From Parafannyhessea umbonata (GTDB lineage Bacteria > Actinomycetota > Coriobacteriia > Coriobacteriales > Atopobiaceae), in contig NZ_FOGP01000001.1 in NCBI RefSeq assembly GCF_900111255.1, positions 160,894 through 224,893 on the forward strand: DNA of 64,000 nt, given 5' to 3'. The position numbers and the translations under genes are program-made. Positions 1 to 64,000 of the stretch are shown piece after piece; position 1 is the stretch's first letter; every line of letters begins with the position of its first letter. The notes beneath the pieces were generated by a model, which ran no database searches, was not told where the DNA came from, and saw only the letters and a program-made list of their open reading frames with translations.

Positions 1-293
1 ACCAGGTCTCCGGAGGCCAGCAGCAGCGTTGCTCCATCGGTCGTGCCCTGGTCAAGAACCCCGGCCTGCTCCTGTGCGACGAGCCTACGGGCGCGCTCGA
101 CTACAAGACCTCCAAGGAGATCCTCGCCCTCATGGAGCGGGTCAACAAGTGCTACGGCTGCACCATGGTCATCGTCACCCACAATGACGCCATCAAGCAC
201 ATGTCCAACCACATCCTGCGGCTCCGCGATGGCGTCCTGGTCGAGGACGAAATGAACGACAGCGTCATCCCCGCGTTCGAGATCGAATGGTAG
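1..293 (+). CDS. ABC transporter ATPase, 3' part only
   Basis: This is the C-terminal 96 residues of an ABC ATPase cut by the window edge; the reading frame begins at base 3. It shows the signature motif VSGGQQQR, the Walker B stretch [12 protein letters not shown] and the H-switch VTHN, all intact. The TGALD wording and the FtsX-like partner that follows are typical of the MacB/LolD/BceA-type ATPases that power lipoprotein, peptide or antibiotic export. The permease start lies at or just past the stop codon, so the two are translated together. The substrate cannot be told. Confidence 0.9.
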
Positions 294-301
294 GTGCCGC
301 C

Positions 302-2752
302 ATGTCACCACTCTACAAGCGCCTGCCTCGCGAACTGAGGCACAACATCGGCAAGTACCTCGGCCTGTTCGTTCTGCTGACCATGGCCATCTCCGTGGTC
401 TCGGGCTCCCTGGCCGCGGCGCGGTCCATCCAGGCGAACGTCGCCGATGCCCGCTCGCATGCAAGCGTCGAGAACTTCTCGTTTACGACGCAGTTCGAGG
501 CCTCGGACGACGCCCTTGACGCCGTCCGCGAGGTGGGGGACGGCTGCAGCGTCTACAAGGACTATTGGTCCGACGTGAGCATTGAGGGCTCGGGCGTCGA
601 GGCGGACAGCTCCGCGCGACTGTTCGTCAACCGCGACGAGGTCAACAAGGCGATCTACTTCGAGGGCTCGGCACCCCAGAAGGACGACCAGATAGCGCTC
701 GACAAGTGCTTCGCCAACTCGCACGGCATCTCGGTCGGAGACAAGATCACGGTTGCTGGTCAGGAGCTTAGCGTCACCGGAATCATGGTGCTCTCTGACT
801 ACGAGGCCCTCATGGTCAAGAACAGCGACCTCGCCTACAATACGCACACGTTCACGGTCGCGCAGGTGACCCAGGGGGCGTTCGACCGGCTTGCGCCCAG
901 TGTCAACTATCGCTACAGCGTCATCCTGAACGACCGGGACATGAGCCTGGTTGACAGGACCAGCTACGAGAAGGACGTGGCGAAGGCGCTCTCCGAGCAC
1001 GGTGCGACCGTCGAGGACCTTGTCGATTGGGATAGCAACAAGGCTGCCACCTACGCCGATGATGACATCCAGGGAGATCAGGGTGCCTATGTGACCATGT
1101 CCTTCCTTCTCGTCCTCATTTCCGCTTTCGTGTTCGTCGTCCTTACTGACGCTGCGATTGAGCAGGAGAGCACCGTGATAGGCACGCTCCTTGCTTCGGG
1201 TTACCGCAAGGGCGAGATCATGCGGCACTACCTTGCCGCCCCGCTGGTCGTCGGCATCCTCGGTGCCGTGGTGGGCAATGTTCTCGGTTACACCATCGTG
1301 ATGAGAAAGGTGGCGTTCCTGTACTGCCGCTCCTACAGCGTGCCGCCGTTTCAGGTGGTCTTCCAGCCGTGGGTCTTCGTTTGGACGACGGTGCTCCCCC
1401 TTGTCCTTCTGGTGCTCATCACCTTGTTGGGGGCGCTGCGCAAGCTGAATCACACGCCCCTGGCGTTCCTCCGTCAGGAGATTGCGTCCAAGTCGTTCAG
1501 GTCTTCGATCGTGCTTCCTGAGCGCTGGGGATTTACGACCCGTTTCCGCACACGCGTCATCTTGCGTAACGCCTCGCACTTTGCCATCTTGTTCGTCGGC
1601 ATAGCCCTCTCGAGCCTGCTGCTCATGTTCGGGCTGTGCTTCATGCCCATGATTGACCACTACGTCGACCAGATGCAGCAGATCTCTCCTGCAGAGCACA
1701 CGTACACGCTCAAGGCCCCGCTCGAGATAGACGTCACGGGCGAAGAGGCCGCATCGGCCGAGTCCGCTGACCGCCTGATGGACTGCAAGGACCCGCAGAG
1801 CGAGCTTGCGCCCCAGGAGCTGCGCGACCTTCTTGTCAGCGCGAGCGCCATCACAAACGACCCGCGCGTCGTGGCGGGGCATCCCCTTAACACCAAGGTC
1901 AACTCGCACGAGACCATAGACGACGCCGAAAAGTTCTGTGCGACGAGCCTCACGGTGCCGCGCCTTGAGTCGGACGAGAGCGAGGAGGTTACGGTCTACG
2001 GCGTAGAGCCGCACTCCAAGTACTGGAAGGTCGACGTCTCTGGCGGAAAGATTGCCGTCGGAGCCGGCTTGGCCCAGAAGTGCGGTATCGAGGCCGGAAG
2101 GCAGTGCACGTTTACCGACAAGTTCACCGGCGACACCTACCTGATTGCGCCCGACGACGTCGTCGGGAACGAAGCGGACATGAACGTCTACATGAGCAGG
2201 TCGACTTACGCCGAGGTGTTCGGCACCGACCCGGATTGGTTCTGCGGGTACGTTTCGGACAAGCCACTCGACCTTAACGAGCGCTACGTCGTGAGCGAGG
2301 TTACGCCGGAGCAGGTGTCTGCCGTTGCGAGCCAGACGAGCGACTCGCTGGGCGATTCCCTCTCGATGATGCTGTGGGCGGCGATCCCCATCACCATCAC
2401 CTTGATCTATCTGCTTACCAAGACGGTAATCGACCGCTCGGCACGCTACATCTCCTACATGAAGGCGTTCGGATACCGCTACGGGGAGATAGCGAGCCTC
2501 TACGTGCGCCCCATTACGGTCACCGTTGCGGCCTCGGCGATGCTCTCTATCCCCGTTGTTCTGCTCACGGTCGGCCGAATCATGAAGGTGACCATGTCCC
2601 AGTATGCCGGAAACCTCGCCATCTGGGCCCCTCCGAGCCTTCTGCTTGAGGTCGTGGGTATCGTCATGCTGACCTACCTGGTCGTCGCGGCGATCCACGT
2701 CATCAAGATTAAGAGGGTCTCGCTGGTCGAGGCCATGAAGGTCAAGGACTAG
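302..2752 (+). CDS. FtsX-like ABC transporter permease
   Basis: An 816-residue membrane protein that pairs with the ATPase just upstream. It has an N-terminal membrane anchor at about residues 20-45, a large extracytoplasmic region, a cluster of membrane segments near 265-375, a further anchor near 430-455, a second extracytoplasmic region, and a final FtsX cluster near 690-805. This duplicated layout is that of MacB/BceB-like permeases, which move lipids, peptides or antibiotics mechanically rather than through a channel. An in-frame ATG at 287 overlaps the ATPase gene, but the start at 302 has the better spaced ribosome site (GGTAGGTG), so I chose it. The exact substrate is unknown. Confidence 0.88.
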   Translation: MSPLYKRLPRELRHNIGKYLGLFVLLTMAISVVSGSLAAARSIQANVADARSHASVENFSFTTQFEASDDALDAVREVGDGCSVYKDYWSDVSIEGSGVEADSSARLFVNRDEVNKAIYFEGSAPQKDDQIALDKCFANSHGISVGDKITVAGQELSVTGIMVLSDYEALMVKNSDLAYNTHTFTVAQVTQGAFDRLAPSVNYRYSVILNDRDMSLVDRTSYEKDVAKALSEHGATVEDLVDWDSNKAATYADDDIQGDQGAYVTMSFLLVLISAFVFVVLTDAAIEQESTVIGTLLASGYRKGEIMRHYLAAPLVVGILGAVVGNVLGYTIVMRKVAFLYCRSYSVPPFQVVFQPWVFVWTTVLPLVLLVLITLLGALRKLNHTPLAFLRQEIASKSFRSSIVLPERWGFTTRFRTRVILRNASHFAILFVGIALSSLLLMFGLCFMPMIDHYVDQMQQISPAEHTYTLKAPLEIDVTGEEAASAESADRLMDCKDPQSELAPQELRDLLVSASAITNDPRVVAGHPLNTKVNSHETIDDAEKFCATSLTVPRLESDESEEVTVYGVEPHSKYWKVDVSGGKIAVGAGLAQKCGIEAGRQCTFTDKFTGDTYLIAPDDVVGNEADMNVYMSRSTYAEVFGTDPDWFCGYVSDKPLDLNERYVVSEVTPEQVSAVASQTSDSLGDSLSMMLWAAIPITITLIYLLTKTVIDRSARYISYMKAFGYRYGEIASLYVRPITVTVAASAMLSIPVVLLTVGRIMKVTMSQYAGNLAIWAPPSLLLEVVGIVMLTYLVVAAIHVIKIKRVSLVEAMKVKD

Positions 2753-2757
2753 CACCT

Positions 2758-2786
2758 GGCCCCCGACGCTCGCGTCGGGGGCCTTT
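2758..2786 (+). terminator. Intrinsic terminator after the ABC operon
   Basis: A perfect 11-bp stem (2758-2768 with 2773-2783) closes a CTCG tetraloop and is followed by TTTCTCT. It separates the exporter operon from the iron-associated block downstream. Confidence 0.85.
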
Positions 2787-2820
2787 CTCTCCCGCAGGGG
2801 GAGAAAGTTCTAAAACTCGC

Positions 2821-2848
2821 TTGCATAAAGTTAGATATGGTGTACTCT
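2821..2848 (+). promoter_or_regulatory. Candidate promoter of the first small RNA
   Basis: TTGCAT (2821-2826) and TACTCT (2843-2848) are 16 bp apart and would place a transcript start near 2855. One operator copy lies between the two boxes and a second lies just past the predicted start, the usual arrangement for repression. The -10 match is modest, so the exact start is inferred. Confidence 0.4.
2830..2845 (+). promoter_or_regulatory. Operator copy A of a 16-bp palindromic motif
   Basis: GTTAGATATGGTGTAC. It is one of four related sites in the first 5.6 kb, with eight positions invariant in all four: G1, T2, A4, T9, G10, G11, A15, C16. Its TTAG and CTAA-like halves recall metal-responsive DtxR/IdeR-type sites. 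The link to iron is inferred from the neighbouring genes. Confidence 0.5.
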
Positions 2849-2858
2849 GTTACTTGAA

Positions 2859-2874
2859 GTTAGTCGTGGCTAAC
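2859..2874 (+). promoter_or_regulatory. Operator copy B, most symmetric copy
   Basis: GTTAGTCGTGGCTAAC is 12 of 16 identical to its own reverse complement. It begins 29 bp after copy A, putting the two on nearly the same face of the helix if each turn is about 10 bp. This is the best site from which to search the genome for further members. Confidence 0.55.
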
Positions 2875-2966
2875 AAAGTCTGCTCCTCGTGAAGCAGGCA
2901 GGCCATCGATTGCTTGCCCCAACCTGAGTTTCGTGGACCCTCTCCCTGCGAAATGACAGGTCTCGA

Positions 2967-3009
2967 GGCGCTGCCAGCTCCCCCTCTCACTAGCTGGCGG
3001 CGCCTTTTT
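2967..3009 (+). terminator. Intrinsic terminator or attenuator before the DUF3793 gene
   Basis: A 13-bp stem with one G-U pair (2967-2979 with 2992-3004) is followed by TTTTT (3005-3009). It lies 35 bases before the next start codon, so it either ends a small RNA or attenuates the downstream genes. Confidence 0.8.
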
Positions 3010-3043
3010 CATACGTGGGAGCGGAGTCCGAAAGGGAGGATGC

Positions 3044-3775
3044 GTGAGCGGAAACGATGCCTTGGAGGTGCGTCGCACGTTCGGCGTGCTTGAGGGTTGC
3101 GACGAGGCCGAAAGCGAGCTCTGCCGCGAGTTTGCCGAAACCCTGGTCCGCCGCGCCTCGGCGGTCATCTGTGGGGCAAAGCCCGTCGCCCTCTACTCGT
3201 GGTGCGTCCGCGACGCGCGCGAGATGTGGCCGGAAAGCGTCCTCGAGGCAAAGCTCGGCGAGCTGTTCGAGGTCTATCGCGCTGCCCTCAGGGACCACGG
3301 CCTCGAGATCGAGCCCCTGCACTTCTCGCGCTCCCGCGTGATGACGATGGCGTATCGCCCGCGGCTGGTCGAAGACGTCCTCTCCGATCCGCGAAACCGC
3401 GCGTTTCTTGCGCGTTCGGGCTACTGCGTCGATGGTGCGGAGGGGCTCGTGCGCTCTATGAGGCTGCGCCTGCTTGCCTTCTATCAGACAAGGGAGAAGG
3501 ACGCGTGCACGTGCTCGAAGGCGGCTGCCCACGGCTTTCCCGCGAGCTCGGAGCAGGGCTTTCCGCATGAGATGGGGCTTCTGTTCGGATATCCCCTGGA
3601 GGACGTGAGGGGGTTCATCAGCGGGGGCAAGGCCACCTGCAGGGGCGCCTGGATCTCGTACGGCGACGTCGCGAAGTCGCGCAGGCGATTCGAGGCGCTC
3701 TCCCGCATCGAGCGTGAGTGCAGGGGCAGGTACCGCGCGGGTGCGACGCTGGGCGCGCTTCTGGAGAGCGCGTAG
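3044..3775 (+). CDS. DUF3793 family protein
   Basis: A 243-residue soluble protein beginning with GTG at 3044 after the strong ribosome site GGGAGGA. The family signature lies near residues 175-225: a Cys/His-containing stretch followed by FPHEMGLLFGYPLEDV, then a glycine, a conserved WISYGD-like motif and an Arg/Phe-rich helix. The biochemical role of DUF3793 is not known to me. In anaerobes the family is often beside flavodoxin or iron-uptake genes, and here a flavodoxin follows directly. Two operator copies and a terminator-type hairpin precede it, so I infer expression under metal, probably iron, control. An electron-transfer or metal-handling role is a guess. Confidence 0.75.
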   Translation: MSGNDALEVRRTFGVLEGCDEAESELCREFAETLVRRASAVICGAKPVALYSWCVRDAREMWPESVLEAKLGELFEVYRAALRDHGLEIEPLHFSRSRVMTMAYRPRLVEDVLSDPRNRAFLARSGYCVDGAEGLVRSMRLRLLAFYQTREKDACTCSKAAAHGFPASSEQGFPHEMGLLFGYPLEDVRGFISGGKATCRGAWISYGDVAKSRRRFEALSRIERECRGRYRAGATLGALLESA

Positions 3776-3856
3776 TCGCGCCTCGGGCGTCGCATGGAGG
3801 TGCCGATGGTACCCTCGGTCCGGACCGGGGGATCAATAGTGAATGAGGAGGTAATT

Positions 3857-4261
3857 ATGAGCAAGGTAGCGGTTGTGTACTGGTCTCAATCGGGCAACAC
3901 GGAGGCGATGGCCAACGCCCTCGCGGAGGCGGCGGGCACCCAGGCGGTAGAGGTCTCGTCCTTCTCGGCGGACATGGTGGATGACTACGACGCCTTCGCG
4001 TTCGGCTGCCCTGCCATGGGCGCTGAGGAGCTCGATTCGGACTTCGAGGAGGTCTGGGACGCCTGCGTGGGTGCCTTTGGTGACAAGCCCGTCGCGCTGT
4101 TCGGCTCCTATGACTGGGGCACGGGCGAGTGGATGGAGACGTGGAAGGCCGCGGCCGAGGATGCGGGCGTCAACGTCGTCGGAGACATCATCGCCAACCT
4201 CGACCCCGACGACGAGGCCCTCGAGGCGCTCAGGGCAATGGGCGCCAAGCTCGCCGAGTAG
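3857..4261 (+). CDS. Short-chain flavodoxin
   Basis: A 134-residue FMN-binding electron carrier. The phosphate-binding loop is visible at the start (YWSQSGNTEAMA, residues 7-18), and FGSYDWGTGEW near 85-95 matches the second FMN loop. The length fits short-chain flavodoxins. In-frame ATG codons upstream at 3794 and 3806 are less likely, because GAGGAGGT sits just before 3857. Flavodoxins commonly replace ferredoxin when iron is scarce, which fits its place behind the DUF3793 gene and the proposed metal-responsive operators. The 81-bp gap to the previous gene contains no terminator, so the two are probably cotranscribed. Confidence 0.9.
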   Translation: MSKVAVVYWSQSGNTEAMANALAEAAGTQAVEVSSFSADMVDDYDAFAFGCPAMGAEELDSDFEEVWDACVGAFGDKPVALFGSYDWGTGEWMETWKAAAEDAGVNVVGDIIANLDPDDEALEALRAMGAKLAE

Positions 4262-4345
4262 GCCCTTCTCCCCGCGTCGGTCGCGCCATCGCCGGCCGGC
4301 GCCCTTCGTGCCGAGGCTTTGGTATCGCGACGCACTGTCGGCAAA

Positions 4346-4380
4346 GAGCCCCCGGGCGCACTGGTGCGCCCGGGGGGCTC
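4346..4380. terminator. Bidirectional terminator between flavodoxin and gpmA
   Basis: A very GC-rich stem of about 15 bp (4346-4360 with 4365-4380, one bulged G) lies between two converging genes. It could serve both; neither side has a long T run. Confidence 0.65.
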
Positions 4381-4404
4381 TGGCTTGGTTGAGGCTGACC
4401 CTCC

Positions 4405-5163
4405 CTACTTGGCCTTGCCCTGATTGGCGACTGCGTCGATCTTTCTCTTGATGGTGTCGGGGTCTCCGATGTAGTGCTTGTCGAGGATGTTCCAGTCCTT
4501 GTCGAAGGTGTAGCTCAGGGGCACGCCCGTGGGGATGTTGACCTTCAAGATCTCGTCGGGGGAGAGGCCCTCGATCTTCATCACCAGCGCACGGAGGCTG
4601 TTGCCGTGCGCCGCGATCAGCACGCGACGGCCGCGCTCGAGCTGCGGGGCGATGGTGTGCTGGAAGTAGGGCCAGGCGCGGTCGATGGTGTCGGCCAGGC
4701 ACTCGGCCAGGGGAAGGTTGTCGGGGTTGACGTCGCGGAACTGCTCCTGCACGTGCGGGTCGCGCTCGTCGCCGGGTTCGAGCGCGGGAGGCCTCACGTC
4801 AAAGGAGCGCCTCCAGATGAGCACCTGGTCCTCGCCGTGCTCTGCGGCAGCGTCCGCCTTGTTCAGCCCCTGGAGCGCGCCGTAGTGTCGCTCGTTCAGG
4901 CACCACGACTTGTGGACCGGAAGCCATGCGCGATCCATCTGGTCAAGAATGATGTCGAGCGTGTGGATGGCGCGCTTGAGCATCGAGGTGTAGCACACGT
5001 CGAAGTCGTACCCCTGCTCTTTGAGCGCCCTTCCGCCGGCGGTGGCCTCGGCGCGGCCCGTGTCCGTGAGGTCGACGTCGGTCCAGCCGGTGAAGAGGTT
5101 CTTCAGGTTCCACTCTGATTCGCCGTGTCGGACGATTACGAGCTTCATGGTCTTGTCTGCCAT
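4405..5163 (-). CDS. gpmA: 2,3-bisphosphoglycerate-dependent phosphoglycerate mutase
   Basis: A 252-residue glycolytic enzyme that interconverts 3- and 2-phosphoglycerate in the cytoplasm. The phosphohistidine motif VIVRHGESEWN is near residues 9-19, the second active-site region LNERHYGALQG near 90-100, and the catalytic His in AAHGNSLRALV near 185-195. The length matches the cofactor-dependent family. The ATG at 5163 follows a good AGGAGA ribosome site. It lies alone and opposite to the iron-associated genes around it. The operator copy at 5221-5236 is close to its start, but I assign that site to a rightward promoter because the -35/-10 pair there reads away from gpmA. Confidence 0.96.
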   Translation of the reverse strand: MADKTMKLVIVRHGESEWNLKNLFTGWTDVDLTDTGRAEATAGGRALKEQGYDFDVCYTSMLKRAIHTLDIILDQMDRAWLPVHKSWCLNERHYGALQGLNKADAAAEHGEDQVLIWRRSFDVRPPALEPGDERDPHVQEQFRDVNPDNLPLAECLADTIDRAWPYFQHTIAPQLERGRRVLIAAHGNSLRALVMKIEGLSPDEILKVNIPTGVPLSYTFDKDWNILDKHYIGDPDTIKRKIDAVANQGKAK

Positions 5164-5220
5164 TGAATCTCCTTTCCATGGTGTCTCTCAATAGGGAATA
5201 TAGTCATTTCAGAAGAAACA

Positions 5221-5236
5221 GTTAACCACGGTTTAC
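5221..5236 (-). promoter_or_regulatory. Operator copy C
   Basis: Read on the minus strand this is GTAAACCGTGGTTAAC, 12 of 16 identical to copy B. It overlaps the -35 region of the rightward promoter of small RNA 2. Confidence 0.5.
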
Positions 5237-5260
5237 AAAAAGTAAGAAAAGGATTACTTT
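5232..5260 (+). promoter_or_regulatory. Promoter of the second small RNA
   Basis: TTTACA (5232-5237) and TACTTT (5255-5260) are exactly 17 bp apart. This would start a transcript near 5267. The spacer is AT-rich, in contrast to the GC-rich surroundings. Confidence 0.55.
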
Positions 5261-5266
5261 AATAAG

Positions 5267-5420
5267 CGTCGAGCGCGAAGCGGGCGTTTTTGCATGGTTG
5301 ACGATTCGCGGGCGCGTTCGAATGCGTTTACTCCTGCCCTCGCAGAGCGGACCCTCTCCCCGCTTACACGTGGGCCCTCGACCCCATCGGTGCCCCTTCC
5401 TCACCGATGGGGTCTTCTTC
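5267..5420 (+). ncRNA. Candidate regulatory small RNA 2 with the same C-rich loop
   Basis: The region between a good promoter and an intrinsic terminator has no convincing protein. A hairpin at 5346-5364 (stem 5346-5350 with 5360-5364) displays the loop ACCCTCTCC, identical in all nine bases to the loop of small RNA 1, although the stems are unrelated (AGCGG/CCGCT against TTTCGTGG/CCTGCGAAA). Conserved loop with different but paired stems is what a selected RNA structure looks like. The terminator loop, CCCCTTCCT, is also C-rich. The estimated length of about 155 nt matches RNA 1. The operator overlapping the promoter suggests the two are coregulated. A regulatory role by pairing with ribosome sites is inferred. 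Confidence 0.55.
5380..5420 (+). terminator. Intrinsic terminator of small RNA 2
   Basis: A perfect 13-bp stem (5380-5392 with 5402-5414) with loop CCCCTTCCT is followed by TTCTTC. No open reading frame of merit ends upstream, so it ends an untranslated transcript. Confidence 0.75.
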
Positions 5421-5519
5421 TGTTCCTACGAGGGGTGCTCGGCCCTTTGATGTGTTCTTGTGTTGGGGAGAAGCGCCTGTCTCCGTTGCGGGGAGGCGCT
5501 CTCGTTCCGGCAGGTTATA

Positions 5520-5535
5520 GTAAGCCATAGCTAAC
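5520..5535 (-). promoter_or_regulatory. Operator copy D
   Basis: Read on the minus strand this is GTTAGCTATGGCTTAC, 13 of 16 identical to copy A. It lies 44 bp before the FeoB-associated gene and overlaps a possible -10 (TATAGT, 5516-5521). Confidence 0.5.
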
Positions 5536-5578
5536 TACGTCCCCGTTAAGAGGGCGGGGCCCTTCGATAGGAGTTGTC

Positions 5579-5803
5579 ATGAGTCCTGTGGACGTCGTCA
5601 TCATTCTGGCGGTTGCCGCCATCGTCGCGCTGTGCGTCCGACGCTTGCTCAAGGGAGAGGCGGGAGGCTGTTCCGACTGTGCCTCCGGCGCGTCCTGCAC
5701 GGCCAGAAAGACCGGAAGGGGCAGCTGCAAGGTTGCCGCTGACATGGTGACACGCGCCGACGCGGCGCTGTCGGGTCGCCCGGACTCGCACGACGGCAAG
5801 TAG
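5579..5803 (+). CDS. FeoB-associated Cys-rich membrane protein
   Basis: A 74-residue protein with one N-terminal membrane segment (residues 4-21, hydrophobic, followed by RRLLK) and a Cys-rich cytoplasmic part with the spacing CSDCASGASC near residues 31-40 and one further Cys near 50. This matches the small FeoB-associated family found beside ferrous iron transporters in anaerobes. No feoA or feoB is in the window, so here it stands alone. The ribosome site is TAGGAG. Operator copy D upstream ties it to the same proposed metal regulon as the two small RNAs and the DUF3793/flavodoxin pair. Confidence 0.75.
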   Translation: MSPVDVVIILAVAAIVALCVRRLLKGEAGGCSDCASGASCTARKTGRGSCKVAADMVTRADAALSGRPDSHDGK

Positions 5804-5969
5804 CCGACGTTTCCGTGAGGTGTTCGCGCGCCCCAAGCTGCTGTACTAAAATCTATGCGTTTGTTCGAGCCCGGCCGAAACCACTCCTTGGATGTTGGTT
5901 TTTGCTGGATTTGCTTGGTCTTCTCGCTCGGCTGCCGTCCGCCTTTTACTTTGTGCTTTTGGGCTTTGG

Positions 5970-5985
5970 GTAACAGGCGCGAAAC
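5970..5985 (+). promoter_or_regulatory. GlnR box upstream of glnA
   Basis: GTAAC, six bases, GAAAC: a perfect match to the actinobacterial GlnR a-box/b-box pattern GTNAC-N6-GAAAC. A candidate -10 (TATAAC, 6004-6009) starts 18 bp after it, which places the box over the -35 region. A closely similar site lies before the GlnR-like gene at 10971. Confidence 0.75.
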
Positions 5986-6069
5986 GTCCGTGTGAGATTG
6001 TCGTATAACGATACGTTGGCGCAGGTTCGGAGGTGTCCGCGCTTGCAAGGCGGTGGAGGTAGTTTGCAC

Positions 6070-7407
6070 ATGAGCGATAGGAACATCGATTTTGTTCTTA
6101 GGACGGTAGAGAAGCGCGGAATCCGCTTTATTCGTCTGTGGTTTACCGACGTTCTGGGTGAGCTCAAGTCCTTCTCTATTTCTTCCGAGGACCTCGAGGA
6201 GGCCTTCGAGGAGGGCATTGGATTCGACGGTTCTTCGGTCGAGGGATTCGTTCCCCAGGAAGAGTCGGACATGCTGGCCTTCCCCGACCCCACCACGTTC
6301 CAGATTCTCCCGTGGCGTCCCGCCGAGAAGGGCGTTGCCCGCATCTTCTGCGACATAAAGACCCCCTCGCGCGAGCCGTTTGAGGGTGATCCCCGTTCCT
6401 GCCTCGAGCGCGTCTTCCGCATGGCCGAGGGCAAGGGCTACGTCATGAACGTCGGCCCCAAGATGGAGTACTTCTACTTTGGCGACAACATCAACCCCGT
6501 CCCGCTGGACAGGGCCGGCTACTTCGACCTCACCTCGAGCGACGCGGCCACAGACCTTCGTCGCGAGACCACGCTCATGCTCGAGAAGATGTCCATTCCC
6601 GTCGAGTACTCCTACCACTCCAACGCGCCCTCTCAGAACGCAATCGAGCTGCGCTTCACCGAGGCGAAGAGCTGCGCCGACAACATCATGACGGCGCGCC
6701 TTGTCATTCGCCAGAAGGCATTCGAGAACGGCATGTTCGCTTCGTTCATGCCCAAGCCGCTGACCGACGTCTCGGGCTCTGGCATGTTCCTGTACCAGTC
6801 GCTGTTCGACCGCGAAGGCACGAACCTCTTCTGGGCCCCGAAGACCCAGCACCCCGCTCACCTCTCTGAGCTCGCGCAGCACTATGTCGCCGGCATCCTC
6901 AAGTACGCTCCTGAGACCATGCTCGTTACCAACCCTACGGTCAACTCCTACAAGCGCCTGGTCGACAACGGCGAGGTCCCCATCTACACCACCTGGGGCC
7001 GCAAGAACCGCTCTGCGCTCGTCCGCATCCCCACGCACAAGCCGGGCAAGCACCAGTCCACACGCATCGAGCTCCGCAACCCGGACCCGACTGCCAACCC
7101 CTACCTCACGCTTGCGCTCTCCCTTGCCGCCGGCGTCCGCGGCATCGAGGAGGGGCTCGTCCTTCCGCCCGAGGTCGAGCAGGATCCCAACATGCTCTCC
7201 GCGGCCGAGCGCGAGAAGCTCGGCATGATGCGCCTTCCCCGCACGCTGGGCGAGTCCATCGAGGCCTTCGAGGCGAGCGACTTCGCGCGCGAGGTCCTCG
7301 GTGACCACATCTGTGACTACCTCATCGCCGAGAAGCGCAGGGAGTGGGACGAGTACTGCTCCGTCGTCACCGATTGGGAGTGCCGCAAGTACTACGTAGG
7401 CATGTAG
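6070..7407 (+). CDS. glnA: Glutamine synthetase, type I alpha
   Basis: A 445-residue enzyme that joins ammonia to glutamate using ATP, the main entry of nitrogen. It shows the N-terminal FDGSSVEGF motif (near 50-58), metal- and ATP-site regions such as GPKMEYF, and the STRIELRNPDPTANPYL segment near 335-350. The adenylylation-site wording NLYxLP of the beta type is absent, and the length fits the alpha type, so control should be by transcription and feedback. An upstream in-frame ATG at 5992 is less likely, because GGAGGT lies 9 bases before 6070. The GlnR box just upstream supports nitrogen control. Confidence 0.96.
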   Translation: MSDRNIDFVLRTVEKRGIRFIRLWFTDVLGELKSFSISSEDLEEAFEEGIGFDGSSVEGFVPQEESDMLAFPDPTTFQILPWRPAEKGVARIFCDIKTPSREPFEGDPRSCLERVFRMAEGKGYVMNVGPKMEYFYFGDNINPVPLDRAGYFDLTSSDAATDLRRETTLMLEKMSIPVEYSYHSNAPSQNAIELRFTEAKSCADNIMTARLVIRQKAFENGMFASFMPKPLTDVSGSGMFLYQSLFDREGTNLFWAPKTQHPAHLSELAQHYVAGILKYAPETMLVTNPTVNSYKRLVDNGEVPIYTTWGRKNRSALVRIPTHKPGKHQSTRIELRNPDPTANPYLTLALSLAAGVRGIEEGLVLPPEVEQDPNMLSAAEREKLGMMRLPRTLGESIEAFEASDFAREVLGDHICDYLIAEKRREWDEYCSVVTDWECRKYYVGM

Positions 7408-7447
7408 TTCCACTGCTTCGAAAGCGTCATTACATACACAAAGTCTG

Positions 7448-7485
7448 CTGCCCGCCTTGGAGCGTTCCAAGGCGGGCAGTTTTTT
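7448..7485 (+). terminator. Intrinsic terminator of glnA
   Basis: A 13-bp stem (7448-7460 with 7467-7479) is followed by TTTTTT. Confidence 0.92.
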
Positions 7486-7781
7486 CACAAAACGAATTTC
7501 TGCATGTAAGAAAGGTACGGCATAACTTTTTTGAGTGTTAGCATGCGCGTTCGAAGGCTGTTACACGCGTGTTGCTCATTGCATATATCCCCATATGACA
7601 CTGGAATAGATTCACTCACATCTTACGGATGATTAGTATCAAATAGGTTACGAAAATAATCCAATATGAGGATGATGAATCGCTTATGCACGAAATATTA
7701 CTAAAGTGGGGTACCGTTATTAATAGTAAAGTACACAGATGTTTTCGTTGCTCGAACGCACGACCGCTGAGGAGTGAGTTT
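7486..7781 (+). promoter_or_regulatory. AT-rich leader of the amino-acid transporter operon
   Basis: About 300 bases without a gene and clearly richer in A and T than the surroundings. A weaker GlnR-like site lies at 7560-7575 (minus strand GCAAC-N6-GTAAC, 8 of 10 box positions). I could not settle on one promoter. The region should hold the promoter and nitrogen control of the operon that follows. Confidence 0.35.
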
Positions 7782-9998
7782 ATGAACGCAAAGTCGATTG
7801 GACGGGCCGCGAGGGCCGCGTTTGCGGTGAGCCTCGCACTCGTCATGACCCTGGTTGTCGCGGGGTGCGCCCAGCCGGGCGGCGACACCAGTGGGACGCC
7901 TTCGTCTGACGAGAGCTACAGCACCGTCACGCCGGGCAAGTTGACCGTGGTGTCCGACCTGGCCAACCCGCCGTTCGACTACATGGACGGCGACATGCCC
8001 ACTGGCTTCGAGGTCGACCTTATGAATGCCCTTGCGAGCAAGATGGGCCTCGAGGTCGAGTATCTCTCGCCGCTCAAGTTCGACTCCATCGTCCCCACGA
8101 TCCAGCAGGGTGGAAAGGCCGACGTCGGTGCCTCTAACTTCACCATTACCGAGGAGCGCCTACAGTCCATCGACTTCACGGACGCCTACATCGACTCCAA
8201 CCAGGGACTCGTGACCTCTGCCGACATCTCGCAAGCGGTCTCGTCTGACGTGTCCTCGCTCAACACCCCCTCAACCCAGGTTGCGGTCCAGGCGGGCACG
8301 ACGGGGGAGTCCTGGGTCAAGGAGAACCTTCCGAGCGCCACGGTGGTCTCCCTGGACGACCCCATTCAGGCGCTCACGGGCGTGCAGACCGGTCTTTACA
8401 AGGCAGCGGTTGCCGATCTTCCCGTCATGCAGTACGAGGTGAAGAGCGCCTACACCGGCCTCTCCGTCGCCATGGAGATTCCCACGGGCGAGCAGTACGG
8501 CCTTGTCGTGAGCAAGGACAACCCCGGACTGACCAAGGCGCTCAACAAGGCCCTTCAGGAGTGTCGCGAGGACGGTACGCTCTCCCAGCTCGAGACCAAG
8601 TGGTTCGGCGAGGACTACGAGTCTGAGGGCTCCGGTGCCGCCGCTACCGCGACCCAGGCTACGACGGCCTCCGGCAACGCCGGCAGCATCGACGTCAACA
8701 AGGCGACTGCGCGTCCTAACGAGTCCGGTGGAGACGGCGTCATCGGTGGCATGAACACCAGGCTCACCTGGGAGGGAACTGTCAACGTAGACGACGGCGT
8801 CTCCTCCGTCACGCTCTCGCTGCCCGAGGGCTCCACCTTTGACGGCTCCACCACCCGCGTGACTGTCCTCGACGGCCTGAACCGTATAAACGTTGACAGC
8901 GAGACGTCTACTGACGGCTCGAGCGTCACCATCAAGTTCAAGACCCCCGTGCCCTCCGGCTCGCTGCTGCGCCTCGAGATCACCGACATGCAGTTCCCCG
9001 CAGAGGGCGGCGACTTCGTCGTGTCGGGTAGCTACGTCACGGGTGCCGGCACACAGGGCGCCCTCGACGACTCTCCCTCGATCTCGATCATCGCGAACAC
9101 CCCCGTTCAGGCAATCGTCAACTACCTCGATGGCCAGACCTGGGTCGAGGCGTGGAACTCCGTTCCGTTCCTCAACATGTTCTTCAAGCCCCAGCTCCTG
9201 GTGACCTCGTTCGTGTCGCTGTTCAACGGCTGGCTGCTCTGCCTGCTGCTGGTCGTCATTGCCTACCCGTTCGCCATCGCGCTCGGTCTTCTGTTCGCGA
9301 TCATGAAGATCTCCAACTTCAGGATCGCCCGCGTCATCGCCGCCATCTACATCAACGTCCTGCGCGGAACGCCTCTGTTCCTGCAGATCTACATCATGTT
9401 CTTCGGTCTGCCGATGATGGGCATCAACATCGACAACAACGTCCTGGGCGTCATTGTCATCGCGATCAACTCGTCCGCCTACCAGGCCGAGATCTTCCGT
9501 GCGGGCATCCAGTCCATCCCGAACGGGCAGTACGAGGCCGCGGCGTCTCTGGGCATGAACCGTGCGCAGACCATGTTCACGGTCATCCTTCCCCAGATGG
9601 TCCGTCGCGTCATCCCGACCGTCACAAGCGACTTCATCACCTCGTACAAGGACACCTCGCTGCTGTCCTCCGTCGGCGTCATGGAGCTCATGATGTTCTC
9701 CAAGAACCTCACGACGGTTTCTGGCAACATCACCCCGTACATGGCGGCGGCCATCTACTACCTCATCGTGACCATCCCCCTGATCAAGGCCGTCGGTGTC
9801 GTCGAGGGTCGCATGGCTGCGGCCGAGAACGGCGGTGGCCCGCGTCCCAAGGCCGGTGCGAAGTCTGCGGGCGCAAGCTCCAAGGCCCAGACTCCCGAGC
9901 CCGCGTCCATGGGCTATCACGCGGAGGAGAAGGACACGGCAAGCGTGCTAGGTGCCCTCTCGGCTCCGTTCCGCGCCCATTCCAGCAAGGAGGCATAA
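7782..9998 (+). CDS. Amino-acid ABC transporter: fused lipoprotein binding domain and permease
   Basis: A 738-residue fusion. Residues 1-28 form a lipoprotein signal ending in the lipobox VAGC. Residues 45-275 form a polar amino-acid binding domain (SDLANPPFDYMDGDMPTGFEVDL). Residues 275-430 are a low-complexity linker plus a beta-rich domain that I do not recognise. Residues 455-690 form a HisM/GlnP permease with the EAA loop (EAAASLGM). The C-terminal tail is polar. The start at 7782 has GGAG before it and gives a proper signal peptide; the longer upstream reading frame does not. Binding-protein/permease fusions are known from GlnP of lactic bacteria. Glutamine or a related amino acid is the likely substrate from the glnA/GlnR context. 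Confidence 0.9.
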   Translation: MNAKSIGRAARAAFAVSLALVMTLVVAGCAQPGGDTSGTPSSDESYSTVTPGKLTVVSDLANPPFDYMDGDMPTGFEVDLMNALASKMGLEVEYLSPLKFDSIVPTIQQGGKADVGASNFTITEERLQSIDFTDAYIDSNQGLVTSADISQAVSSDVSSLNTPSTQVAVQAGTTGESWVKENLPSATVVSLDDPIQALTGVQTGLYKAAVADLPVMQYEVKSAYTGLSVAMEIPTGEQYGLVVSKDNPGLTKALNKALQECREDGTLSQLETKWFGEDYESEGSGAAATATQATTASGNAGSIDVNKATARPNESGGDGVIGGMNTRLTWEGTVNVDDGVSSVTLSLPEGSTFDGSTTRVTVLDGLNRINVDSETSTDGSSVTIKFKTPVPSGSLLRLEITDMQFPAEGGDFVVSGSYVTGAGTQGALDDSPSISIIANTPVQAIVNYLDGQTWVEAWNSVPFLNMFFKPQLLVTSFVSLFNGWLLCLLLVVIAYPFAIALGLLFAIMKISNFRIARVIAAIYINVLRGTPLFLQIYIMFFGLPMMGINIDNNVLGVIVIAINSSAYQAEIFRAGIQSIPNGQYEAAASLGMNRAQTMFTVILPQMVRRVIPTVTSDFITSYKDTSLLSSVGVMELMMFSKNLTTVSGNITPYMAAAIYYLIVTIPLIKAVGVVEGRMAAAENGGGPRPKAGAKSAGASSKAQTPEPASMGYHAEEKDTASVLGALSAPFRAHSSKEA

Positions 9999-10001
9999 GC
10001 C

Positions 10002-10862
10002 ATGCGTTCCAAGAAGAATCACGCCCCGGCGTTTGACGTCCCGCCTGCCATGGATGCCGCCGAGGCCGCAAAGATCGCCTACGACCAGGACGTCAGTCGC
10101 TCGAAGCACCACTTCGTGCCGGGCGAGCACCCCGTCGTGCGCATCGAGCACCTCAACAAGACCTTTACCGACACCCCCGTCCTCAGGGACGTCAACCTGA
10201 ACGTGTGGAACGGCGAGATCGTCGTCGTCCTGGGTCCCTCGGGCTCGGGAAAGTCCACGATGCTGCGCTGCATCAACCTGCTCGAGACGCCCACGGCCGG
10301 CCACATCCTCATCGACGACGAGGAGATCACCGGCGCGAGCAAGACCAACGTCAACGAGCTGCGCAAGAACCTGGGCATGGTGTTCCAGGGCTTCAACCTT
10401 TTCCCACACATGACTGCGCTCGAGAACGTCATGGTCGGCCAGGTGAAGGTGCTCAAGAAGTCCAAGGAGGAGGCTCGCGTCGAGGCCATGAAGCAGCTTG
10501 AGGCCGTCGGCATGGCCGACCGAGCGGACTTCAAGCCGCCCCAGCTCTCCGGTGGACAGCAGCAGCGCGTCGCCATCGCGCGTGCCGTCGCGATGCACCC
10601 CAAGGTCCTGCTCTTCGACGAGCCGACCTCCGCGCTCGACCCCGAGCTCGTGCGCGATGTCCTTGCCGTCATGCGTGATCTTGCCCTCAACGGCGACATG
10701 ACGATGATCGTCGTCACGCACGAGATGGGCTTTGCGCGCGACGTCGCCGACCGCGTCGTGTTCATGGAAGGCGGCGTCGTTGTTGAACAGGGCCTGCCCG
10801 ACGAGGTCTTCGACCACCCGCAGCAGGAGAGAACAAAGGAGTTCTTGGGTAGCATTCGTTAA
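10002..10862 (+). CDS. glnQ: Amino-acid ABC transporter ATPase, GlnQ-like
   Basis: A 286-residue ATPase that drives the fused transporter just upstream (3-bp gap, AAGGAGG ribosome site inside the end of that gene). Walker A is [10 protein letters not shown] (near 79-88), Q-loop [10 protein letters not shown], signature LSGGQQQR, Walker [13 protein letters not shown] and switch VTHEMGF, all intact. It carries about 45 extra N-terminal residues (basic start, then [10 protein letters not shown]) compared with usual 240-residue relatives. The GlnQ name rests on family similarity and nitrogen-gene context, not on known substrate. Confidence 0.9.
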
Positions 10863-10970
10863 CAGATATGTCCACTCTTGCCTTTGAACCTGAATTGTTG
10901 CAATAAAGCGCTAATCTAAATTCAAAAAAGACGGCAAAACATTAACGCCTGATTTGCGACCGTGCAAAAC

Positions 10971-10986
10971 GTTTCGGGCATGTTAC
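10971..10986 (-). promoter_or_regulatory. GlnR box upstream of the GlnR-like gene
   Basis: On the minus strand it reads GTAAC-ATGCCC-GAAAC, again a perfect GTNAC-N6-GAAAC site. Over 18 bases it matches the glnA site at 16. A -10-like TATGCT (10996-11001) follows on the plus strand, so the box overlaps the -35 of the regulator gene and suggests autoregulation. Confidence 0.7.
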
Positions 10987-11075
10987 AGAAATCGTTATGC
11001 TAGTCTTACCGAGAAGCGTTCTAGGGCGTTTCTCGATTTCTCATAGAGTGGCAATTCGACTCAGGGGGTCATCGG

Positions 11076-11750
11076 ATGCATCACAAGAACATCCTGCTTC
11101 TGGCACGGACGTCTCGCTTTATTGAGCGCATGCGCGAACTCAAGCATGCCCTCGACGTGTCGATTCTACCGACCACTCCCGAGACGTTCTCTCAGGCGAT
11201 TGACTCCGGCCACGAGTTCGACCTTGTGATCATCGATTCCGGCGGCCTGGACCAGGAGGCGCTGAACGCCGTCGACGCCTACGTGAGCGAGAACGGCTTC
11301 ATCCCTACCCTCGTCATCCAGGACGAGAGCAAGCTCAACAACCTTCACCTTCCGGCGCAGGGGAGGAGCGACTTCATCCTCTCGACGGCAGGCGAGCTCG
11401 AGTTCGAGGTTCGCTGCGCGCTGCTGCTGTGGCCGGGCGAGGAGAGCGCCCCCTCCGACATCGTTTCCGTCGACAACATGACGATTAACCTTGCGACCTA
11501 TCAGGTCTACATCGATGACGTTCCCGTCGACCTTACGCTTATGGAGTACTCGCTCCTCTCGTTCCTTGCGACGCACCCCTCGCGCGCGTACTCGCGCGAG
11601 ACCCTGCTCCATCGCGTGTGGGGCTTCGAGTACTGTGGCGGCACGCGTACCGTCGACGTCCACATCCGTCGAGTCCGCTCGAAGGTGGGCCCACAGGTCG
11701 CCTCTCACATCGTGACAGTCCGCGGCGTCGGCTACCTGTTCAAGCTCTAG
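11076..11750 (+). CDS. glnR: GlnR-like OmpR-family nitrogen regulator
   Basis: A 224-residue transcription factor. The C-terminal half (from about 130) is an OmpR/PhoB winged helix with VWGFEYCGGTRTVDVHIRRVRSKVGP, closely matching the wording of actinobacterial GlnR. The N-terminal half has a receiver-like fold but lacks the paired acidic residues and other phosphorylation-site residues of true receivers (LVIIDSGGLD); such an atypical receiver is the hallmark of GlnR. It follows a glutamine-type transporter, and perfect GlnR boxes precede both it and glnA. The ribosome site is AGGGGGT. A hairpin (GAGAAGCG/CGTTTCTC, near 11012-11035) lies in its leader. Confidence 0.82.
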   Translation: MHHKNILLLARTSRFIERMRELKHALDVSILPTTPETFSQAIDSGHEFDLVIIDSGGLDQEALNAVDAYVSENGFIPTLVIQDESKLNNLHLPAQGRSDFILSTAGELEFEVRCALLLWPGEESAPSDIVSVDNMTINLATYQVYIDDVPVDLTLMEYSLLSFLATHPSRAYSRETLLHRVWGFEYCGGTRTVDVHIRRVRSKVGPQVASHIVTVRGVGYLFKL

Positions 11751-11770
11751 GCGCAGGCTCTTCTCGGCGG

Positions 11771-11800
11771 CATTCCCGTCGGTAAGGAATAGTCTTTTTC
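11771..11800 (+). terminator. Weak terminator after the GlnR-like gene
   Basis: A short stem ATTCC/GGAAT followed within a few bases by TTTTT. Weak, but in the right place. Confidence 0.3.
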
Positions 11801-11930
11801 AGGAAACTAAAAGCCTTGTTCTACTAGCGTGTTTGGCGCTCAGGAGGGCAAGGTTTTTTATATGTGTGGGTACAGTGAATGCAGAAAGAACTGTTGGATC
11901 GGGCGACGCCCGAAGTCGGAAGGATAGCTC

Positions 11931-13370
11931 ATGAGCATTAGCGATAACGGTCGTCCTCCGGTACCCGGACAGGGGTCAGGTCAAGTTCCCCCGCAGCCGG
12001 TGCCTCCAGCGCAGGGGGCGTCGCAGTGGCAGGCGCAGCCGACCCAGCAGCCGAGTCCTTCCCAGCCACCCGCGCAGCCGAGAATGGTGCCGAGTGCTCC
12101 GGGCGCAGCGGGTGCCCCAAAGAAGGGCTCCCGCAGGCTCCGCATGGTTCTCTTGGGCCTGGGCGGTGGCATCGTGGGGGCGCTTGCCGTCGTGTTCGCT
12201 CTCATGGGCCTCGGCATCATCGGCGGCACGCAGGTCATCGAGACGACCAACAGCTCGGCCGGTCAGACCATCAACATCACTGCAAGCGGTGAGGACGCGA
12301 CCGTCGCCCAGGCAGCTGCCGCCAAGGCGCTTCCCTCGGTCGTTGTCGTGAACGTGTCGTCCTCGTCCGCCACGGGGCTTGGCTCGGGCGTCATCTACGA
12401 CACCGACGGCAACATCATCACGAACAACCATGTAATTGATGGCGCGACGAGCGTCTCGGTCACCTATGACGGAAAGAGCTACGACGCGAGCGTCGTGGGC
12501 ACGGACGCCTCGAGCGACCTGGCCGTCATCCACGTCGACTGGGGCGACACGCAGGTGACGCCGATGGAGATCGCCGATTCCGACAAGCTGGTTGTGGGCG
12601 ACTGGGTCATGACGGTTGGTAGCCCATTCGGGCTTGACCAGTCCGTCTCGGCGGGCATCGTCAGCTCGCTTGCCCGCAACCAGATGATGAAGTCCGCCTC
12701 GGGCAACACGCTCTACACCAACCTCATCCAGACCGATGCGGCCATCAACCCCGGCAACTCTGGTGGCGCCCTGGTCAACAGCGAGGGCAAGCTGGTCGGC
12801 ATCTGCACGCTCTTCTCGTCTGACACCGAGTCCTTTGCAGGCATCGGCTTCGCCATCCCCAGCAATTACGCGAAGGACGTCGCCGACAAGATCATTGCGG
12901 GCGAGACCGTTACCCACGCCTACATCGGCCTCTCGATGTCGACCGTGACCGCCCAGAACGCCAAGGCGAACGATCTTTCGGTGACCTCCGGCGCATACGT
13001 CGCCAAGGTGACCGACGGCGGACCTGCCGCGGCCGCCGGCATCCAAGTTGGTGACGTCATCACTAAGGTGAACGGCGAGGACATCCAGTCTGCCGACGGC
13101 ATGATTCTGAACGTGCGCTCGCACAAGATCGGCGAGACCGTGACCGTGACCCTCATGCGCGGAGACGAGGAGAAGACCGTCACCGTCACGCTTGGTTCCG
13201 ATGAGAACCTGCAGAAGGAACAGTCGGATTCGAACTCCCAGCAGAGGCAGAAGAGGGACTCCGACGGCTCTTCTGACGACGACGTGATGCGTGAGATCTA
13301 CGACTACCTGAACAACAACCGCGGCGGCTCCTACGAGTCCGATGGGGCGAGCGTGGACAACGCCGCATAG
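11931..13370 (+). CDS. htrA: HtrA/DegP-like serine protease with PDZ domain
   Basis: A 479-residue membrane-anchored quality-control protease acting outside the cell membrane. A Pro/Gln-rich cytoplasmic tail (1-62) precedes one membrane segment (about 66-97). The trypsin-like domain has His near 167 (NNHVI), Asp near 196 (SDLAVI) and Ser near 277 (GNSGGAL). A PDZ domain spans about 335-425 and the tail is polar. The cytoplasmic Pro/Gln tail is typical of actinobacterial HtrA. The gene stands alone: GGAAGGA ribosome site, terminator downstream. Confidence 0.95.
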   Translation: MSISDNGRPPVPGQGSGQVPPQPVPPAQGASQWQAQPTQQPSPSQPPAQPRMVPSAPGAAGAPKKGSRRLRMVLLGLGGGIVGALAVVFALMGLGIIGGTQVIETTNSSAGQTINITASGEDATVAQAAAAKALPSVVVVNVSSSSATGLGSGVIYDTDGNIITNNHVIDGATSVSVTYDGKSYDASVVGTDASSDLAVIHVDWGDTQVTPMEIADSDKLVVGDWVMTVGSPFGLDQSVSAGIVSSLARNQMMKSASGNTLYTNLIQTDAAINPGNSGGALVNSEGKLVGICTLFSSDTESFAGIGFAIPSNYAKDVADKIIAGETVTHAYIGLSMSTVTAQNAKANDLSVTSGAYVAKVTDGGPAAAAGIQVGDVITKVNGEDIQSADGMILNVRSHKIGETVTVTLMRGDEEKTVTVTLGSDENLQKEQSDSNSQQRQKRDSDGSSDDDVMREIYDYLNNNRGGSYESDGASVDNAA

Positions 13371-13406
13371 GCGCCTGGCGACGGCGACTCGCGCCTGGCG
13401 CGGAGC

Positions 13407-13438
13407 GGGCCGGCCCTCGATAGGGGGCCGGCCCCTTT
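13407..13438 (+). terminator. Intrinsic terminator of htrA
   Basis: A 10-bp GC stem (13407-13416 with 13425-13434) followed by CTTT. The T run is short. Confidence 0.65.
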
Positions 13439-13442
13439 GTGT

Positions 13443-13471
13443 TTGACGGATACCCTATGGGGGTATATTAT
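13443..13471 (+). promoter_or_regulatory. Copper-responsive promoter with CsoR operator in the spacer
   Basis: TTGACG (13443-13448), 17 bp, TATTAT (13466-13471): the best promoter in the window. The whole spacer is the palindrome ATACCC-TATGG-GGGTAT (13450-13466), the classical CsoR operator form. Bound CsoR would block polymerase directly. Confidence 0.85.
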
Positions 13472-13484
13472 TGCCATTGATGAC

Positions 13485-13502
13485 ATGCCATTGGGGGTAT
13501 AT
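13485..13502 (+). promoter_or_regulatory. Second, half-conserved CsoR operator
   Basis: ATGCCATTGGGGGTATAT repeats the right half of the main operator (GGGGGTATA) but has a poor left half. It lies just past the expected transcript start. A small hairpin ATGCCACC/GGTGGCAT (13501-13518) overlaps its end. Confidence 0.5.
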
Positions 13503-13552
13503 GCCACCTCGGTGGCATCTCCGTGGGAAGGTTTGGGAAAGAGGGGTCTGAC

Positions 13553-13867
13553 GTGGAGACTGACGCGAAGGAAGAGGCGTGCCGCTGCCACCAGAAGCAC
13601 ATGCCACGCGACGAGAAGCTCAAGCGTGACCTGGGCAGCCGCATCAACCGTGCGGTGGGGCAGCTCAACGGCATCAGGCAGATGATCGAGGACGACCGCT
13701 ATTGCGGCGACGTCCTCACGCAGCTCGCGGCGGTCCAGTCGGCCGTGAAGGCAATCAGCCGCGAGGTCATGAAGGACCACCTTGAGACCTGCGTGGTGGA
13801 GCGCGTCCAGGCGGGTGACGTCGAGGCGGTAGACGAGGTCATGGCACTCTTCAAGAAGTTCATGTAG
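13553..13867 (+). CDS. csoR: CsoR-type copper-sensing repressor
   Basis: A 104-residue all-helical DNA-binding repressor that releases DNA when it binds Cu(I). The core [34 protein letters not shown] carries the first Cys ligand, and MKDHLETCV carries the His-x3-Cys pair, so the Cu(I) triad appears complete. The reading frame can start with GTG at 13523 or at 13553; the second is preferred because AAAGAGGGG lies six bases before it. A CsoR palindrome sits in the promoter, and copA follows eight bases after the stop, so it controls its own operon. Confidence 0.92.
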
Positions 13868-13875
13868 GGGGAAGC

Positions 13876-16527
13876 GTGACACGGCAAAACACACGAGAGG
13901 CGTTCGACGTCACGGGCATGACCTGCGCCGCCTGCTCGGCGAGGGTCGAGCGCGCCGCGGGCGGCGTCGAGGGCGTCGAGTCGGCAAGCGTCAATCTTCT
14001 GAAGAACACGATGGAGCTGGAGTACGACGGCGACCCGGCGACCATCGCGCGCGTCGTCTCGGCCGTCGAGCGGGCCGGCTACGCTGCGACGCCCAGGGCT
14101 GCACGGCCAGCGGGCGCCGCGGGCCCCGCCGAGGGGGCAGGGTCCTTCTTGGCCGCGCGACCCGACGACCCTAGGGTTAACGCGGACAAGGCGATCCAGG
14201 CAAAGCGCATCCAGTTGCGCTGGTCGCTCGTGTTCGGCATCCCCCTGTTCTACTTCGCCATGGGTCCCATGCTCGGCTGGCCGGTGCCTGCTGTACTGTC
14301 TGGCCACAAGGGCATGATGGCCTTCGCCATAACGCAGCTGCTCCTGGCGACGGCCGTGCTGTTCGTGAACAGGAGCTACTTCACGACGGGCTTCAGGACG
14401 CTCGCGCACTTCTCGCCAAACATGGACTCGCTCATCGCGATCGGCTCGGCGTCAAGCTACGCCTACAGCCTCACTGGGGTGTACCGGATGGCCTTGGCGC
14501 TGGGTTCGCTCGACCTCGACGCTGCGCACCAGGCCATGATGCACGGGCTGTACTTCGACTCCGCGGGGACCATCCTCGTGCTCATCACGCTGGGAAAGTT
14601 CTTCGAGGCACGCGCCAAGGGGAAGACGACGAGCGCCATCGGCGCGCTGATGGACCTTGCGCCCCGAGAGGCCACGGTCCTGCGCGACGGCATCGAGTCC
14701 AGGGTTCCCACCGCTCGGCTGCGCGTGGGCGACGTGGTGGTCGTTCGAGCTGGCGAGTCCGTCCCAGCCGACGGCGTCGTGCTCGAGGGGACGGCCTCCG
14801 TCGACGAGTCGGCGCTCACAGGCGAGCCGCTTCCTGTGGAGAAGTGCGCGGACTCCCTGGTGACGGGGGCCACCGTCAGCATGACGGGCTGGTTCACGAT
14901 GAGGGTCACCGCGGTGGGCGAGGACACCGCACTGGCGGGCATCATCCGCCTGGTTGACGAGGCCACGAGCACCAAGGCGCCCATCGAGCGCGTCGCCGAC
15001 CGCATTGCAGGCGTGTTCGTTCCCGCGGTGCTCGTCGTGGCGGCCGTGACGCTGCTGGCGTGGCTCGCTCTGGCCCCGGGTGACTTCTCGGCCGCATTCA
15101 ACCATGCGGTGAGCGTACTGGTCATCAGCTGCCCCTGCGCGCTCGGCCTGGCGACGCCCACCGCCGTCATGGTGGGAACGGAGCGCGCCGCGGCAAACGG
15201 CATCATGGTGAAGAGCGCGGAGGCCCTCGAGGGGGCGTGCGCCCTGGACGTGGTCGTGCTGGACAAGACGGGCACGATCACCGAGGGGGCTCCCTCGGTG
15301 ACGGACGTCGCGCTGGCCGATGGCGTAGGGGAAGACGAGATGGTGGGCCTCGCCGCCGCCCTCGAGCGGAAGAGCGAGCACCCGCTGGCAACGGCCGTCG
15401 TGTCGTACGCAAGGGGCAGAAACATCGCGTTCGAGGCCGACGTCTTGGAGTTCAGGCAGGTCGTCGGGGGCGGCCTGCGCGGTAGCGTCGCTGGCTACGA
15501 CGTGCTCGTAGGAAACGAGCGCCTGATGGGCGAGGCTGACGTGGACGTGAGCGCACAGGCCGGTGCGGCAGCGGCCATGGCCCAAAGGGCGGCGACCCCG
15601 CTCTTCGTGGCGGCGGATGGGGCGTGCCTGGGAGTCTTGGGCGTCGCAGACGAGGTAAAGGCCGGCTCGGCCTCTGCCGTCGCCCAGCTCAGGAGCCTGG
15701 GACTGCATACCGTCATGCTGACGGGGGACCAGCCCAAGAGCGCCGCCGCCATCGCTTCCGAGGTCGGCGTCGACGAGGTCGTGGCCGGCGTGCTCCCCGA
15801 CCAAAAGGAGAATAAGGTCAGGCAACTACAGGACGAGGGACTCCATGTCGCCATGGTCGGCGACGGCATCAACGACGCCCCCGCCCTCGCGCGCGCCGAC
15901 ATCGGCATCGCCATCGGCGCCGGGACGGACGTTGCCATCGGCTCGGCCGACATCGTGCTCATGCGCTCGGACCCCATGGATGTGGTCACGTCCGTAGAGC
16001 TGAGTCGCGCAACCATGCGCAACATCAAGCAGAACCTGTTCTGGGCGCTGTTCTACAACGCCATCTGCATCCCCGTCGCGATGGGCGTCCTCACGCCCCT
16101 GGGTGTCACGCTCAATCCCATGGTGGGGGCGGCGGCCATGGGATTCAGTTCGGTGTTCGTCGTGAGCAACGCGCTGCGCCTGTTCCGCTGGAGGCCCTCG
16201 GGCACGGGCTTGGCCGAACCGTCCGCCAAAGTGTCGCGCTCGGTCGCCGCGAGCGTGAAAGAATCAGACGAGCGTGTCCCCACAGGCGAGGGACACGGTG
16301 AGGAGGAACAACCAATGAAGAGCAAGACCATGGCCGTCGAGGGCATGATGTGCCAGAACTGCGTTCGCCACGTGCGCGAGGCGCTCGAGGGCGTCACGGG
16401 CGTCAAGAACGTGGACATCGATCTCGAGGCCGGCACGGCCACGTTCGAGGCGGGCCTTCTGGTGAAGGATGCCGACCTCACGAAGGCGGTCGAGGATGCG
16501 GGCTATAGGGTGATCTCGCTCGCGTAG
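13876..16527 (+). CDS. copA: Copper-exporting P-type ATPase with N- and C-terminal metal domains
   Basis: An 883-residue Cu(I) exporter of the cell membrane, starting with GTG. An N-terminal heavy-metal domain (about 8-75, MTCAACSA) is followed by two membrane helices pairs, the actuator motif TGEP, the membrane copper site SCPCALG, the phosphorylation site DKTGTI, then TGDQ and [10 protein letters not shown]. The order and residues are those of an active PIB-1 ATPase. Unusually, a second heavy-metal domain (MMCQNC) sits at the extreme C-terminus after a polar linker of about 50 residues, and it has its own ribosome site and ATG (separate entry). It is cotranscribed with csoR. Confidence 0.95.
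16315..16527 (+). CDS. copZ: Nested in-frame copper chaperone (CopZ-like)
   Basis: The last 70 residues of copA form a complete heavy-metal domain (MxCxxC as MMCQNC near residues 10-15, and the usual beta-alpha-beta-beta-alpha-beta length). The sequence AGGAGGA (16301-16307) stands seven bases before the in-frame ATG at 16315, as strong a ribosome site as any in the window. I infer that this start makes a free chaperone as well as the full CopA, comparable in outcome to the frameshift-made CopA(Z) of Escherichia coli. It could instead be a chance purine run in the Glu-rich linker (GEEEQ). Confidence 0.5.
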
Positions 16528-16546
16528 CGTTGCGGCGAACAGAGAC

Positions 16547-17272
16547 CTATCCTGCGAGCACGTCCCAGTCGACGGGGCGTGCTCCGTTGTTCTGGAGCAC
16601 CTCGTTGGCGCGTGAGAAGGGCCTGCTGCCCAGGAACGATCGAAGGTCCTTGGTGCTGCGGCTGGCCGAAAGCGGCGAGGGGTGCGTCGAGGCGATGACG
16701 TGCACGTTGGGCAGGGTCGAGGCCGGGACGTGCTCCGTGTAGCTGAGAGCCTGCTTGCCCCAACACAGCACCACCAGCTGGTTGCCCAGCGTCATGACGC
16801 TCTGCAGTATCTGGCTGGTCACGTCGAGCCATCCGAGCTTCGCGTGGCCGTTCGCCTGCCCGCGCGGCACCGTCAGCACGGTGTTGAGCAGAAGCACGCC
16901 CTGCCTGGCCCAGGGGGTCAGGTCGCCGGTCGTGGCGTCTGCACCCAGGTCGCTCTTGAGCTCCTTGAAGATGTTGCGCAGCGAGGGTGGGTACTTGGTG
17001 CCCTCGCGCACGCTGAACGACATGCCCATGGCCTGGCCCGGCTCGTGGTAGGGGTCCTGCCCCAGCACGATCACGCGCACGTCGGAGGGGGCACATGCCT
17101 TGAGTGCGCTGAAGATGTCCTCGCGCGCGGGATAGAATGACTCGTCAACGGCGAGCGCGTCGCTTGCGCCGATGCGCTCGATGAGGTCCAGGGTCTCTTG
17201 GGGAAGAAGATCGACCCATTCGGCTAGATGGCCGTCGGCGGACGTGTTCGTCAGTTTGAGCAGAGGCTCCAT
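16547..17272 (-). CDS. ung: Uracil-DNA glycosylase
   Basis: A 241-residue DNA repair enzyme that removes uracil from DNA. The catalytic loop GQDPYHEPGQAMG is near residues 71-83, the LLLNTVLTV motif near 125, and the DNA-intercalating loop HPSPLSASR near 193-201, all as in family 1 UDG. The frame extends upstream to 17344, but the ATG at 17272 with GGAG ahead gives the usual length. It converges with copA with only 19 bases between the stops and no clear terminator. Confidence 0.95.
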   Translation of the reverse strand: MEPLLKLTNTSADGHLAEWVDLLPQETLDLIERIGASDALAVDESFYPAREDIFSALKACAPSDVRVIVLGQDPYHEPGQAMGMSFSVREGTKYPPSLRNIFKELKSDLGADATTGDLTPWARQGVLLLNTVLTVPRGQANGHAKLGWLDVTSQILQSVMTLGNQLVVLCWGKQALSYTEHVPASTLPNVHVIASTHPSPLSASRSTKDLRSFLGSRPFSRANEVLQNNGARPVDWDVLAG

Positions 17273-17367
17273 GGCGGCTCCGTTTCGTAGTGCGGCCGAG
17301 GCCGCTCGGGTTTCTCGGCTCCATTGTGCAACAATAGCCGGCAAAAGCTCAATTCGAGGGAGGGCGT

Positions 17368-18498
17368 ATGGCCAACGGCATGCCTCTGCGCTTCGTATTT
17401 GCGTCCGATTCGTTCAAGGGGACCTTGAGCTCGGCCGACACCGCCCGGCTGCTCGAGGTCGCAGCGCGTCGGGCCCATCCCGGCTGCTCGTGCGTCTTCG
17501 TTCCGATGGCCGATGGGGGAGAGGGGACTGTCGACGCGCTGGTCTCGGCATGCGGCGGAACCTATCGCGACCTCGTCGTGAGCGATCCCGTGGGCCGCAG
17601 CGTGACGGCGCGCTACGGGCTCCTGGGAGAGGGTCGGGCCGTGATAGAGATGGCGGCTGCCTCAGGGCTGCCTCTGGTGGACAAGGGCGAGCGCGATCCG
17701 CGCCGTACTTCGACGTTCGGTACCGGGCAGCTGCTGTTGGACGCCCTCGACGCGGGCTGTGCGGACGTCACGCTGGCCATCGGCGGCTCGGCAACCAATG
17801 ATGGCGGCATGGGGTGCCTTCGCGCCCTGGGCGTCCGCTTTCTGGATGCGGAGGGGATCGAGCTTCGGGGTGTGGGCGCGGACCTCGCTCGCGTCACCGA
17901 AATCGATGCGAGCGGCCTCGACAGGCGCGTGGGCCGCATTCGCCTGCGCGTGATGTGCGACGTCGACAATCCCCTGTGCGGGCCATGTGGCGCCACACGG
18001 GTGTTCGCGCCCCAGAAGGGCGCGTCTCCACAGGTCGTCGAGGAGCTCGAGTGGGGCATGCGCAACTACGCCCGACGCCTCGAGGCCTGCTCTGACCGCG
18101 CGGTCGACGTGCCCGGCGCGGGCGCTGCCGGTGGTCTGGGCGCGGCCTGCCTGGCGCTTCTGGGCGCGCGGCTGGTGTCGGGAGTTGACGCGGTGCTCGA
18201 GCTCGTGGGCCTCGATCGGCTGCTCGAAGGCGCCTCGCTCTGCGTTACCGGCGAGGGTCGCTACGACGGGCAGACGGCGCGAGGCAAGGTCGTCAGCGGC
18301 GTGGCTGCGGCTTGCGCGCGGGCGCACGTGCCCTGCGTCGCGCTGGTCGGCTCGCGCGACCCCCAGGCGGAGCTCGTGCCCGGGCTTTCGGGCATCGAGG
18401 TGAGCGCGCCCGAGGGGATGCCGCTTCCCGAGGCGCTCGCCCGGTCCCGCGAGCTCTATGCGGCCGCGGCCAGGCGCCTGTTCGAGCTCTGGCCGTAG
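17368..18498 (+). CDS. Glycerate kinase (GlxK/GarK family)
   Basis: A 376-residue enzyme that phosphorylates D-glycerate, feeding it into glycolysis. Characteristic stretches are ASDSFKGTLSS near the start, PMADGGEGTVDAL near 47-59, the IGGSATNDGGMG loop near 138-149, and CDVDNPLCGP near 200-209. The length matches the type I glycerate kinase family. GGGAGG lies before the ATG. It is divergent from ung and may be the first gene before ligA, but a separate promoter-like site lies between them. Confidence 0.93.
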   Translation: MANGMPLRFVFASDSFKGTLSSADTARLLEVAARRAHPGCSCVFVPMADGGEGTVDALVSACGGTYRDLVVSDPVGRSVTARYGLLGEGRAVIEMAAASGLPLVDKGERDPRRTSTFGTGQLLLDALDAGCADVTLAIGGSATNDGGMGCLRALGVRFLDAEGIELRGVGADLARVTEIDASGLDRRVGRIRLRVMCDVDNPLCGPCGATRVFAPQKGASPQVVEELEWGMRNYARRLEACSDRAVDVPGAGAAGGLGAACLALLGARLVSGVDAVLELVGLDRLLEGASLCVTGEGRYDGQTARGKVVSGVAAACARAHVPCVALVGSRDPQAELVPGLSGIEVSAPEGMPLPEALARSRELYAAAARRLFELWP

Positions 18499-18539
18499 AC
18501 GCGGCCAGCGCCCTGGGACGGGCGTTGCTTGCGTGCAGC

Positions 18540-20865
<2,326 letters not shown>

Positions 20866-20893
20866 GGGCCTACCGCTTTCCACGCATGCGAGA

Positions 20894-20923
20894 AGGGCGT
20901 CAACGCCTTGGACGCCACGCCCT
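20894..20923 (+). terminator. Inverted repeat after ligA
   Basis: AGGGCGT (20894-20900) pairs with ACGCCCT (20917-20923); an inner ACGCC-type pairing is also possible. There is no T run, so it is a weak terminator or a chance repeat. Confidence 0.3.
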
Positions 20924-21118
20924 CCTCGCTTATGCAATAAGGCATAAAGGAGCTGGTAAACGGTATAAAAACGAATGCAGGCGGAGGTCAGATTACGATT
21001 CTGTTTTGAGTCAATCACCCTTTTGCATCAACCTATGCGGCAGAGGTTTGGCTCCGTTGAGGTCGCGGTATCTTCATTGCTGACAACGATTGCAGACCAC
21101 GACGGAAAGGATGACGCC

Positions 21119-21349
21119 ATGAGTGACAGTGCCGGCATTGCCAAACCCGTTGAGACCAGAAGAGAGCAGCGCCTGCAGTGGATAGACGATGACGAGGCAC
21201 AGGTTGTTCCCATCGAGAAGGCGCAGACCTGGCTTGAGGAGCTCGGTGAGCGCAACGAGCATGGGCACGAGCTCGACGACCTCAACCTGATGTTTCACTC
21301 CTCCTCGTTCAGCCGTACCAAGAGAGAAGAGGAGGAGGGCTGGCTATAG
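21119..21349 (+). CDS. Small acidic protein of unknown function
   Basis: A 76-residue soluble protein that I do not recognise. It starts at 21119 with AAAGGA ahead; the in-frame extension upstream to 20975 lacks a ribosome site. It is rich in Glu, Asp and Arg. A predicted helix (VVPIEKAQTWLEELGERNEHGHELDDLNLMFH) fills the middle, followed by a Ser-rich turn and a charged tail ending EEEEGWL. No membrane segment or Cys motif is visible. It has its own terminator and no clear partner. The codon usage resembles its neighbours, so it is probably real. Confidence 0.6.
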   Translation: MSDSAGIAKPVETRREQRLQWIDDDEAQVVPIEKAQTWLEELGERNEHGHELDDLNLMFHSSSFSRTKREEEEGWL

Positions 21350-21395
21350 CCTTCCGACGGCTCTGAAACCGGCGTGTGCAGCCACGCGAGCGAAT

Positions 21396-21434
21396 GCGGG
21401 CCGCCCTCCTTGCGGAGGGTGGCCCGCGTGCTTT
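21396..21434. terminator. Bidirectional terminator before metH end
   Basis: A 14-bp stem (21396-21409 with 21414-21427, one G-U) with a TTGC loop, followed on the plus strand by GTGCTTTT. It separates the small unknown gene from converging metH. Confidence 0.8.
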
Positions 21435-21456
21435 TGCGCGTGGTTTCGCTAGTGCC

Positions 21457-23988
21457 CTACGCGTCTTGCGCGTCTGCCGCGAAGACCTCTCCGGCGATCT
21501 TGGCAGTCTCGGTCGCGTCCTTGGCGTAGTAGTCGGCCCCTACCATCTTCGCGTATTCGGGGTTCAGGACGGCCCCGCCGACGATGACCTTGCACCAGGG
21601 AGCCTGGTCGTGCAGGAGCTCGATGGTGTCGGCCATGGCGGGCACGGTGGCGGTCATGAGGGCGGAGAGGCCTGCCACCTTGATGTGCTGGTCGACGACG
21701 GCGTCGCAGAAGTCCTGGGGGTCTACGTCGCGACCGAGGTCGACTACGTCGTAGCCGTAGTTCTCGAGCAGCATCTTGACGATGTTTTTCCCGATGTCGT
21801 GTATGTCGCCCTTGACCGTGCAGATGGCGACCCTGCCCTTTCGAGCCGAGGGCGCGCCCGCATCGGACGCTTGCGCCTTGATCGTGTCGAAACCCGCTTT
21901 GGCGGCCTCTGCCGAGGCCATTAGCTGGGGCAGGAAGAAGCTGCCCCTCTCGAAGCGGAGGCCCACCTCGTCGAGGGCGGGAATCAGGACCTCGTTGATT
22001 GCGAAGAGGGCGTCGTGGCCCGCGAGGATGTCTGCGATGACCTGGGGCATGGGGCCCTTGCGTCCCGCGATGACGAGCCCCTTGGCCTTTGCCACGGGGT
22101 CGGTCTCGCCCTCCGGGCTGGACTGGCTTCCGGCTGCGTCGGGGGCCGCTGGGTCCCGACACGGGGCGTCGGATGCCCTGTTGGAGGGCTTGTCGCTTCG
22201 ACCGGCGTAGCCCGCCACGTAGGACTGGGCGCTCTCGTCCTCCCCGCTGAGCACGCGCCAGGTGTTGACGACGTCGGACATGCGCTGCTGCAGCGGGTTG
22301 ATGATGCAGAGGTCCAGCCCGGCCGCGAATGCGCCGGCGAGGAAGGTCGCGTTTACGAGCGGCCTGAAGGGGAGCCCGAAGCTGATGTTCGACACTCCCA
22401 GGACGCAGCGCACGCCGGGCAGCTCTCGCTTTACCAGGGCTATGCCGTCGAGGATCTCGCGTGGGGCGCGCTGGTCGGTCGAGGCGGCCATGGCGAGGCA
22501 GTCGATGATCACGTCGTGGCGCGCTATGTGGTAGGCATCGGTCTGCTCAACGATCTTGCGCGCTATCTCGAGGCGTCCCTCGGCCGTGGAGGGAATTCCC
22601 TTCTCGTCAATCGTGAGGCCGATGATCGCGCATCCATAGTGGGCCGCGAGGGGGATGACCGCCTCCATCGTCTCGCGCTTGCCGTTGGTCGAGTTGATGA
22701 TGGGCTTGCCGGGGTAGGAACGGACGGCCGCCTCGATGGTTTCGGGGACGGCGGAGTCCACCTGGAGCGGCAGGCCCGAGATTCCCTGGAGGTCCGCCAT
22801 GAGCTTGAGGAGGGTCGCCCGCTCGTCGATCTCGGGTAGTCCCGCGTTGACGTCGAGCACCTGCGCACCCGCCTTCTCCTGTGCGATGGCTTCGGCCATG
22901 ATGGCGTCGTAGTTGCCCGATACCAGGGCTTCCCTCATCTTCTTCTTGCCAGTGGGGTTGATGCGCTCGCCGATCACGCCGACGTGGCCCATGGGAAGCG
23001 AGAAGAGCCTCTGCGGGCTTGCGACGGCAAGGTCGTCGCGCATCTCGCGTGGGGAGGGCGTGCGGCCGAGCAGGCGGTCCCCCAGGCCCGCGATGTAGGC
23101 GGGGGAGGTGCCGCAGCAGCCGCCGACGATCGTGACGCCGGCGTCGAGCATGCCGGCCACGGCCTCGCAGAACTCTGCGGGCTTGACGTCGAACAGCGTG
23201 GCGCCGTTCTCCATGCGGGGAAGCCCGGCGTTCGCCTGGGCCATCACCGGGCAGCTGGCCCAGGGGAGCATGCGCTCGACCAGCGGCGCGACCTCCTTGG
23301 GACCGAGCGAGCAGTTGATTCCCACCGCGTCGGCGCCCGCCGAGCTCAGGGTGGCCGCCGCGACCTCGGGAGTGGTGCCCAGGAAGGTGCGCCCGTCTTC
23401 GGCGAAGGTCATGGTCACGAACACGGGCAGGTCTGAGTTCTCCTTGGCGGCGAGAAGCGCGGCCTTTGCCTCGGCGAGGTCGGCCATGGTCTCGATGATG
23501 AAGAGGTCCGCGCCTGCGGCGTCGGCTGCGCGGACCTGCTGTGCAAAGAGCTCGTAGGCCTCGTCGAAGGGGAGCGTTCCCATCGGCTCGAGGAGGGTGC
23601 CCGTGGGGCCGATGTCTGCCGCGACGTAGCGTGCGCCGCTCTTGCGGGCGCAGGCGATGGCGGCCTGGAAGACGTCTTCGACCGAGGCGGCGTCACCCAG
23701 CTTGAGCGCGCTCGCACCGAAGGTGTTGGCCGTGACCACCTCGGAGCCCGCATCGACATAGGCCTGGTGGATCTGGACGATCTCGTCGGGATGGGTCAGG
23801 CAGAGGAGCTCCGGCAGCTCGCCGGCGGCGAGGCCGCGTTCCTGGAGCTGCGTGCCCATGGCGCCGTCGAAGAGCAGGAAGTCCAATCCGGCCAGCACAC
23901 GGGCGAGGTGGTCGTCCTTTATGCGGAGCCTGCGCTCGTCGTAGGCGCCAAAGTGGCGCCTCGCGTTCGTCTGTTTGCTGCTATCCAC
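21457..23988 (-). CDS. metH: Cobalamin-dependent methionine synthase lacking the activation domain
   Basis: An 843-residue enzyme that methylates homocysteine using methyltetrahydrofolate and B12. The homocysteine domain has zinc-ligand Cys in INCSLGP and GGCCGTSP; the pterin domain follows (GERINPTGKKKM); the B12 domain carries DIHDIGKNIV, the DxHxxG motif. The usual C-terminal S-adenosylmethionine/activation domain is absent and is encoded by the gene just upstream. A Ser/Pro/Asp-rich insert of about 50 residues separates the B12 cap helices (near bases 22090-22240), which is odd. The start is GTG at 23988 with GGAAGGA ahead, overlapping the previous gene by 8 bases. Confidence 0.93.
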   Translation of the reverse strand: MDSSKQTNARRHFGAYDERRLRIKDDHLARVLAGLDFLLFDGAMGTQLQERGLAAGELPELLCLTHPDEIVQIHQAYVDAGSEVVTANTFGASALKLGDAASVEDVFQAAIACARKSGARYVAADIGPTGTLLEPMGTLPFDEAYELFAQQVRAADAAGADLFIIETMADLAEAKAALLAAKENSDLPVFVTMTFAEDGRTFLGTTPEVAAATLSSAGADAVGINCSLGPKEVAPLVERMLPWASCPVMAQANAGLPRMENGATLFDVKPAEFCEAVAGMLDAGVTIVGGCCGTSPAYIAGLGDRLLGRTPSPREMRDDLAVASPQRLFSLPMGHVGVIGERINPTGKKKMREALVSGNYDAIMAEAIAQEKAGAQVLDVNAGLPEIDERATLLKLMADLQGISGLPLQVDSAVPETIEAAVRSYPGKPIINSTNGKRETMEAVIPLAAHYGCAIIGLTIDEKGIPSTAEGRLEIARKIVEQTDAYHIARHDVIIDCLAMAASTDQRAPREILDGIALVKRELPGVRCVLGVSNISFGLPFRPLVNATFLAGAFAAGLDLCIINPLQQRMSDVVNTWRVLSGEDESAQSYVAGYAGRSDKPSNRASDAPCRDPAAPDAAGSQSSPEGETDPVAKAKGLVIAGRKGPMPQVIADILAGHDALFAINEVLIPALDEVGLRFERGSFFLPQLMASAEAAKAGFDTIKAQASDAGAPSARKGRVAICTVKGDIHDIGKNIVKMLLENYGYDVVDLGRDVDPQDFCDAVVDQHIKVAGLSALMTATVPAMADTIELLHDQAPWCKVIVGGAVLNPEYAKMVGADYYAKDATETAKIAGEVFAADAQDA

Positions 23989-24685
23989 GGCAGGTCCTTC
24001 CCGTCGGTCGTATCTTGCAGAAGTCGTGGCAGGGACAGTGCGCACAGCTTGCCCGCGTCGAGCTCTGGCGCTGCTCAAACATGCCCACCACGGCGGTCAC
24101 GCTCTTGGTGGGCGTCATCAGCAGCGTCGGCGAGAGCGTGATGCCCAGGCGCTCGCCCCCAAGTTCTCGGAGCAGGGGAGGCTGGGTCTCCATGGGCAGG
24201 TCTCCGTAGCCGGGCGAGAAGCGATAGTTGGTGAAGAGCCCGAACTCGTGCGCCCGGGCGATCAGGCTTGCCTCCGCGGCGTCCGCCGCGCGCTCGACCA
24301 GGGCGGTCGCCGCCGCGTCGAAGAGGAGCTGATCGAGGTGGTTGGTGAGGGACAGCCGCCTTAGCTCGCGCTCGACTCCCATGCCTATGGTGACGGCGAA
24401 CGCGCCCACCTTGACGGCCGAGTCCAGATGCTCGCGCATGGATTCGCCCGCAAGCTCGAGCGGCGACCCCGCGAGGTGGACGACGTGCGTGCCGTCCTCT
24501 CGCTGGGAGCGGCTCTCGACGTCGAACACGCGAAGCGATGCCTGCGGCCTTGACGTCCGAATGCAATGGTCGATCTCTTCGTCGAGGCGGGCGTCAAGCT
24601 CGGGCGTGACATCCTGTCCCATGTAGCCGAGGTAGCGAAGAACCTCGGTGCGGTCTACCAAATCGATTTCGTAGCTCTCGAGCAC
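23981..24685 (-). CDS. Stand-alone methionine synthase reactivation domain
   Basis: A 234-residue protein matching the activation domain of MetH, which binds S-adenosylmethionine and re-methylates oxidised B12. The motif RFSPGYGDLPMETQPPLL and the segment ITLSPTLLMTPTKSVTAVVGM fit that domain. A Cys-rich C-terminus (CAHCPCHDFC) is added and could bind zinc or an iron-sulfur cluster. It starts with GTG whose G is the last base of the metF stop (TAGTG), after GGAGG, so it is translationally coupled to metF and in turn to metH. A similar split between MetH and its activator is known in Thermotoga. Confidence 0.87.
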   Translation of the reverse strand: MLESYEIDLVDRTEVLRYLGYMGQDVTPELDARLDEEIDHCIRTSRPQASLRVFDVESRSQREDGTHVVHLAGSPLELAGESMREHLDSAVKVGAFAVTIGMGVERELRRLSLTNHLDQLLFDAAATALVERAADAAEASLIARAHEFGLFTNYRFSPGYGDLPMETQPPLLRELGGERLGITLSPTLLMTPTKSVTAVVGMFEQRQSSTRASCAHCPCHDFCKIRPTGRTCRG

Positions 24686-25548
24686 TAGGCCTCCAAGTAT
24701 CCTGCCGCGACGAGGCACTCGTGCGCCGCGCGGGCAATCTCGGGCTTGTTCATGCTGTAGACGTGGATGCCGTCGACTCCGTTGCGTGCGAGGTCCTCGA
24801 GCTGCTCGCAGGCGTACTCGACTCCCGCCACGCGCTGGGCTTCGGGGCTGTCACCGGCTCTGACCAGACGCTTCACGACCGCCGCGGGGATGGACGCGCC
24901 GCAGTTGAAGGCCATGCGCTGGATCTGGTTGACGCTGGTGAAGGGCATGATGCCGCAGATGATGGGCACCTTGATGCGCGCACGCGTGCACTTCTCGCGG
25001 AAGCGGTAGAAGTCCTCGTTCCGGAAGAACAGCTGCGTGACCAGGAAGTCGACGCCTGCGTCCTGCTTGAGCTTGAGGTTCTCGATGTCGGTCTTGAGGC
25101 TCTCGCACTCGACATGGCCCTCGGGGTAGCAGGCGCCACCCACGCACAAGCCGCGCTGTCTGAGGTACGCGATGAGGTCCGAGGCGTGGTGGAAGTCGCT
25201 CGCCTCGCGACCGGGGGCGCGGTCGCCGCGCAGGGCGAGGATGTTCTCGACGCCGTGCGACTCGAGCCTGTCCACGATCGAGTCGACGTCCGCCTTGGTC
25301 GAGCCCAGGCAGGTCAGGTGGGCGAGTGCGGTGGTCTTGCCCGCCTCCTGTATGTCACGTGCGATCTCCACGGTGTTCTGCGAGTTGCCCGAGCCTCCCG
25401 CAGAGAACGTGACGGAGATCCAGTCAGGCCGGCACTTCTCCATCTCGTTGGCGATGCTGCGTGCCTGTTCGACCGAGAGGTCGCCCCTCGGCGGGAATAT
25501 CTCGAACGAGAAGCTCTGCTTGCTTCTGAGGATGCTGTCGATTCTCAT
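24685..25548 (-). CDS. metF: Methylenetetrahydrofolate reductase
   Basis: A 287-residue flavoenzyme that makes methyltetrahydrofolate, the methyl donor for MetH. Family markers are SFEIFPPRGD near residues 14-23, VTFSAGGSG near 45, LTCLGS near 80, and ALRGDRAPG near 110. The start at 25548 has AGGGGC ahead; an in-frame ATG 16 codons upstream gives an untypical N-terminus. It is the first gene of a three-gene operon with the MetH activator and metH, coupled by overlapping stop/start codons. I found no SAM or cobalamin riboswitch in the 250 bases before it. Confidence 0.95.
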   Translation of the reverse strand: MRIDSILRSKQSFSFEIFPPRGDLSVEQARSIANEMEKCRPDWISVTFSAGGSGNSQNTVEIARDIQEAGKTTALAHLTCLGSTKADVDSIVDRLESHGVENILALRGDRAPGREASDFHHASDLIAYLRQRGLCVGGACYPEGHVECESLKTDIENLKLKQDAGVDFLVTQLFFRNEDFYRFREKCTRARIKVPIICGIMPFTSVNQIQRMAFNCGASIPAAVVKRLVRAGDSPEAQRVAGVEYACEQLEDLARNGVDGIHVYSMNKPEIARAAHECLVAAGYLEA

Positions 25549-25806
25549 GGATCGCCCCTTCGGTTGCTGGCAGGCCGTGCCGAGCGATTCGGTCATAACG
25601 ATTGGTGATATGGGTATCCTACTTCTTGTATGGTCGCATCTGCGTGGTACGTGCCGATACGAAACCTGTCGCTTGCCGATTGTTCGCGCTCGTGTCGCGT
25701 TTGATGAGGTGAAAGGTGGCTTGGGGCTGCCTTTCGAATATAGCTGAACGGGTTATCGCTCCTGTCTATATCCCTTGGCGTCACGGTCGCCCGCTTGCCT
25801 TCGATA
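25549..25806 (-). promoter_or_regulatory. Leader region of the metF operon
   Basis: About 260 bases without a gene, a little less GC-rich than the surroundings. It should contain the metF promoter. I compared it by eye with SAM-I, SAM-IV, SAH and cobalamin riboswitch signatures and found none of their conserved boxes. Confidence 0.3.
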
Positions 25807-25834
25807 CAAAAAAGCCCGCACGTCACGCGCGGGC
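25807..25834 (-). terminator. Intrinsic terminator of the FKBP-pth2 operon
   Basis: On the minus strand a GCCCGC/GCGGGC stem (25829-25834 with 25814-25819) is followed by TTTTTT. Confidence 0.85.
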
Positions 25835-25869
25835 GGTTGGGCCTCTATGTTTGGCCTATGTGCGAGGGG

Positions 25870-26310
25870 CTAATAGAGGGGAAGCCCTCCCGTGATGGGG
25901 TCTATCTCATCTGCCGACAGGGGTTCGAATGCCAGACAGGTGAAGGTCGCCTCACCGTGGAACTCCGTCAGCCCGGCGTCGCGGACCAGCGATACCACGA
26001 AGCCCTTCTCGCGGCCCCTTGCGGCAATCTCGAGCAGCTCCTCCTCGGAGTCAACGTAGACACAGACCTTAGCGACACCGGCATCGAACCAGTCGAACAG
26101 GGGGGTGCGGGGCTCGCCTTTGTCCTCGAGGTAGACCCAGCCGTAGTCCTCGGTTGCGCGGACCTCGTCGAGGCGGCCCTCCCTGGCGAGGGCCAGAAGC
26201 GTCGCCTCGACGCAGGCGTGGCCTGCCTGGGCGGCAATCTTGCCCTTGCGCATCTTCAGGTCGCGACGCATCACGATCATCTGCTTTGCCTTGTAGGACG
26301 AGACTCCCAT
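25870..26310 (-). CDS. Peptidyl-tRNA hydrolase of the Pth2 (archaeal/eukaryotic) type
   Basis: A 146-residue enzyme that frees tRNA from stalled peptidyl-tRNA. The N-terminal signature RRDLKMRKGKIAAQAGHACVEA (near residues 13-34 of the chosen product) is that of the Pth2 family, unrelated to bacterial Pth1. The following YVDSEEELLEIAARGREKGF and ATFTCLAFEPL segments also fit the fold. The ATG at 26310 lies one base after the stop of the FKBP gene, with GAGGA ahead, so the pair is cotranscribed. Pth2 is scattered among bacteria; whether a Pth1 also exists cannot be seen here. Confidence 0.85.
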   Translation of the reverse strand: MGVSSYKAKQMIVMRRDLKMRKGKIAAQAGHACVEATLLALAREGRLDEVRATEDYGWVYLEDKGEPRTPLFDWFDAGVAKVCVYVDSEEELLEIAARGREKGFVVSLVRDAGLTEFHGEATFTCLAFEPLSADEIDPITGGLPLY

Positions 26311-26311
26311 G

Positions 26312-26743
26312 CTAGTCCTCGACCTCAAGAAGCTCGATCTCGAAGTTGAGCGCCTTGCCGGCCATCTCGTGGTTCAGGTCGAGGGAGATTGCCTCGGGCG
26401 TCACCTTGCAGACCGTCGCGGGAACGGGCAAGCCCTGTGGGGACTGGAGCATGACCTTCTCGCCCACCTTGATGCCGCGCATCTGCTCGGGAACCTGGGA
26501 CATGGGGAACTCCTGGATGAGGTCCTCACGGCGCTCGCCATAGGCCTCCTCGGGCTCGAGGTGCACGTTGGCGGTCTGGCCGACCTCCATGTCCCTGACG
26601 GCCTTGTCGAAGCCGGCGATCATCTGGCCTGCCATGCAGGTGAAGCCCAGCGGCTCGTTGCGGTCACGGGACGAGTCAAACTTGGTGCCGTCGTCAAGGG
26701 TTCCGACGTAGTGGACCTTGACCTTCTTTCCTTCGTTGCTCAC
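26312..26743 (-). CDS. SlyD-like FKBP peptidyl-prolyl isomerase
   Basis: A 143-residue folding helper. The FKBP halves VKVHYVGTLDDGTKFDSSRD (start) and the later LDLNHEMAGKALNFEIELLEV flank an inserted IF-type flap domain (about 70-120, EAYGERREDLIQEF), as in SlyD. There is no His-rich tail, so it is not a metal-storage SlyD. It is the first gene of an operon with pth2, which hints at a shared role around nascent peptides; that link is inferred from coupling only. Confidence 0.93.
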   Translation of the reverse strand: MSNEGKKVKVHYVGTLDDGTKFDSSRDRNEPLGFTCMAGQMIAGFDKAVRDMEVGQTANVHLEPEEAYGERREDLIQEFPMSQVPEQMRGIKVGEKVMLQSPQGLPVPATVCKVTPEAISLDLNHEMAGKALNFEIELLEVED

Positions 26744-26860
26744 GTGTGCTCCTGTCGTTTGTCGCGTGCGTACTGTGTCACTTTACCTAATAATGGATGG
26801 TAGCCATACCGTGCGTACCCTATCCCGCCACGGCGGGTTCACATATTGAAGGCGAATGAC

Positions 26861-28729
26861 ATGATCGACAAGAGTATCAGGGAGATCGTGCGCCGTTGCC
26901 GACCACACATGTGGGCGGCCGCCGCTCTGTTCTTCGCGTGCTATCTGGCGGACGTCGTACTCATCACGTGCGTTGCCTATGCGCTGACCACCATCATCTA
27001 TCCGCAGCAGCCGGTTCTGTGGGTGATTGCGCCCATCCTGCTGGTCGTGGCCGTCCGCTGCGCCCTGCGCATGCTCTCGCTGAGCCAGTGCTCCAAGGTG
27101 AGCTCCATGGTCGAGCTCGAGCTATCGGAACGCATCACCGAGAAGCTCACCCGCCTCTCTTGGACGCGCGTGGCCGAGCGCCGCGAGCGCGAGTTCGTGT
27201 GGTGCGCGCGAAAGGGCGCCACGTGCATCGGTGACCTCCTGGGCAACGTCGTCCCCGTGGCGGTGGGGACCTTGGGCCTGGTCATCGTCATCCTGATAGG
27301 CGGCCTGTACCTGGGCTGGCGCATGCCCGCCACCCTGCTTGCCTTCGTCGTCGCCGTCGTCGCGCTGAGCGGCGCCGCGTATTTCCTGGTCAAGCGCGAG
27401 CTGCGCGAAAAGGGGCTCATCGAGGCGGGGGATGACTCCGGCGCGTACTTCGACCTGGTCGTGAAGGAGGCCGACCTGCTTCGCGACTATCGCGTGGGAG
27501 AGGACTTCGCGGGCCTTGCCGCAGAGAGGAACAGCCGCGACTCGGACGAGACCCTGATGGGCGAGAGACGCCGTCGCTACCCGCTGCTCGCCACCCTGAT
27601 TGCCTCGGCCGTGGGCCTGGTGACAATCGTCTACACGACGGCGTTCGACGCGTCGTTTGCGAGCGCGAACATCGTGCACGCCACCTCGATGATCCTCTAC
27701 ACCTGCTACGGACTCCTGCGCGTCTCGATCATGGCCTTCAAGTCCGGCGAGGTCGCCGAGGCCGAAGAGGCCGCGCTGCTCATGGCCGATCTGCTGTCGC
27801 TGCGCGTTCCTGACGAGAACGGCTCGCTTGCGACCGTCGCCGGCGATCACCTTTCGGCAAACCGCCTCGCCTACAGCTATGACGGCGAGAAGTTCGTTCT
27901 CAAGTCCGTGACGATCGACGTCCCCGCGGTGGGGCTCACCGCCGTCGTGGGGGTCGAGGGAAGCGGCAAGTCGACCCTGGCGGGCGTCCTCGCCGGGCAC
28001 CTGCGCGACTACCGCGGCAACGTTCTGCTGGGCGGAAAGCAGCTGCGCGACGTGCTGCGCACTTCTCGCCTGCGCTACATCACCTACGTGGGCATCGACA
28101 GCGAGCTTTTGAGCTCGACCGTCCGCGAGAACCTGCTCATGGGCGACCCTGCGGCCACCGAGGGCGAGATGTGGAGCGTCCTTTCGGCCGTTGGCCTCGA
28201 CAGTGAGTGCCGCAGGCGCGGCGGGCTCGACTTCGAGCTCGTCGCTGGCGGCACGAACGTCTCGCGCAGCGAGCGCCTGCGCCTGGCACTGGCCCGCGCC
28301 GTGCTGCACAACACGCCGATCATCATCATCGATGGCCTGATGGACGAGATCAACCCCGTCGACCAGCGCAAGGCCATGCTTGCGCTGCGCGGCATAGCCC
28401 GCTTCAAGGCGGTCGTCGTGCTGACGCGCTATCCGGTCCAGGCCCAGTTTGCGAAGGTCGTGTACCTGCTCTCAGAGGGGACCATCATCGCGTCTGGCTC
28501 CCACGAGGAGCTCATGGCGAGCTACGAGCCCTACAGAAGCGCGTGCGAGCAGCAGGAGCGCCTGCTTGCCCTGGAGCCTCCCCAGTCGGAGGCCGTCGAC
28601 GGAGCCGAGCACGACGCCGCGGGCGACCAGGATCCCGATGCGACCAACGTGCTTGTGATGCCTCATCCCGAGGGCGTGGTCAGAACCGGTGAGCCTCGTT
28701 GGGGAGAGGGGGTCGAGGGCCATGAGTAG
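26861..28729 (+). CDS. ABC exporter-like half-transporter with degenerate ATPase domain (first of a pair)
   Basis: A 622-residue protein: six predicted membrane segments in residues 15-300, then a nucleotide-binding domain. Walker A is intact (GVEGSGKST, near 367-375). The rest is eroded: the LSGGQ signature reads VSRSE, the Walker B Glu is Gly (IIIIDGLMDE), and the switch His is lost (VVLTRYP). The C-terminal 70 residues are polar. The TTG at 26846 is an alternative start, but ATG 26861 has GAAGG at good distance. Its last 8 bases overlap the next gene, so the two should form a heterodimer. The fold resembles CydCD/lipid-type exporters, but I would not assign a substrate. Confidence 0.85.
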   Translation: MIDKSIREIVRRCRPHMWAAAALFFACYLADVVLITCVAYALTTIIYPQQPVLWVIAPILLVVAVRCALRMLSLSQCSKVSSMVELELSERITEKLTRLSWTRVAERREREFVWCARKGATCIGDLLGNVVPVAVGTLGLVIVILIGGLYLGWRMPATLLAFVVAVVALSGAAYFLVKRELREKGLIEAGDDSGAYFDLVVKEADLLRDYRVGEDFAGLAAERNSRDSDETLMGERRRRYPLLATLIASAVGLVTIVYTTAFDASFASANIVHATSMILYTCYGLLRVSIMAFKSGEVAEAEEAALLMADLLSLRVPDENGSLATVAGDHLSANRLAYSYDGEKFVLKSVTIDVPAVGLTAVVGVEGSGKSTLAGVLAGHLRDYRGNVLLGGKQLRDVLRTSRLRYITYVGIDSELLSSTVRENLLMGDPAATEGEMWSVLSAVGLDSECRRRGGLDFELVAGGTNVSRSERLRLALARAVLHNTPIIIIDGLMDEINPVDQRKAMLALRGIARFKAVVVLTRYPVQAQFAKVVYLLSEGTIIASGSHEELMASYEPYRSACEQQERLLALEPPQSEAVDGAEHDAAGDQDPDATNVLVMPHPEGVVRTGEPRWGEGVEGHE

Positions 28730-30485
28730 CCTTCTGTCAATCTGGCGAGTCGCGCTCCTGGCGCGCAAGTCCTTCTCGAAGCTCGTCGTGGCGACCCTGT
28801 GCGAGCTGGGGTTGTGGCTGCTTGCCACGCACGTCCTTTCCGTCGGCGTCTCGAGTGTCATGCGCGTCGCGCTTCCCGACGTCGGCATCCTTGCGAATTA
28901 CTGGCTCGAGCTCATGATCGGCTTCTGCCTGGCCGCCTCGGTCTTCTTCTTCGTCTGCCGATGGACGCGCAGGGTCTACCTTCACGACGTCGCCCGACAG
29001 GTTCGTGCCTCCATTCTGCTCGACGCCGTCAGGCCGGGCTCACGCCTCGCGGGTGACGGCTCGATCAAGGCCCCCGCAAGCGTCGCGCAACGCCTGGTGA
29101 GCGAGATGCTGCCCGTGGTCGAGACCATCTCGACCCTGGCCGCCTCAGTCGTCGCCTGCCTGATCCTGGCCATCGCCTCGCCGCTCTGCGGCTTCGTCAC
29201 CCTCGCCTGCGTCGTCGCATCGACCGCGGGCATCGCGATCGTCGTCAAGCTGCGCGCGAATGACGTCCAACTCACCGAGCACTCTCTCACGCGCTCGCTC
29301 ACGGTCCTGGTGAACGACAACCTGCGCTGCGCGGGTGAGGTCGAGCAGTATGGTGCCGGCCCGCAGCGCAACGCACGGGTGATCGCGGATGCGGCCGCAC
29401 GAAGCCGTGCCGCGCTGAGCGCCACCGTCACCGTCGGCATCGCCCTTGCGGTCGACCTTGCCGTGCTGCTCGCGATGGCGGTCCTGCTCTACGTCAGGCT
29501 CGCCTCCGACGTCGCCGCCGGCCAGATGCCCGCCTTCTCGGCACTCCTGGCTGCTGCCGGGGCGGCGACGCTGCTCATAGTCAACTACCGCCCTCGTACC
29601 ATCATGGAGCTTCCCGTCGCCCTCCAGGCGGTCAAGCGAATCGATGCCATCCTGATGGCCGACGCCGACGACGTTGCCGACGCGCTCGACGCCGAGGCCA
29701 TGCTCTCGATGGAGGTCGTCGATGGTGGCGGTGTCGACGGCGGTGGAGAAGGCCTCGATTCCGACGGCTCTTCCGAGAATGCCTCCGAGCAGGTGGACCG
29801 TGCTTCCGCGAGCGCGGACCCGACGACGTTTGCCGGCGTCCTTCTCCACGACGTGTGCTGCTCGATCGACGACGGCCGCGGCCTCCAGGGCATCGACCTC
29901 GCGATCGCCCCGGGCGAGTTCGTGAGCGTCCAGTGCGACGACGAGGCCGAAAGGGACGTGCTCTGCGCGCTGCTCCTGAGGCACGCCGAGCCTGACCGCG
30001 GCATCATCGCGCTCTCGGGCACGCGCCTGGCGAGCGTGTCGGAGGACGAGCTGCGCTCCACGATTGTTCCGGTCATGCGCGAGACGGCGCTCTTCCCCGG
30101 GAGCATCCGGCAGAACCTTCGCCTGGGCAAGCCTAGCGCCTTCGACGACGAGCTCGAGGGGGTCCTTCGCAAGGTCGGCCTCGACTTCGTGCTGGAGCTC
30201 GAGGACGGCCTGGGGACGGGCGTCGACGAGCCTGCCGCGAGCCGCCTGAGCGAGGACGGGCTTATGCGCCAGCGCCTGGGGCTCGCCCGAGCCATCCTGA
30301 GTCCCGCGAAGCTCATCGTCATGAACGACCCGACCGGCGACCTCGGTCCCATTCAGGAGGCCGAGCTGCTCAGGTCCATCGTTGCGCTCAAGGGAAGTCG
30401 CAGCGTGCTCTTCGTCTCGAGGACCGATCGCCTCGAGCGCCTGGCGGACGCTTCATACAAGCTTGACGGCGGACGTATACACTAG
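28722..30485 (+). CDS. ABC exporter-like half-transporter with lost P-loop (second of a pair)
   Basis: A 587-residue partner of the gene before, which it overlaps by 8 bases (ATG 28722). The N-terminal half carries about six membrane segments; an acidic Gly/Asp/Ser linker follows near residues 330-375. In the nucleotide-binding domain the Walker A loop is missing (SVQCDDEAERDVLCALL where GxxGxGKST should be), the signature is RLSEDG, Walker B ends MNDPTGDL with no Glu, and the switch His is absent (LFVSRTDRL). The overall ABC fold can still be followed. Either the pair uses one unusual site, or it has a non-transport role. Confidence 0.85.
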   Translation: MSSLLSIWRVALLARKSFSKLVVATLCELGLWLLATHVLSVGVSSVMRVALPDVGILANYWLELMIGFCLAASVFFFVCRWTRRVYLHDVARQVRASILLDAVRPGSRLAGDGSIKAPASVAQRLVSEMLPVVETISTLAASVVACLILAIASPLCGFVTLACVVASTAGIAIVVKLRANDVQLTEHSLTRSLTVLVNDNLRCAGEVEQYGAGPQRNARVIADAAARSRAALSATVTVGIALAVDLAVLLAMAVLLYVRLASDVAAGQMPAFSALLAAAGAATLLIVNYRPRTIMELPVALQAVKRIDAILMADADDVADALDAEAMLSMEVVDGGGVDGGGEGLDSDGSSENASEQVDRASASADPTTFAGVLLHDVCCSIDDGRGLQGIDLAIAPGEFVSVQCDDEAERDVLCALLLRHAEPDRGIIALSGTRLASVSEDELRSTIVPVMRETALFPGSIRQNLRLGKPSAFDDELEGVLRKVGLDFVLELEDGLGTGVDEPAASRLSEDGLMRQRLGLARAILSPAKLIVMNDPTGDLGPIQEAELLRSIVALKGSRSVLFVSRTDRLERLADASYKLDGGRIH

Positions 30486-30586
30486 AGCGCTCAGTTGCGG
30501 TTTCGAGGCTCGGCCCGGCTTTTGGCTGGCACCGGCCCTCGTGGTGTTTCGGGCGGGACGTCTTCCCGCGCGATGGGGAGGAAGAA

Positions 30587-31357
30587 GTGGACAAGCGGGG
30601 ATTCACGGGTGTGTTCGACTCGGGTGTCGGTGGTATCAGCGTCTTGAAGAGCCTGGTGCGCGAACTGCCATGCGAGGACTTCGTTTTCTTTGGCGACTCT
30701 GCGAACGCCCCCTATGGCGAGAAGGACACCGAGCAGGTCATCGAGCTATCTCGCGCAATCGTCGACGACTTCGTGTCGAAGGGTGCCAAGGCCATCGTCA
30801 TCGCCTGCAATACGGCGACGTCCGCGGCCGCACCCACGCTGCGCGAGGAATACCCGCAGGTTCCCATAGTGGGCGTCGAGCCGGCCCTCAAGCCCGCCAC
30901 CCTTGCCCCCAAGAGCGACCGAATCCTCGTGATGGCCACGCCCGTCACGCTTCGCCTCGAGAAGTTCCACCGCCTCGCGCAGAAGTGGGGCGTGGGCTCC
31001 GAGGTCATTCCCGCTCCCTGTCCTGGCCTTGCCGCACGCATCGAGCAGGGCAGGCTCGACGATCCCGATCTGGTCGAGCTCATCGAGAGCCTCGTGGGGC
31101 GCTACAGGGGCGAGGTCGACTCCGTCGTCCTCGGCTGCACCCACTATCCCTTCGTGAAGAGCCAGATTCGCGAGGTCCTGGGCGACGTTCCCTTCTTTGA
31201 TGGGGCTGAGGGCACGTCTCGCCAGCTGCGCCACCTCCTGGAGCACGGCGGGCTTCTGAACGACTCCGACCGCGCCGGTACGGTAACCTTCCGCTCGAGC
31301 AAGAAGGCGGAGGGAGAGCTCGACTTCTATCAGTGGCTCTTCCAGCAGGAGATCTAG
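30587..31357 (+). CDS. murI: Glutamate racemase
   Basis: A 256-residue enzyme that makes D-glutamate for peptidoglycan. The two catalytic Cys lie in IACNTATSAA (near residue 73) and VLGCTHYPF (near 184); the N-terminal substrate motif FDSGVGG is near 10-16. It starts with GTG at 30587 after GGGGAGGA. It is about 100 bases after the degenerate ABC pair and may have its own promoter; a small GCGGGA/TCCCGC hairpin lies between them. Confidence 0.96.
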   Translation: MDKRGFTGVFDSGVGGISVLKSLVRELPCEDFVFFGDSANAPYGEKDTEQVIELSRAIVDDFVSKGAKAIVIACNTATSAAAPTLREEYPQVPIVGVEPALKPATLAPKSDRILVMATPVTLRLEKFHRLAQKWGVGSEVIPAPCPGLAARIEQGRLDDPDLVELIESLVGRYRGEVDSVVLGCTHYPFVKSQIREVLGDVPFFDGAEGTSRQLRHLLEHGGLLNDSDRAGTVTFRSSKKAEGELDFYQWLFQQEI

Positions 31358-31406
31358 CGGCCATGGGAAAAAGGCGCTTCTCGCCCGCCTCACCATATCG
31401 GACAAA

Positions 31407-31434
31407 AAAAGAGACCCCATCGAGGGTCTCTTTT
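31407..31434. terminator. Bidirectional terminator between murI and degV
   Basis: GAGACCC (31411-31417) pairs with GGGTCTC (31424-31430), extended by A-T pairs; flanked by AAAAAAA and TTTT, so it works for both converging genes. Confidence 0.9.
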
Positions 31435-31461
31435 CATTGGCTTGGTTTGCCCGCGTCTGGC

Positions 31462-32349
31462 CTACGCCGTGCGCCTGTCTCCCCAGAAGAAGACGGCTAC
31501 GGTTCCCGGGCCGGTGTGGCAGCCGATGGTCGCGCCGATGTCGAAGTGCTGCACGCTGCCATCTATCTTCGCGAACTTCTTCTCGAGCAGCTCCGAGACG
31601 ACCTCGGCGTCGCTCAGGCAGGCGGAGTTCGAGATGAAGACCTTCTTGTCGTAGTCAAGCCTTCCGTCGGCAAGTTGCTCCATGAGCTCGACGACGCGCG
31701 CGGCGGCCTTCTTCTTGGTGCGGATCTTCTCCTTGACCGCTAGCGAGCCGTCGGCCTCGACGCTCATGAGGGGGCAGATCTTGAGCATGTTGCCAAAGAA
31801 GCCCGCGGTCTTCGAGATGCGGCCCCCACGGATGAAGAACGTCAGGTCGGTCGAGAAGAACCAGTGCTGCACCTCGAGACGGTGCTCCTCTGCCCAGGCA
31901 GCGAGCTCGTCGATGCCCATGCCGCCGTTGCGAAGCTCTGCCATCTTGTCGACGAGCAGACCGTAGCCGGAGGAGGCCGCGAGCGAGTCAACCACGACGA
32001 CCTTCAGGCCGGGGTAGTCCTTCATGCACCGCTCGGCGGCCATGCATGCCGACTGGTAGGTTCCCGAGATGCCCGACGAGAGCGTGACGTGGAGGACGCT
32101 CTTGCCCTGCTCGAGGAAGGGCCTCCAGAACTCGATGTAGTCGCCCATGGAGACCTGGGAGGTCTTGACGTCTGATCCGGCGAGCATGCGCGAGAAGAGG
32201 TCGCTCGAGGTGTGGGTCCTGCCGAAGTCATCCTTGCAGGCGATGCCGTCGATCTCGTAGTTGAAGTAGACGCACTCGACGTCTATGGCCTTCAGCATGC
32301 CCTCGGTGAGGTCTGCGGTCGAACAGCAGCTTAGGATGTAGTCGCACAT
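31462..32349 (-). CDS. DegV family fatty-acid-binding protein
   Basis: A 295-residue cytoplasmic protein of the DegV/FakB family, which holds a fatty acid while a partner kinase (FakA) phosphorylates it. Two family segments are visible: HVTLSSGISGTYQSA near residues 88-102, where the Ser contacts the carboxylate, and FFIRGGRISKTAGFFGNML near 170-188. The C-terminus TIGCHTGPGTVAVFFWG is also diagnostic. No fakA is near. GAAAGG stands before the ATG. The gene has terminators at both ends and appears to be transcribed alone. Confidence 0.92.
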   Translation of the reverse strand: MCDYILSCCSTADLTEGMLKAIDVECVYFNYEIDGIACKDDFGRTHTSSDLFSRMLAGSDVKTSQVSMGDYIEFWRPFLEQGKSVLHVTLSSGISGTYQSACMAAERCMKDYPGLKVVVVDSLAASSGYGLLVDKMAELRNGGMGIDELAAWAEEHRLEVQHWFFSTDLTFFIRGGRISKTAGFFGNMLKICPLMSVEADGSLAVKEKIRTKKKAAARVVELMEQLADGRLDYDKKVFISNSACLSDAEVVSELLEKKFAKIDGSVQHFDIGATIGCHTGPGTVAVFFWGDRRTA

Positions 32350-32469
32350 GCGATGCCTTTCGTCTGATGAGACTTAACGATTCGTACAATGCGTCTATAG
32401 GATAGTGTATCGAGACTTCCCCGCGTGCGGTCCCTAACGTGACAAAGAGTCCCTCCCACAAAGAACGCA

Positions 32470-32501
32470 GGAGGGTGCGGGACCGAAGCTCCGCACCCTC
32501 C
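32470..32501 (-). terminator. Intrinsic terminator of the fructose PTS operon
   Basis: An 11-bp stem (32470-32480 with 32491-32501); on the minus strand it is followed by TGCGTTCTTT. Confidence 0.75.
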
Positions 32502-32522
32502 CGTTGGCGTCTTAGAAGGACC

Positions 32523-33440
32523 CTACTCTACGACCTTGACCTCTATCTGATTCGCGAGCTCATCGACGCGCGCGAGGTCTCCCAGGCCCGCGCTCGACGC
32601 GACGTCAGCTCCCGTGGCCATGGCACGGGTGAGGGCGGGTACCACGGCATCTCGGTCGTCGTGCCAGATCGAGAGGAACGCCGCGAGCGTGGCGTCGCCG
32701 GCGCACGCGGTCGAGAGAATCTTGATCTTGGCCGCGCTGGCACGGTAGATGTGCCTGTCGTCCAGGAAGAACGCCCCACGTCCGCCCAGCGTGCACAGGA
32801 TGTTCTTGGCGCCCAGCTCGTGGATGTGGTGAAGCGCGCTCACGATGTCGGAGTCCGACTTGGTGTCGACGCCGAAGATGGCCTCGATCTCCTCGTCGTT
32901 CGGCTTGATGAGCAGCGGCTCCTTCTTGACGAGCTCGGCAAGGCTCTTGTGCGACATGTCCAGGACGATCTCGGCACCCTTCTTGTGGCAGATGTCGGTG
33001 AGCTCCTCGTAGTAGTGGGGCTCCATCAGGGGCGACAGCGAGCCGGAGACGACGAGCGTGTCGAGGTCTTCGAGGCCCGCGATCAGGTCGAGCATCTCCT
33101 GCTGCTGAGGACGCTCCACGGGGGCGCCCGCATTGGGCATGGTGTACTCGTCCTCGCCGGCGTTCACAAACATGTTCACGCGGGTGATACCGTCGATCCA
33201 GACCGGCTTTACGGGACAGGTCCTGGCCGCCTCCTCCGCGATCCACGTTCCCGTGAAGCCGCCGAAGAAGCCGAGAATCGTGCTGGGCACTCCATAGTGC
33301 TCGAGCACGAACGAGACGTTGAGCCCCTTCCCGTTTGGTGAGTACGAGGCGTCGCGGGTGCGGGTGACGCGGTTGGGTGTCAATTCATCGCAGCTAACGA
33401 CCACGTCAACGGCTGGGTTAGGGGTAAGGGTGTAGATCAT
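32523..33440 (-). CDS. fruK: 1-phosphofructokinase, PfkB family
   Basis: A 305-residue kinase converting fructose-1-phosphate to fructose-1,6-bisphosphate. It opens with MIYTLTPNPAVDV, typical of FruK/LacC, and has the PNGKGLNVS motif near 35-43. The catalytic motif reads ACAGDATLAAF near 250-260: the Asp base is kept, but the first Gly of the usual GAGD is Cys, an odd change. It follows the EIIA and EIIBC genes on the same strand, so imported fructose-1-phosphate is its likely substrate. A terminator follows. Confidence 0.9.
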   Translation of the reverse strand: MIYTLTPNPAVDVVVSCDELTPNRVTRTRDASYSPNGKGLNVSFVLEHYGVPSTILGFFGGFTGTWIAEEAARTCPVKPVWIDGITRVNMFVNAGEDEYTMPNAGAPVERPQQQEMLDLIAGLEDLDTLVVSGSLSPLMEPHYYEELTDICHKKGAEIVLDMSHKSLAELVKKEPLLIKPNDEEIEAIFGVDTKSDSDIVSALHHIHELGAKNILCTLGGRGAFFLDDRHIYRASAAKIKILSTACAGDATLAAFLSIWHDDRDAVVPALTRAMATGADVASSAGLGDLARVDELANQIEVKVVE

Positions 33441-33503
33441 TGCGACTCCTCGCTTGCTTGGTATGCGTTGCGTACGTTTGGTCGGCGATTGCCTCTTGCG
33501 GGC

Positions 33504-33962
33504 CTAGTCCTCGATGCCCGCGCAGACCAGGGAGGCAATCTCCTCGGGAGAGGTAGACGTGAGCACCTTGGTGCGGAAGTCCTCCCTCATGAGCAGGACG
33601 GCGACTTTCGACAGCAGCTTGATGTGGGTGGTTCCCGCCTCGCCGTCGGGGACGAGAAGGGCGATGCTCGCCTTGATGGGCTTCCCGTCCAGTGACTCCC
33701 AGTCGGCAATCGGCTCTGCGTACTTGGTTACCAGGACTGCGGCGTCCTGGATGGCGTCCGACTTGGCGTGGGGGATCGAGAAGCCCTCGGTCATACCGGT
33801 CGTGCCCAGCGCCTCGCGCGCCTGGAACGCCTTCAGGACGGCGTCCTCGTCCTGCGCCACGCCCAGCTCGACCGCCCTGTGCGCCAAGAAGGCGAGCGCC
33901 TCGGCCGTGGTGGCTGCGGGGTTCTCGAGGGAGACGTGCTCTTTCCTGACGAAGCTCTCCAT
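33504..33962 (-). CDS. PTS fructose-type EIIA component
   Basis: A 152-residue phosphocarrier that passes phosphate from HPr to the EIIB domain. The active His lies in GFSIPHAKSD (near residue 67), and the rest matches the EIIA fructose/Ntr fold (KASIALLVPDGEAGTTHIKLLSKVAVLL). The ATG at 33962 has AAAGGAAG ahead; the upstream frame to 34151 overlaps EIIBC in a non-family sequence and is rejected. It sits between the EIIBC and FruK genes. It is roughly half identical to the stand-alone EIIA at 63164. Confidence 0.93.
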   Translation of the reverse strand: MESFVRKEHVSLENPAATTAEALAFLAHRAVELGVAQDEDAVLKAFQAREALGTTGMTEGFSIPHAKSDAIQDAAVLVTKYAEPIADWESLDGKPIKASIALLVPDGEAGTTHIKLLSKVAVLLMREDFRTKVLTSTSPEEIASLVCAGIED

Positions 33963-34051
33963 GGTGGTGCTTCCTTTCGGCTTGTCGTTGGTAGAAAAAG
34001 CTGGCTCGACACGGGACGCGTCGGGCCAGCCTTCAAGCAATGGGGGCGAAG

Positions 34052-35545
34052 CTATACGGCCTTGTTGCCGTTCTTCTCGTACTCGTGCTTCTTGAAGAGC
34101 ATCAGAAGTATTCCACCCACGACCGCGCCGGCAAGGATGGCGAGGACCCACTGGATCGGGTTGGTGACTACGGGGAGCACCAGGAAGCCGCCGTGGGGGG
34201 CGGGGTCATGCACGCCAAGGAGCAGCGAGCCGACGGCGCCGATGGAGGAGGAGAGCATCATGATGGGCATGACGGGCCAGATGTTCTTCGCCACGAAGGG
34301 GATGGTGCCCTCGGTGATGTGCGTGCAACCCAGGATGAAGTTGACCAGGCAAGCGTTGTAGTCGTCGTTCGTGAAGTACTTCTTGCCGATCACGCCGGCG
34401 ACGGTGGTCACCAGGGGAGGGACGATGCAGGCGGCGGAGACGGCTGCCATGATTGCGGTGCCGGAGCCGTCAGTGATGCCTGCGGCGACGTCTGCGCCCA
34501 TGAGGGCGGTGCCGGTGACGTAGGCAGCCTTGTTGACGGGGCCGCCCATGTCAAAGGCGCACATGCAGCCGATGGCGATGCCCAGCAGGATGGCGTTGTT
34601 GCCCTGTGCGAGGCCGCCCAGGAAGCCCATCATTGCCTCGTTGATCGAGACCATGGGACCGGAGATTGCCAGCATGGCCAGGCCGACGATGAAGGTGGAG
34701 CAGAGCGGGTAGAGGAAGATTGCCTTGAGGCCGTTGAGGTTCTCGGGAAGCTTTGCGAAGACCTTCTCGAGGAGAAGGACGCAGTAGCCGGCGAGGAAGC
34801 CGCCAACGATGCCGCCGAGGAATCCGAAGCCGGTGCCCGTTCCGGAGGGGTCGATCATGCCCGTCTCGGCAAGCACGGGCAGGCCCTGGATGGCAATCAT
34901 GCCGGCGATGAAGCCGGGGACCAGGCCGGGACGCTTGGCGATGGACTCGGCGATGTAGGCCGCGAGGATCGGGACCATCAGGTTCATGCCGATTCCGCCG
35001 ATGTACTTGAGCATTGCGGCGAAGGTGTTGTACTGGGCGTTGGTGGAGTCGAACGAGAAGATGCCCCAGAGGAACGAGACCGCCGTGAGGACGCCGCCTG
35101 CGACGACGAACGGGAGCATGTGCGAGACGCCATTCATCAGGTGCTTGTAGATGACGTGTCCCACGGACTCCTTCTCGCTGGTGCCCGCTGCGTCAGAGGC
35201 GTTCGCAACCTCGTCGGAAAGCTCGCCCTGCGGCTTGGCAGCGAGCGCACGGTCGATGAGCGCCGCCGCGGCCTCCTGCGAGAGGCACTTTGACACGCCG
35301 ACGGAAACCATGGGCTTGCCCGCGAAGCGCTCCGCCTGCACGTCCTTGTCCGCCGCGATCACGACGGCCTTTGCCGCCCTGATCTCTGCGGCGCTGAGCT
35401 CGTCCTCGACGCCAACCTGGCCGTGCGTCTCGACCTTGATGGTCAGGCCCTTCTCCTTGGCCGCCTGTATCAGCGCCTCTTTGGCCATGAAGGTGTGGGC
35501 GATTCCCGTGGGACACCCAGTCGCGGCAACGATGTCATAACTCAT
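34052..35545 (-). CDS. PTS fructose-specific EIIBC component
   Basis: A 497-residue membrane transporter. The EIIB domain (residues 1-100) has the phosphorylated Cys in ATGCPTGIAHT near residue 10. An Ala/Ser linker leads to the EIIC domain (about 125-490) with roughly ten membrane segments and the family loop GCTHITEGTIPF near 417-428. It takes up fructose, or a related sugar, as a 1-phosphate. It is the first gene of the EIIBC-EIIA-FruK operon. No DeoR-type or other regulator gene is adjacent. Confidence 0.95.
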   Translation of the reverse strand: MSYDIVAATGCPTGIAHTFMAKEALIQAAKEKGLTIKVETHGQVGVEDELSAAEIRAAKAVVIAADKDVQAERFAGKPMVSVGVSKCLSQEAAAALIDRALAAKPQGELSDEVANASDAAGTSEKESVGHVIYKHLMNGVSHMLPFVVAGGVLTAVSFLWGIFSFDSTNAQYNTFAAMLKYIGGIGMNLMVPILAAYIAESIAKRPGLVPGFIAGMIAIQGLPVLAETGMIDPSGTGTGFGFLGGIVGGFLAGYCVLLLEKVFAKLPENLNGLKAIFLYPLCSTFIVGLAMLAISGPMVSINEAMMGFLGGLAQGNNAILLGIAIGCMCAFDMGGPVNKAAYVTGTALMGADVAAGITDGSGTAIMAAVSAACIVPPLVTTVAGVIGKKYFTNDDYNACLVNFILGCTHITEGTIPFVAKNIWPVMPIMMLSSSIGAVGSLLLGVHDPAPHGGFLVLPVVTNPIQWVLAILAGAVVGGILLMLFKKHEYEKNGNKAV

Positions 35546-35988
35546 TGTGCTTCCCCCTTGTCTTTTCTTGCCGTGCCCTTCCTTACATTGCTTGTCAGTT
35601 TAGAGATATTGTGAAGCGCATGTGAGAGAAAATGGCTGTTTACCTGCGCATACCTAAATCAAAGCGATGTGAGGAGAATTGCGTTTTCTTTCGGTGGTAT
35701 TACTTTCGTGGACCAAGGTGATGCGGCTCTTGCTAAATGCAAGAAATGCGTAAGCCATTTTCTTGCTACAAAGAAAAGAAGTACGTCCACAAATCCTCCA
35801 CATTCGATTTTTAGCCGAACGCCAGCAGACATGCATCAAATTGTCGACGAATGGGCACTGCAAGACGGTAGCGGGCCATAATCTGCGCCGGAAGGGGGTG
35901 CTGTCACGTCTCTTGGGTTGGTAACGTACAATGGTCGTGGTTGTTTATCCAACGCCTAGCAGTTCCTCTGACCATGATCGGAGCGGAC
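35546..35988. other. AT-richer divergent intergenic region
   Basis: About 440 bases between the divergent fructose PTS operon and the GGDEF-EAL gene, noticeably lower in GC. It must hold both promoters. TACAAT (35927-35932) is a fair -10 for the rightward gene. I looked for a c-di-GMP riboswitch because of the gene downstream and did not see its conserved boxes. Short reading frames here look like noise. Confidence 0.4.
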
Positions 35989-38900
35989 ATGTCCTTGGAT
36001 GCCCACTCTATAGAGCGGCTCGTCGCCAGATCCGTCGAAGACGCGCCTGGTGGCTTCATGGTCTGCCTTGCCTCAAAGGAGGCGGAGGACCTCATCCTGT
36101 ATGCCAGCGACAGCTTGGTCGCGCTTTTCGACTGCGACGACCAAGATGACTTCATGCGGTTCTCGACGGGAAGGATCAGCGGCCTTGGTGACCCCTACGA
36201 GGTCAATCGCATGTTCTCGGGGGTGGGGGAGCAGGTCGCCGAGGGACACCGCCATTTTGCCGTTACGACGCACATCATCACCAAGACGGGAAGACGCGTG
36301 GCGGTCGGGCTCTCGGGCCTCACTGTCCAGGACTCGGAGCTCGGCCTGGTGGCGATCGTCACCTTCGACACCGACGTCGTTGCCTTCCTCCCCCAAGACG
36401 ACGACCCCCTCACGGGGCTTTCCGGCATGAGGAGCTTCCTGTCTCGCGCGAAGAGGTCGATGGACGAGGCGAGTCGCTCGGCGCGCGAGTCCGGCGGATG
36501 CTACGTGTTTTTCGACATCCACAACTTCAAGCTCGTCAATGCGGCCCTCGGTGTCGCGAGCGGAGACGAGCTCCTGGTCAAGTTGGCCGAGCTCCTGCGC
36601 GAGACGTTCCCCAGTGACTTCGTCGCGCGCTTTGCCGATGACCACTTTGCCGTCCTCACGTTTTGCGAAGACGTCGAGAAGCGCGTGGCGCACGTGCACG
36701 ATGCGGTGACGCTCCTGCATCCCAGCGTCGACATCGAGCTCAAGGCAGGCATCTATCCACGCGACCTGACTGTCGACCCCAGCGTTTCCTGTGACAGGGC
36801 GAAGCTCGCCTGCGACAGCATCGCCCATGCCGTCGACGTGTACCAGCGTTGGTACGACCCCTCCATGAGCGCGGTGTTCCTTGCGGGGGCGTTTGCGGCC
36901 AACAGCCTGGACGAGGCCCTGGCCGCCGGCGACATAAAGGTGTACTACCAACCGGTCATCCGGTCCATCACCGGAAACCTTTGCGGCCTCGAGGCTCTGG
37001 TTCGCTGGGACGACCCCGACCACGAGCTGCTCTCGCCCGCGTCGTTCATACCGGCCCTCGAGACGAGCAAGCAGATTCACAAGCTCGACTGCTTCGTCGT
37101 GCGCGAGATCTGCCGCAACTATCGCAGGGTCGTCGACTCGGGCGCCGCGACCGTTCCCGTGTCGTTCAACCTCTCGAGGCTCGATTTCATCCTCTGCGAT
37201 GTGTTTCAAGAGGTGGAAGACGCCGTCATGAGATACGACGTCCCGCGCGACATGATTCGCGTCGAGATCACCGAGAGCATGCTCGCGACCGACGCCGAGC
37301 GCGTACGGGGCCAGATGGAGCGCTTCCGCGCGGCGGGCTATCAGGTCTGGATGGACGACTTCGGCAGCGGCTACTCGTCGCTCAACCTTATGAAGGACAA
37401 TGACTTCGATGCCATGAAGATCGACATGGAGTTCCTCTCGAACTTCAACGACAAGTCGAGGGGCATCATCGAGTCGGTGGTGGCCATGGCCAAGAGACTT
37501 GGCGTGCAGACGCTCGCGGAGGGCGTGGAGACCCAAGAGGAGTTCTGCTTCCTCCGAGACATCGGCTGCGAGAAGGTCCAGGGCTACCTCTTTGGCAAGC
37601 CTATGCCCTACGAGCGGTGCATGGCGCGCTGCGAGGAGCTAGGGCTCGAGGTCGAGTCGCGCTCCTGGAGGCACTACTATGACGCGATTGGCCAGGTGGA
37701 CTTCATGACCGACCAGCCGCTGAGCCTGCTCGAGTACGATGGGGAGTCGTTCAGGGTACTTTTCGGCAACGAGGGGTTCTACGCCCTGGCGCTCCGTGGC
37801 CGCTCGAAGAGCGCGCACAAGGTCGAGAGCATCTTGAACATGCCCGACAACCCGGTCTACCGAAGGTTCAGGGAGGCCGTCGAGCGGCAGGCACGTACGG
37901 GGCGCACTGAGTTCATCACCTTCATCGACAGGGGCAGGTACTTCTCGGCGACGTTCTCGCTCGTCGCGGACAACAAGGAACTGCGCGCCTTCGTCAACTC
38001 GTGGCGCGACGTTTCGGACAGCGAGGAGGCCCGCGTACGCGGTGACCTGGACGAGACGCTCAGGAACCTCTATCTGCTGTACGACTCCGTGCTTTTGGTT
38101 GATCGTCAGGACGACACTGTGACGTCGCTGCTCTCGGGAATGAGCGCGGCAGAGTCCGGAGACAGGACCGTGTCGGGGATCGACGCCGTGAGGACGCGCT
38201 ACGCGCTCGAGAAGGTCTTTCCCGAGGACCGTTCGCGCTATCTCTCGTTTACCGACCCCGAGACCATGCAGGAGCGCTGCCAGGAGGCCGTGGACGGAAA
38301 GGTCATGGCCTACTTCCGCACGCGTGGCCGCTACGGAAGCTACGCCTGGAAGTCGTACACGATTCTTGCCCTGCACGAGCTTGGGCCGGAGGGGAGTCGG
38401 TTCATGCTGTGCATCGAGGATGCGACCATCAACAACAAGGAAGCGCTGTCGGTGCTGCTCAACGGCTACGGCCTGAGAGAAGGAAGCCTGGTGTCCGACG
38501 ACCCTTCGGTGCTGACTCCCGAGCTCCTTTGGAACAACCTGCTGCTCAACTCTCGCGTGAACTACTTCTGGAAGGACCGCAAGCGTCGCTTCCTTGGGGC
38601 GAGCAGGGCCTTTTTGGACTACTACGGATTCCTGTCCGTCGACGAGATCCTGGGCAAGACTGACGAGGACATGGGCTGGCACGTGGACAACGACCCCTAC
38701 CGCTCGGACGAGCTTGCGGTTCTGAACGAGGGGAAGCACATCTTCTTTGCGCCGGGAAAGTGCATCATCCGAGGCGTTGTGCACAACATCCGTGCGAGCA
38801 AGGCACCCATCTACAAGAACGGGAAGATTGTCGGCCTGCTGGGCTACTTCGTGGACCTCGACACATCAGGATTCGAGATCGGCGGGAACGACGAGGCCAC

Positions 38901-39369
38901 CATCACCGACCGCGTGACGGGCGTGACGAACGCCCGCGGCCTGTGGGAGGCGGCCATCGACTACACCGAGGACTACTATCTCCATGCGACGCGCTTTGCG
39001 GTGATTGCGCTGGTCGTGCCCGAGTACCTTCGCGAGCTGGACGAGTATGGGCGCGTGGTGTCCGATGCGCTTCTGGCCACCATTGCAAGAAGAATCGTGG
39101 GACGAGTCGGGGTGAGCGGGACGGTCGCGCGACTGTCCAACGCGGAGTTCGTCGTGATCGTCCGCTACGGACGCGCCCGAGAGGTCGACGTCCTGGCGCG
39201 GGCGCTGTGCAAGGACATCTCGGAGATCCATGAGGCGCAGGGACACGACTGCACCGTGACGGCGCGCTATGGCGTGGCGCTCGAGGACGAGGCGGCGACC
39301 GTTAACGAGCTGGTTGACGTGGCGCTGGCCGCTGCTCGCGAGAAGGTCGGCAGGGGGAGCTCGGAGTAG
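35989..39369 (+). CDS. GGDEF-EAL-PAS-GGDEF signalling protein, likely c-di-GMP phosphodiesterase
   Basis: A 1126-residue soluble protein with no clear membrane segment. The order is a PAS-like N-terminus (to 120), a GGDEF domain (about 135-270) whose active motif is ADDHF near 215, an EAL domain (about 300-545), PAS-like regions (about 560-960), and a second GGDEF domain (about 985-1120) whose motif is SNAEF near 1050. Both GGDEF sites are dead. The EAL domain keeps GLEALVRW, SFNLSR, VEITES, DDFGSGYSSL, LAEGVET and VQGYLFGKP, so it should hydrolyse c-di-GMP. The start at 35989 has CGGAGCGG before it; TTG 35941 is less likely. Confidence 0.9.
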   Translation: MSLDAHSIERLVARSVEDAPGGFMVCLASKEAEDLILYASDSLVALFDCDDQDDFMRFSTGRISGLGDPYEVNRMFSGVGEQVAEGHRHFAVTTHIITKTGRRVAVGLSGLTVQDSELGLVAIVTFDTDVVAFLPQDDDPLTGLSGMRSFLSRAKRSMDEASRSARESGGCYVFFDIHNFKLVNAALGVASGDELLVKLAELLRETFPSDFVARFADDHFAVLTFCEDVEKRVAHVHDAVTLLHPSVDIELKAGIYPRDLTVDPSVSCDRAKLACDSIAHAVDVYQRWYDPSMSAVFLAGAFAANSLDEALAAGDIKVYYQPVIRSITGNLCGLEALVRWDDPDHELLSPASFIPALETSKQIHKLDCFVVREICRNYRRVVDSGAATVPVSFNLSRLDFILCDVFQEVEDAVMRYDVPRDMIRVEITESMLATDAERVRGQMERFRAAGYQVWMDDFGSGYSSLNLMKDNDFDAMKIDMEFLSNFNDKSRGIIESVVAMAKRLGVQTLAEGVETQEEFCFLRDIGCEKVQGYLFGKPMPYERCMARCEELGLEVESRSWRHYYDAIGQVDFMTDQPLSLLEYDGESFRVLFGNEGFYALALRGRSKSAHKVESILNMPDNPVYRRFREAVERQARTGRTEFITFIDRGRYFSATFSLVADNKELRAFVNSWRDVSDSEEARVRGDLDETLRNLYLLYDSVLLVDRQDDTVTSLLSGMSAAESGDRTVSGIDAVRTRYALEKVFPEDRSRYLSFTDPETMQERCQEAVDGKVMAYFRTRGRYGSYAWKSYTILALHELGPEGSRFMLCIEDATINNKEALSVLLNGYGLREGSLVSDDPSVLTPELLWNNLLLNSRVNYFWKDRKRRFLGASRAFLDYYGFLSVDEILGKTDEDMGWHVDNDPYRSDELAVLNEGKHIFFAPGKCIIRGVVHNIRASKAPIYKNGKIVGLLGYFVDLDTSGFEIGGNDEATITDRVTGVTNARGLWEAAIDYTEDYYLHATRFAVIALVVPEYLRELDEYGRVVSDALLATIARRIVGRVGVSGTVARLSNAEFVVIVRYGRAREVDVLARALCKDISEIHEAQGHDCTVTARYGVALEDEAATVNELVDVALAAAREKVGRGSSE

Positions 39370-39410
39370 GGCGCCCCGCACTTCTCATCACACAAATATA
39401 CGTTAGGTTG

Positions 39411-39437
39411 GCGGACGCCTTGGAGCGTCCGCTTTTT
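39411..39437 (+). terminator. Intrinsic terminator of the GGDEF-EAL gene
   Basis: An 8-bp stem GCGGACGC/GCGTCCGC with a 6-base loop, then TTTTT. Confidence 0.92.
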
Positions 39438-39630
39438 CGTGCGTGGCGTCCCTCTGCCGTCGCAGCGCCTAGGGGAGAAATGCTACCCACCGTCCGCAGA
39501 TAAATGTGCGCCGTTTGTGAGTTTGCGCGGACTTCATCGTCATCGGAGCGATTCATTGCTTTAATTTGTCTCCCGAGGGTATAACAAAAACATACCAAGT
39601 CATACCTTAAACGTAGTAGTGGGGGACCTT

Positions 39631-39831
39631 GTGAAAGAGAAGATGACCCCAATAGTTGCCAAAGTCATGCCTGGCGAGAAAGACAGGTTCTTCGAGGCAA
39701 CGGAACAAATCGGCACCACACCCTCGAACGCCATACGTATGTTCATCGCGGCCTTCAACCGCGCCGGTACCTTTCCTTTCGAGATATCGGCGCCTGACCC
39801 GGGGGAACTGGTGAATAGGGATGCAGTCTAA
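39631..39831 (+). CDS. RelB/DinJ-like antitoxin, apparently orphan
   Basis: A 66-residue protein with the ribbon-helix-helix form of RelB/DinJ antitoxins: a short strand (TPIVAKVMPGEKDRF), then ATEQIGTTPSNAIRMFIAAFNRAGTFPFEI, which is the family core. GTG 39631 is preferred since GGGGG lies just before it; GTG 39619 and ATG 39643 are alternatives. The C-terminal toxin-binding part is very short (SAPDPGELVNRDAV). No RelE/YafQ-like toxin gene follows before engB, which is on the other strand. The upstream region is AT-rich and may carry its operator. It could be a solitary regulator or a relic. Confidence 0.7.
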   Translation: MKEKMTPIVAKVMPGEKDRFFEATEQIGTTPSNAIRMFIAAFNRAGTFPFEISAPDPGELVNRDAV

Positions 39832-39947
39832 ATTGCGCTGGCGGGTGTTGGAGTGGGCCCTGTGGCTGGCACGGCGGATGCCGTGCCACGCTACGTCGCG
39901 CCTGCGGAGCATGTCCATCAGCACGTGCATGCATCACATGTGGTACT

Positions 39948-39986
39948 AGATGGGGCCCGGCCGCCTGCTGCGGTCGAGCCCCATCT
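39948..39986 (+). terminator. Inverted repeat after the RelB-like gene
   Basis: AGATGGGGC (39948-39956) pairs with GCCCCATCT (39978-39986), with a second CCG/CGG pairing inside. No T run follows, so it is at best a weak terminator. Confidence 0.4.
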
Positions 39987-40010
39987 GCATAGGGGATGGC
40001 TTTGTCCTCA

Positions 40011-40038
40011 AAGAAGGGACCCCGCATGGCGAGGTCCC
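40011..40038 (-). terminator. Terminator of engB
   Basis: On the minus strand GGGACC/GGTCCC is followed by TTCTTT. The stem is short. Confidence 0.55.
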
Positions 40039-40067
40039 GGGATGTCTTCCTTGTGGCGAAGCGTGTC

Positions 40068-40655
40068 CTAGAGGCAAGCATCCTCGATTAGGCTGCGCAG
40101 CTCTGCGATGCCTTGTCCGGTTTCGGACGAGGTGACGAGCATCTGCTGGGGGTCGAGCCCAAACTGTCTGGCGAGTGATGCCCTCTGCTGGTTCTGCTTG
40201 CTGCGGCTGAGCTTGTCGGCCTTGGTGAGCGCGACCACGAAGGGAAGCTCGCTCTCGACTAGAAAGCCGAGCATGTCACGGTCGAGCTGCTGCGCGTCGT
40301 GGCGGATGTCCACGAGCGAGACGACCAGGTTGAAGCTCCTCTTGCTGTCGAAGTAGCCGCCGATGAGGTCGGCCCAGCGCTGCTTCTCGGCGCGGGAGAC
40401 CTTCGCGAAGCCATAGCCGGGAAGGTCGACGAAGCGGACGCCGTCCACGTCGAAGAAGTTGATGTTGGCTGTCTTTCCGGGCTGGCTTGATACCTTTGCC
40501 AGGGACTTGCGGCCGATGAGCTTGTTGAGAAGCGAAGACTTTCCCACGTTAGAGCGACCCACGAACGAGACCTCAGGCGTGGTGGGCTCCGGGAGCTGCT
40601 CGATGGTTCCATAGGAAGATTCGAAGCGAGCGGTCTCGTATTTGAGCTTGGCCAT
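40068..40655 (-). CDS. engB: Ribosome biogenesis GTPase EngB/YsxC
   Basis: A 195-residue essential GTPase for 50S ribosome assembly. G1 is GRSNVGKSSLL near 30-40, G3 DLPGYGFAKVS near 75-85, G4 TKADK near 143, and the SSETGQG (G5) near 176. The ATG at 40655 follows AGGAGG five bases away. The reading frame stays open far upstream (to 42170), but that part is a mirror of proA and is not coding. Confidence 0.96.
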   Translation of the reverse strand: MAKLKYETARFESSYGTIEQLPEPTTPEVSFVGRSNVGKSSLLNKLIGRKSLAKVSSQPGKTANINFFDVDGVRFVDLPGYGFAKVSRAEKQRWADLIGGYFDSKRSFNLVVSLVDIRHDAQQLDRDMLGFLVESELPFVVALTKADKLSRSKQNQQRASLARQFGLDPQQMLVTSSETGQGIAELRSLIEDACL

Positions 40656-40775
40656 CGGACCTCCTGGCAGTGAGGGGGACATTACAATTCCCGATTGTAC
40701 CTGAGGCCAACGTCGGCGCATTTGCCGCAAACGGGGTACACTCCATTTCAGCAAACGACGACGAGGGGGACGAAC

Positions 40776-42086
40776 ATGGACATCCGCCAGCAGATCCATC
40801 AGATGAAGCTCGACGCACCCCTGATGGCCGCGAGTGACATCGAGGTGCGCAACGCCGCCCTCGGCCTCATTGCCCGCGCACTTGAGGAGGGACAGGACGA
40901 GATCTTTGCGGCCAACCGCAAGGACATGGAAACCGCCGTCGCCTCGGGCGTCCCCGCGACCGTTCAGAAGCGCCTCCGCTACGACGAGGGCAAGCTCCGC
41001 GACGGAATCGAGGGACTGAGGCAGCTGGCAGGTCTCGACGATCCCGTGGGGAAGGTCCTTCTGGAGCGCGAGCTGGACGAGGGTCTGCTGATGAAGCGCG
41101 TGACCTGCCCAATTGGCGTCATCGGCGTCATCTTCGAGGCAAGGCCCGACGCGCTGGTCCAGATTTCCTCCCTGTGCATCAAGAGCGGCAACTGCGCCGT
41201 CCTGAAGGGTGGAAAGGAGACCGCGAACACCAACCGCGTGCTCTTCGGCATCATCCACGATGCGGCGACGAGGGCGGGTCTGCCCGAGGGCGCGCTCCTC
41301 CAGGCGGAGCTGCACAGCGAGATTGACGAGCTCCTCGAGTGCGATGAGGACGTCGACCTCCTCATTCCCCGCGGATCCAACAAGTTCGTGCGCTACATCA
41401 TGGACCATACGCGCATTCCCGTCATGGGCCACTCCTCCGGTGTCTGCCACGTTTTCGTGGACCGCGATGCTGACCAGGACATGGCCCTGCGCGTCCTGGT
41501 GGATGCCAAGACGCAGTATCCCGCCGTGTGCAATGCGGCCGAGACCCTGCTGGTCGACCGTGCCATAGCGGCCGAGTTCCTGCCCAAAGCCTCGCGTGCG
41601 CTGGCCGAGAAGGGCGCGCGCCTCCGCGGCACCCAGGAGGCCGTCGACCTGTGCCGTCCCGCCTGGGAAGCGGGGGAGGCCCCCGAGGTCGAGCTCATGG
41701 GCGACGACGAGTTCAGCACCGAGTACGGAGACTACGTCATGAGCTGCAAGGTCGTCGAGGACGTGTGTGAGGCGGTGGACCACATCAATCGTTACGGTTC
41801 GCACCACACCGATGCGATCGTCACCGCGAGCGATGCGGCGGCGGATTACTTCATGCAGATGGTCGACTCGGCGGGCGTCTACCGCAATTGCTCGACGCGC
41901 TTTGCCGACGGGTTCCGCTATGGCTTCGGTGCCGAGGTCGGCATCAGCACGGGCAAGCTCCACGCACGTGGCCCCGTCGGACTTGAGGGTCTTGTGACCT
42001 ACAAGTACCGCATCGTCGGCCACGGAGACATCGTTGCCGACTTTGCAGAGGGCAGAAGGCAGTTCCACTATCGCGACCTGCGATAG
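40776..42086 (+). CDS. proA: Gamma-glutamyl phosphate reductase
   Basis: A 436-residue proline-synthesis enzyme that reduces glutamyl phosphate to the semialdehyde using NADPH. Aldehyde-dehydrogenase motifs are visible: GVIGVIFEARPDALVQ near 115-130, KGGKE near 150, and the catalytic Cys in TQYPAVCNAAETLLV near 253. GAGGGGGA stands before ATG 40776; the in-frame extension upstream to 40695 is not supported. The kinase gene proB, often adjacent, is not here. Confidence 0.96.
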   Translation: MDIRQQIHQMKLDAPLMAASDIEVRNAALGLIARALEEGQDEIFAANRKDMETAVASGVPATVQKRLRYDEGKLRDGIEGLRQLAGLDDPVGKVLLERELDEGLLMKRVTCPIGVIGVIFEARPDALVQISSLCIKSGNCAVLKGGKETANTNRVLFGIIHDAATRAGLPEGALLQAELHSEIDELLECDEDVDLLIPRGSNKFVRYIMDHTRIPVMGHSSGVCHVFVDRDADQDMALRVLVDAKTQYPAVCNAAETLLVDRAIAAEFLPKASRALAEKGARLRGTQEAVDLCRPAWEAGEAPEVELMGDDEFSTEYGDYVMSCKVVEDVCEAVDHINRYGSHHTDAIVTASDAAADYFMQMVDSAGVYRNCSTRFADGFRYGFGAEVGISTGKLHARGPVGLEGLVTYKYRIVGHGDIVADFAEGRRQFHYRDLR

Positions 42087-42111
42087 ATATACCCTGCGAC
42101 GTGGCTTGCGC

Positions 42112-42390
42112 CTATGACTCGCAGCCCTCGTTAGCGCGCATCTCGTTGCGCACGAAGTCCTGGAGGGCACGCTCGGCTGCGGCGACCTTGGAGGGGTCGC
42201 CGCAGCGCTTGGCTGCCCTGAAGGCGTTCACGGCCTTCATGAAGTCCAACTCCCCGCTCTCGTCGTCAGCTGCGGGAGCGGCGTCCGTCTGGGAGCCCGC
42301 GTCCTTCTCGGCGTCGAATGCCGTTGCATAGCCCTGCTTGCGAAGATCGTCCTTGAGCTGGTTGATGAGCCGCTCGTCGCTTTGATCCAT
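42112..42390 (-). CDS. Small charged protein of unknown function
   Basis: A 92-residue soluble protein that I do not recognise. It starts at ATG 42390 after AGGAGG. The N-terminus (DERLINQLKDDLRKQGYATAF) and C-terminus (DPSKVAAAERALQDFVRNEM) are amphipathic helices, and an acidic Ala/Asp/Glu stretch lies between. No Cys motif or membrane segment is present. It converges with proA, 25 bases away. The ribosome site and codon use argue that it is real. Confidence 0.6.
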   Translation of the reverse strand: MDQSDERLINQLKDDLRKQGYATAFDAEKDAGSQTDAAPAADDESGELDFMKAVNAFRAAKRCGDPSKVAAAERALQDFVRNEMRANEGCES

Positions 42391-42576
42391 GGTGGACCTC
42401 CTCGTGCCTCGTGCGTTCTGTCGCAACCAATGCTAGTGGATTGCGGCGGCGGAGTGGGCGCGTGCCTCCCGCGGGGCTCACTTTGGGGCGCCATTATCAA
42501 GGAAGTGTGGAGCGCAGGTGGCTTGTTCTTGAGGTTGCGCCCAGCTGACCTACGGTTGGGTAAAACTGTGGCAATG

Positions 42577-42595
42577 GGGCGGCGTCCGGCCGCCC
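42577..42595 (+). repeat. Hairpin before the small membrane protein
   Basis: GGGCGGC (42577-42583) pairs with GCCGCCC (42589-42595), followed by TCGTCTT. It lies 24 bases before the next start codon and may be a leader hairpin. Confidence 0.35.
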
Positions 42596-42619
42596 TCGTC
42601 TTACGTTGAGGTGGGGAAC

Positions 42620-42826
42620 ATGGTCACGATTCTGACCGCTCTCATTCTTGTCGGCATCGCCTGGCTCTGCATCAAGCTCGTGGGCTTCGGCCTGCGCCTG
42701 GTGGGATTCCTTCTTGCCGCCCTCTGCGTCCCGGTGCTCCTCGTCTTCGGCTTTGTTGCCTGGCCCCTCACCGTGCTGCTCATTGGTGGATTTCTTGTCT
42801 ACAAGGGTGCCCAGCGCGCGCTGTAG
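42620..42826 (+). CDS. Small membrane protein of unknown function
   Basis: A 68-residue protein with two hydrophobic segments (about 3-22 and 26-58, the second possibly a re-entrant pair) and the short tail VYKGAQRAL. It has no polar functional residues that I can point to. ATG 42620 has GAGGTGG at good distance; GTG 42611 would overlap the ribosome site. It stands alone before a terminator. I cannot assign a role; a small envelope or stress protein is possible. Confidence 0.55.
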   Translation: MVTILTALILVGIAWLCIKLVGFGLRLVGFLLAALCVPVLLVFGFVAWPLTVLLIGGFLVYKGAQRAL

Positions 42827-42879
42827 GGTTTCTGGTGAGCCCAGCCAGGGTGCTCCCGGCGGGTTGCATATGGCTAAAG

Positions 42880-42912
42880 AAGAGGGTTCGCTCCGTGTGA
42901 GCGAACCCTCTT
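42880..42912. terminator. Bidirectional terminator before the helicase end
   Basis: A perfect 14-bp stem (42880-42893 with 42899-42912) with a 5-base loop between converging genes. Confidence 0.85.
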
Positions 42913-42915
42913 GCT

Positions 42916-45546
42916 CTACTTGCCCTCGCTCTCGAGGAGGTCTTCGATGAAGCCGACCTGGAAGCGACTGAAGATGGCCTCGCCCTCCTCCTGGGTGGCA
43001 TCGAGGTCGACGTCTCCCGAGATGCCGAAGTCCCGTTCACCGTCCTCGTCCAGGAACATCTGGCGAACGCGCCAGACATGCCTGCCCTCGGCGTCACCGT
43101 GCTCCAGCGACTCGTCGACGAGAAGGAGCTCGCTCGAGTGGGCGTCTGCCGTGAGCAGGATCTCCTCGTGCGCCTCGTGGTAGTCGTGGAGCGCCTTGGA
43201 CCAGCGTGGACTGCGCCAACCCCAGTCGCCGTCCATGTCGCCCAGGCGGTCGGTGTTTCCGAAGGCGGCGTCGCGAACGCGCGCGAAGAGGGCGTTCCTG
43301 ACCAGCAGCGTGAGAGCTCGCCGATCGCGTACGACCTCGTCGGGGTCCTGCGGCGCGGTTCCCGCCTCGTCGATGCTGGAGCCACCCTGCTCCCACTCGT
43401 CTATGAGGCTGGAGTCGACAGAGCGGACGACCAGGCGAAGCCATGCCACGATGTCGTACAGGCGGTCGGTCATCTTGTCTTGGGGGACGGTTCTGTCCAG
43501 GACGTGGTACGCGTCCGAGAGGTAGCGCAGCAGCGTGCCCTCGGAGCGGGCGATTCCACAGCGCTGGACGTATCCCTTGAAGTCCGAGGCGGTTTCGATC
43601 ATGTCTCGCAGGACGGACTTCGGGCTGAGCTCGTAGTCGCCTGCCCAGGGGACCTCCTCGCTGTAGCGCTCGAATGCTGCGTCCAGCAGATCCTCGAGGG
43701 GCTTGGGGTAGGTGACGTCCTGAATGAGCGCCATGCGCTCGTTGTAGTCGACTCCGTCGGCCTTCATCTCGTCCATGGCCTTGTTGCGCGCCCGCCTCTG
43801 AAGGGCGCGAAGAATCTGGGGAGGGTCCTCGAGCGTGGCTTCGACCATGGAGATGAGGTCCATGTCATAGTCGTCGTTCTCGGGGTCAAGCAGCTCGAGG
43901 GAGGCGAGCAGGAAGGGCGAGAGTGGCTGGTCAAGCGCAAAGTTGTCGGGGAGGTCCACGGTCAGGACGTAGCTCGCCTGGCCGCCCTCCTCTTCCTTTC
44001 TCACGACGCCGGCGTCGATGAGGGTGGCGAAGATCTCATCGGCTCGGGTGTGAAGCCTGTCCTTCTCCTCTGCGCCCTGTGCGGAGTCGTCTATGAGCTT
44101 ATGGGTTCGCGCATAGGCGTCGCCGCCCTGCTCGACCTCGGAAAGGACGAGCGAGTGCGAGATTCGCATGTGCGGCTTGAGGGCCTCCGGCTCGGATGCG
44201 ATGAGCTTGTCGAAGGTCGCCTCCTTCCAGCCGACGAAGCCCTTGGGAGGCTGTTTTGTCTTGATCTTGCGGGCCTTTTTGGGGTCACCGCCGGCCTTCG
44301 CGAGCGCTCGGGCGTTCTCGATGTCGTACTCGGTCGCCTCTGCGATGACGAGGCCCTCGGTGTCGAAGCCCGAACGACCTGCCCTGCCGGCGATCTGGTG
44401 GAACTCTCGCGCATTCAGGTGGCGCATGCGTCTGCCGTCGAACTTGCTGAGCGCGGTCAGCAAGACGGTGTGGATGGGCACGTTGATGCCCACGCCCAGG
44501 GTGTCGGTTCCGCAGATGACGGGGAGTAGGCCCTGCTGCGCCAGACGCTCCACAAGAAGTCGGTAGCGCGGCAGCATGCCCGCATGGTGCACGCCCACGC
44601 CGGTGATGAGCAGGCGCCTCAGGGTCTTGCCGAAGGTCGTGGTGAAGCGGGTGCCTGCGATCGCCTCTTTGATCTTCTCCCTCTGCTCCTTGGTCGAGAC
44701 GCCATAGCTCGAGAGCGACGTCGCGCTCTTGACGGCCGCCTCCTGCGAGAAGTGCACAATGTACAGGGGCGCCTCGCCCGACTTGAGCGCGAGCTCGACG
44801 GTGGCCTCGAGGGGCGTGTCGACGTAGCGGTAGCTCAGGGGCACCGGTCGCTCGGCGCCGGCCACGAGCTCGACGCTGCGGTCGCTGTGTGCCTCGAGCG
44901 ACGAGGCAATGCCGCTCGTGTCTCCCAGGGTTGCGCTCATCAGCAGGAATTGCGTGTGCGGAAGCGTCAGCAGCGGGACCTGCCAGGCCCAGCCGCGGCC
45001 ATGGTCGCCGAAGTAGTGGAACTCGTCCATGGCGACGCAGCCGATGTCGGCATCCTCGCCACCGCGCAGGGCGTCGTTGGCGAGGATCTCTGCGGTGCAG
45101 CAGATGATGGGCGCGCCCGAGTTGACGGTCACGTCTCCCGTGATCATACCAACGTTATCGCGGCCAAGCAGCCTTACCAGGTCGAAGAACTTCTCGCTCA
45201 CGAGCGCCTTGATGGGGGCCGTGTAGTAGGCGCGGCGATTGGTGCAGACCGAAATGAAGCACAGGCCCAGCGCGACGAGCGACTTGCCCGAGCCCGTGGG
45301 GGTGCCCAGGATCACGTGGCTTCCCGACGCGAGGTCCAGGAGCGCCTCCTCCTGGTGGTCCCAGAGCTCGATTCCCCTTGACTCGCACCATTCCAGGAAC
45401 AGGTCAAGCGCCTCGTCAGCGGGGATGTCCGCATAGCTGTCGTCGTCCGGCCAGGGGATGAGCCTGCCCAGCGAGGCCTCGCCGTTGGCTCCCTCGTCAA
45501 CTTCCTCGCGCTCGACGGCGCTGCTGCTTTGTGTGTTGTCTACCAT
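42916..45546 (-). CDS. Ski2-like DEAD/DEAH-box helicase
   Basis: An 876-residue superfamily 2 helicase. Motif I is GTPTGSGKSLVA near residues 77-88, motif II MDEFHYFGD near 172, motif III SATLGD near 207, and motif VI HQIAGRAGRSGFD near 385-397. These follow the Ski2/Brr2/HelY pattern. The C-terminal half (from about 500) is a large helical region that resembles the extension (DUF3516, as I recall) of some actinobacterial helicases. The N-terminal 40 residues are acidic. ATG 45546 has AAAGG ahead. The substrate, RNA or DNA, cannot be told. It may be the last gene of the flavin-reductase operon. Confidence 0.88.
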   Translation of the reverse strand: MVDNTQSSSAVEREEVDEGANGEASLGRLIPWPDDDSYADIPADEALDLFLEWCESRGIELWDHQEEALLDLASGSHVILGTPTGSGKSLVALGLCFISVCTNRRAYYTAPIKALVSEKFFDLVRLLGRDNVGMITGDVTVNSGAPIICCTAEILANDALRGGEDADIGCVAMDEFHYFGDHGRGWAWQVPLLTLPHTQFLLMSATLGDTSGIASSLEAHSDRSVELVAGAERPVPLSYRYVDTPLEATVELALKSGEAPLYIVHFSQEAAVKSATSLSSYGVSTKEQREKIKEAIAGTRFTTTFGKTLRRLLITGVGVHHAGMLPRYRLLVERLAQQGLLPVICGTDTLGVGINVPIHTVLLTALSKFDGRRMRHLNAREFHQIAGRAGRSGFDTEGLVIAEATEYDIENARALAKAGGDPKKARKIKTKQPPKGFVGWKEATFDKLIASEPEALKPHMRISHSLVLSEVEQGGDAYARTHKLIDDSAQGAEEKDRLHTRADEIFATLIDAGVVRKEEEGGQASYVLTVDLPDNFALDQPLSPFLLASLELLDPENDDYDMDLISMVEATLEDPPQILRALQRRARNKAMDEMKADGVDYNERMALIQDVTYPKPLEDLLDAAFERYSEEVPWAGDYELSPKSVLRDMIETASDFKGYVQRCGIARSEGTLLRYLSDAYHVLDRTVPQDKMTDRLYDIVAWLRLVVRSVDSSLIDEWEQGGSSIDEAGTAPQDPDEVVRDRRALTLLVRNALFARVRDAAFGNTDRLGDMDGDWGWRSPRWSKALHDYHEAHEEILLTADAHSSELLLVDESLEHGDAEGRHVWRVRQMFLDEDGERDFGISGDVDLDATQEEGEAIFSRFQVGFIEDLLESEGK

Positions 45547-45636
45547 GAACTGCCTTTGACTTCGAAGTGTCTGCGCCGATGGCGCGGGAATACATGATAC
45601 GCGCCGCGTGCGGGTCGGACCTTGCACCGTGCCGCG

Positions 45637-46656
45637 TTAGAGCTTTCTGGCCCAGCGCTCGTTGTTGAGGATGGCTCGGCCGACGCCCGCCAGGTCGCAC
45701 GAGCCCTCTGCGAGCAGCGCGTCGGCCTGGGACGGCAGCTTGATGCCGCCGGTGAGGAGCACAGGGGTCGGCTGCGCGCCGCGTTCGTCGGCGTCGCCCA
45801 CAAGCGCGTCTCTGACGGGCCGTGACATGTCCTTGAACCATCCGGGTTCCAGCGTGTGCAGGCGCGAGTAGTAGTTCATTCCGCCCGAGAGGCTGATCAG
45901 GTCGACGCCCGCGCCCTGGAGAAGGACCGCCGCCTTGGTCGCGTCCTCAATCGTAGAGCCGCCCTCTCGGTAGTCGCAGCCGCCCAGACGTACGCTCAGG
46001 GCTAGGTCGTGCCCGACCTCGGAGCGGATTGCATCGACGACCTGCAGGATGATGCGCATCCTGTTTCGCAGGGGGCCACCGTACTCGTCGTCCCTCCTGT
46101 TGGTCATGGGCGAGAAGAACTGGTCGAGCAGATAGCCGTGGGCGGCATGGACCTCTACGCCGTCAAATCCCGCGAGCCGCGCGCGTGCGGCCGCGCGTGC
46201 GAAGCACTCGACGATTCGACGGATTTCGTCGCGTGTGAGCTCGCGCGGGAGGGGATGGCCCACCTTGGCTCCAGGGCAGGTCACGGGCGAGGGTGCCACG
46301 GCCACCTGGCGTATCACGCTTTGCGGCGCGGCCGATCCCGCATGGCTTATCTGCACGAACACGGGGGTCTCGCAGGCGTGAACGGCTTCCGCCTCGCGTG
46401 CAAGTCCGTCGACATCGGAGTCGCGGCTGATTGAGGCCTGTCTTGCCGCCGCGCGGCCCTCGTTGCTCACATAGTGGTGCTCGGTCTCCACCAGGCCGAG
46501 GAGGCCGCCCTGCGCGCGCTCGGCGTAGTGGTCACACAGGGCCTGGGTGACGCTGCCGTCGCGCTCCGACTTGGCTGAGGCCATGGGCGCCATGACAATG
46601 CGGTTCCTGAGTGTGATCTTGCCGAGCGAGAGGGGAGTGTGGACGTGTGGATACAC
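45637..46656 (-). CDS. NADH:flavin oxidoreductase, old yellow enzyme family
   Basis: A 339-residue single-domain FMN reductase of TIM-barrel fold. Family landmarks are LRNRIVMAPMASAKSE near 16-31, QISHAGSAAPQ near 95-105, GFDGVEVHAAHGYLLDQFFSPMTNRRDDEYGG near 155-187 (substrate His and FMN contacts), and the C-terminal LLTGGIK and GVGRAILNN. It lacks the iron-sulfur and pyridine-nucleotide domains of the longer enoate reductases. It starts with GTG overlapping the stop of the LysR gene (TAGTG), with GGAGG ahead. The substrate is probably an unsaturated carbonyl compound and may be sensed by that regulator. Confidence 0.9.
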   Translation of the reverse strand: MYPHVHTPLSLGKITLRNRIVMAPMASAKSERDGSVTQALCDHYAERAQGGLLGLVETEHHYVSNEGRAAARQASISRDSDVDGLAREAEAVHACETPVFVQISHAGSAAPQSVIRQVAVAPSPVTCPGAKVGHPLPRELTRDEIRRIVECFARAAARARLAGFDGVEVHAAHGYLLDQFFSPMTNRRDDEYGGPLRNRMRIILQVVDAIRSEVGHDLALSVRLGGCDYREGGSTIEDATKAAVLLQGAGVDLISLSGGMNYYSRLHTLEPGWFKDMSRPVRDALVGDADERGAQPTPVLLTGGIKLPSQADALLAEGSCDLAGVGRAILNNERWARKL

Positions 46657-47621
46657 TATTCGGCCCCTCCGGCGTCTCGCAGAACGGAGCGGCTGGGCGA
46701 CAGCACGCTGGGCTCGTTGAACCCAACGATCGTCTTCTTTAGCTCGTTGAGGTACTCGCATGCTAGGGGGCTCAGACGCCTGAGCGCATGCGTGATGTAG
46801 CCCACGTTCATCACCTCGTCGGTCTCTAGTGGTATCGAGACGATTCCCTGGAACATCTCGTCCGACCTCACGCCGGTCGAGATGAGGAAGCCGTCGTAGT
46901 TGGTGAGCAGGCTGGTCATGGTCCCGCGGTCGCTTGCAACTATCCTGCGCGTGTGCGGCAGGTTGCTGAGGGGCTCCTCGGACAGGTAGAGCGAGCTCTT
47001 GGGGCCCTGCTCGAATGTGCAGCGCGGCCACTGCGCCAGGTCGTCGAGCCTCACCAGGTCGAGCTTGGCGAGGGGATGTCCCTTGCGGACGAAGACGTGC
47101 GGCCTTGCCCGGAAGAGCGAGGAGAACGAGAGGTCAGCGTCGTCAAGTTGGCGCTTGAGCACGTGCTCGTTGTAGTTGCAGAGGTAGATGATGCCGATGT
47201 CGCTCCTGAACGAGCTCACGTCCTCGATGACGTCCCTCGTGCGCGTCTCTCTGAGCGAGAACTCGCAAGAGTCATCCTGCCTTCCGCTCACGAAGCTGAT
47301 GAAGGCTCTCACGGCAAAGGCGTAGTGCTGGGACGAGACGGAGAGGCGCTGGTGCTCGACCTGTCCCGCCTTGGAGTAGTGTCGCTCGAGCAGGTCGGCC
47401 TGCTCGACCACCTGACGCGCGTAGCCTAGGAACTCGACGCCCTCGCTGGTGAGCGTGATGCCGCGGCTGGAGCGGTTGAAGATCCTGATGCCCAGCTCCT
47501 TTTCGAGCTCGCGCACCGAGACCGAAAGGCTCGACTGCGAGACGAAGAGGGTCTTGGCGACCGAGTTCATGGACCCGTTTTCGGCGATGGCGATAACGTA
47601 TCTCAACTGTTGTAGCTGCAT
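46656..47621 (-). CDS. LysR family transcription regulator
   Basis: A 321-residue regulator. The N-terminal winged helix (MQLQQLRYVIAIAENGSMNSVAKTLFVSQSSLSVSVRELEKELGI) is typical, and a co-inducer domain follows from about 90. The flavin reductase gene lies downstream on the same strand with a one-base stop/start overlap, so regulator and enzyme are cotranscribed, whereas LysR regulators usually diverge from their targets. A cofactor or small electrophile could be the effector; that is a guess from context. Confidence 0.95.
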   Translation of the reverse strand: MQLQQLRYVIAIAENGSMNSVAKTLFVSQSSLSVSVRELEKELGIRIFNRSSRGITLTSEGVEFLGYARQVVEQADLLERHYSKAGQVEHQRLSVSSQHYAFAVRAFISFVSGRQDDSCEFSLRETRTRDVIEDVSSFRSDIGIIYLCNYNEHVLKRQLDDADLSFSSLFRARPHVFVRKGHPLAKLDLVRLDDLAQWPRCTFEQGPKSSLYLSEEPLSNLPHTRRIVASDRGTMTSLLTNYDGFLISTGVRSDEMFQGIVSIPLETDEVMNVGYITHALRRLSPLACEYLNELKKTIVGFNEPSVLSPSRSVLRDAGGAE

Positions 47622-47697
47622 GCTTGCTCCGATGCCTCGGATGATTAACCTACACGAGCCTTTAGTTTATCGAAGCAGGCGATAAGCGAAGGCCGAA

Positions 47698-48165
47698 CTA
47701 GAGAATCTTCTCCATTCCGACCTTATAGGGCACGAGGCCCATCTTCTCGTAGAAGCTTTGGGCGCTCGGGTTGCAGCTCCATACGTTGAGCGTGACGTTG
47801 TAGAAGCCCTGCCCGCGCGCGAAGTCGATCACGTAGTTGTAGAGCGTCGAGCCTATGTGCTTGCCGCGGTAGCCCTCCCTGACGCAGAGGTCGTCTATGT
47901 AGAGGGTCCTGACGTCCGTCATGTTGTTGCTGTTCACGTGCTGCTGGTAGACGCAGAACGCATAGCCTACCACCAGCTCTCCCTCGACAGCGACGAAGAC
48001 GGGGCGTCTCTCGTCGCCGATTATCTCCTCGAGCTCAGCCGAGGTGTATTTGCGCGTGTTCGGGACGAAGAGGTCCGGACGGCCCTGAGCGTGTACGTTT
48101 AGCACCTGGAGGAGAAGTTCTTCGATCTGCGGGATGTCGCTCTTGCGTGCGCGTCGGATGTCCAT
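47698..48165 (-). CDS. GNAT family N-acetyltransferase
   Basis: A 155-residue acetyltransferase. The acetyl-CoA loop REGYRGKHIGSTLY is near residues 97-110, preceded by the strand DVRTLYIDDLCV and followed by LNVWSCNPSAQSFYEKMGL, all GNAT hallmarks. The C-terminal Tyr region may serve as the acid. The substrate, an amine or a protein N-terminus, cannot be told. It lies 77 bases upstream of the LysR gene on the same strand and could share its transcript. Confidence 0.92.
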   Translation of the reverse strand: MDIRRARKSDIPQIEELLLQVLNVHAQGRPDLFVPNTRKYTSAELEEIIGDERRPVFVAVEGELVVGYAFCVYQQHVNSNNMTDVRTLYIDDLCVREGYRGKHIGSTLYNYVIDFARGQGFYNVTLNVWSCNPSAQSFYEKMGLVPYKVGMEKIL

Positions 48166-48180
48166 GACTGCGTCCTTTCA

Positions 48181-48217
48181 AAAAAGTCGGTGGTGCGAAC
48201 CAATCGCACCACCGACC
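48181..48217 (-). terminator. Intrinsic terminator of the esterase gene
   Basis: A perfect 12-bp stem (48187-48198 with 48206-48217) followed on the minus strand by TTTTTT. Confidence 0.93.
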
Positions 48218-48260
48218 AGATTAGCCCTTATTTCGCGCCTTCTTGCCTGACGTTCTCGCG

Positions 48261-49658
48261 TTACTTGCGCTTTTTGGAGCCGCCCTTCTTGGCGGACTTG
48301 ACGGACGTCGGCTTGGATGCCGCTGTAGGCTTCGCAGCGGGCTTTGCAGCCGGTGCGGCAGCCTTTGCCGCGTGCTTGGCAGCAGGCTTTGCGGCGGCAG
48401 CGGGCTTTGCGGCGGGCTTTGCAGCCGGTGCGGCAGCCTTTGCAGCCGGTGCGGCAGCCTTCGCCGCATGCTTGGCAGCAGGCTTTGCGGCGGCGGGCTT
48501 TGTGGCAGCGGCGGCAGGCTTTGCGGCGGCGGGCTTGGCGGCCGTGGTGGCGGGCTTTGCAGCCGGTGCGGCAGCCTTCGCCGCATGCTTGGCAGCAGGC
48601 TTTGCGGCGGCGGGCTTTGTGGCAGCGGCGGCAGGCTTTGCGGCGGCGGCAGGCTTGGCGGCCGTGGTGGCCTTTGCCTTAGACGCGGGCTTGGCTTCGG
48701 GCTTGGCGGCAGGCTTGGCGGCCGTGGTGGCCTTTGCCTTCGACGCGGGCTTGGTGGCCGTGGTGGCCTTTGCCTTAGACGCGGGCTTGAGCTCGACCTT
48801 CTTGGTGGCAGTCTTTGCCGCGGCCTTCTTGGGGGCGTCCTTCTTCGTCGCCTTGGCCGTTGCGGGCATTGCCGCGGACGCGGGCGCCGCGCTCTTCTCG
48901 GCTGTGGTGACCTTCGTCACCTCATCGATGACCTGGGGCATGAAGTAGGCGATCTGCTTCTTCCACCAGTACCAGTCATGGGTGACGTCGAAGCCCCAGA
49001 AGTCGCACCAGTGGCTCGCGCAGAGTCGGCTCAGTTGGGAGTCGATTTGGCGAAGGTCGTCGACGACGTCCTCGTGCTCGCCCTGGCCGACGCAGAAGAC
49101 CAGCTGACGCTTGCTGTAGAGGTCGACGTACTCGTGGTCCTCGGGCATGTTCGGCAGGAAGGTAGTGATGTCGTTGTCGTAGAGCGTGGGGCTCATCCAG
49201 CTTCCGAAGAACCGGCTTGCGCGGTAGAGTCCTGAAAGGGCGATGCAGCCCTGGAACAGGTCCGGACGACGCAGGACGGCGAGGGCCGCCTGGTTCGCGC
49301 CCAGGGAGCAGCCGATGGTCAGGGGGCGCCTCGTGCTCCCGTTGACCTTCTGCACCTCCTCGAGCAGCTCGCTGGTCACGTAGGAGAAGTACTCCTCCTG
49401 GCGCTGCGCGCGGGCCTCGGGGTCGATGTCGTATGCCGACCAGGACTGGGTGTCGACGCCGTCGACGCAGAAGAGCTGGATTTGGCCGCCTTCGATAAGG
49501 TCAGCGAGGGCGTCGACCATGCCGACGCTCTCGAATTCGTTGCAGGATGCGCCCTCCGTCTGGAATGCGATGACGGGGATCCCGCCCTCGCCGTAGGCGA
49601 TCATAGACATGTCTTGGTTGAGAACGGTGCTGTGATTCTGGTACTGTTCGCGCTTCAT
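48261..49658 (-). CDS. Esterase-like alpha/beta hydrolase with a long Ala/Lys/Pro tail
   Basis: A 465-residue two-part protein. Residues 1-240 look like an esterase-D-type hydrolase: the nucleophile elbow is GCSLG near 116-120 and a candidate catalytic His lies in DVTHDWYWWKKQI near 225. Residues 245-465 are almost only Ala, Lys, Pro and Thr in repeats such as AAKPAAKPA, with a KKGGSKKRK end, closely like the tails of histone H1 and bacterial nucleoid proteins. The tail could bind DNA, polyphosphate or the cell wall. There is no signal peptide, so it is cytoplasmic. ATG 49658 is chosen; TTG 49667 is an alternative. Confidence 0.85.
   Translation of the reverse strand: MKREQYQNHSTVLNQDMSMIAYGEGGIPVIAFQTEGASCNEFESVGMVDALADLIEGGQIQLFCVDGVDTQSWSAYDIDPEARAQRQEEYFSYVTSELLEEVQKVNGSTRRPLTIGCSLGANQAALAVLRRPDLFQGCIALSGLYRASRFFGSWMSPTLYDNDITTFLPNMPEDHEYVDLYSKRQLVFCVGQGEHEDVVDDLRQIDSQLSRLCASHWCDFWGFDVTHDWYWWKKQIAYFMPQVIDEVTKVTTAEKSAAPASAAMPATAKATKKDAPKKAAAKTATKKVELKPASKAKATTATKPASKAKATTAAKPAAKPEAKPASKAKATTAAKPAAAAKPAAAATKPAAAKPAAKHAAKAAAPAAKPATTAAKPAAAKPAAAATKPAAAKPAAKHAAKAAAPAAKAAAPAAKPAAKPAAAAKPAAKHAAKAAAPAAKPAAKPTAASKPTSVKSAKKGGSKKRK
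48438..48647. repeat. Internal direct repeat in the Ala/Lys tail
   Basis: About 93 bases (48438-48530) recur identically at 48555-48647, a period of 117 bp or 39 codons. Shorter GCAGCCGG-type repeats fill the region around. Perfect identity suggests recent duplication or gene conversion, so tail length probably varies between strains. Confidence 0.8.
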
Positions 49659-50015
49659 GTGAACCAATCCCCTAGATCTCGTGCTGACAAGCTAGGCCGA
49701 ACTGTCAAGAATGGCCTTGCATGATTCTAGCAGCTAGTTGGGCATAGGGACGCAAATTGTTGACGGAAATGCAAATTGGTACCAATCGAAGGGGCTATTG
49801 CGGCACGTTGTTTCATCCTGTTTCGTGTGCGCCGGACGCCCTGACGATGCGGCTCGGCATTTGCTCTCGATTCCGATTTCGCACTTGCTTGTCCGACGTC
49901 GAAGTCCCGCGATAGAATTTGGCTCTACGACGCGATTGGTCTTGTGGCTCGTGGTGCCGAAGCTGGCCGTATGGAAGCCTTGGGCGCCTGGGCGTGCAGA
50001 TGGTGGAGGTTTTGC
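49659..50015. other. Divergent intergenic region
   Basis: About 360 bases between divergent genes. It is somewhat richer in A and T in its left part (GACGGAAATGCAAATTGG near 49758). It must hold the promoters of the esterase-like gene and of the unknown gene at 50016. I see no clear operator or RNA structure. Confidence 0.35.
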
Positions 50016-50720
50016 ATGAAGACGGACGACCTTGTATATGTGAGCGCGGCAGGTTGCTACGCCAGCGTCTTCGAGCAGACGGACGAGGGCCTGTGCGAGG
50101 TCGGCCTTATCGACCCCAGGGCTGATGACTACTCGCTCACGGTTCCCGCAAGCACGCTCGTCGCGGTCGAAGACGCCGGCCTTGAGGACATGGGCCGCGT
50201 CGCACGGGAGCTTGTCCTTCTCCACCTGCGCATCAACCACGGCTTTGAATTCGACCGCAGCCTCCATCTGTATGTGGGTAGGCGCGAGGACGCCGACCTG
50301 GACGTGATGATGTCGATCGGCCCCAAGACCCCAGTCCTCATCGCCCGTTGGGGCGAGGTGGAGCGCGTTGCTCTGGAGGGGGCGCTCTCCTCCTTTGACC
50401 TGCCTGCATGGCGCGACGGTGGCGGGCTCGCCCCCGCGCTCGACGGCTGGGGCTGGTCTATGCAGGTCATCGGCGCGGGGATGGGGTGCTCGGGCTTCGG
50501 GCACAACGGCTGGCCCGCGTCGCTCGAGCGTCTGATCGCGACCCTTGGGACCCTGGGGATTCCCGTTTGCTGGTGCGACGACGATGGCCCTCACGCCAGC
50601 TGCTCCTGGGACGAGCTCGTCGAGCGTCGCATCGGGGACCAGGGGGATTCGGCGTCGGGCTCCGAGGACCCCCAGCTTCCCCAGGGGTTTGACCTTTCCG
50701 TGTTCAAGGAGCAATTGTGA
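50016..50720 (+). CDS. Conserved-looking protein of unknown function
   Basis: A 234-residue soluble protein that I do not recognise. ATG 50016 has GGAGGT ahead. It has alternating strands and helices: SAAGCYASVFEQTDEGLCEVGLID, a helix ARELVLLHLRINH, GPKTPVLIARWGEVERVALEGAL, and a Gly-rich part (GWGWSMQVIGAGMGCSGFGHNGWPASLERL) that could be a ligand loop. The C-terminus is acidic. It overlaps the GIY-YIG gene by four bases (GTGA), so they act in one transcript. The link could be functional or simply positional. Confidence 0.65.
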   Translation: MKTDDLVYVSAAGCYASVFEQTDEGLCEVGLIDPRADDYSLTVPASTLVAVEDAGLEDMGRVARELVLLHLRINHGFEFDRSLHLYVGRREDADLDVMMSIGPKTPVLIARWGEVERVALEGALSSFDLPAWRDGGGLAPALDGWGWSMQVIGAGMGCSGFGHNGWPASLERLIATLGTLGIPVCWCDDDGPHASCSWDELVERRIGDQGDSASGSEDPQLPQGFDLSVFKEQL

Positions 50721-51094
50721 CGACTAGGGAGGTTGACGGCGCCGGGCGTGCCGGTGGCCTTCCCGACTACTACGTCTATGTGCTTGAATGCGAGGACGGG
50801 TCCCTGTACTCGGGCATAACGGTGGACGTCGAGCGTCGCATGGCCGAGCATCTCTCGCAGGAGGCGCCGGGCGCCAAGTACACCAGGGCGCACAGGCCCG
50901 TCGCGCTCGTCGCCCTGTGGCGTACGAGCGGCCGGTCCTTGGCGTCAAAGCTCGAGTACCGCCTGCACCGCGCCCGGCGTGCGCAGAAGCTGGCGCTCGT
51001 TGAGAATCCCGATGCGGCAGGGGAGGACTACGTCTCGCTGGGCGAGGCGGAGCGCGAGCGCTACTGGAAAGCGGCGCTGGAACCTAGAGCCTAA
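50717..51094 (+). CDS. GIY-YIG nuclease family protein
   Basis: A 125-residue protein of the YhbQ/SLX1-like subfamily. The signature is spread as YYVYVLECEDGSLYSGIT (near residues 18-35; Y-V-Y for GIY, S-G-I for YIG), followed by RRMAEH with the conserved Arg and by KLEYRLHR with the conserved Glu region. It should nick or process DNA; the family's cellular role is poorly known. It starts with GTG overlapping the previous stop and ends 11 bases inside the 3' end of the converging zinc-ribbon gene. Confidence 0.88.
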   Translation: MTTREVDGAGRAGGLPDYYVYVLECEDGSLYSGITVDVERRMAEHLSQEAPGAKYTRAHRPVALVALWRTSGRSLASKLEYRLHRARRAQKLALVENPDAAGEDYVSLGEAERERYWKAALEPRA

Positions 51095-52205
51095 TCTTGT
51101 CGTAGGAGGTCTTGTAGTCGTCGAGTGCGTTGCTGATCGCGCCGCCTTCGGCACAGTCGTTCTCGAACGGGTCGGTCAGCAGCTGCGGATAGTAGCTGGG
51201 GTAGTTGTAGCCCAGGTCATAGCGCCAGTAGTAGTTGACCTTGTCCATGGCCTCGAGCAGGCTCGTGTAGCAGCTGCTGATGTTCTGCCAGTCCGCATGG
51301 TACTTGGAGTCGACAGGTAGTTCGGTGGAGTTGACCGCCTCCTGCGCGGCCGTCAGCTCCTGGGTGAGCGCCACGGCATCCGCCGCGTTCTTCTCGCGCA
51401 AGCTCCTGTCGTCCTCGTGGGTGCCTCGGTAGGTCTCGACGGCCTCGTTGACCCTCTTCGCGTCGTTGGTCAGCGTATCGTAGTAGCCCTTGACCGTCTT
51501 GTAGTCCCCGCCCTTGCCCTCGGCCTCGTCGGCCTCCTTGTCGGACTCGCTTTCCTCCTTGGTCTCGGCTTCGCCATTCTTTTGGTCGCTCTGGTCATTC
51601 TGGTCATTCTGGTCCGAGGCGTTGGATTCGTCCTTGCTCTGCGTCTGGCCGTTGACGATGTTGCTGAGGTTGCCCTTCTGCGAGTCGGTGTTCTGAGAAG
51701 TGCACGAGTGAATCAGGATGAACACGACCACCAGGATCGCGAGGGTGACGGCGCCGAAGATCTTGAGGTAGCGGTGCCCGTCACCGTCCCACTCCTCCTC
51801 GACCTGGTAGTGCTTGCCCTTGTGGGGGTCGATGGCCAGAGGAGAGATGATTGTGGGGGCGCTGGGGTCCTCTCCGGCGTCGATCACGGTCGCGGCGTCT
51901 ACGAGCCTGCCGACCTCGTCGTCCTTGGCTGCTTCGTTCGCGAGGGTTGGGTCCTTCTCGCCCTCGAACTCGCCGGAATCGTGGTTGTCGCCATTTGGGC
52001 CTTCCGCGTCGCCCTTCGCATGCTCGTCGTCTGCGTCGACGGCCTGGTTGATGCGGTCCATGATTTGCGTGACCTCGCCAGGGGCCTTCGTCGAGGCGGT
52101 CGGGTCATCTTCAAGCCACGCCTCAAGGCGTGCGCCGCACTCTACGCAGAAGACTTGGCCCTCCTTCAGGGGGGCGCCGCACTGGGGGCAATACTTGAGT
52201 GACAT
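51084..52205 (-). CDS. Zinc-ribbon membrane protein
   Basis: A 373-residue protein. A zinc ribbon opens it (CPQCGAPLKEGQVFCVECG, residues 5-23), then an acidic cytoplasmic linker, one membrane segment (about 152-171, ending in IHSC), a low-complexity Asp/Asn/Gln/Glu linker, and an extracytoplasmic helical domain (about 235-373) with two Cys (SSCY and ENDC) that could form a disulfide. ATG 52205 has GGAG ahead. The zinc ribbon plus a single membrane pass suggests an anchored sensor or envelope protein. It lies downstream of the PASTA gene, perhaps in one operon. Confidence 0.8.
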   Translation of the reverse strand: MSLKYCPQCGAPLKEGQVFCVECGARLEAWLEDDPTASTKAPGEVTQIMDRINQAVDADDEHAKGDAEGPNGDNHDSGEFEGEKDPTLANEAAKDDEVGRLVDAATVIDAGEDPSAPTIISPLAIDPHKGKHYQVEEEWDGDGHRYLKIFGAVTLAILVVVFILIHSCTSQNTDSQKGNLSNIVNGQTQSKDESNASDQNDQNDQSDQKNGEAETKEESESDKEADEAEGKGGDYKTVKGYYDTLTNDAKRVNEAVETYRGTHEDDRSLREKNAADAVALTQELTAAQEAVNSTELPVDSKYHADWQNISSCYTSLLEAMDKVNYYWRYDLGYNYPSYYPQLLTDPFENDCAEGGAISNALDDYKTSYDKIRL

Positions 52206-52358
52206 ATGCTCTCCGATGAGGTTGCTTATAGCTTTGTGTATCGTTTGCAAGCAAGCACACTATACGGCAAAAAGTCGCCTTCTTGCAGTTGACACTGCGT
52301 GGACGTGCAATTTTGCCCTTGGGACGTTGCATGTTCGGTGCCGTCCCGCGCGCCTGCG

Positions 52359-53471
52359 CTACTCCTCGGGCGCCGCGACCACGTGGACCACGACGGTGCT
52401 TCCCACCGAGGCGGTTGTGCCCATGGCCGGCTCGACCGAGTCGACGGTCCCGACGGGGTTATCGGAACTCGTCACGTCGTTTCCTCGCTCGACCACGAGG
52501 CCCATGCCGGTCAGGAGCGTCTTGGCGTCCTCGAACGCCATGCCCTGCAGGTCGGGGATCGTTATGGTCGCCGCGTCGCCCGAGGGCCTCGACGAGCTGC
52601 TGCCGGCGGGCTCGGGACCCGCCGAGATGACCAGGTCGATCTTGGTGCCCTTGGTCTTCTGGCTGCCCGCGATGGGACCCTGGCTGATGACGACGCCCTT
52701 GGCGATTGTGTCGGAGTACGCGTACGTGATGTCGTCCTTCACGAAGAACGACGTGGCCGTGATCTGGTCGAGCGCGTCCTGCTCGCTCAGGCCGACGAGC
52801 ATGGGGACGCGCTGGGTCTCGCTGGAGACCTTGCCCACCATGATCGTCACGGTCCCCATCGTCTCCTCGCCGGAAGACGGCGTGGTGGCGAGGACCCTCC
52901 CGTTGTCGTTGATGCTCTGGGTGTCCTGCTCCTGCACGCTCACCTTGAGGCCCTCTGCCTCGAGCAGGTCGCGCGCGTCCTGCTCGGCATAGCCCACGAC
53001 GTTAGGAACCTGCTTGCGCGTGAGCAGGCCAAAGCCGCCCGTGATGATGGCGGAGGCAATGAGGATTCCGGCGAGAAGTGCCCCCAACAGGGCCACGGCC
53101 CAGTGCGGGAGGCCTGCCTTGGTGGTCTTCGAGGGGGTCTTCGGAGGCAGCTTGTAGTCCGTCTGGGGAACGTAGGGCGTCTCGAAGTCCGCTGCGAGGA
53201 CCGCTCCGGTCGAGTCGTCGTCCGACGGTTCAGCGGGGTCCTCGGGCTCGGCATTGACCTGCGGGTCAGGAAGGGTGCTTGCAAGGGGGTCAGGCACGGC
53301 GTCGGCGCGTGGCGTGGCGCTGGCCGCGGGCGCGGTGGAGTCCGTGGGGGTGGCAGGGGTCGCGAAGGTGGCATCGTCAGAAAGAGGGGAGTCGGACGCG
53401 GGTACGTCGTGTTGCGGAGAGATGACCTCCGGAAGGTTCTCTAGGCCCCTCCTCTCGCGATCGTTCGCCAC
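52359..53471 (-). CDS. PASTA-domain membrane protein without a kinase domain
   Basis: A 370-residue protein starting with GTG (GAAAGGA ahead). Residues 1-115 are a polar, Pro/Ala/Asp-rich cytoplasmic tail; one membrane segment lies near 123-148; three PASTA domains follow outside the cell (about 153-215, 220-285 and 300-370, with VPNVVGYAEQDARDLL, VPMLVGLSEQDALDQI and IPDLQGMAFEDAKTLL). PASTA domains bind peptidoglycan fragments and usually belong to Ser/Thr kinases or penicillin-binding proteins, but neither is present. It may regulate such a kinase or anchor a complex at the wall. Confidence 0.9.
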   Translation of the reverse strand: MANDRERRGLENLPEVISPQHDVPASDSPLSDDATFATPATPTDSTAPAASATPRADAVPDPLASTLPDPQVNAEPEDPAEPSDDDSTGAVLAADFETPYVPQTDYKLPPKTPSKTTKAGLPHWAVALLGALLAGILIASAIITGGFGLLTRKQVPNVVGYAEQDARDLLEAEGLKVSVQEQDTQSINDNGRVLATTPSSGEETMGTVTIMVGKVSSETQRVPMLVGLSEQDALDQITATSFFVKDDITYAYSDTIAKGVVISQGPIAGSQKTKGTKIDLVISAGPEPAGSSSSRPSGDAATITIPDLQGMAFEDAKTLLTGMGLVVERGNDVTSSDNPVGTVDSVEPAMGTTASVGSTVVVHVVAAPEE

Positions 53472-53567
53472 GGATGCGTCCTTTCCTCGTCCTGCAGATT
53501 CGCGCGCATATTGCACAACAACGCAGAATAATACGCTAACTGTCGATAAAAGCCTAATTCGCTTCCG

Positions 53568-54758
53568 TTATTGCAGCATAAGGCCCAGGATGACCCGCAG
53601 CCCATCCTCGAGGCTGGCCAGGTCCACCCATTCGTCGCGCGTATGTAGAAGGGCTCCGCGAACCGTGCCGACGGTGTTTGCGGGGATACCCAGGGACAGT
53701 GGGATGTTCGCGTCGGTCGAGGCGGGCGAGGGGTCGGGCTCCTCGCCGGTGACCTCGCGGATGATGCGCTCGGTCGCCTCGCTCATGCGACCGAGCTCCT
53801 CCTGGTCGACATCGCCGGTGCCGGGGCGGATGCCCAGGGTGCTTACGCGCAGCCCCGCCTCGGGGGCGTCGTCTGCGTGGGACAGGGCCTCGCCTCTGCG
53901 CGACACCACGCCTGCGAAGTGGGAGCGCGCCTCCTTGAGGGCGAGGGCTGACGTCGAGCGGAACTCGAAGCGCAACCGTGCCCTTGAGGCGATGGAGTTC
54001 ACGCTCGTCCCGCCCTCGATGGTTCCCGCGTTGATCGTGATGGGGGTGCCGTCGGAGCCCTCGCGCGGCATGGTCTCGTAGAGCTCCTGAACGAGTCCGC
54101 TGAGCTCGACGATGGCGTTGGGTCGGCCGAAGTCGTGGTAGGAGTGGCCGCCCTGGCAGTGGGCCTCGACCTCGTAGCGCTCCGAACCCACCGCCTCGCT
54201 GATGCACTGCGGAAGGTACAGGTCGAAGGAGTAGAAGCGCTCGATGCGTTCGGCGTAGCGCTCGAAGAGCGCGCGCGTCCCGGCGAGGTTCCCGAGGCCC
54301 TCCTCGCAGGAGTTCGCGACTATCAGGAGGTCGTGACCCTTGGTGGCGCGCTCGAGGGCTGCCTCGTCCTGAAGCAGCAGCTTGGTCGCCATAAGAAGTC
54401 CCGCAAGGTTGGCGGTGTCGTCGCCGACGCCCGGGGCGTACATGCGTCCGCCTTCCTCGCGCACGGGCAGCGCGTCGACGTCGGGAAAGACTACGTCCAT
54501 GTGGGCGGCAAACACCACGAGCGGTCGTAGGTCCGGCGTCGCGCCCTTGGGCGCGAGGTGGCAGATCACGTTGCTCGCATGGTCTATCTCGACCTCGCGC
54601 GCTCCCTCCTCGCGAAGCCAGCTTGCGACGAGGCTCGCCCTTTCCTGCTCGTGTCCCGATGGCGCCGGAATGGTCGCGAGCGTGCGAAGGAGGTCCTTCT
54701 CGCCCTGCTGTGCGGCGCGTGCGTACGTTCGTATTGTCTCTGTTATCGTGCTGTCCAT
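53568..54758 (-). CDS. M20 family metallopeptidase
   Basis: A 396-residue zinc peptidase or amidohydrolase of the peptidase T/dipeptidase type. Metal ligands are seen in FAAHMDVVFPD (near 83-93), GVGDDTANLAG (near 111), and NSCEEGLGN (near 148; the second Glu is the base). A dimerisation lid follows, about 200-300 (AHCQGGHSYHDFGRPNA). ATG 54758 has GGAGGG ahead. It lies 78 bases after glpK on the same strand and before the PASTA gene. It likely releases amino acids from short peptides. Confidence 0.93.
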   Translation of the reverse strand: MDSTITETIRTYARAAQQGEKDLLRTLATIPAPSGHEQERASLVASWLREEGAREVEIDHASNVICHLAPKGATPDLRPLVVFAAHMDVVFPDVDALPVREEGGRMYAPGVGDDTANLAGLLMATKLLLQDEAALERATKGHDLLIVANSCEEGLGNLAGTRALFERYAERIERFYSFDLYLPQCISEAVGSERYEVEAHCQGGHSYHDFGRPNAIVELSGLVQELYETMPREGSDGTPITINAGTIEGGTSVNSIASRARLRFEFRSTSALALKEARSHFAGVVSRRGEALSHADDAPEAGLRVSTLGIRPGTGDVDQEELGRMSEATERIIREVTGEEPDPSPASTDANIPLSLGIPANTVGTVRGALLHTRDEWVDLASLEDGLRVILGLMLQ

Positions 54759-54836
54759 GTTTCCCTCCACGAGATTGCCCACAGACAGCCTACTCGTTTG
54801 CCGACCGGCATGTCTGTGACCTCGCGGAGAGTGCGG

Positions 54837-56327
54837 CTAGAGGGCGCGCCCGACCGCCGTCCTCCAGCCCGCCAGGAGCTCGTCGGCTCGTGCCTGGTCC
54901 ATGTTCGGCCCGAACACGTCGTCTGTCGACCGCAGAGAGCGAAGCTCGTCCGTTCCGGACCAGAACCCGCTCGCGAGTCCCGCCAGGTAGGCCGCGCCCA
55001 GCGACGTCGTCTCGATGTTCTGCGGGCGCCGTATGCGCGTTTGGAGGACGTCTGCCTGGAACTGCATGAGGAAGTCGTTCTGCGATGCGCCGCCGTCCAC
55101 GTTGAGCGTCTTCAGGGCAACCCCGGCGTCGTACTCCATGGCGCGCGCCAAGTCGCAGGTCTGGTAGGCGAGCGCTTCGAGCGCAGCGCGCGCTATGTGG
55201 GCGGGGGTGGTGCCGCGCGTGAGACCGCAGATGAGCCCGCGCGCGTCCGGCTGCCACCAGGGCGCGCCCAGCCCGGTGAACGCGGGGACGATGTAGACGC
55301 CACCCGTGTCCGGCACGCTCTTCGCCAGAAACTCCGTCTCCTGGACGCTGCGAATTAGGTGGAGCTCGTCGCGCAGCCACTGTATGAGGGCGCCCGCGAC
55401 GAAGACGCTCCCCTCGAAGGCGTACTCTACCTCACTCACCGAGGGTGGGGAGGCGACGATCGTGGTCACGAGGTTGTTGCGCGAGGTGGCGGCGGTCGCC
55501 CCCGTGTGCATGAGCAGGAAGCAGCCCGTGCCGTAGGTGCTCTTGGCCTGGCCGGCCTCGAAGCAGCACTGCCCGAAGAGGGCGGCCTGCTGGTCTCCGG
55601 CCACGCCGCAGATGGGAATGCCTGCGGGAATGCCGGGGTAGCTCGTCTCGCCAAAGGGCGAAGCCGAGGGCCGTACCTCGGGCAGCATCTCCGTCGGCAC
55701 GCCGAAGAGCTCCAGAAGCTCCGGGTCCCAGCGGCACTCATGGATGTCGTAGAGCATCGTGCGACTAGCGTTGGTGCGGTCGGTCGCGTGGACAAGTCCG
55801 CCTGTGAGCACCCATACCAGCCAGGTGTCGACGGTGCCAAAGAGCAGCTCTCCCGCCTCGGCGCGCTCGCGGGCGCCCTCGACGTTGTCCAGCAGCCACT
55901 TTATTTTGCTAGCCGAGAAGTACGCGTCAGGCAGGAGCCCGGTCTTCTGCCGGACCATGCGTCTGACGTCCTCGGAGCCGCAGAGCTCGTCGACCATCTG
56001 GGCCGTTCGGCGGCACTGCCACACGATGGCGTTTGCGATAGGCTCTCCGGTGGCGGGGTCCCACACGATGGTCGTCTCGCGCTGGTTGTCGATTCCGATG
56101 GCGGCCACGTTCTCTCGAGAGAGACCGTGCCTGTTAATGAGCTCGGTCAACGCGCCCAGCTGGGAGAGCAGGATCTCGTGCGGGTTGTGCTCGACCCATC
56201 CCGGCTGAGGATAGATTTGCTCGAACGTCCTCTGGACGCAGTCGACCATGGCGCCCGTCCTGTCGATGAGGACCGCCCTCGACGAGGTGGTTCCCTGGTC
56301 GAGGGCGATGACGTAGCGCTCGGCCAT
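54837..56327 (-). CDS. glpK: Glycerol kinase
   Basis: A 496-residue kinase making glycerol-3-phosphate. Family landmarks are the N-terminal ALDQGTTSSRAVLID, the GIDNQRETTIVWD segment near 76-88, the DRTNASRTMLYDI segment near 178-190, GDQQAALFGQ near 240, and GLGAPWW near 340. Length and motifs match active GlpK. It starts one base after the stop of the lipase gene, so the two are coupled: the lipase frees glycerol from monoacylglycerol and the kinase traps it. Confidence 0.97.
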   Translation of the reverse strand: MAERYVIALDQGTTSSRAVLIDRTGAMVDCVQRTFEQIYPQPGWVEHNPHEILLSQLGALTELINRHGLSRENVAAIGIDNQRETTIVWDPATGEPIANAIVWQCRRTAQMVDELCGSEDVRRMVRQKTGLLPDAYFSASKIKWLLDNVEGARERAEAGELLFGTVDTWLVWVLTGGLVHATDRTNASRTMLYDIHECRWDPELLELFGVPTEMLPEVRPSASPFGETSYPGIPAGIPICGVAGDQQAALFGQCCFEAGQAKSTYGTGCFLLMHTGATAATSRNNLVTTIVASPPSVSEVEYAFEGSVFVAGALIQWLRDELHLIRSVQETEFLAKSVPDTGGVYIVPAFTGLGAPWWQPDARGLICGLTRGTTPAHIARAALEALAYQTCDLARAMEYDAGVALKTLNVDGGASQNDFLMQFQADVLQTRIRRPQNIETTSLGAAYLAGLASGFWSGTDELRSLRSTDDVFGPNMDQARADELLAGWRTAVGRAL

Positions 56328-56328
56328 G

Positions 56329-57303
56329 CTAGTCCTTTCCGATGCGGGACTCGACCCACTCGAGGATGTCCTCGTAGACCACGTCGTTGCTCTTCTCGTT
56401 CAGAATCTCGTGTCGCATGCCGGGGTAGAGCTTGCAGCTGACGTCTGTCGACCCGGCGCTCTTTGCGAGGTCGGCGGCGGCCGTCACGCCGTCTCCGTTG
56501 TCGCCTACGGGGTCCTCGGCACCCGAGACGAACAGCAGGGGCAGCTCGTGCGGGACACGCTGGGCGCAGGCGGGCGAGCAGGTGGTCGCCGTGAGGTCGA
56601 GCATCATGGCGTAGCCGCCCGCGGAAAACATGAACCCGCAGTCCTCGTCGGCAAGGTAGCGCTCGATGTTCTCGCGGTTGTACGAGATCCAGTCGTAGGG
56701 GGTCTTAGCGTCCTTGACCGCCTTCGAGAACGCCCCGTCGACAAGACCATGCAGCAGCGCGCTCTTGTGGTCTGCGCCGCGGGTGCGGCAGATGGCGCGC
56801 GCGAGGGTGCGGCCGGCGGCGGAGGTGGCCACGGGCACGAATCCCGTGCCACACAGGATCGCTCCCGCGAGGCCCCTGCCGTAGTCGGCGATGTAGTTGC
56901 GAACGACGTAGCTTCCCATGGAGTGGCCGAACACAAAGTAGGGCGTGCCGTTCTGGACATGCGGCGTGACGAGCCGGCGCAGGCGCTCGACGTCCTCGAC
57001 GATGGCCTGACGACCGTAGGGAGGGATGCAGCCCCTGCGCTCGCGTGCGACACTCGAGCCGTGGCCGATGTGGTTGTGGCCGCAGACGAGAAAGCCTCTA
57101 CCCACCAGGAATCGTGCGAAGTCGTCGTAGCGCTCTATGTGCTCGCACATGCCGTGCACCAGCTGGACCACGGCCCTTGGGGCCACCGTGGTCTTGAGGG
57201 GGTCCTCCGTCCACCAAATGGACCCTCGGATGGTGGAGCTTCCGTCTGCCGAGTCGTACTTCAGGCCGAAGCGCTGCGGTTCGCCGTAGTTGTCCTGGGG
57301 CAT
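56329..57303 (-). CDS. Monoacylglycerol-lipase-like alpha/beta hydrolase
   Basis: A 324-residue serine hydrolase. The nucleophile lies in FGHSMGSYV near 124-132, the oxyanion-type loop is VQLVHGMCEHIERYDDFA near 46-63, the acid is in VSGAEDPVGD near 262, and the His is in YPGMRHEILNE near 298. The lid and N-terminal motif resemble monoacylglycerol lipases and YhaQ-like lysophospholipases. ATG 57303 has GGAGGA ahead; an earlier in-frame ATG lies within the ribosome site. It heads the operon with glpK. No signal peptide is seen, so its substrate should enter the cell first. Confidence 0.9.
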   Translation of the reverse strand: MPQDNYGEPQRFGLKYDSADGSSTIRGSIWWTEDPLKTTVAPRAVVQLVHGMCEHIERYDDFARFLVGRGFLVCGHNHIGHGSSVARERRGCIPPYGRQAIVEDVERLRRLVTPHVQNGTPYFVFGHSMGSYVVRNYIADYGRGLAGAILCGTGFVPVATSAAGRTLARAICRTRGADHKSALLHGLVDGAFSKAVKDAKTPYDWISYNRENIERYLADEDCGFMFSAGGYAMMLDLTATTCSPACAQRVPHELPLLFVSGAEDPVGDNGDGVTAAADLAKSAGSTDVSCKLYPGMRHEILNEKSNDVVYEDILEWVESRIGKD

Positions 57304-57521
57304 GGCAAGATCCTCCTGCATTTGGGGTGCGTTTCGTCGCGTGAGGTTGCTACAGTTTACGTAGTATATGCGGTCGCGAACCCGTGCCCGCGGCGCATTT
57401 GGCGAGCCGCTCCTATGATTCGCCGTACGGCGAGGCCTTGTGCGCCCTGCTCACCCGCGACGGTGTTTGCCTGCATCGGTGGTTCGCCTATGACACGCCC
57501 GCCAAGCTACGCCACGCCCGC

Positions 57522-58364
57522 CTAGAGGACCTGCACGTCCGTGAGGGCCCTTCCTCTTGGGGTGGGCGAGAGGGGCGTGGCCCCCTCAGCCGAAAGCGGG
57601 CCGTCCGAGGCGATTACCACGTTGTTGTCGATGGCGTGCGGCTCGTCCGGGGCCATGGGGAGCACGAGCACGTTCTCGAACTGGGTCCGGAGCGCGGCGC
57701 AGACGTCCCGAATGAGCTGGGAGTGCGAGCCGCTGAGGGCCGAGACGACGTTCGTCAGGTAGATGCCGTCGTCGGTCAGGTTCGCCCGCAGCTCCCGCGC
57801 GCCCTCGACCGTGGTGAGGGTCATGAGCGGCTTCTCGTGAGCGAAGCAGTCGTTGAAGATGAGGTCGTAGCGATCTTTTTTCTTGGGGCTGTCGAGAAAT
57901 GCCCGCGCGTCCAGGTGATGGATGCGAAGGGACGCATCGGGGTCCTGGGCGGCCAGGCGCTCGGCTCGGTCGAGGAAGAACCACTCGCGCGCGAGTTCGG
58001 TCATCCTGGGATCGATCTCCACCACGTCGACCGAAAGGCCGCCGTGGTGCGTGAGGAGGTGCTTGGGGTAGGCATAGCCCCCGCCGCCCAGTACCAGGAT
58101 CCTGGACGCCTGTGGCCTCTGCATGAAGGCGCATTCGTAGGCGCGGTGGTAGGGGAAGGCCAGTTCGCTCCATCCCTCGTCGAGATAGGTCGCGCTCTGC
58201 CAGGTTCCGTCGACGTCCAGGACGCGCAGGGGCAGCCCGTCGGGGTCCTGCGTCGCCAGCACGCGGACGGTCCCGAACAACGCGGGGCGCTCGCAGAGCA
58301 CCTCGCTCTTGGGGGATTCGCAGCGGCGTAGCCACGAAAAGAGCCACTCGAGCGCGATGGGCAT
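57522..58364 (-). CDS. Spermidine-synthase-like methyltransferase-fold protein
   Basis: A 280-residue protein of the polyamine synthase fold. The nucleotide loop ILVLGGGGYAYPKHLLTHH is near 86-104, the acid loop VDVVEIDPRM near 110-119, and NDCFAHEKP near 165. These fit the SpeE family and its orphan relatives. The DDxxY/gatekeeper residues of true SpeE are not clear, so it may act on another substrate. It lies alone between short intergenic regions. Confidence 0.83.
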   Translation of the reverse strand: MPIALEWLFSWLRRCESPKSEVLCERPALFGTVRVLATQDPDGLPLRVLDVDGTWQSATYLDEGWSELAFPYHRAYECAFMQRPQASRILVLGGGGYAYPKHLLTHHGGLSVDVVEIDPRMTELAREWFFLDRAERLAAQDPDASLRIHHLDARAFLDSPKKKDRYDLIFNDCFAHEKPLMTLTTVEGARELRANLTDDGIYLTNVVSALSGSHSQLIRDVCAALRTQFENVLVLPMAPDEPHAIDNNVVIASDGPLSAEGATPLSPTPRGRALTDVQVL

Positions 58365-58541
58365 GTCCTTCTCTCCTTCTTTCGTACGTGGGACTATCGT
58401 ATCCGAACGCCGGGGCGTCGGCCCGCTCGTGCGCGTGGCGTCCTGTGCTTAAGGGCCCCGGCCTGCGCCCCGCTCGCGAAAAAAGGCAAGCTTCCTGCGG
58501 CATTGTGCGGCCGTGGGCCGCCCCTGCGTGCGAATATGGAC

Positions 58542-58565
58542 GCGCGGGGCCCGATCGCCCCGCGC
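58542..58565. repeat. GC-rich inverted repeat
   Basis: GCGCGGGGC (58542-58550) and GCCCCGCGC (58557-58565) form a perfect 9-bp stem with loop CCGATC, about 75 bases before the small Cys protein. No T run on either side; possibly an operator or leader hairpin. Confidence 0.5.
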
Positions 58566-58638
58566 CTTGCGCGGCCCTAGAATGGGCCCCGGACGTTGCC
58601 TGCCGAGTACAGTGGCGCTGCCACGGAGAGGACGCGAT

Positions 58639-58920
58639 ATGGGACTTCACTGCACCGATTGCCTGTACGGTTCGTTCTCGTTCAACGAGGAGTATGGCAA
58701 GTACCAGGGGTCCTGCAGCCGAGGCTACACGCTTGCCGACCCGCACTTGACCAAGGATCCCGAAAGGCGCTTTGCCGACCACCCCTCCAAGCTCGTCCCG
58801 GTGGTCGATCCGTACGGGGCCGAGTACCTGAGGACCGACAACATCTGCAAACGCTTCCTGAGGCCGACCCAGGGGACCGTGGACGAACCCGGTCGCAAGA
58901 AGCGCTGGGGGATGCTATAG
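58639..58920 (+). CDS. Small Cys-containing protein of unknown function
   Basis: A 93-residue soluble protein I do not recognise. Four Cys are present: CTDC near residues 5-8, SCSRG near 24, and ICKRF near 75. They could hold zinc or an iron-sulfur cluster. Aromatic and charged residues are frequent (YGSFSFNEEYGKY). ATG 58639 has GGAGAGG (58625-58631) ahead. That ribosome site is exactly complementary to seven bases (CCTCTCC) of the shared small-RNA loop, so it is a candidate target; this is inference from a short match. Confidence 0.65.
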   Translation: MGLHCTDCLYGSFSFNEEYGKYQGSCSRGYTLADPHLTKDPERRFADHPSKLVPVVDPYGAEYLRTDNICKRFLRPTQGTVDEPGRKKRWGML

Positions 58921-58984
58921 CCTCTCGCGCCGGCGGGGTTCGCCTTGCCCCCCCACGTCCGACCTTGCGCGGCAGATAACATGA

Positions 58985-59020
58985 GCGGGCGGCCCGAGAC
59001 CGTGGTCTCGGGCCGCCCGC
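58985..59020. terminator. Bidirectional terminator before mscL end
   Basis: A perfect 17-bp stem (58985-59001 with 59004-59020), followed on the plus strand by ATCTTCTT. The loop is only two bases, so the tip must open. Confidence 0.8.
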
Positions 59021-59064
59021 ATCTTCTTGCGTCACGGTCGCATGCGCGACCCCGCGACGGGCCT

Positions 59065-59502
59065 CTACTTGGAGCCCTTTGCGCCTCCGGGAATCTCGCC
59101 GCCGCAGTGGGGGCAACGGGTAGCGCCCTCCTTCACGACCTCAAGGCAGTGCGGGCAGATGGGCACGGGAGCAGCCTCCTCCTGCTGGTGGCCGGTCAGC
59201 TTCGCCGTGGTCTCCTCAAGTTTGTTGACGCTCTTGACCAGCATGAACACGATGAGGGCGACAATCAGGAAGTTAATGATCGCGCTGATGAAGGCACCGA
59301 AGTCGATGGAGGTTCCCGGAACGACCAGACCCGAGACCTCGGTGCCGCCGCCCGTGATCAGGGTGATGAACGGGTTGATGATGTTGTCGGTCAGCGAGGT
59401 GACTATGGCTGTGAAGGCACCGCCGATGATGACGCCGACGGCCATGTCCATCACGTTGCCGCGCAGGACGAACTCTTTGAACTCAGATGCGAACTTTTTC
59501 AA
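59065..59502 (-). CDS. mscL: Large-conductance mechanosensitive channel with C-terminal zinc ribbon
   Basis: A 145-residue channel that opens under membrane tension and saves the cell from osmotic shock. The N-terminal helix and first membrane segment ([34 protein letters not shown]) and the second membrane segment near 70-92 match MscL. Instead of the usual charged C-terminal helix alone, the end carries a zinc ribbon (CPHC near 116-119 and CPHC near 131-134). Its role may be to bind metal or a partner. It is transcribed alone. Confidence 0.94.
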
Positions 59503-59554
59503 GGCAGGCTCCCTTCAGACGCACTTGGCACACCGTGATGCTATCGCAAAACGA

Positions 59555-59598
59555 CGCCCCGTCGCTGACGACGTATGACAATCGTCAGCGACGGGGCG
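59555..59598 (-). terminator. Intrinsic terminator of the M32-dtd operon
   Basis: A perfect 17-bp stem (59555-59571 with 59582-59598) followed on the minus strand by TCGTTTT. Confidence 0.88.
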
Positions 59599-59631
59599 GT
59601 ATGCGTGCTATCTTGGGCCCGGTGCCGGTGA

Positions 59632-60102
59632 CTAGGAGCTCTGGTGGCGGGGCCTCGTGAGTTCGTCGGTATCGAGCCAGATGGTGACGGGGCCGTCGTT
59701 CGTGAGAGAGACCTGCATGTCTGCACCGAAGCGGCCACGACCCACGTGGCGCACGTCCTTCTCGGCGAGGCTGCAGAACCGCTCGTAGAGCTCGTTGCCA
59801 AGCTCGGGTCCCGCGGCATCCACGAAGGAGGGGCGACGTCCGCGGCGACAGTCTGCGTAGAGCGTGAACTGGCTGATGACCAGCACCTCTCCGTCGACCT
59901 GACCGAGCGAGAGGTTCATCTTGCCCTCACCGTCGTCGAAGACGCGTAGGCCGAAGATCTTGCTCCACAGGAGCTGAGCGAGTTCGGACGTGTCCTGCGG
60001 GCCGACCCCCAGAAGCACGACGAAGCCTTGGCCGCAGCTGCCTGCGACTTTGCCGCCTATGGTCACCTTCGCGTCTGACACGCGCTGTATGCAGGCTCGC
60101 AT
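59632..60102 (-). CDS. dtd: D-aminoacyl-tRNA deacylase
   Basis: A 156-residue enzyme that removes D-amino acids and glycine from mischarged tRNA. The active motifs are SQFTLYAD near residues 77-84 and NDGPVTIWLD near 133-142 (usual NxGPVT). The opening MRACIQRVSDAKVTIGG is typical. It lies 11 bases after the M32 carboxypeptidase gene on the same strand, so both are on one transcript ending at the terminator at 59555. Confidence 0.96.
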   Translation of the reverse strand: MRACIQRVSDAKVTIGGKVAGSCGQGFVVLLGVGPQDTSELAQLLWSKIFGLRVFDDGEGKMNLSLGQVDGEVLVISQFTLYADCRRGRRPSFVDAAGPELGNELYERFCSLAEKDVRHVGRGRFGADMQVSLTNDGPVTIWLDTDELTRPRHQSS

Positions 60103-60113
60103 GGACCTGCCTC

Positions 60114-61748
60114 CTACAGGTTGTAGAGTGCAGAGAACTTCTGCGTCAGGTACTCGGTGTAGTAGGAGGGCGAGAAGGGCTCGCCGCAGGCCTTCTCCAT
60201 CAGCTCGGGCGCGTCAAGGGAGCGACCGTAGTGCCAGATGCGGCTGCGCAGCCACTCGCGGATGGGGGAGAGGTCGCCGGAGGCCAGCGTTGCGTCCCAG
60301 TCCATGCCCTCGGCGATCATCTGGTGCCTGAGCTGCGCGCCGAAGGCGCCGCCGAGCGCGTAGGTGGGGAAGTAGCCGAACAGGCCGTCTGCCCAGTGGG
60401 TGTCCTGCAGGGCGCCGTGCGCGTCGTCGGGAACCTTCACGCCCAGGTAGGACTCGTACTTCTCGTTCCAGATCTGGGGAACGTCGGCCGCCTTGCACTG
60501 ACCCGAGAAGAGCATCTGCTCGATCTCGTAGCGGATGAGGATGTGCAGCGGGTAGGTGAGCTCGTCGGCGTCGACGCGGACGAGCGACCCCTCGACGCGG
60601 TTGATGGCCTGGTAGAACTGGTTGGCGGTGACGCGACCGAGCTGACCGCGGAAGTGGTTGGCCATGGCGCCCAGCAGGTGCGGGGCGAATGCGCGACTGC
60701 GGCCGACGTAGTTCTCGAAGAAGCGCGACTGCGCCTCGTGCATGCCCGAGGAGGTGCCACCCTTGAGCGAGGTGTAGTTGAAGCTGGGGTCGACGCCGAG
60801 CTCGTAGAGGGCATGGCCGCCCTCGTGGAGCATGGTGAACACGTTTGAGGTCACGTCGTCCTCGAACACATGGGCCGCGATGATGGCGTAGTTGGTGGTG
60901 AGGGCGTCGGAGTAGGGGTGCTCGGTGCTGGTGAGGAACATGGTCTTGCGGTCGAGCCCCTCGAGGTCCATCAGGTCATGGGCGAGCTCCCACTGGCGGG
61001 CGACGTCGAAGCGGCCCTCGACGACGGAGTGGTCGGGCTGCCAGCCCTTCTGCTGGATCTTGGCGAGCAGGGGGACGACGGTGTCCTTAACCTGATTGAA
61101 GAAGTTGTTGTAGAACGCGCGATCGGTGCCGTGCTCGAAGTCGTCGAGCCACACGTCGTAGGGGTCTGCGTGCGGGTTCCTGAAGTTGGCGATCTTGGTC
61201 ATCTGGCTGACGATGCGGTCGAGGTAGGGCTCGAAGCTCTTCCAGTCGTTATCGGCCTTGGCCTTGCGCCAGACGGCGTCGGACTCGGTGGTGAGGCGCG
61301 TGAACTCGCTCGTCATCTCGGCAGGCACGTCGACCAGCTGCGAGCGGTCGCGCTTGAGGATCTTGACCTGGGCGATTTGTGTGTCCGTCAGGAGGTCGTC
61401 CATCGTCGAGAGACGCTCGAGCAGGTTGCCGGTCTCCTCGGAGCAGAGAAGCGCCTTGTCCTCCTCCTCGAGGATCGCCATGGCCTCTCCGCGGTCGGGG
61501 GTCGCCGCCTCGGGGTCGATCGAGGGACCGTAGCACGAGAGGCCGATCTCGGCGTAGCGGTGGGCGAACAGGTGGCGCTCCAGGTTGTCGAGGGCTGCGA
61601 TGTCCTGTCTGGGATTGCCGAGCGCAGCGGGCGCGGGACGAGAAGGCGTGCCGGGAAGCTGCTGCTGACCAGCTGCCTGGGCAAGAAAAGAGGGGACGGC
61701 GCCTGCGGCGCCCGTCGTGCCCTCGGGGGTGACGTTGTCTTCGGCCAT
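60114..61748 (-). CDS. M32 family (Taq-type) metallocarboxypeptidase
   Basis: A 544-residue zinc carboxypeptidase that trims C-terminal residues from peptides. The zinc motif is MLHEGGHALYELG (HExxH, near 300), followed by the Glu ligand in SGMHEAQSRFFENYVG near 328. The long helical architecture matches carboxypeptidase Taq. The N-terminus carries about 40 extra Pro/Gln/Ala-rich residues. ATG 61748 has AGGAG ahead; the in-frame upstream ATG lies outside. It is the first gene of the operon with dtd. Confidence 0.93.
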   Translation of the reverse strand: MAEDNVTPEGTTGAAGAVPSFLAQAAGQQQLPGTPSRPAPAALGNPRQDIAALDNLERHLFAHRYAEIGLSCYGPSIDPEAATPDRGEAMAILEEEDKALLCSEETGNLLERLSTMDDLLTDTQIAQVKILKRDRSQLVDVPAEMTSEFTRLTTESDAVWRKAKADNDWKSFEPYLDRIVSQMTKIANFRNPHADPYDVWLDDFEHGTDRAFYNNFFNQVKDTVVPLLAKIQQKGWQPDHSVVEGRFDVARQWELAHDLMDLEGLDRKTMFLTSTEHPYSDALTTNYAIIAAHVFEDDVTSNVFTMLHEGGHALYELGVDPSFNYTSLKGGTSSGMHEAQSRFFENYVGRSRAFAPHLLGAMANHFRGQLGRVTANQFYQAINRVEGSLVRVDADELTYPLHILIRYEIEQMLFSGQCKAADVPQIWNEKYESYLGVKVPDDAHGALQDTHWADGLFGYFPTYALGGAFGAQLRHQMIAEGMDWDATLASGDLSPIREWLRSRIWHYGRSLDAPELMEKACGEPFSPSYYTEYLTQKFSALYNL

Positions 61749-61990
61749 GTAAGACTCCTCGTTGTGTCGCGGGTTATCATTCACGACCTAGTCTAGCGGT
61801 GTTTGAGCCGACCATCGCACGCTTGGCCCCCAGGCGCGCGGGCATCCAGACGTACGGCACAATTGGCCGCCGTTGGCACTTCTTGCTGGAACCGCTCGCT
61901 TGTGACGCCTGGCCACGGGGATGACCGACTTTGTTTCAAGTCCGACCAATTGCGATAAGCGTGTCCCGCAACCCTGACGATTGAGCGATA

Positions 61991-62013
61991 CTGTAACGGC
62001 TTGAGCGTTACAG
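61991..62013 (+). promoter_or_regulatory. Palindromic operator candidate upstream of the ROK kinase
   Basis: CTGTAACG and CGTTACAG flank the 7-base GCTTGAG, a perfect 8-bp inverted repeat 24 bases before the kinase start. The following TCGTTTT is a terminator-like tail, but its place next to a start codon favours an operator. GTAAC/GTTAC recalls GlnR halves but the spacing is wrong. Confidence 0.45.
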
Positions 62014-62037
62014 TCGTTTTGGATGGAAGGGGATCTC

Positions 62038-62982
62038 ATGGGTTGCGTGTTGGGCATCGACGTTGGCGGCACGAGCATCAAGGCTGGCGTGTTCACGACT
62101 GAGGGAGAGCTGCTAGACGTCAAGAAGATTCCGACGGGCGACCTTGCGGACCCCAAGACGTTTGCCCGGGTGAACGACGGGCTTACGGAACTCATCCAGT
62201 CTCGCGGCTTTGCCTGCGAGGACGTCATCGCCGTGGGCCTTGACGTGCCCGGTCCCGTGGACGACCAAGGCAAGGTCGGCATGCTGGTCAACATCTCGCT
62301 CGACGCCGACGGGCTTCAGGACGCAATCAGGTCCACCTTCACCAACGCCGCGCTCGCCTTCGTGAACGACGCGAACGCCGCGGCCTTGGGCGAGCTTTGG
62401 CGAGGCTCGGCGATGGGGAAGGACAGCTTCGTCATGGTCACGCTCGGCACGGGCGTGGGCGGCGGCGTCGTTGCGGGTGGAAAGCTCGTGTCTGGCTCGG
62501 TCGGAGCCGGTGGCGAGATCGGCCACATCACCGTCTGCGAGGACGAGGAGCTCGTCTGCGGCTGCGGTCGCCGCGGCTGCCTGGAGCAGTATGCCTCCGC
62601 GACGGGCATCGTCAGGCTGTACCAGAGGGAGTGTGCGGCCCGCGGCGTCGAGGGCGCCAAGGTCGAGCACGCGACGGACACGCTTACCGTGTTCAAGGCA
62701 TGCCGCGAGGGAGACGAGGCCGCTGCGGCCGCGATCAAGACCATGAGCGACAGGCTGGGCTTTGCCCTCGCCCAGATCAGCAGCATCGTCGACCCCTCCT
62801 GCTACCTGATTGGCGGTGGCGTGGCCGGAGGCTTCGACCTGTTCTGCGATGACCTTCACGAGGCATACAAGAAGTACTGCATCGCCCCGTGTGCCCAGAC
62901 TCCTATTGTGGCCTGCAAGCTGGGCAACGAGGCTGGCATGTACGGCGTGGCCTACGCCGCCCTTCAGGAGGCGACCGAGTAG
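62038..62982 (+). CDS. ROK family sugar kinase (glucokinase-like)
   Basis: A 314-residue kinase for glucose or an amino sugar. The phosphate loop is LGIDVGGTSIKAG near residues 4-16, VGLDVPGPVD near 68, the catalytic Asp lies in FVNDANAAALGE near 108, GTGVGGGVV near 137, and the zinc-binding ROK motif CGCGRRGCLEQYASA near 176-190 is complete. It has no DNA-binding N-terminus, so it is a kinase and not a repressor. ATG 62038 has AAGGGGA ahead; ATG 62023 is less likely. With EIIA and nagA following, an amino-sugar role (GlcNAc) is plausible. Confidence 0.92.
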   Translation: MGCVLGIDVGGTSIKAGVFTTEGELLDVKKIPTGDLADPKTFARVNDGLTELIQSRGFACEDVIAVGLDVPGPVDDQGKVGMLVNISLDADGLQDAIRSTFTNAALAFVNDANAAALGELWRGSAMGKDSFVMVTLGTGVGGGVVAGGKLVSGSVGAGGEIGHITVCEDEELVCGCGRRGCLEQYASATGIVRLYQRECAARGVEGAKVEHATDTLTVFKACREGDEAAAAAIKTMSDRLGFALAQISSIVDPSCYLIGGGVAGGFDLFCDDLHEAYKKYCIAPCAQTPIVACKLGNEAGMYGVAYAALQEATE

Positions 62983-63044
62983 CGCAAGGGACCACGGCGC
63001 TGTCGCCGGCTCGCGGGGGAATGCACTTCTCGCATGCAAATGAC

Positions 63045-63066
63045 CACTGATGCGTGCACATCAGTG
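63045..63066 (+). promoter_or_regulatory. Palindromic operator candidate upstream of the EIIA gene
   Basis: CACTGATG-CGTGCA-CATCAGTG, a perfect 8-bp inverted repeat with a palindromic-like centre, about 98 bases before the start codon. It may bind a sugar repressor, or with the following T-rich stretch it may end the kinase transcript. Confidence 0.45.
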
Positions 63067-63163
63067 TTTCAAGCGTTGTTGTTTTTCTATCTCGTATTGC
63101 CGCAGTTGGTGACCTCGATAAAATAGAGGGCGTTTGGTAGTGCAATTCAATCAAGGAGTGCGA

Positions 63164-63619
63164 ATGAGCGAGATTCTCGAGGCATCCCACGTTTATCTGG
63201 ACAACCCCGCAAAGACCGTCGACGAGGCCCTGGAGTTCATCTCCCAGAAGGCCGTCGAGCTGGGCTTTGCCAGTGACGCGCAGGCAGTGCTCGACGCACT
63301 CAAGGCTCGTGAGAACGAGGGCACCACGGGCATGATGGAGGGCTTCGCCATTCCTCACGCCAAGCTCGACAACTTCAGCAAGGTTGCCGTCATGGTCGTC
63401 AAGTTCGCCGGCGACGTCGAGTGGGAGACCATGGACAAGAAGCCCATCAAGGTCGCCATCGCGCTCCTCGTCCCCAACGCCGAGGGCGCAGCTACGCACC
63501 TGCAGCTGCTCTCCAAGGTCGCAGTCATGCTGATGGACGAGGGCTTCCGCAGCTCCGTTCTCGATGCTTCCGACGAGGCGACCATCGCCGATGTCATCAA
63601 CGCTGGCTTCGAGAAGTAG
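63164..63619 (+). CDS. Stand-alone PTS EIIA component, fructose/Ntr type
   Basis: A 151-residue phosphocarrier. The active His is in GFAIPHAKLD near residue 66, and KVAIALLVPNAEGAATHLQLLSKVAVMLM is the family core. It is about half identical to the EIIA of the fructose operon at 33504. No EIIB or EIIC is adjacent; it sits between a ROK kinase and nagA, with its own terminator. It may feed a transporter elsewhere or act as a regulatory EIIA. AAGGAG stands before ATG 63164. Confidence 0.92.
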   Translation: MSEILEASHVYLDNPAKTVDEALEFISQKAVELGFASDAQAVLDALKARENEGTTGMMEGFAIPHAKLDNFSKVAVMVVKFAGDVEWETMDKKPIKVAIALLVPNAEGAATHLQLLSKVAVMLMDEGFRSSVLDASDEATIADVINAGFEK

Positions 63620-63643
63620 TCGAGCGTCATATGACGTGCTCGT

Positions 63644-63680
63644 GGAGCCTGGCGCCAGTTTGGTGCCAGGCTCCTTTTTT
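63644..63680 (+). terminator. Intrinsic terminator of the EIIA gene
   Basis: A 10-bp stem (63644-63653 with 63665-63674) followed by TTTTTT. Confidence 0.94.
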
Positions 63681-63765
63681 GGCCGCGTGGTCGCCCGATG
63701 CGTGCCTGCACGCGGTCGCGCCCTGCCCTTGGCCTACACTGGAGAAAAAAGCGAAAGGGGCTCTC

Positions 63766-64000
63766 ATGTCAGACTTTGCCATCAAGGCGGACAGGTTCGT
63801 TCTTCCCGGCGTGCTGCGCGGCGCCGGCTACCTTAGCGTTCACGACGGGACCTTTGGTGCCTGGACGGCCGAGGCGCCGGCTGGCTACGAGATCGTCGAC
63901 CGCACGGGCTCGTGGGTCGCACCCGGCTACGTGGACACGCACATCCACGGCTTCGTTGACCGCGACGTGATGGACTGCGACCCCGACGGCATCGACGAGG
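63766..64000 (+). CDS. nagA: N-acetylglucosamine-6-phosphate deacetylase, 5' part
   Basis: The first 78 residues of an amidohydrolase, cut by the window edge. The small beta domain (SDFAIKADRFVLPGVLRGAGYLSV) is followed by GSWVAPGYVDTHIHGFVDRDVMD, where the HxH metal motif reads HIHG as in NagA. It should remove the acetyl group from GlcNAc-6-phosphate. AAAGGGG stands before ATG 63766. The context with a ROK kinase and an EIIA supports amino-sugar use. Confidence 0.88.
   Translation, partial: MSDFAIKADRFVLPGVLRGAGYLSVHDGTFGAWTAEAPAGYEIVDRTGSWVAPGYVDTHIHGFVDRDVMDCDPDGIDE

Follow-up and report, generated by a model that had tools for sequence, protein, structure and literature searches.

Two adjacent genes encode a CydD-like and a CydC-like ABC half-transporter (chains A and B) in which both composite ATPase sites have lost their catalytic residues, and the dead ATPase domains are the conserved part of the pair. 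The reading that we put first, tentatively and from sequence, is that the two chains form an ATP-binding, non-hydrolysing pseudo-transporter, which would have lost heme export and would persist in a regulatory or scaffold role. Slightly more tentative is the corresponding course of events, in which an exporter heterodimer may have been converted as a unit: hydrolysis and the heme ligand would have been lost, the membrane domains would have drifted, and the pair of nucleotide-binding domains (NBDs) would have been kept as a conserved platform that binds ATP and has taken on a new role in regulation or as a scaffold.

The genome containing the window (the whole stretch of 64,000 nucleotides analysed here) is 2.06 Mb in size and belongs to the family Atopobiaceae (Coriobacteriales). 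Its nearest relatives in the data are Olsenella intestinalis KCTC 25379 and a water deer Olsenella MAG (deer gut). The pair and its two neighbours are arranged as follows.

26312..26743, minus strand: FKBP-type prolyl isomerase, divergent upstream neighbour (Pfam FKBP_C; synteny)
26861..28729, plus strand: chain A, CydD-like ABC half-transporter with membrane domain (TMD) and NBD (open reading frame; start aligned with relatives)
28722..30485, plus strand: chain B, CydC-like ABC half-transporter with TMD and NBD, 587 residues from ATG (open reading frame)
30587..31357, plus strand: glutamate racemase-like gene (murI), downstream neighbour (Pfam Asp_Glu_race; synteny)

Chain A comprises 622 residues from the ATG at 26861, or 627 from a TTG at 26846. 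The ATG is the best start, as it lines up with the starts of the relatives, and the stop codon lies at 28727-28729. The B start at 28722 overlaps the end of A by 8 nucleotides, and both frames are open. By synteny, the fkbp gene also adjoins intact orthologous pairs in several other genera, murI homologs are found downstream of intact pairs in several other genera, and the whole neighbourhood metH-metF-pth-fkbp / A B / murI is common to several intact pairs, which are thus true orthologs of A and B. Comparison of gene neighbourhoods disclosed no genus-specific partner gene adjoining the pair, and no viral relatives were found. Since the window genome holds no second, intact copy of the pair, the idea of an extra degenerate copy kept beside a working one was rejected. 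Some relatives carry the two intact half-transporters as a single fusion protein of about 1170-1210 residues (three loci). Elsewhere in the window (35941-39369), a large signalling protein combines an EAL domain, two GGDEF-type stretches and a PAS fold, its GGDEF motifs looking degenerate by eye (ADDHF, SNAEF).

A composite ABC site takes its Walker A motif and catalytic Glu from one chain and its signature from the other. The motifs of both chains were called by alignment with the intact orthologs, with the following outcome for chain A.

27950..27976, plus strand: Walker A retained, GVEGSGKST (alignment)
28259..28273, plus strand: signature lost, VSRSE replacing LSGGQ (alignment)
28319..28354, plus strand: Walker B and D-loop, IIIIDGLMDEIN, where intact orthologs have.LDEATSN.D (alignment)
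28427..28429, plus strand: switch His replaced by Arg528 (alignment; Arg in all three species)

The Walker A residues G369, G372, S373, G374, K375 and T377 are invariant in the three species of the genus. The signature position reads LSQSE and LSLSE in the two relatives. The Walker B Asp496 is kept, the catalytic Glu has become Gly497 (Ala in the relatives) and the D-loop is changed. The Q-loop Gln is missing from the intact A orthologs too, and its absence is thus not part of the erosion. Residues newly fixed in the A NBD of the genus include Q476E, S500D and H528R. Chain B has gone further, even its Walker A loop having disappeared.

29934..29960, plus strand: Walker A lost, the acidic CDDEAERDV replacing GxSGSGKST (alignment)
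30246..30266, plus strand: signature lost, LSEDGLM where intact orthologs have LSGGE (alignment)
30312..30347, plus strand: Walker B and D-loop, LIVMNDPTGDLG (alignment)
30420..30422, plus strand: switch His replaced by Arg578 (alignment)

The relatives have CDDDRERAV and SENDRERAM at the Walker A position. The core of the B Walker B and D-loop, MNDPTGDLG compared with LDEPTSNLD in intact orthologs, changes the Walker B Asp to Asn and the catalytic Glu to Asp; the Q-loop Gln has become Arg, the A-loop aromatic is absent, and K422R is newly fixed in the genus. Between its membrane domain and NBD, the B chain of the window species also carries some 40 additional residues, acidic and rich in glycine (29700-29830, residues ~338-380). 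Neither of the other two species has this insert, and its structure is predicted at very low confidence. A first, sequence-only reading had described A as keeping Walker A and lacking LSGGQ, the Walker B Glu and the switch His, and B as lacking Walker A, the Walker B Glu and the switch His. Alignment with the intact orthologs bears out both descriptions and adds to the losses of B the signature, the Q-loop Gln and the Walker B Asp.

Both chains match Pfam ABC_tran above its cut-off, as expected of type IV (type I exporter) half-transporters. However the two are combined, no pairing rebuilds a canonical site, since a canonical signature and the catalytic Glu are missing from both chains (with Asp at the Glu position of B) and Walker A is missing from B; the motif alignment thus leaves A and B without the one full composite site that defines an active ABC ATPase. 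One degenerate site is common among ABC exporters, and its purpose is debated. Three other exporter pairs of the window genome served as controls, and each has this usual single degenerate site; a fourth has two near-canonical ones. In the three control pairs, the changes are Glu to Asp and His to Gln in one chain, with an SQGQ signature in the other. The A/B pair has both sites degenerate instead of exactly one consensus site, so that the initial remark that two dead sites set it apart from usual heterodimers holds within its own genome, and an ordinary one-site heterodimer was rejected by the motif comparison and these in-genome pairs.

It is quite improbable that the pair is still an ATP-driven pump, either working with non-canonical residues or paired with a third half-transporter from which the missing parts would come. 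The Asp of B at the catalytic Glu position is indeed acidic, and human degenerate sites with the same Glu-to-Asp change still hydrolyse slowly (PMC7756269). But Walker A, the A-loop aromatic, the Q-loop Gln and the switch His are all missing from B, the catalytic position of A is not acidic, neither signature is canonical, and a heme ligand is lost too (see below). Exchanging partners cannot build a canonical site from A or from B, and rescue by a third half-transporter was rejected on these motif grounds. Chain A has retained a complete half-site for ATP binding: the adenine-stacking aromatic Tyr343 of its A-loop, its Walker A and its Walker B Asp do not vary among the three species. One ATP is thus probably still bound, and the A/B heterodimer would most likely not hydrolyse it.

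The pairs of O. intestinalis and of the deer-gut MAG are 43% and 33-36% identical to the window pair, respectively. The losses are common to the three species at every catalytic position for which there is sequence, except that the MAG keeps the B Walker B Asp; its contig ends inside B just after Walker B, and the B switch His is thus read in two species. Elsewhere in the family, the Walker A Lys, the catalytic Glu and the switch His are preserved in both chains of the orthologous pairs of 50 other Atopobiaceae genomes, and the same three residues are intact in two further genomes with only B on the contig, these counts applying wherever the respective stretch is present. Related pairs in Collinsella, Bifidobacterium and Firmicutes are also intact, as judged by simple motif patterns only. 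When all NBDs are put into one tree, the A sequences of the three species form one clade and their B sequences another (each 100/100), both inside the intact orthologs. The stem of the A clade measures 0.82 substitutions per site and that of the B clade 1.93, whereas the median end branch is 0.31. The loss at both sites thus has a single origin, on the stem of this Olsenella group.

This distribution also settles what the sequence-only reading had left to related genomes. It had proposed to look there for the same changes, and both other species of the genus have them; it had held that relatives with intact motifs would point to sequencing error or recent decay, and such relatives exist outside the genus and not inside it, which dates the change to one ancestral branch and speaks against error or recent decay. 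A sequencing or assembly error has practically no probability left, as three species that were sequenced independently, one of them as a cultured strain, have the substitutions in common. Recent local decay was rejected likewise, given the single ancestral origin and the open frames.

The ancestor of the pair was probably a CydDC-type heme exporter with two canonical ATPase sites, as suggested by profile scores and by the histidines of the intact orthologs. The intact A orthologs score 394-403 bits against the CydD model TIGR02857, just below its cut-off of 435, and the intact B orthologs 314-322 bits against the CydC model TIGR02868, just below its cut-off of 329. The chains of the genus score 104-139 bits against CydD and CydC models. 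In the window species, A reaches 117 bits against the CydC model NF008364 (cut-off 630) and 114 against TIGR02857 (435), and B 119 bits against TIGR02868 (329), all of them below the cut-offs. When aligned with the solved E. coli CydDC, a His of the intact B orthologs falls exactly on CydC H85, and one of the intact A orthologs exactly on CydD H312, which are the two axial heme ligands. These histidines are present in 17/17 of the intact B orthologs shown (H85 column) and in 18/18 of the intact A orthologs (H312 column). In E. coli CydDC, His85 and Glu500 (the Walker B Glu) of CydC are essential (PMC10374445). The residue of the window species in the H85 column is the following.

28971..28973, plus strand: B Arg95 (numbered from GTG 28689), TM2, CydC His85 column (alignment)

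The genus thus has Arg (window species) or Asp and Glu (relatives) in place of the H85 ligand, and in the H312 column the window species has no His and the two relatives have one a column away, single columns being somewhat uncertain here because the membrane domains of the genus align with the intact proteins at 17-20% identity. Cytochrome bd (PF01654, CydA), the partner oxidase of CydDC, was found neither in the window genome nor in the family genomes searched (0/61). CydDC-type pairs with both heme ligands conserved are widespread in Atopobiaceae genomes lacking this cytochrome.

The conserved part of the A/B pair is made up of the dead ATPase domains, as seen from rate ratios, kept columns and Pfam matches. 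Their identity to the window species is 60-63% (A) and 49-54% (B), and within the genus 60-78% (A) and 49-64% (B), compared with 21-32% to the window species for the TMDs; the membrane segments, at 8-36% to the window species, count among the most variable parts of the pair, even inside the genus. The TMD/NBD rate ratio of A is 4.25 in the genus versus 0.89 in the intact orthologs, and that of B 2.44 versus 1.36. Among the columns at least 90% conserved in the intact orthologs, the A chains of the genus keep 10/90 in the TMD and 34/62 in the NBD, and the B chains 13/80 and 27/77. The Pfam ABC_membrane model recognises 4/4 of the intact proteins compared with it, and no A or B chain of the genus.

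The window species and O. intestinalis differ at 736 nucleotides in A and at 768 in B; placed at random, these differences would have created ~22 and ~17 stop codons, respectively (~38 in all), and none is observed. Codon-position differences were used in place of dN/dS because silent sites look saturated. Between O. intestinalis and the MAG, they amount to 0.16/0.14/0.46 at codon positions 1/2/3 in the A NBD and to 0.35/0.27/0.47 in the A membrane domain, a mildly purifying pattern. The earlier judgement that the genes are not decaying is thus supported by changes common to three species, by open frames and by codons under purifying selection. Its companion, that the membrane parts are kept, is true of length, hydrophobic segments and predicted fold, with the qualification that the sequence has diverged to the point where ABC_membrane is undetected in all three species.

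It is possible, if unlikely, that the pair is a dead end under weak residual selection, its purpose gone, its hydrolysis and heme site decayed, with little or no current role. The collapsed constraint on the membrane domains (TMD identity of 21-32%; 10/90 and 13/80 TMD columns kept), the loss of the heme ligand together with all hydrolysis determinants, and the only mildly purifying TMD codon pattern between the two relatives would all fit such an outcome. However, O. intestinalis and the window species both have full-length, overlapping frames, the frames of the MAG fragment are open, none of the ~38 stops expected from random differences is present, and the dead NBDs, in which specific new residues have become fixed, still show identities of 60-78% (A) and 49-64% (B). 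A change of role fits best with a pair that has lost its fuel system and its substrate ligand and has kept full-length genes and a conserved NBD pair. Against the pseudo-transporter reading, it counts that three species only are concerned, one of them a MAG with a truncated B gene, that no genus-specific partner gene adjoins the pair, and that the fast evolution of the membrane domains fits a slow slide to uselessness as well.

The predicted structure of A has an exporter fold (pLDDT 76.7; TM-scores of 0.75-0.77 to IrtA and ~0.70-0.73 to CydD chains) with a low-confidence C-terminal tail, and the B model (pLDDT 78.4) matches solved exporters with an uncertain domain orientation, these folds being weak evidence of stability as the AlphaFold (AF2) alignments consist mostly of intact relatives. 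The B membrane domain of the window species gave no direct matches to solved structures. Five to six hydrophobic segments are left, and with the intact Walker A of A they are what an ATP-gated channel, a facilitator or an ion-driven carrier could work with, moving a new substrate down its gradient or by ion-motive force, ATP binding serving only to open or lock the path. There are precedents in CFTR (PMC7756269) and in the LmrA membrane domain (PMC6155054). We consider this rather improbable, somewhat more so than a dead end, as membrane segments at 8-36% identity to the window species are not expected of a selected substrate path, unless substrates vary by species. The sequence-only reading had supposed either a barely hydrolysing sensor or regulator or a transporter driven by other means. 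The loss of the heme ligand and the collapsed constraint on the membrane domains lead us to favour a loss of the old transport function rather than a pump that has only switched to another source of energy.

The pseudo-transporter reading can be laid out as a sequence of steps. It would start from a heterodimeric exporter of the CydDC type that had two canonical ATPase sites and probably transported heme. On the Olsenella branch, hydrolysis would have been lost at both sites, together with at least the CydC-side heme ligand. The A half-site would most likely still bind one ATP that is not hydrolysed. Purifying selection acts on the dead NBDs, and the membrane domains would now be little more than anchors. 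A and B could thus act as a membrane-anchored regulator, sensor or scaffold, with a logic like that of the sulfonylurea receptors.

Non-pump ABC proteins (SUR, CFTR) and single degenerate sites are already known. What is added here is a natural pair dead at both sites across three species, beside close orthologs with both sites alive, and comparing the dead and intact pairs could tell what an NBD dimer is still capable of once hydrolysis is gone, and by which route a pump turns into a protein that no longer pumps. A further outcome is that anaerobes without cytochrome bd have CydDC-type pairs in which the heme ligands are conserved. A limited search of the open-licence literature gave no precedent for a bacterial exporter heterodimer with both sites lost and yet conserved.

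Among known systems, CydDC, the heterodimeric heme/thiol exporter (E. coli 7zd5 and relatives), is the family of origin, from which A and B differ in having lost both ATPase sites and the CydC-side heme ligand. TM287/288, TmrAB, BmrCD and TAP are likewise pairs of half-transporters in which the Walker B Glu, the switch His and the signature have changed, but they keep one consensus site where A and B have none. A single degenerate site is found in 21/29 of the full-length or heterodimeric human ABC proteins (PMC7756269). Neither the sulfonylurea receptors (ABCC8/9), which regulate a K+ channel, nor CFTR (ABCC7), an ATP-gated channel, is a pump (PMC7756269). Their resemblance to A and B, as ABC proteins without a pump role, is one of logic and not of descent, since they are eukaryotic ABCC full transporters in which only one of the two sites is degenerate. 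The LmrA membrane domain mediates ion conductance and ethidium-proton symport (PMC6155054). It shows that the membrane domain of an ABC protein can work when no ATP is hydrolysed, although in that case the situation is an experimental truncation, or a mode, of an otherwise competent ABC pump.
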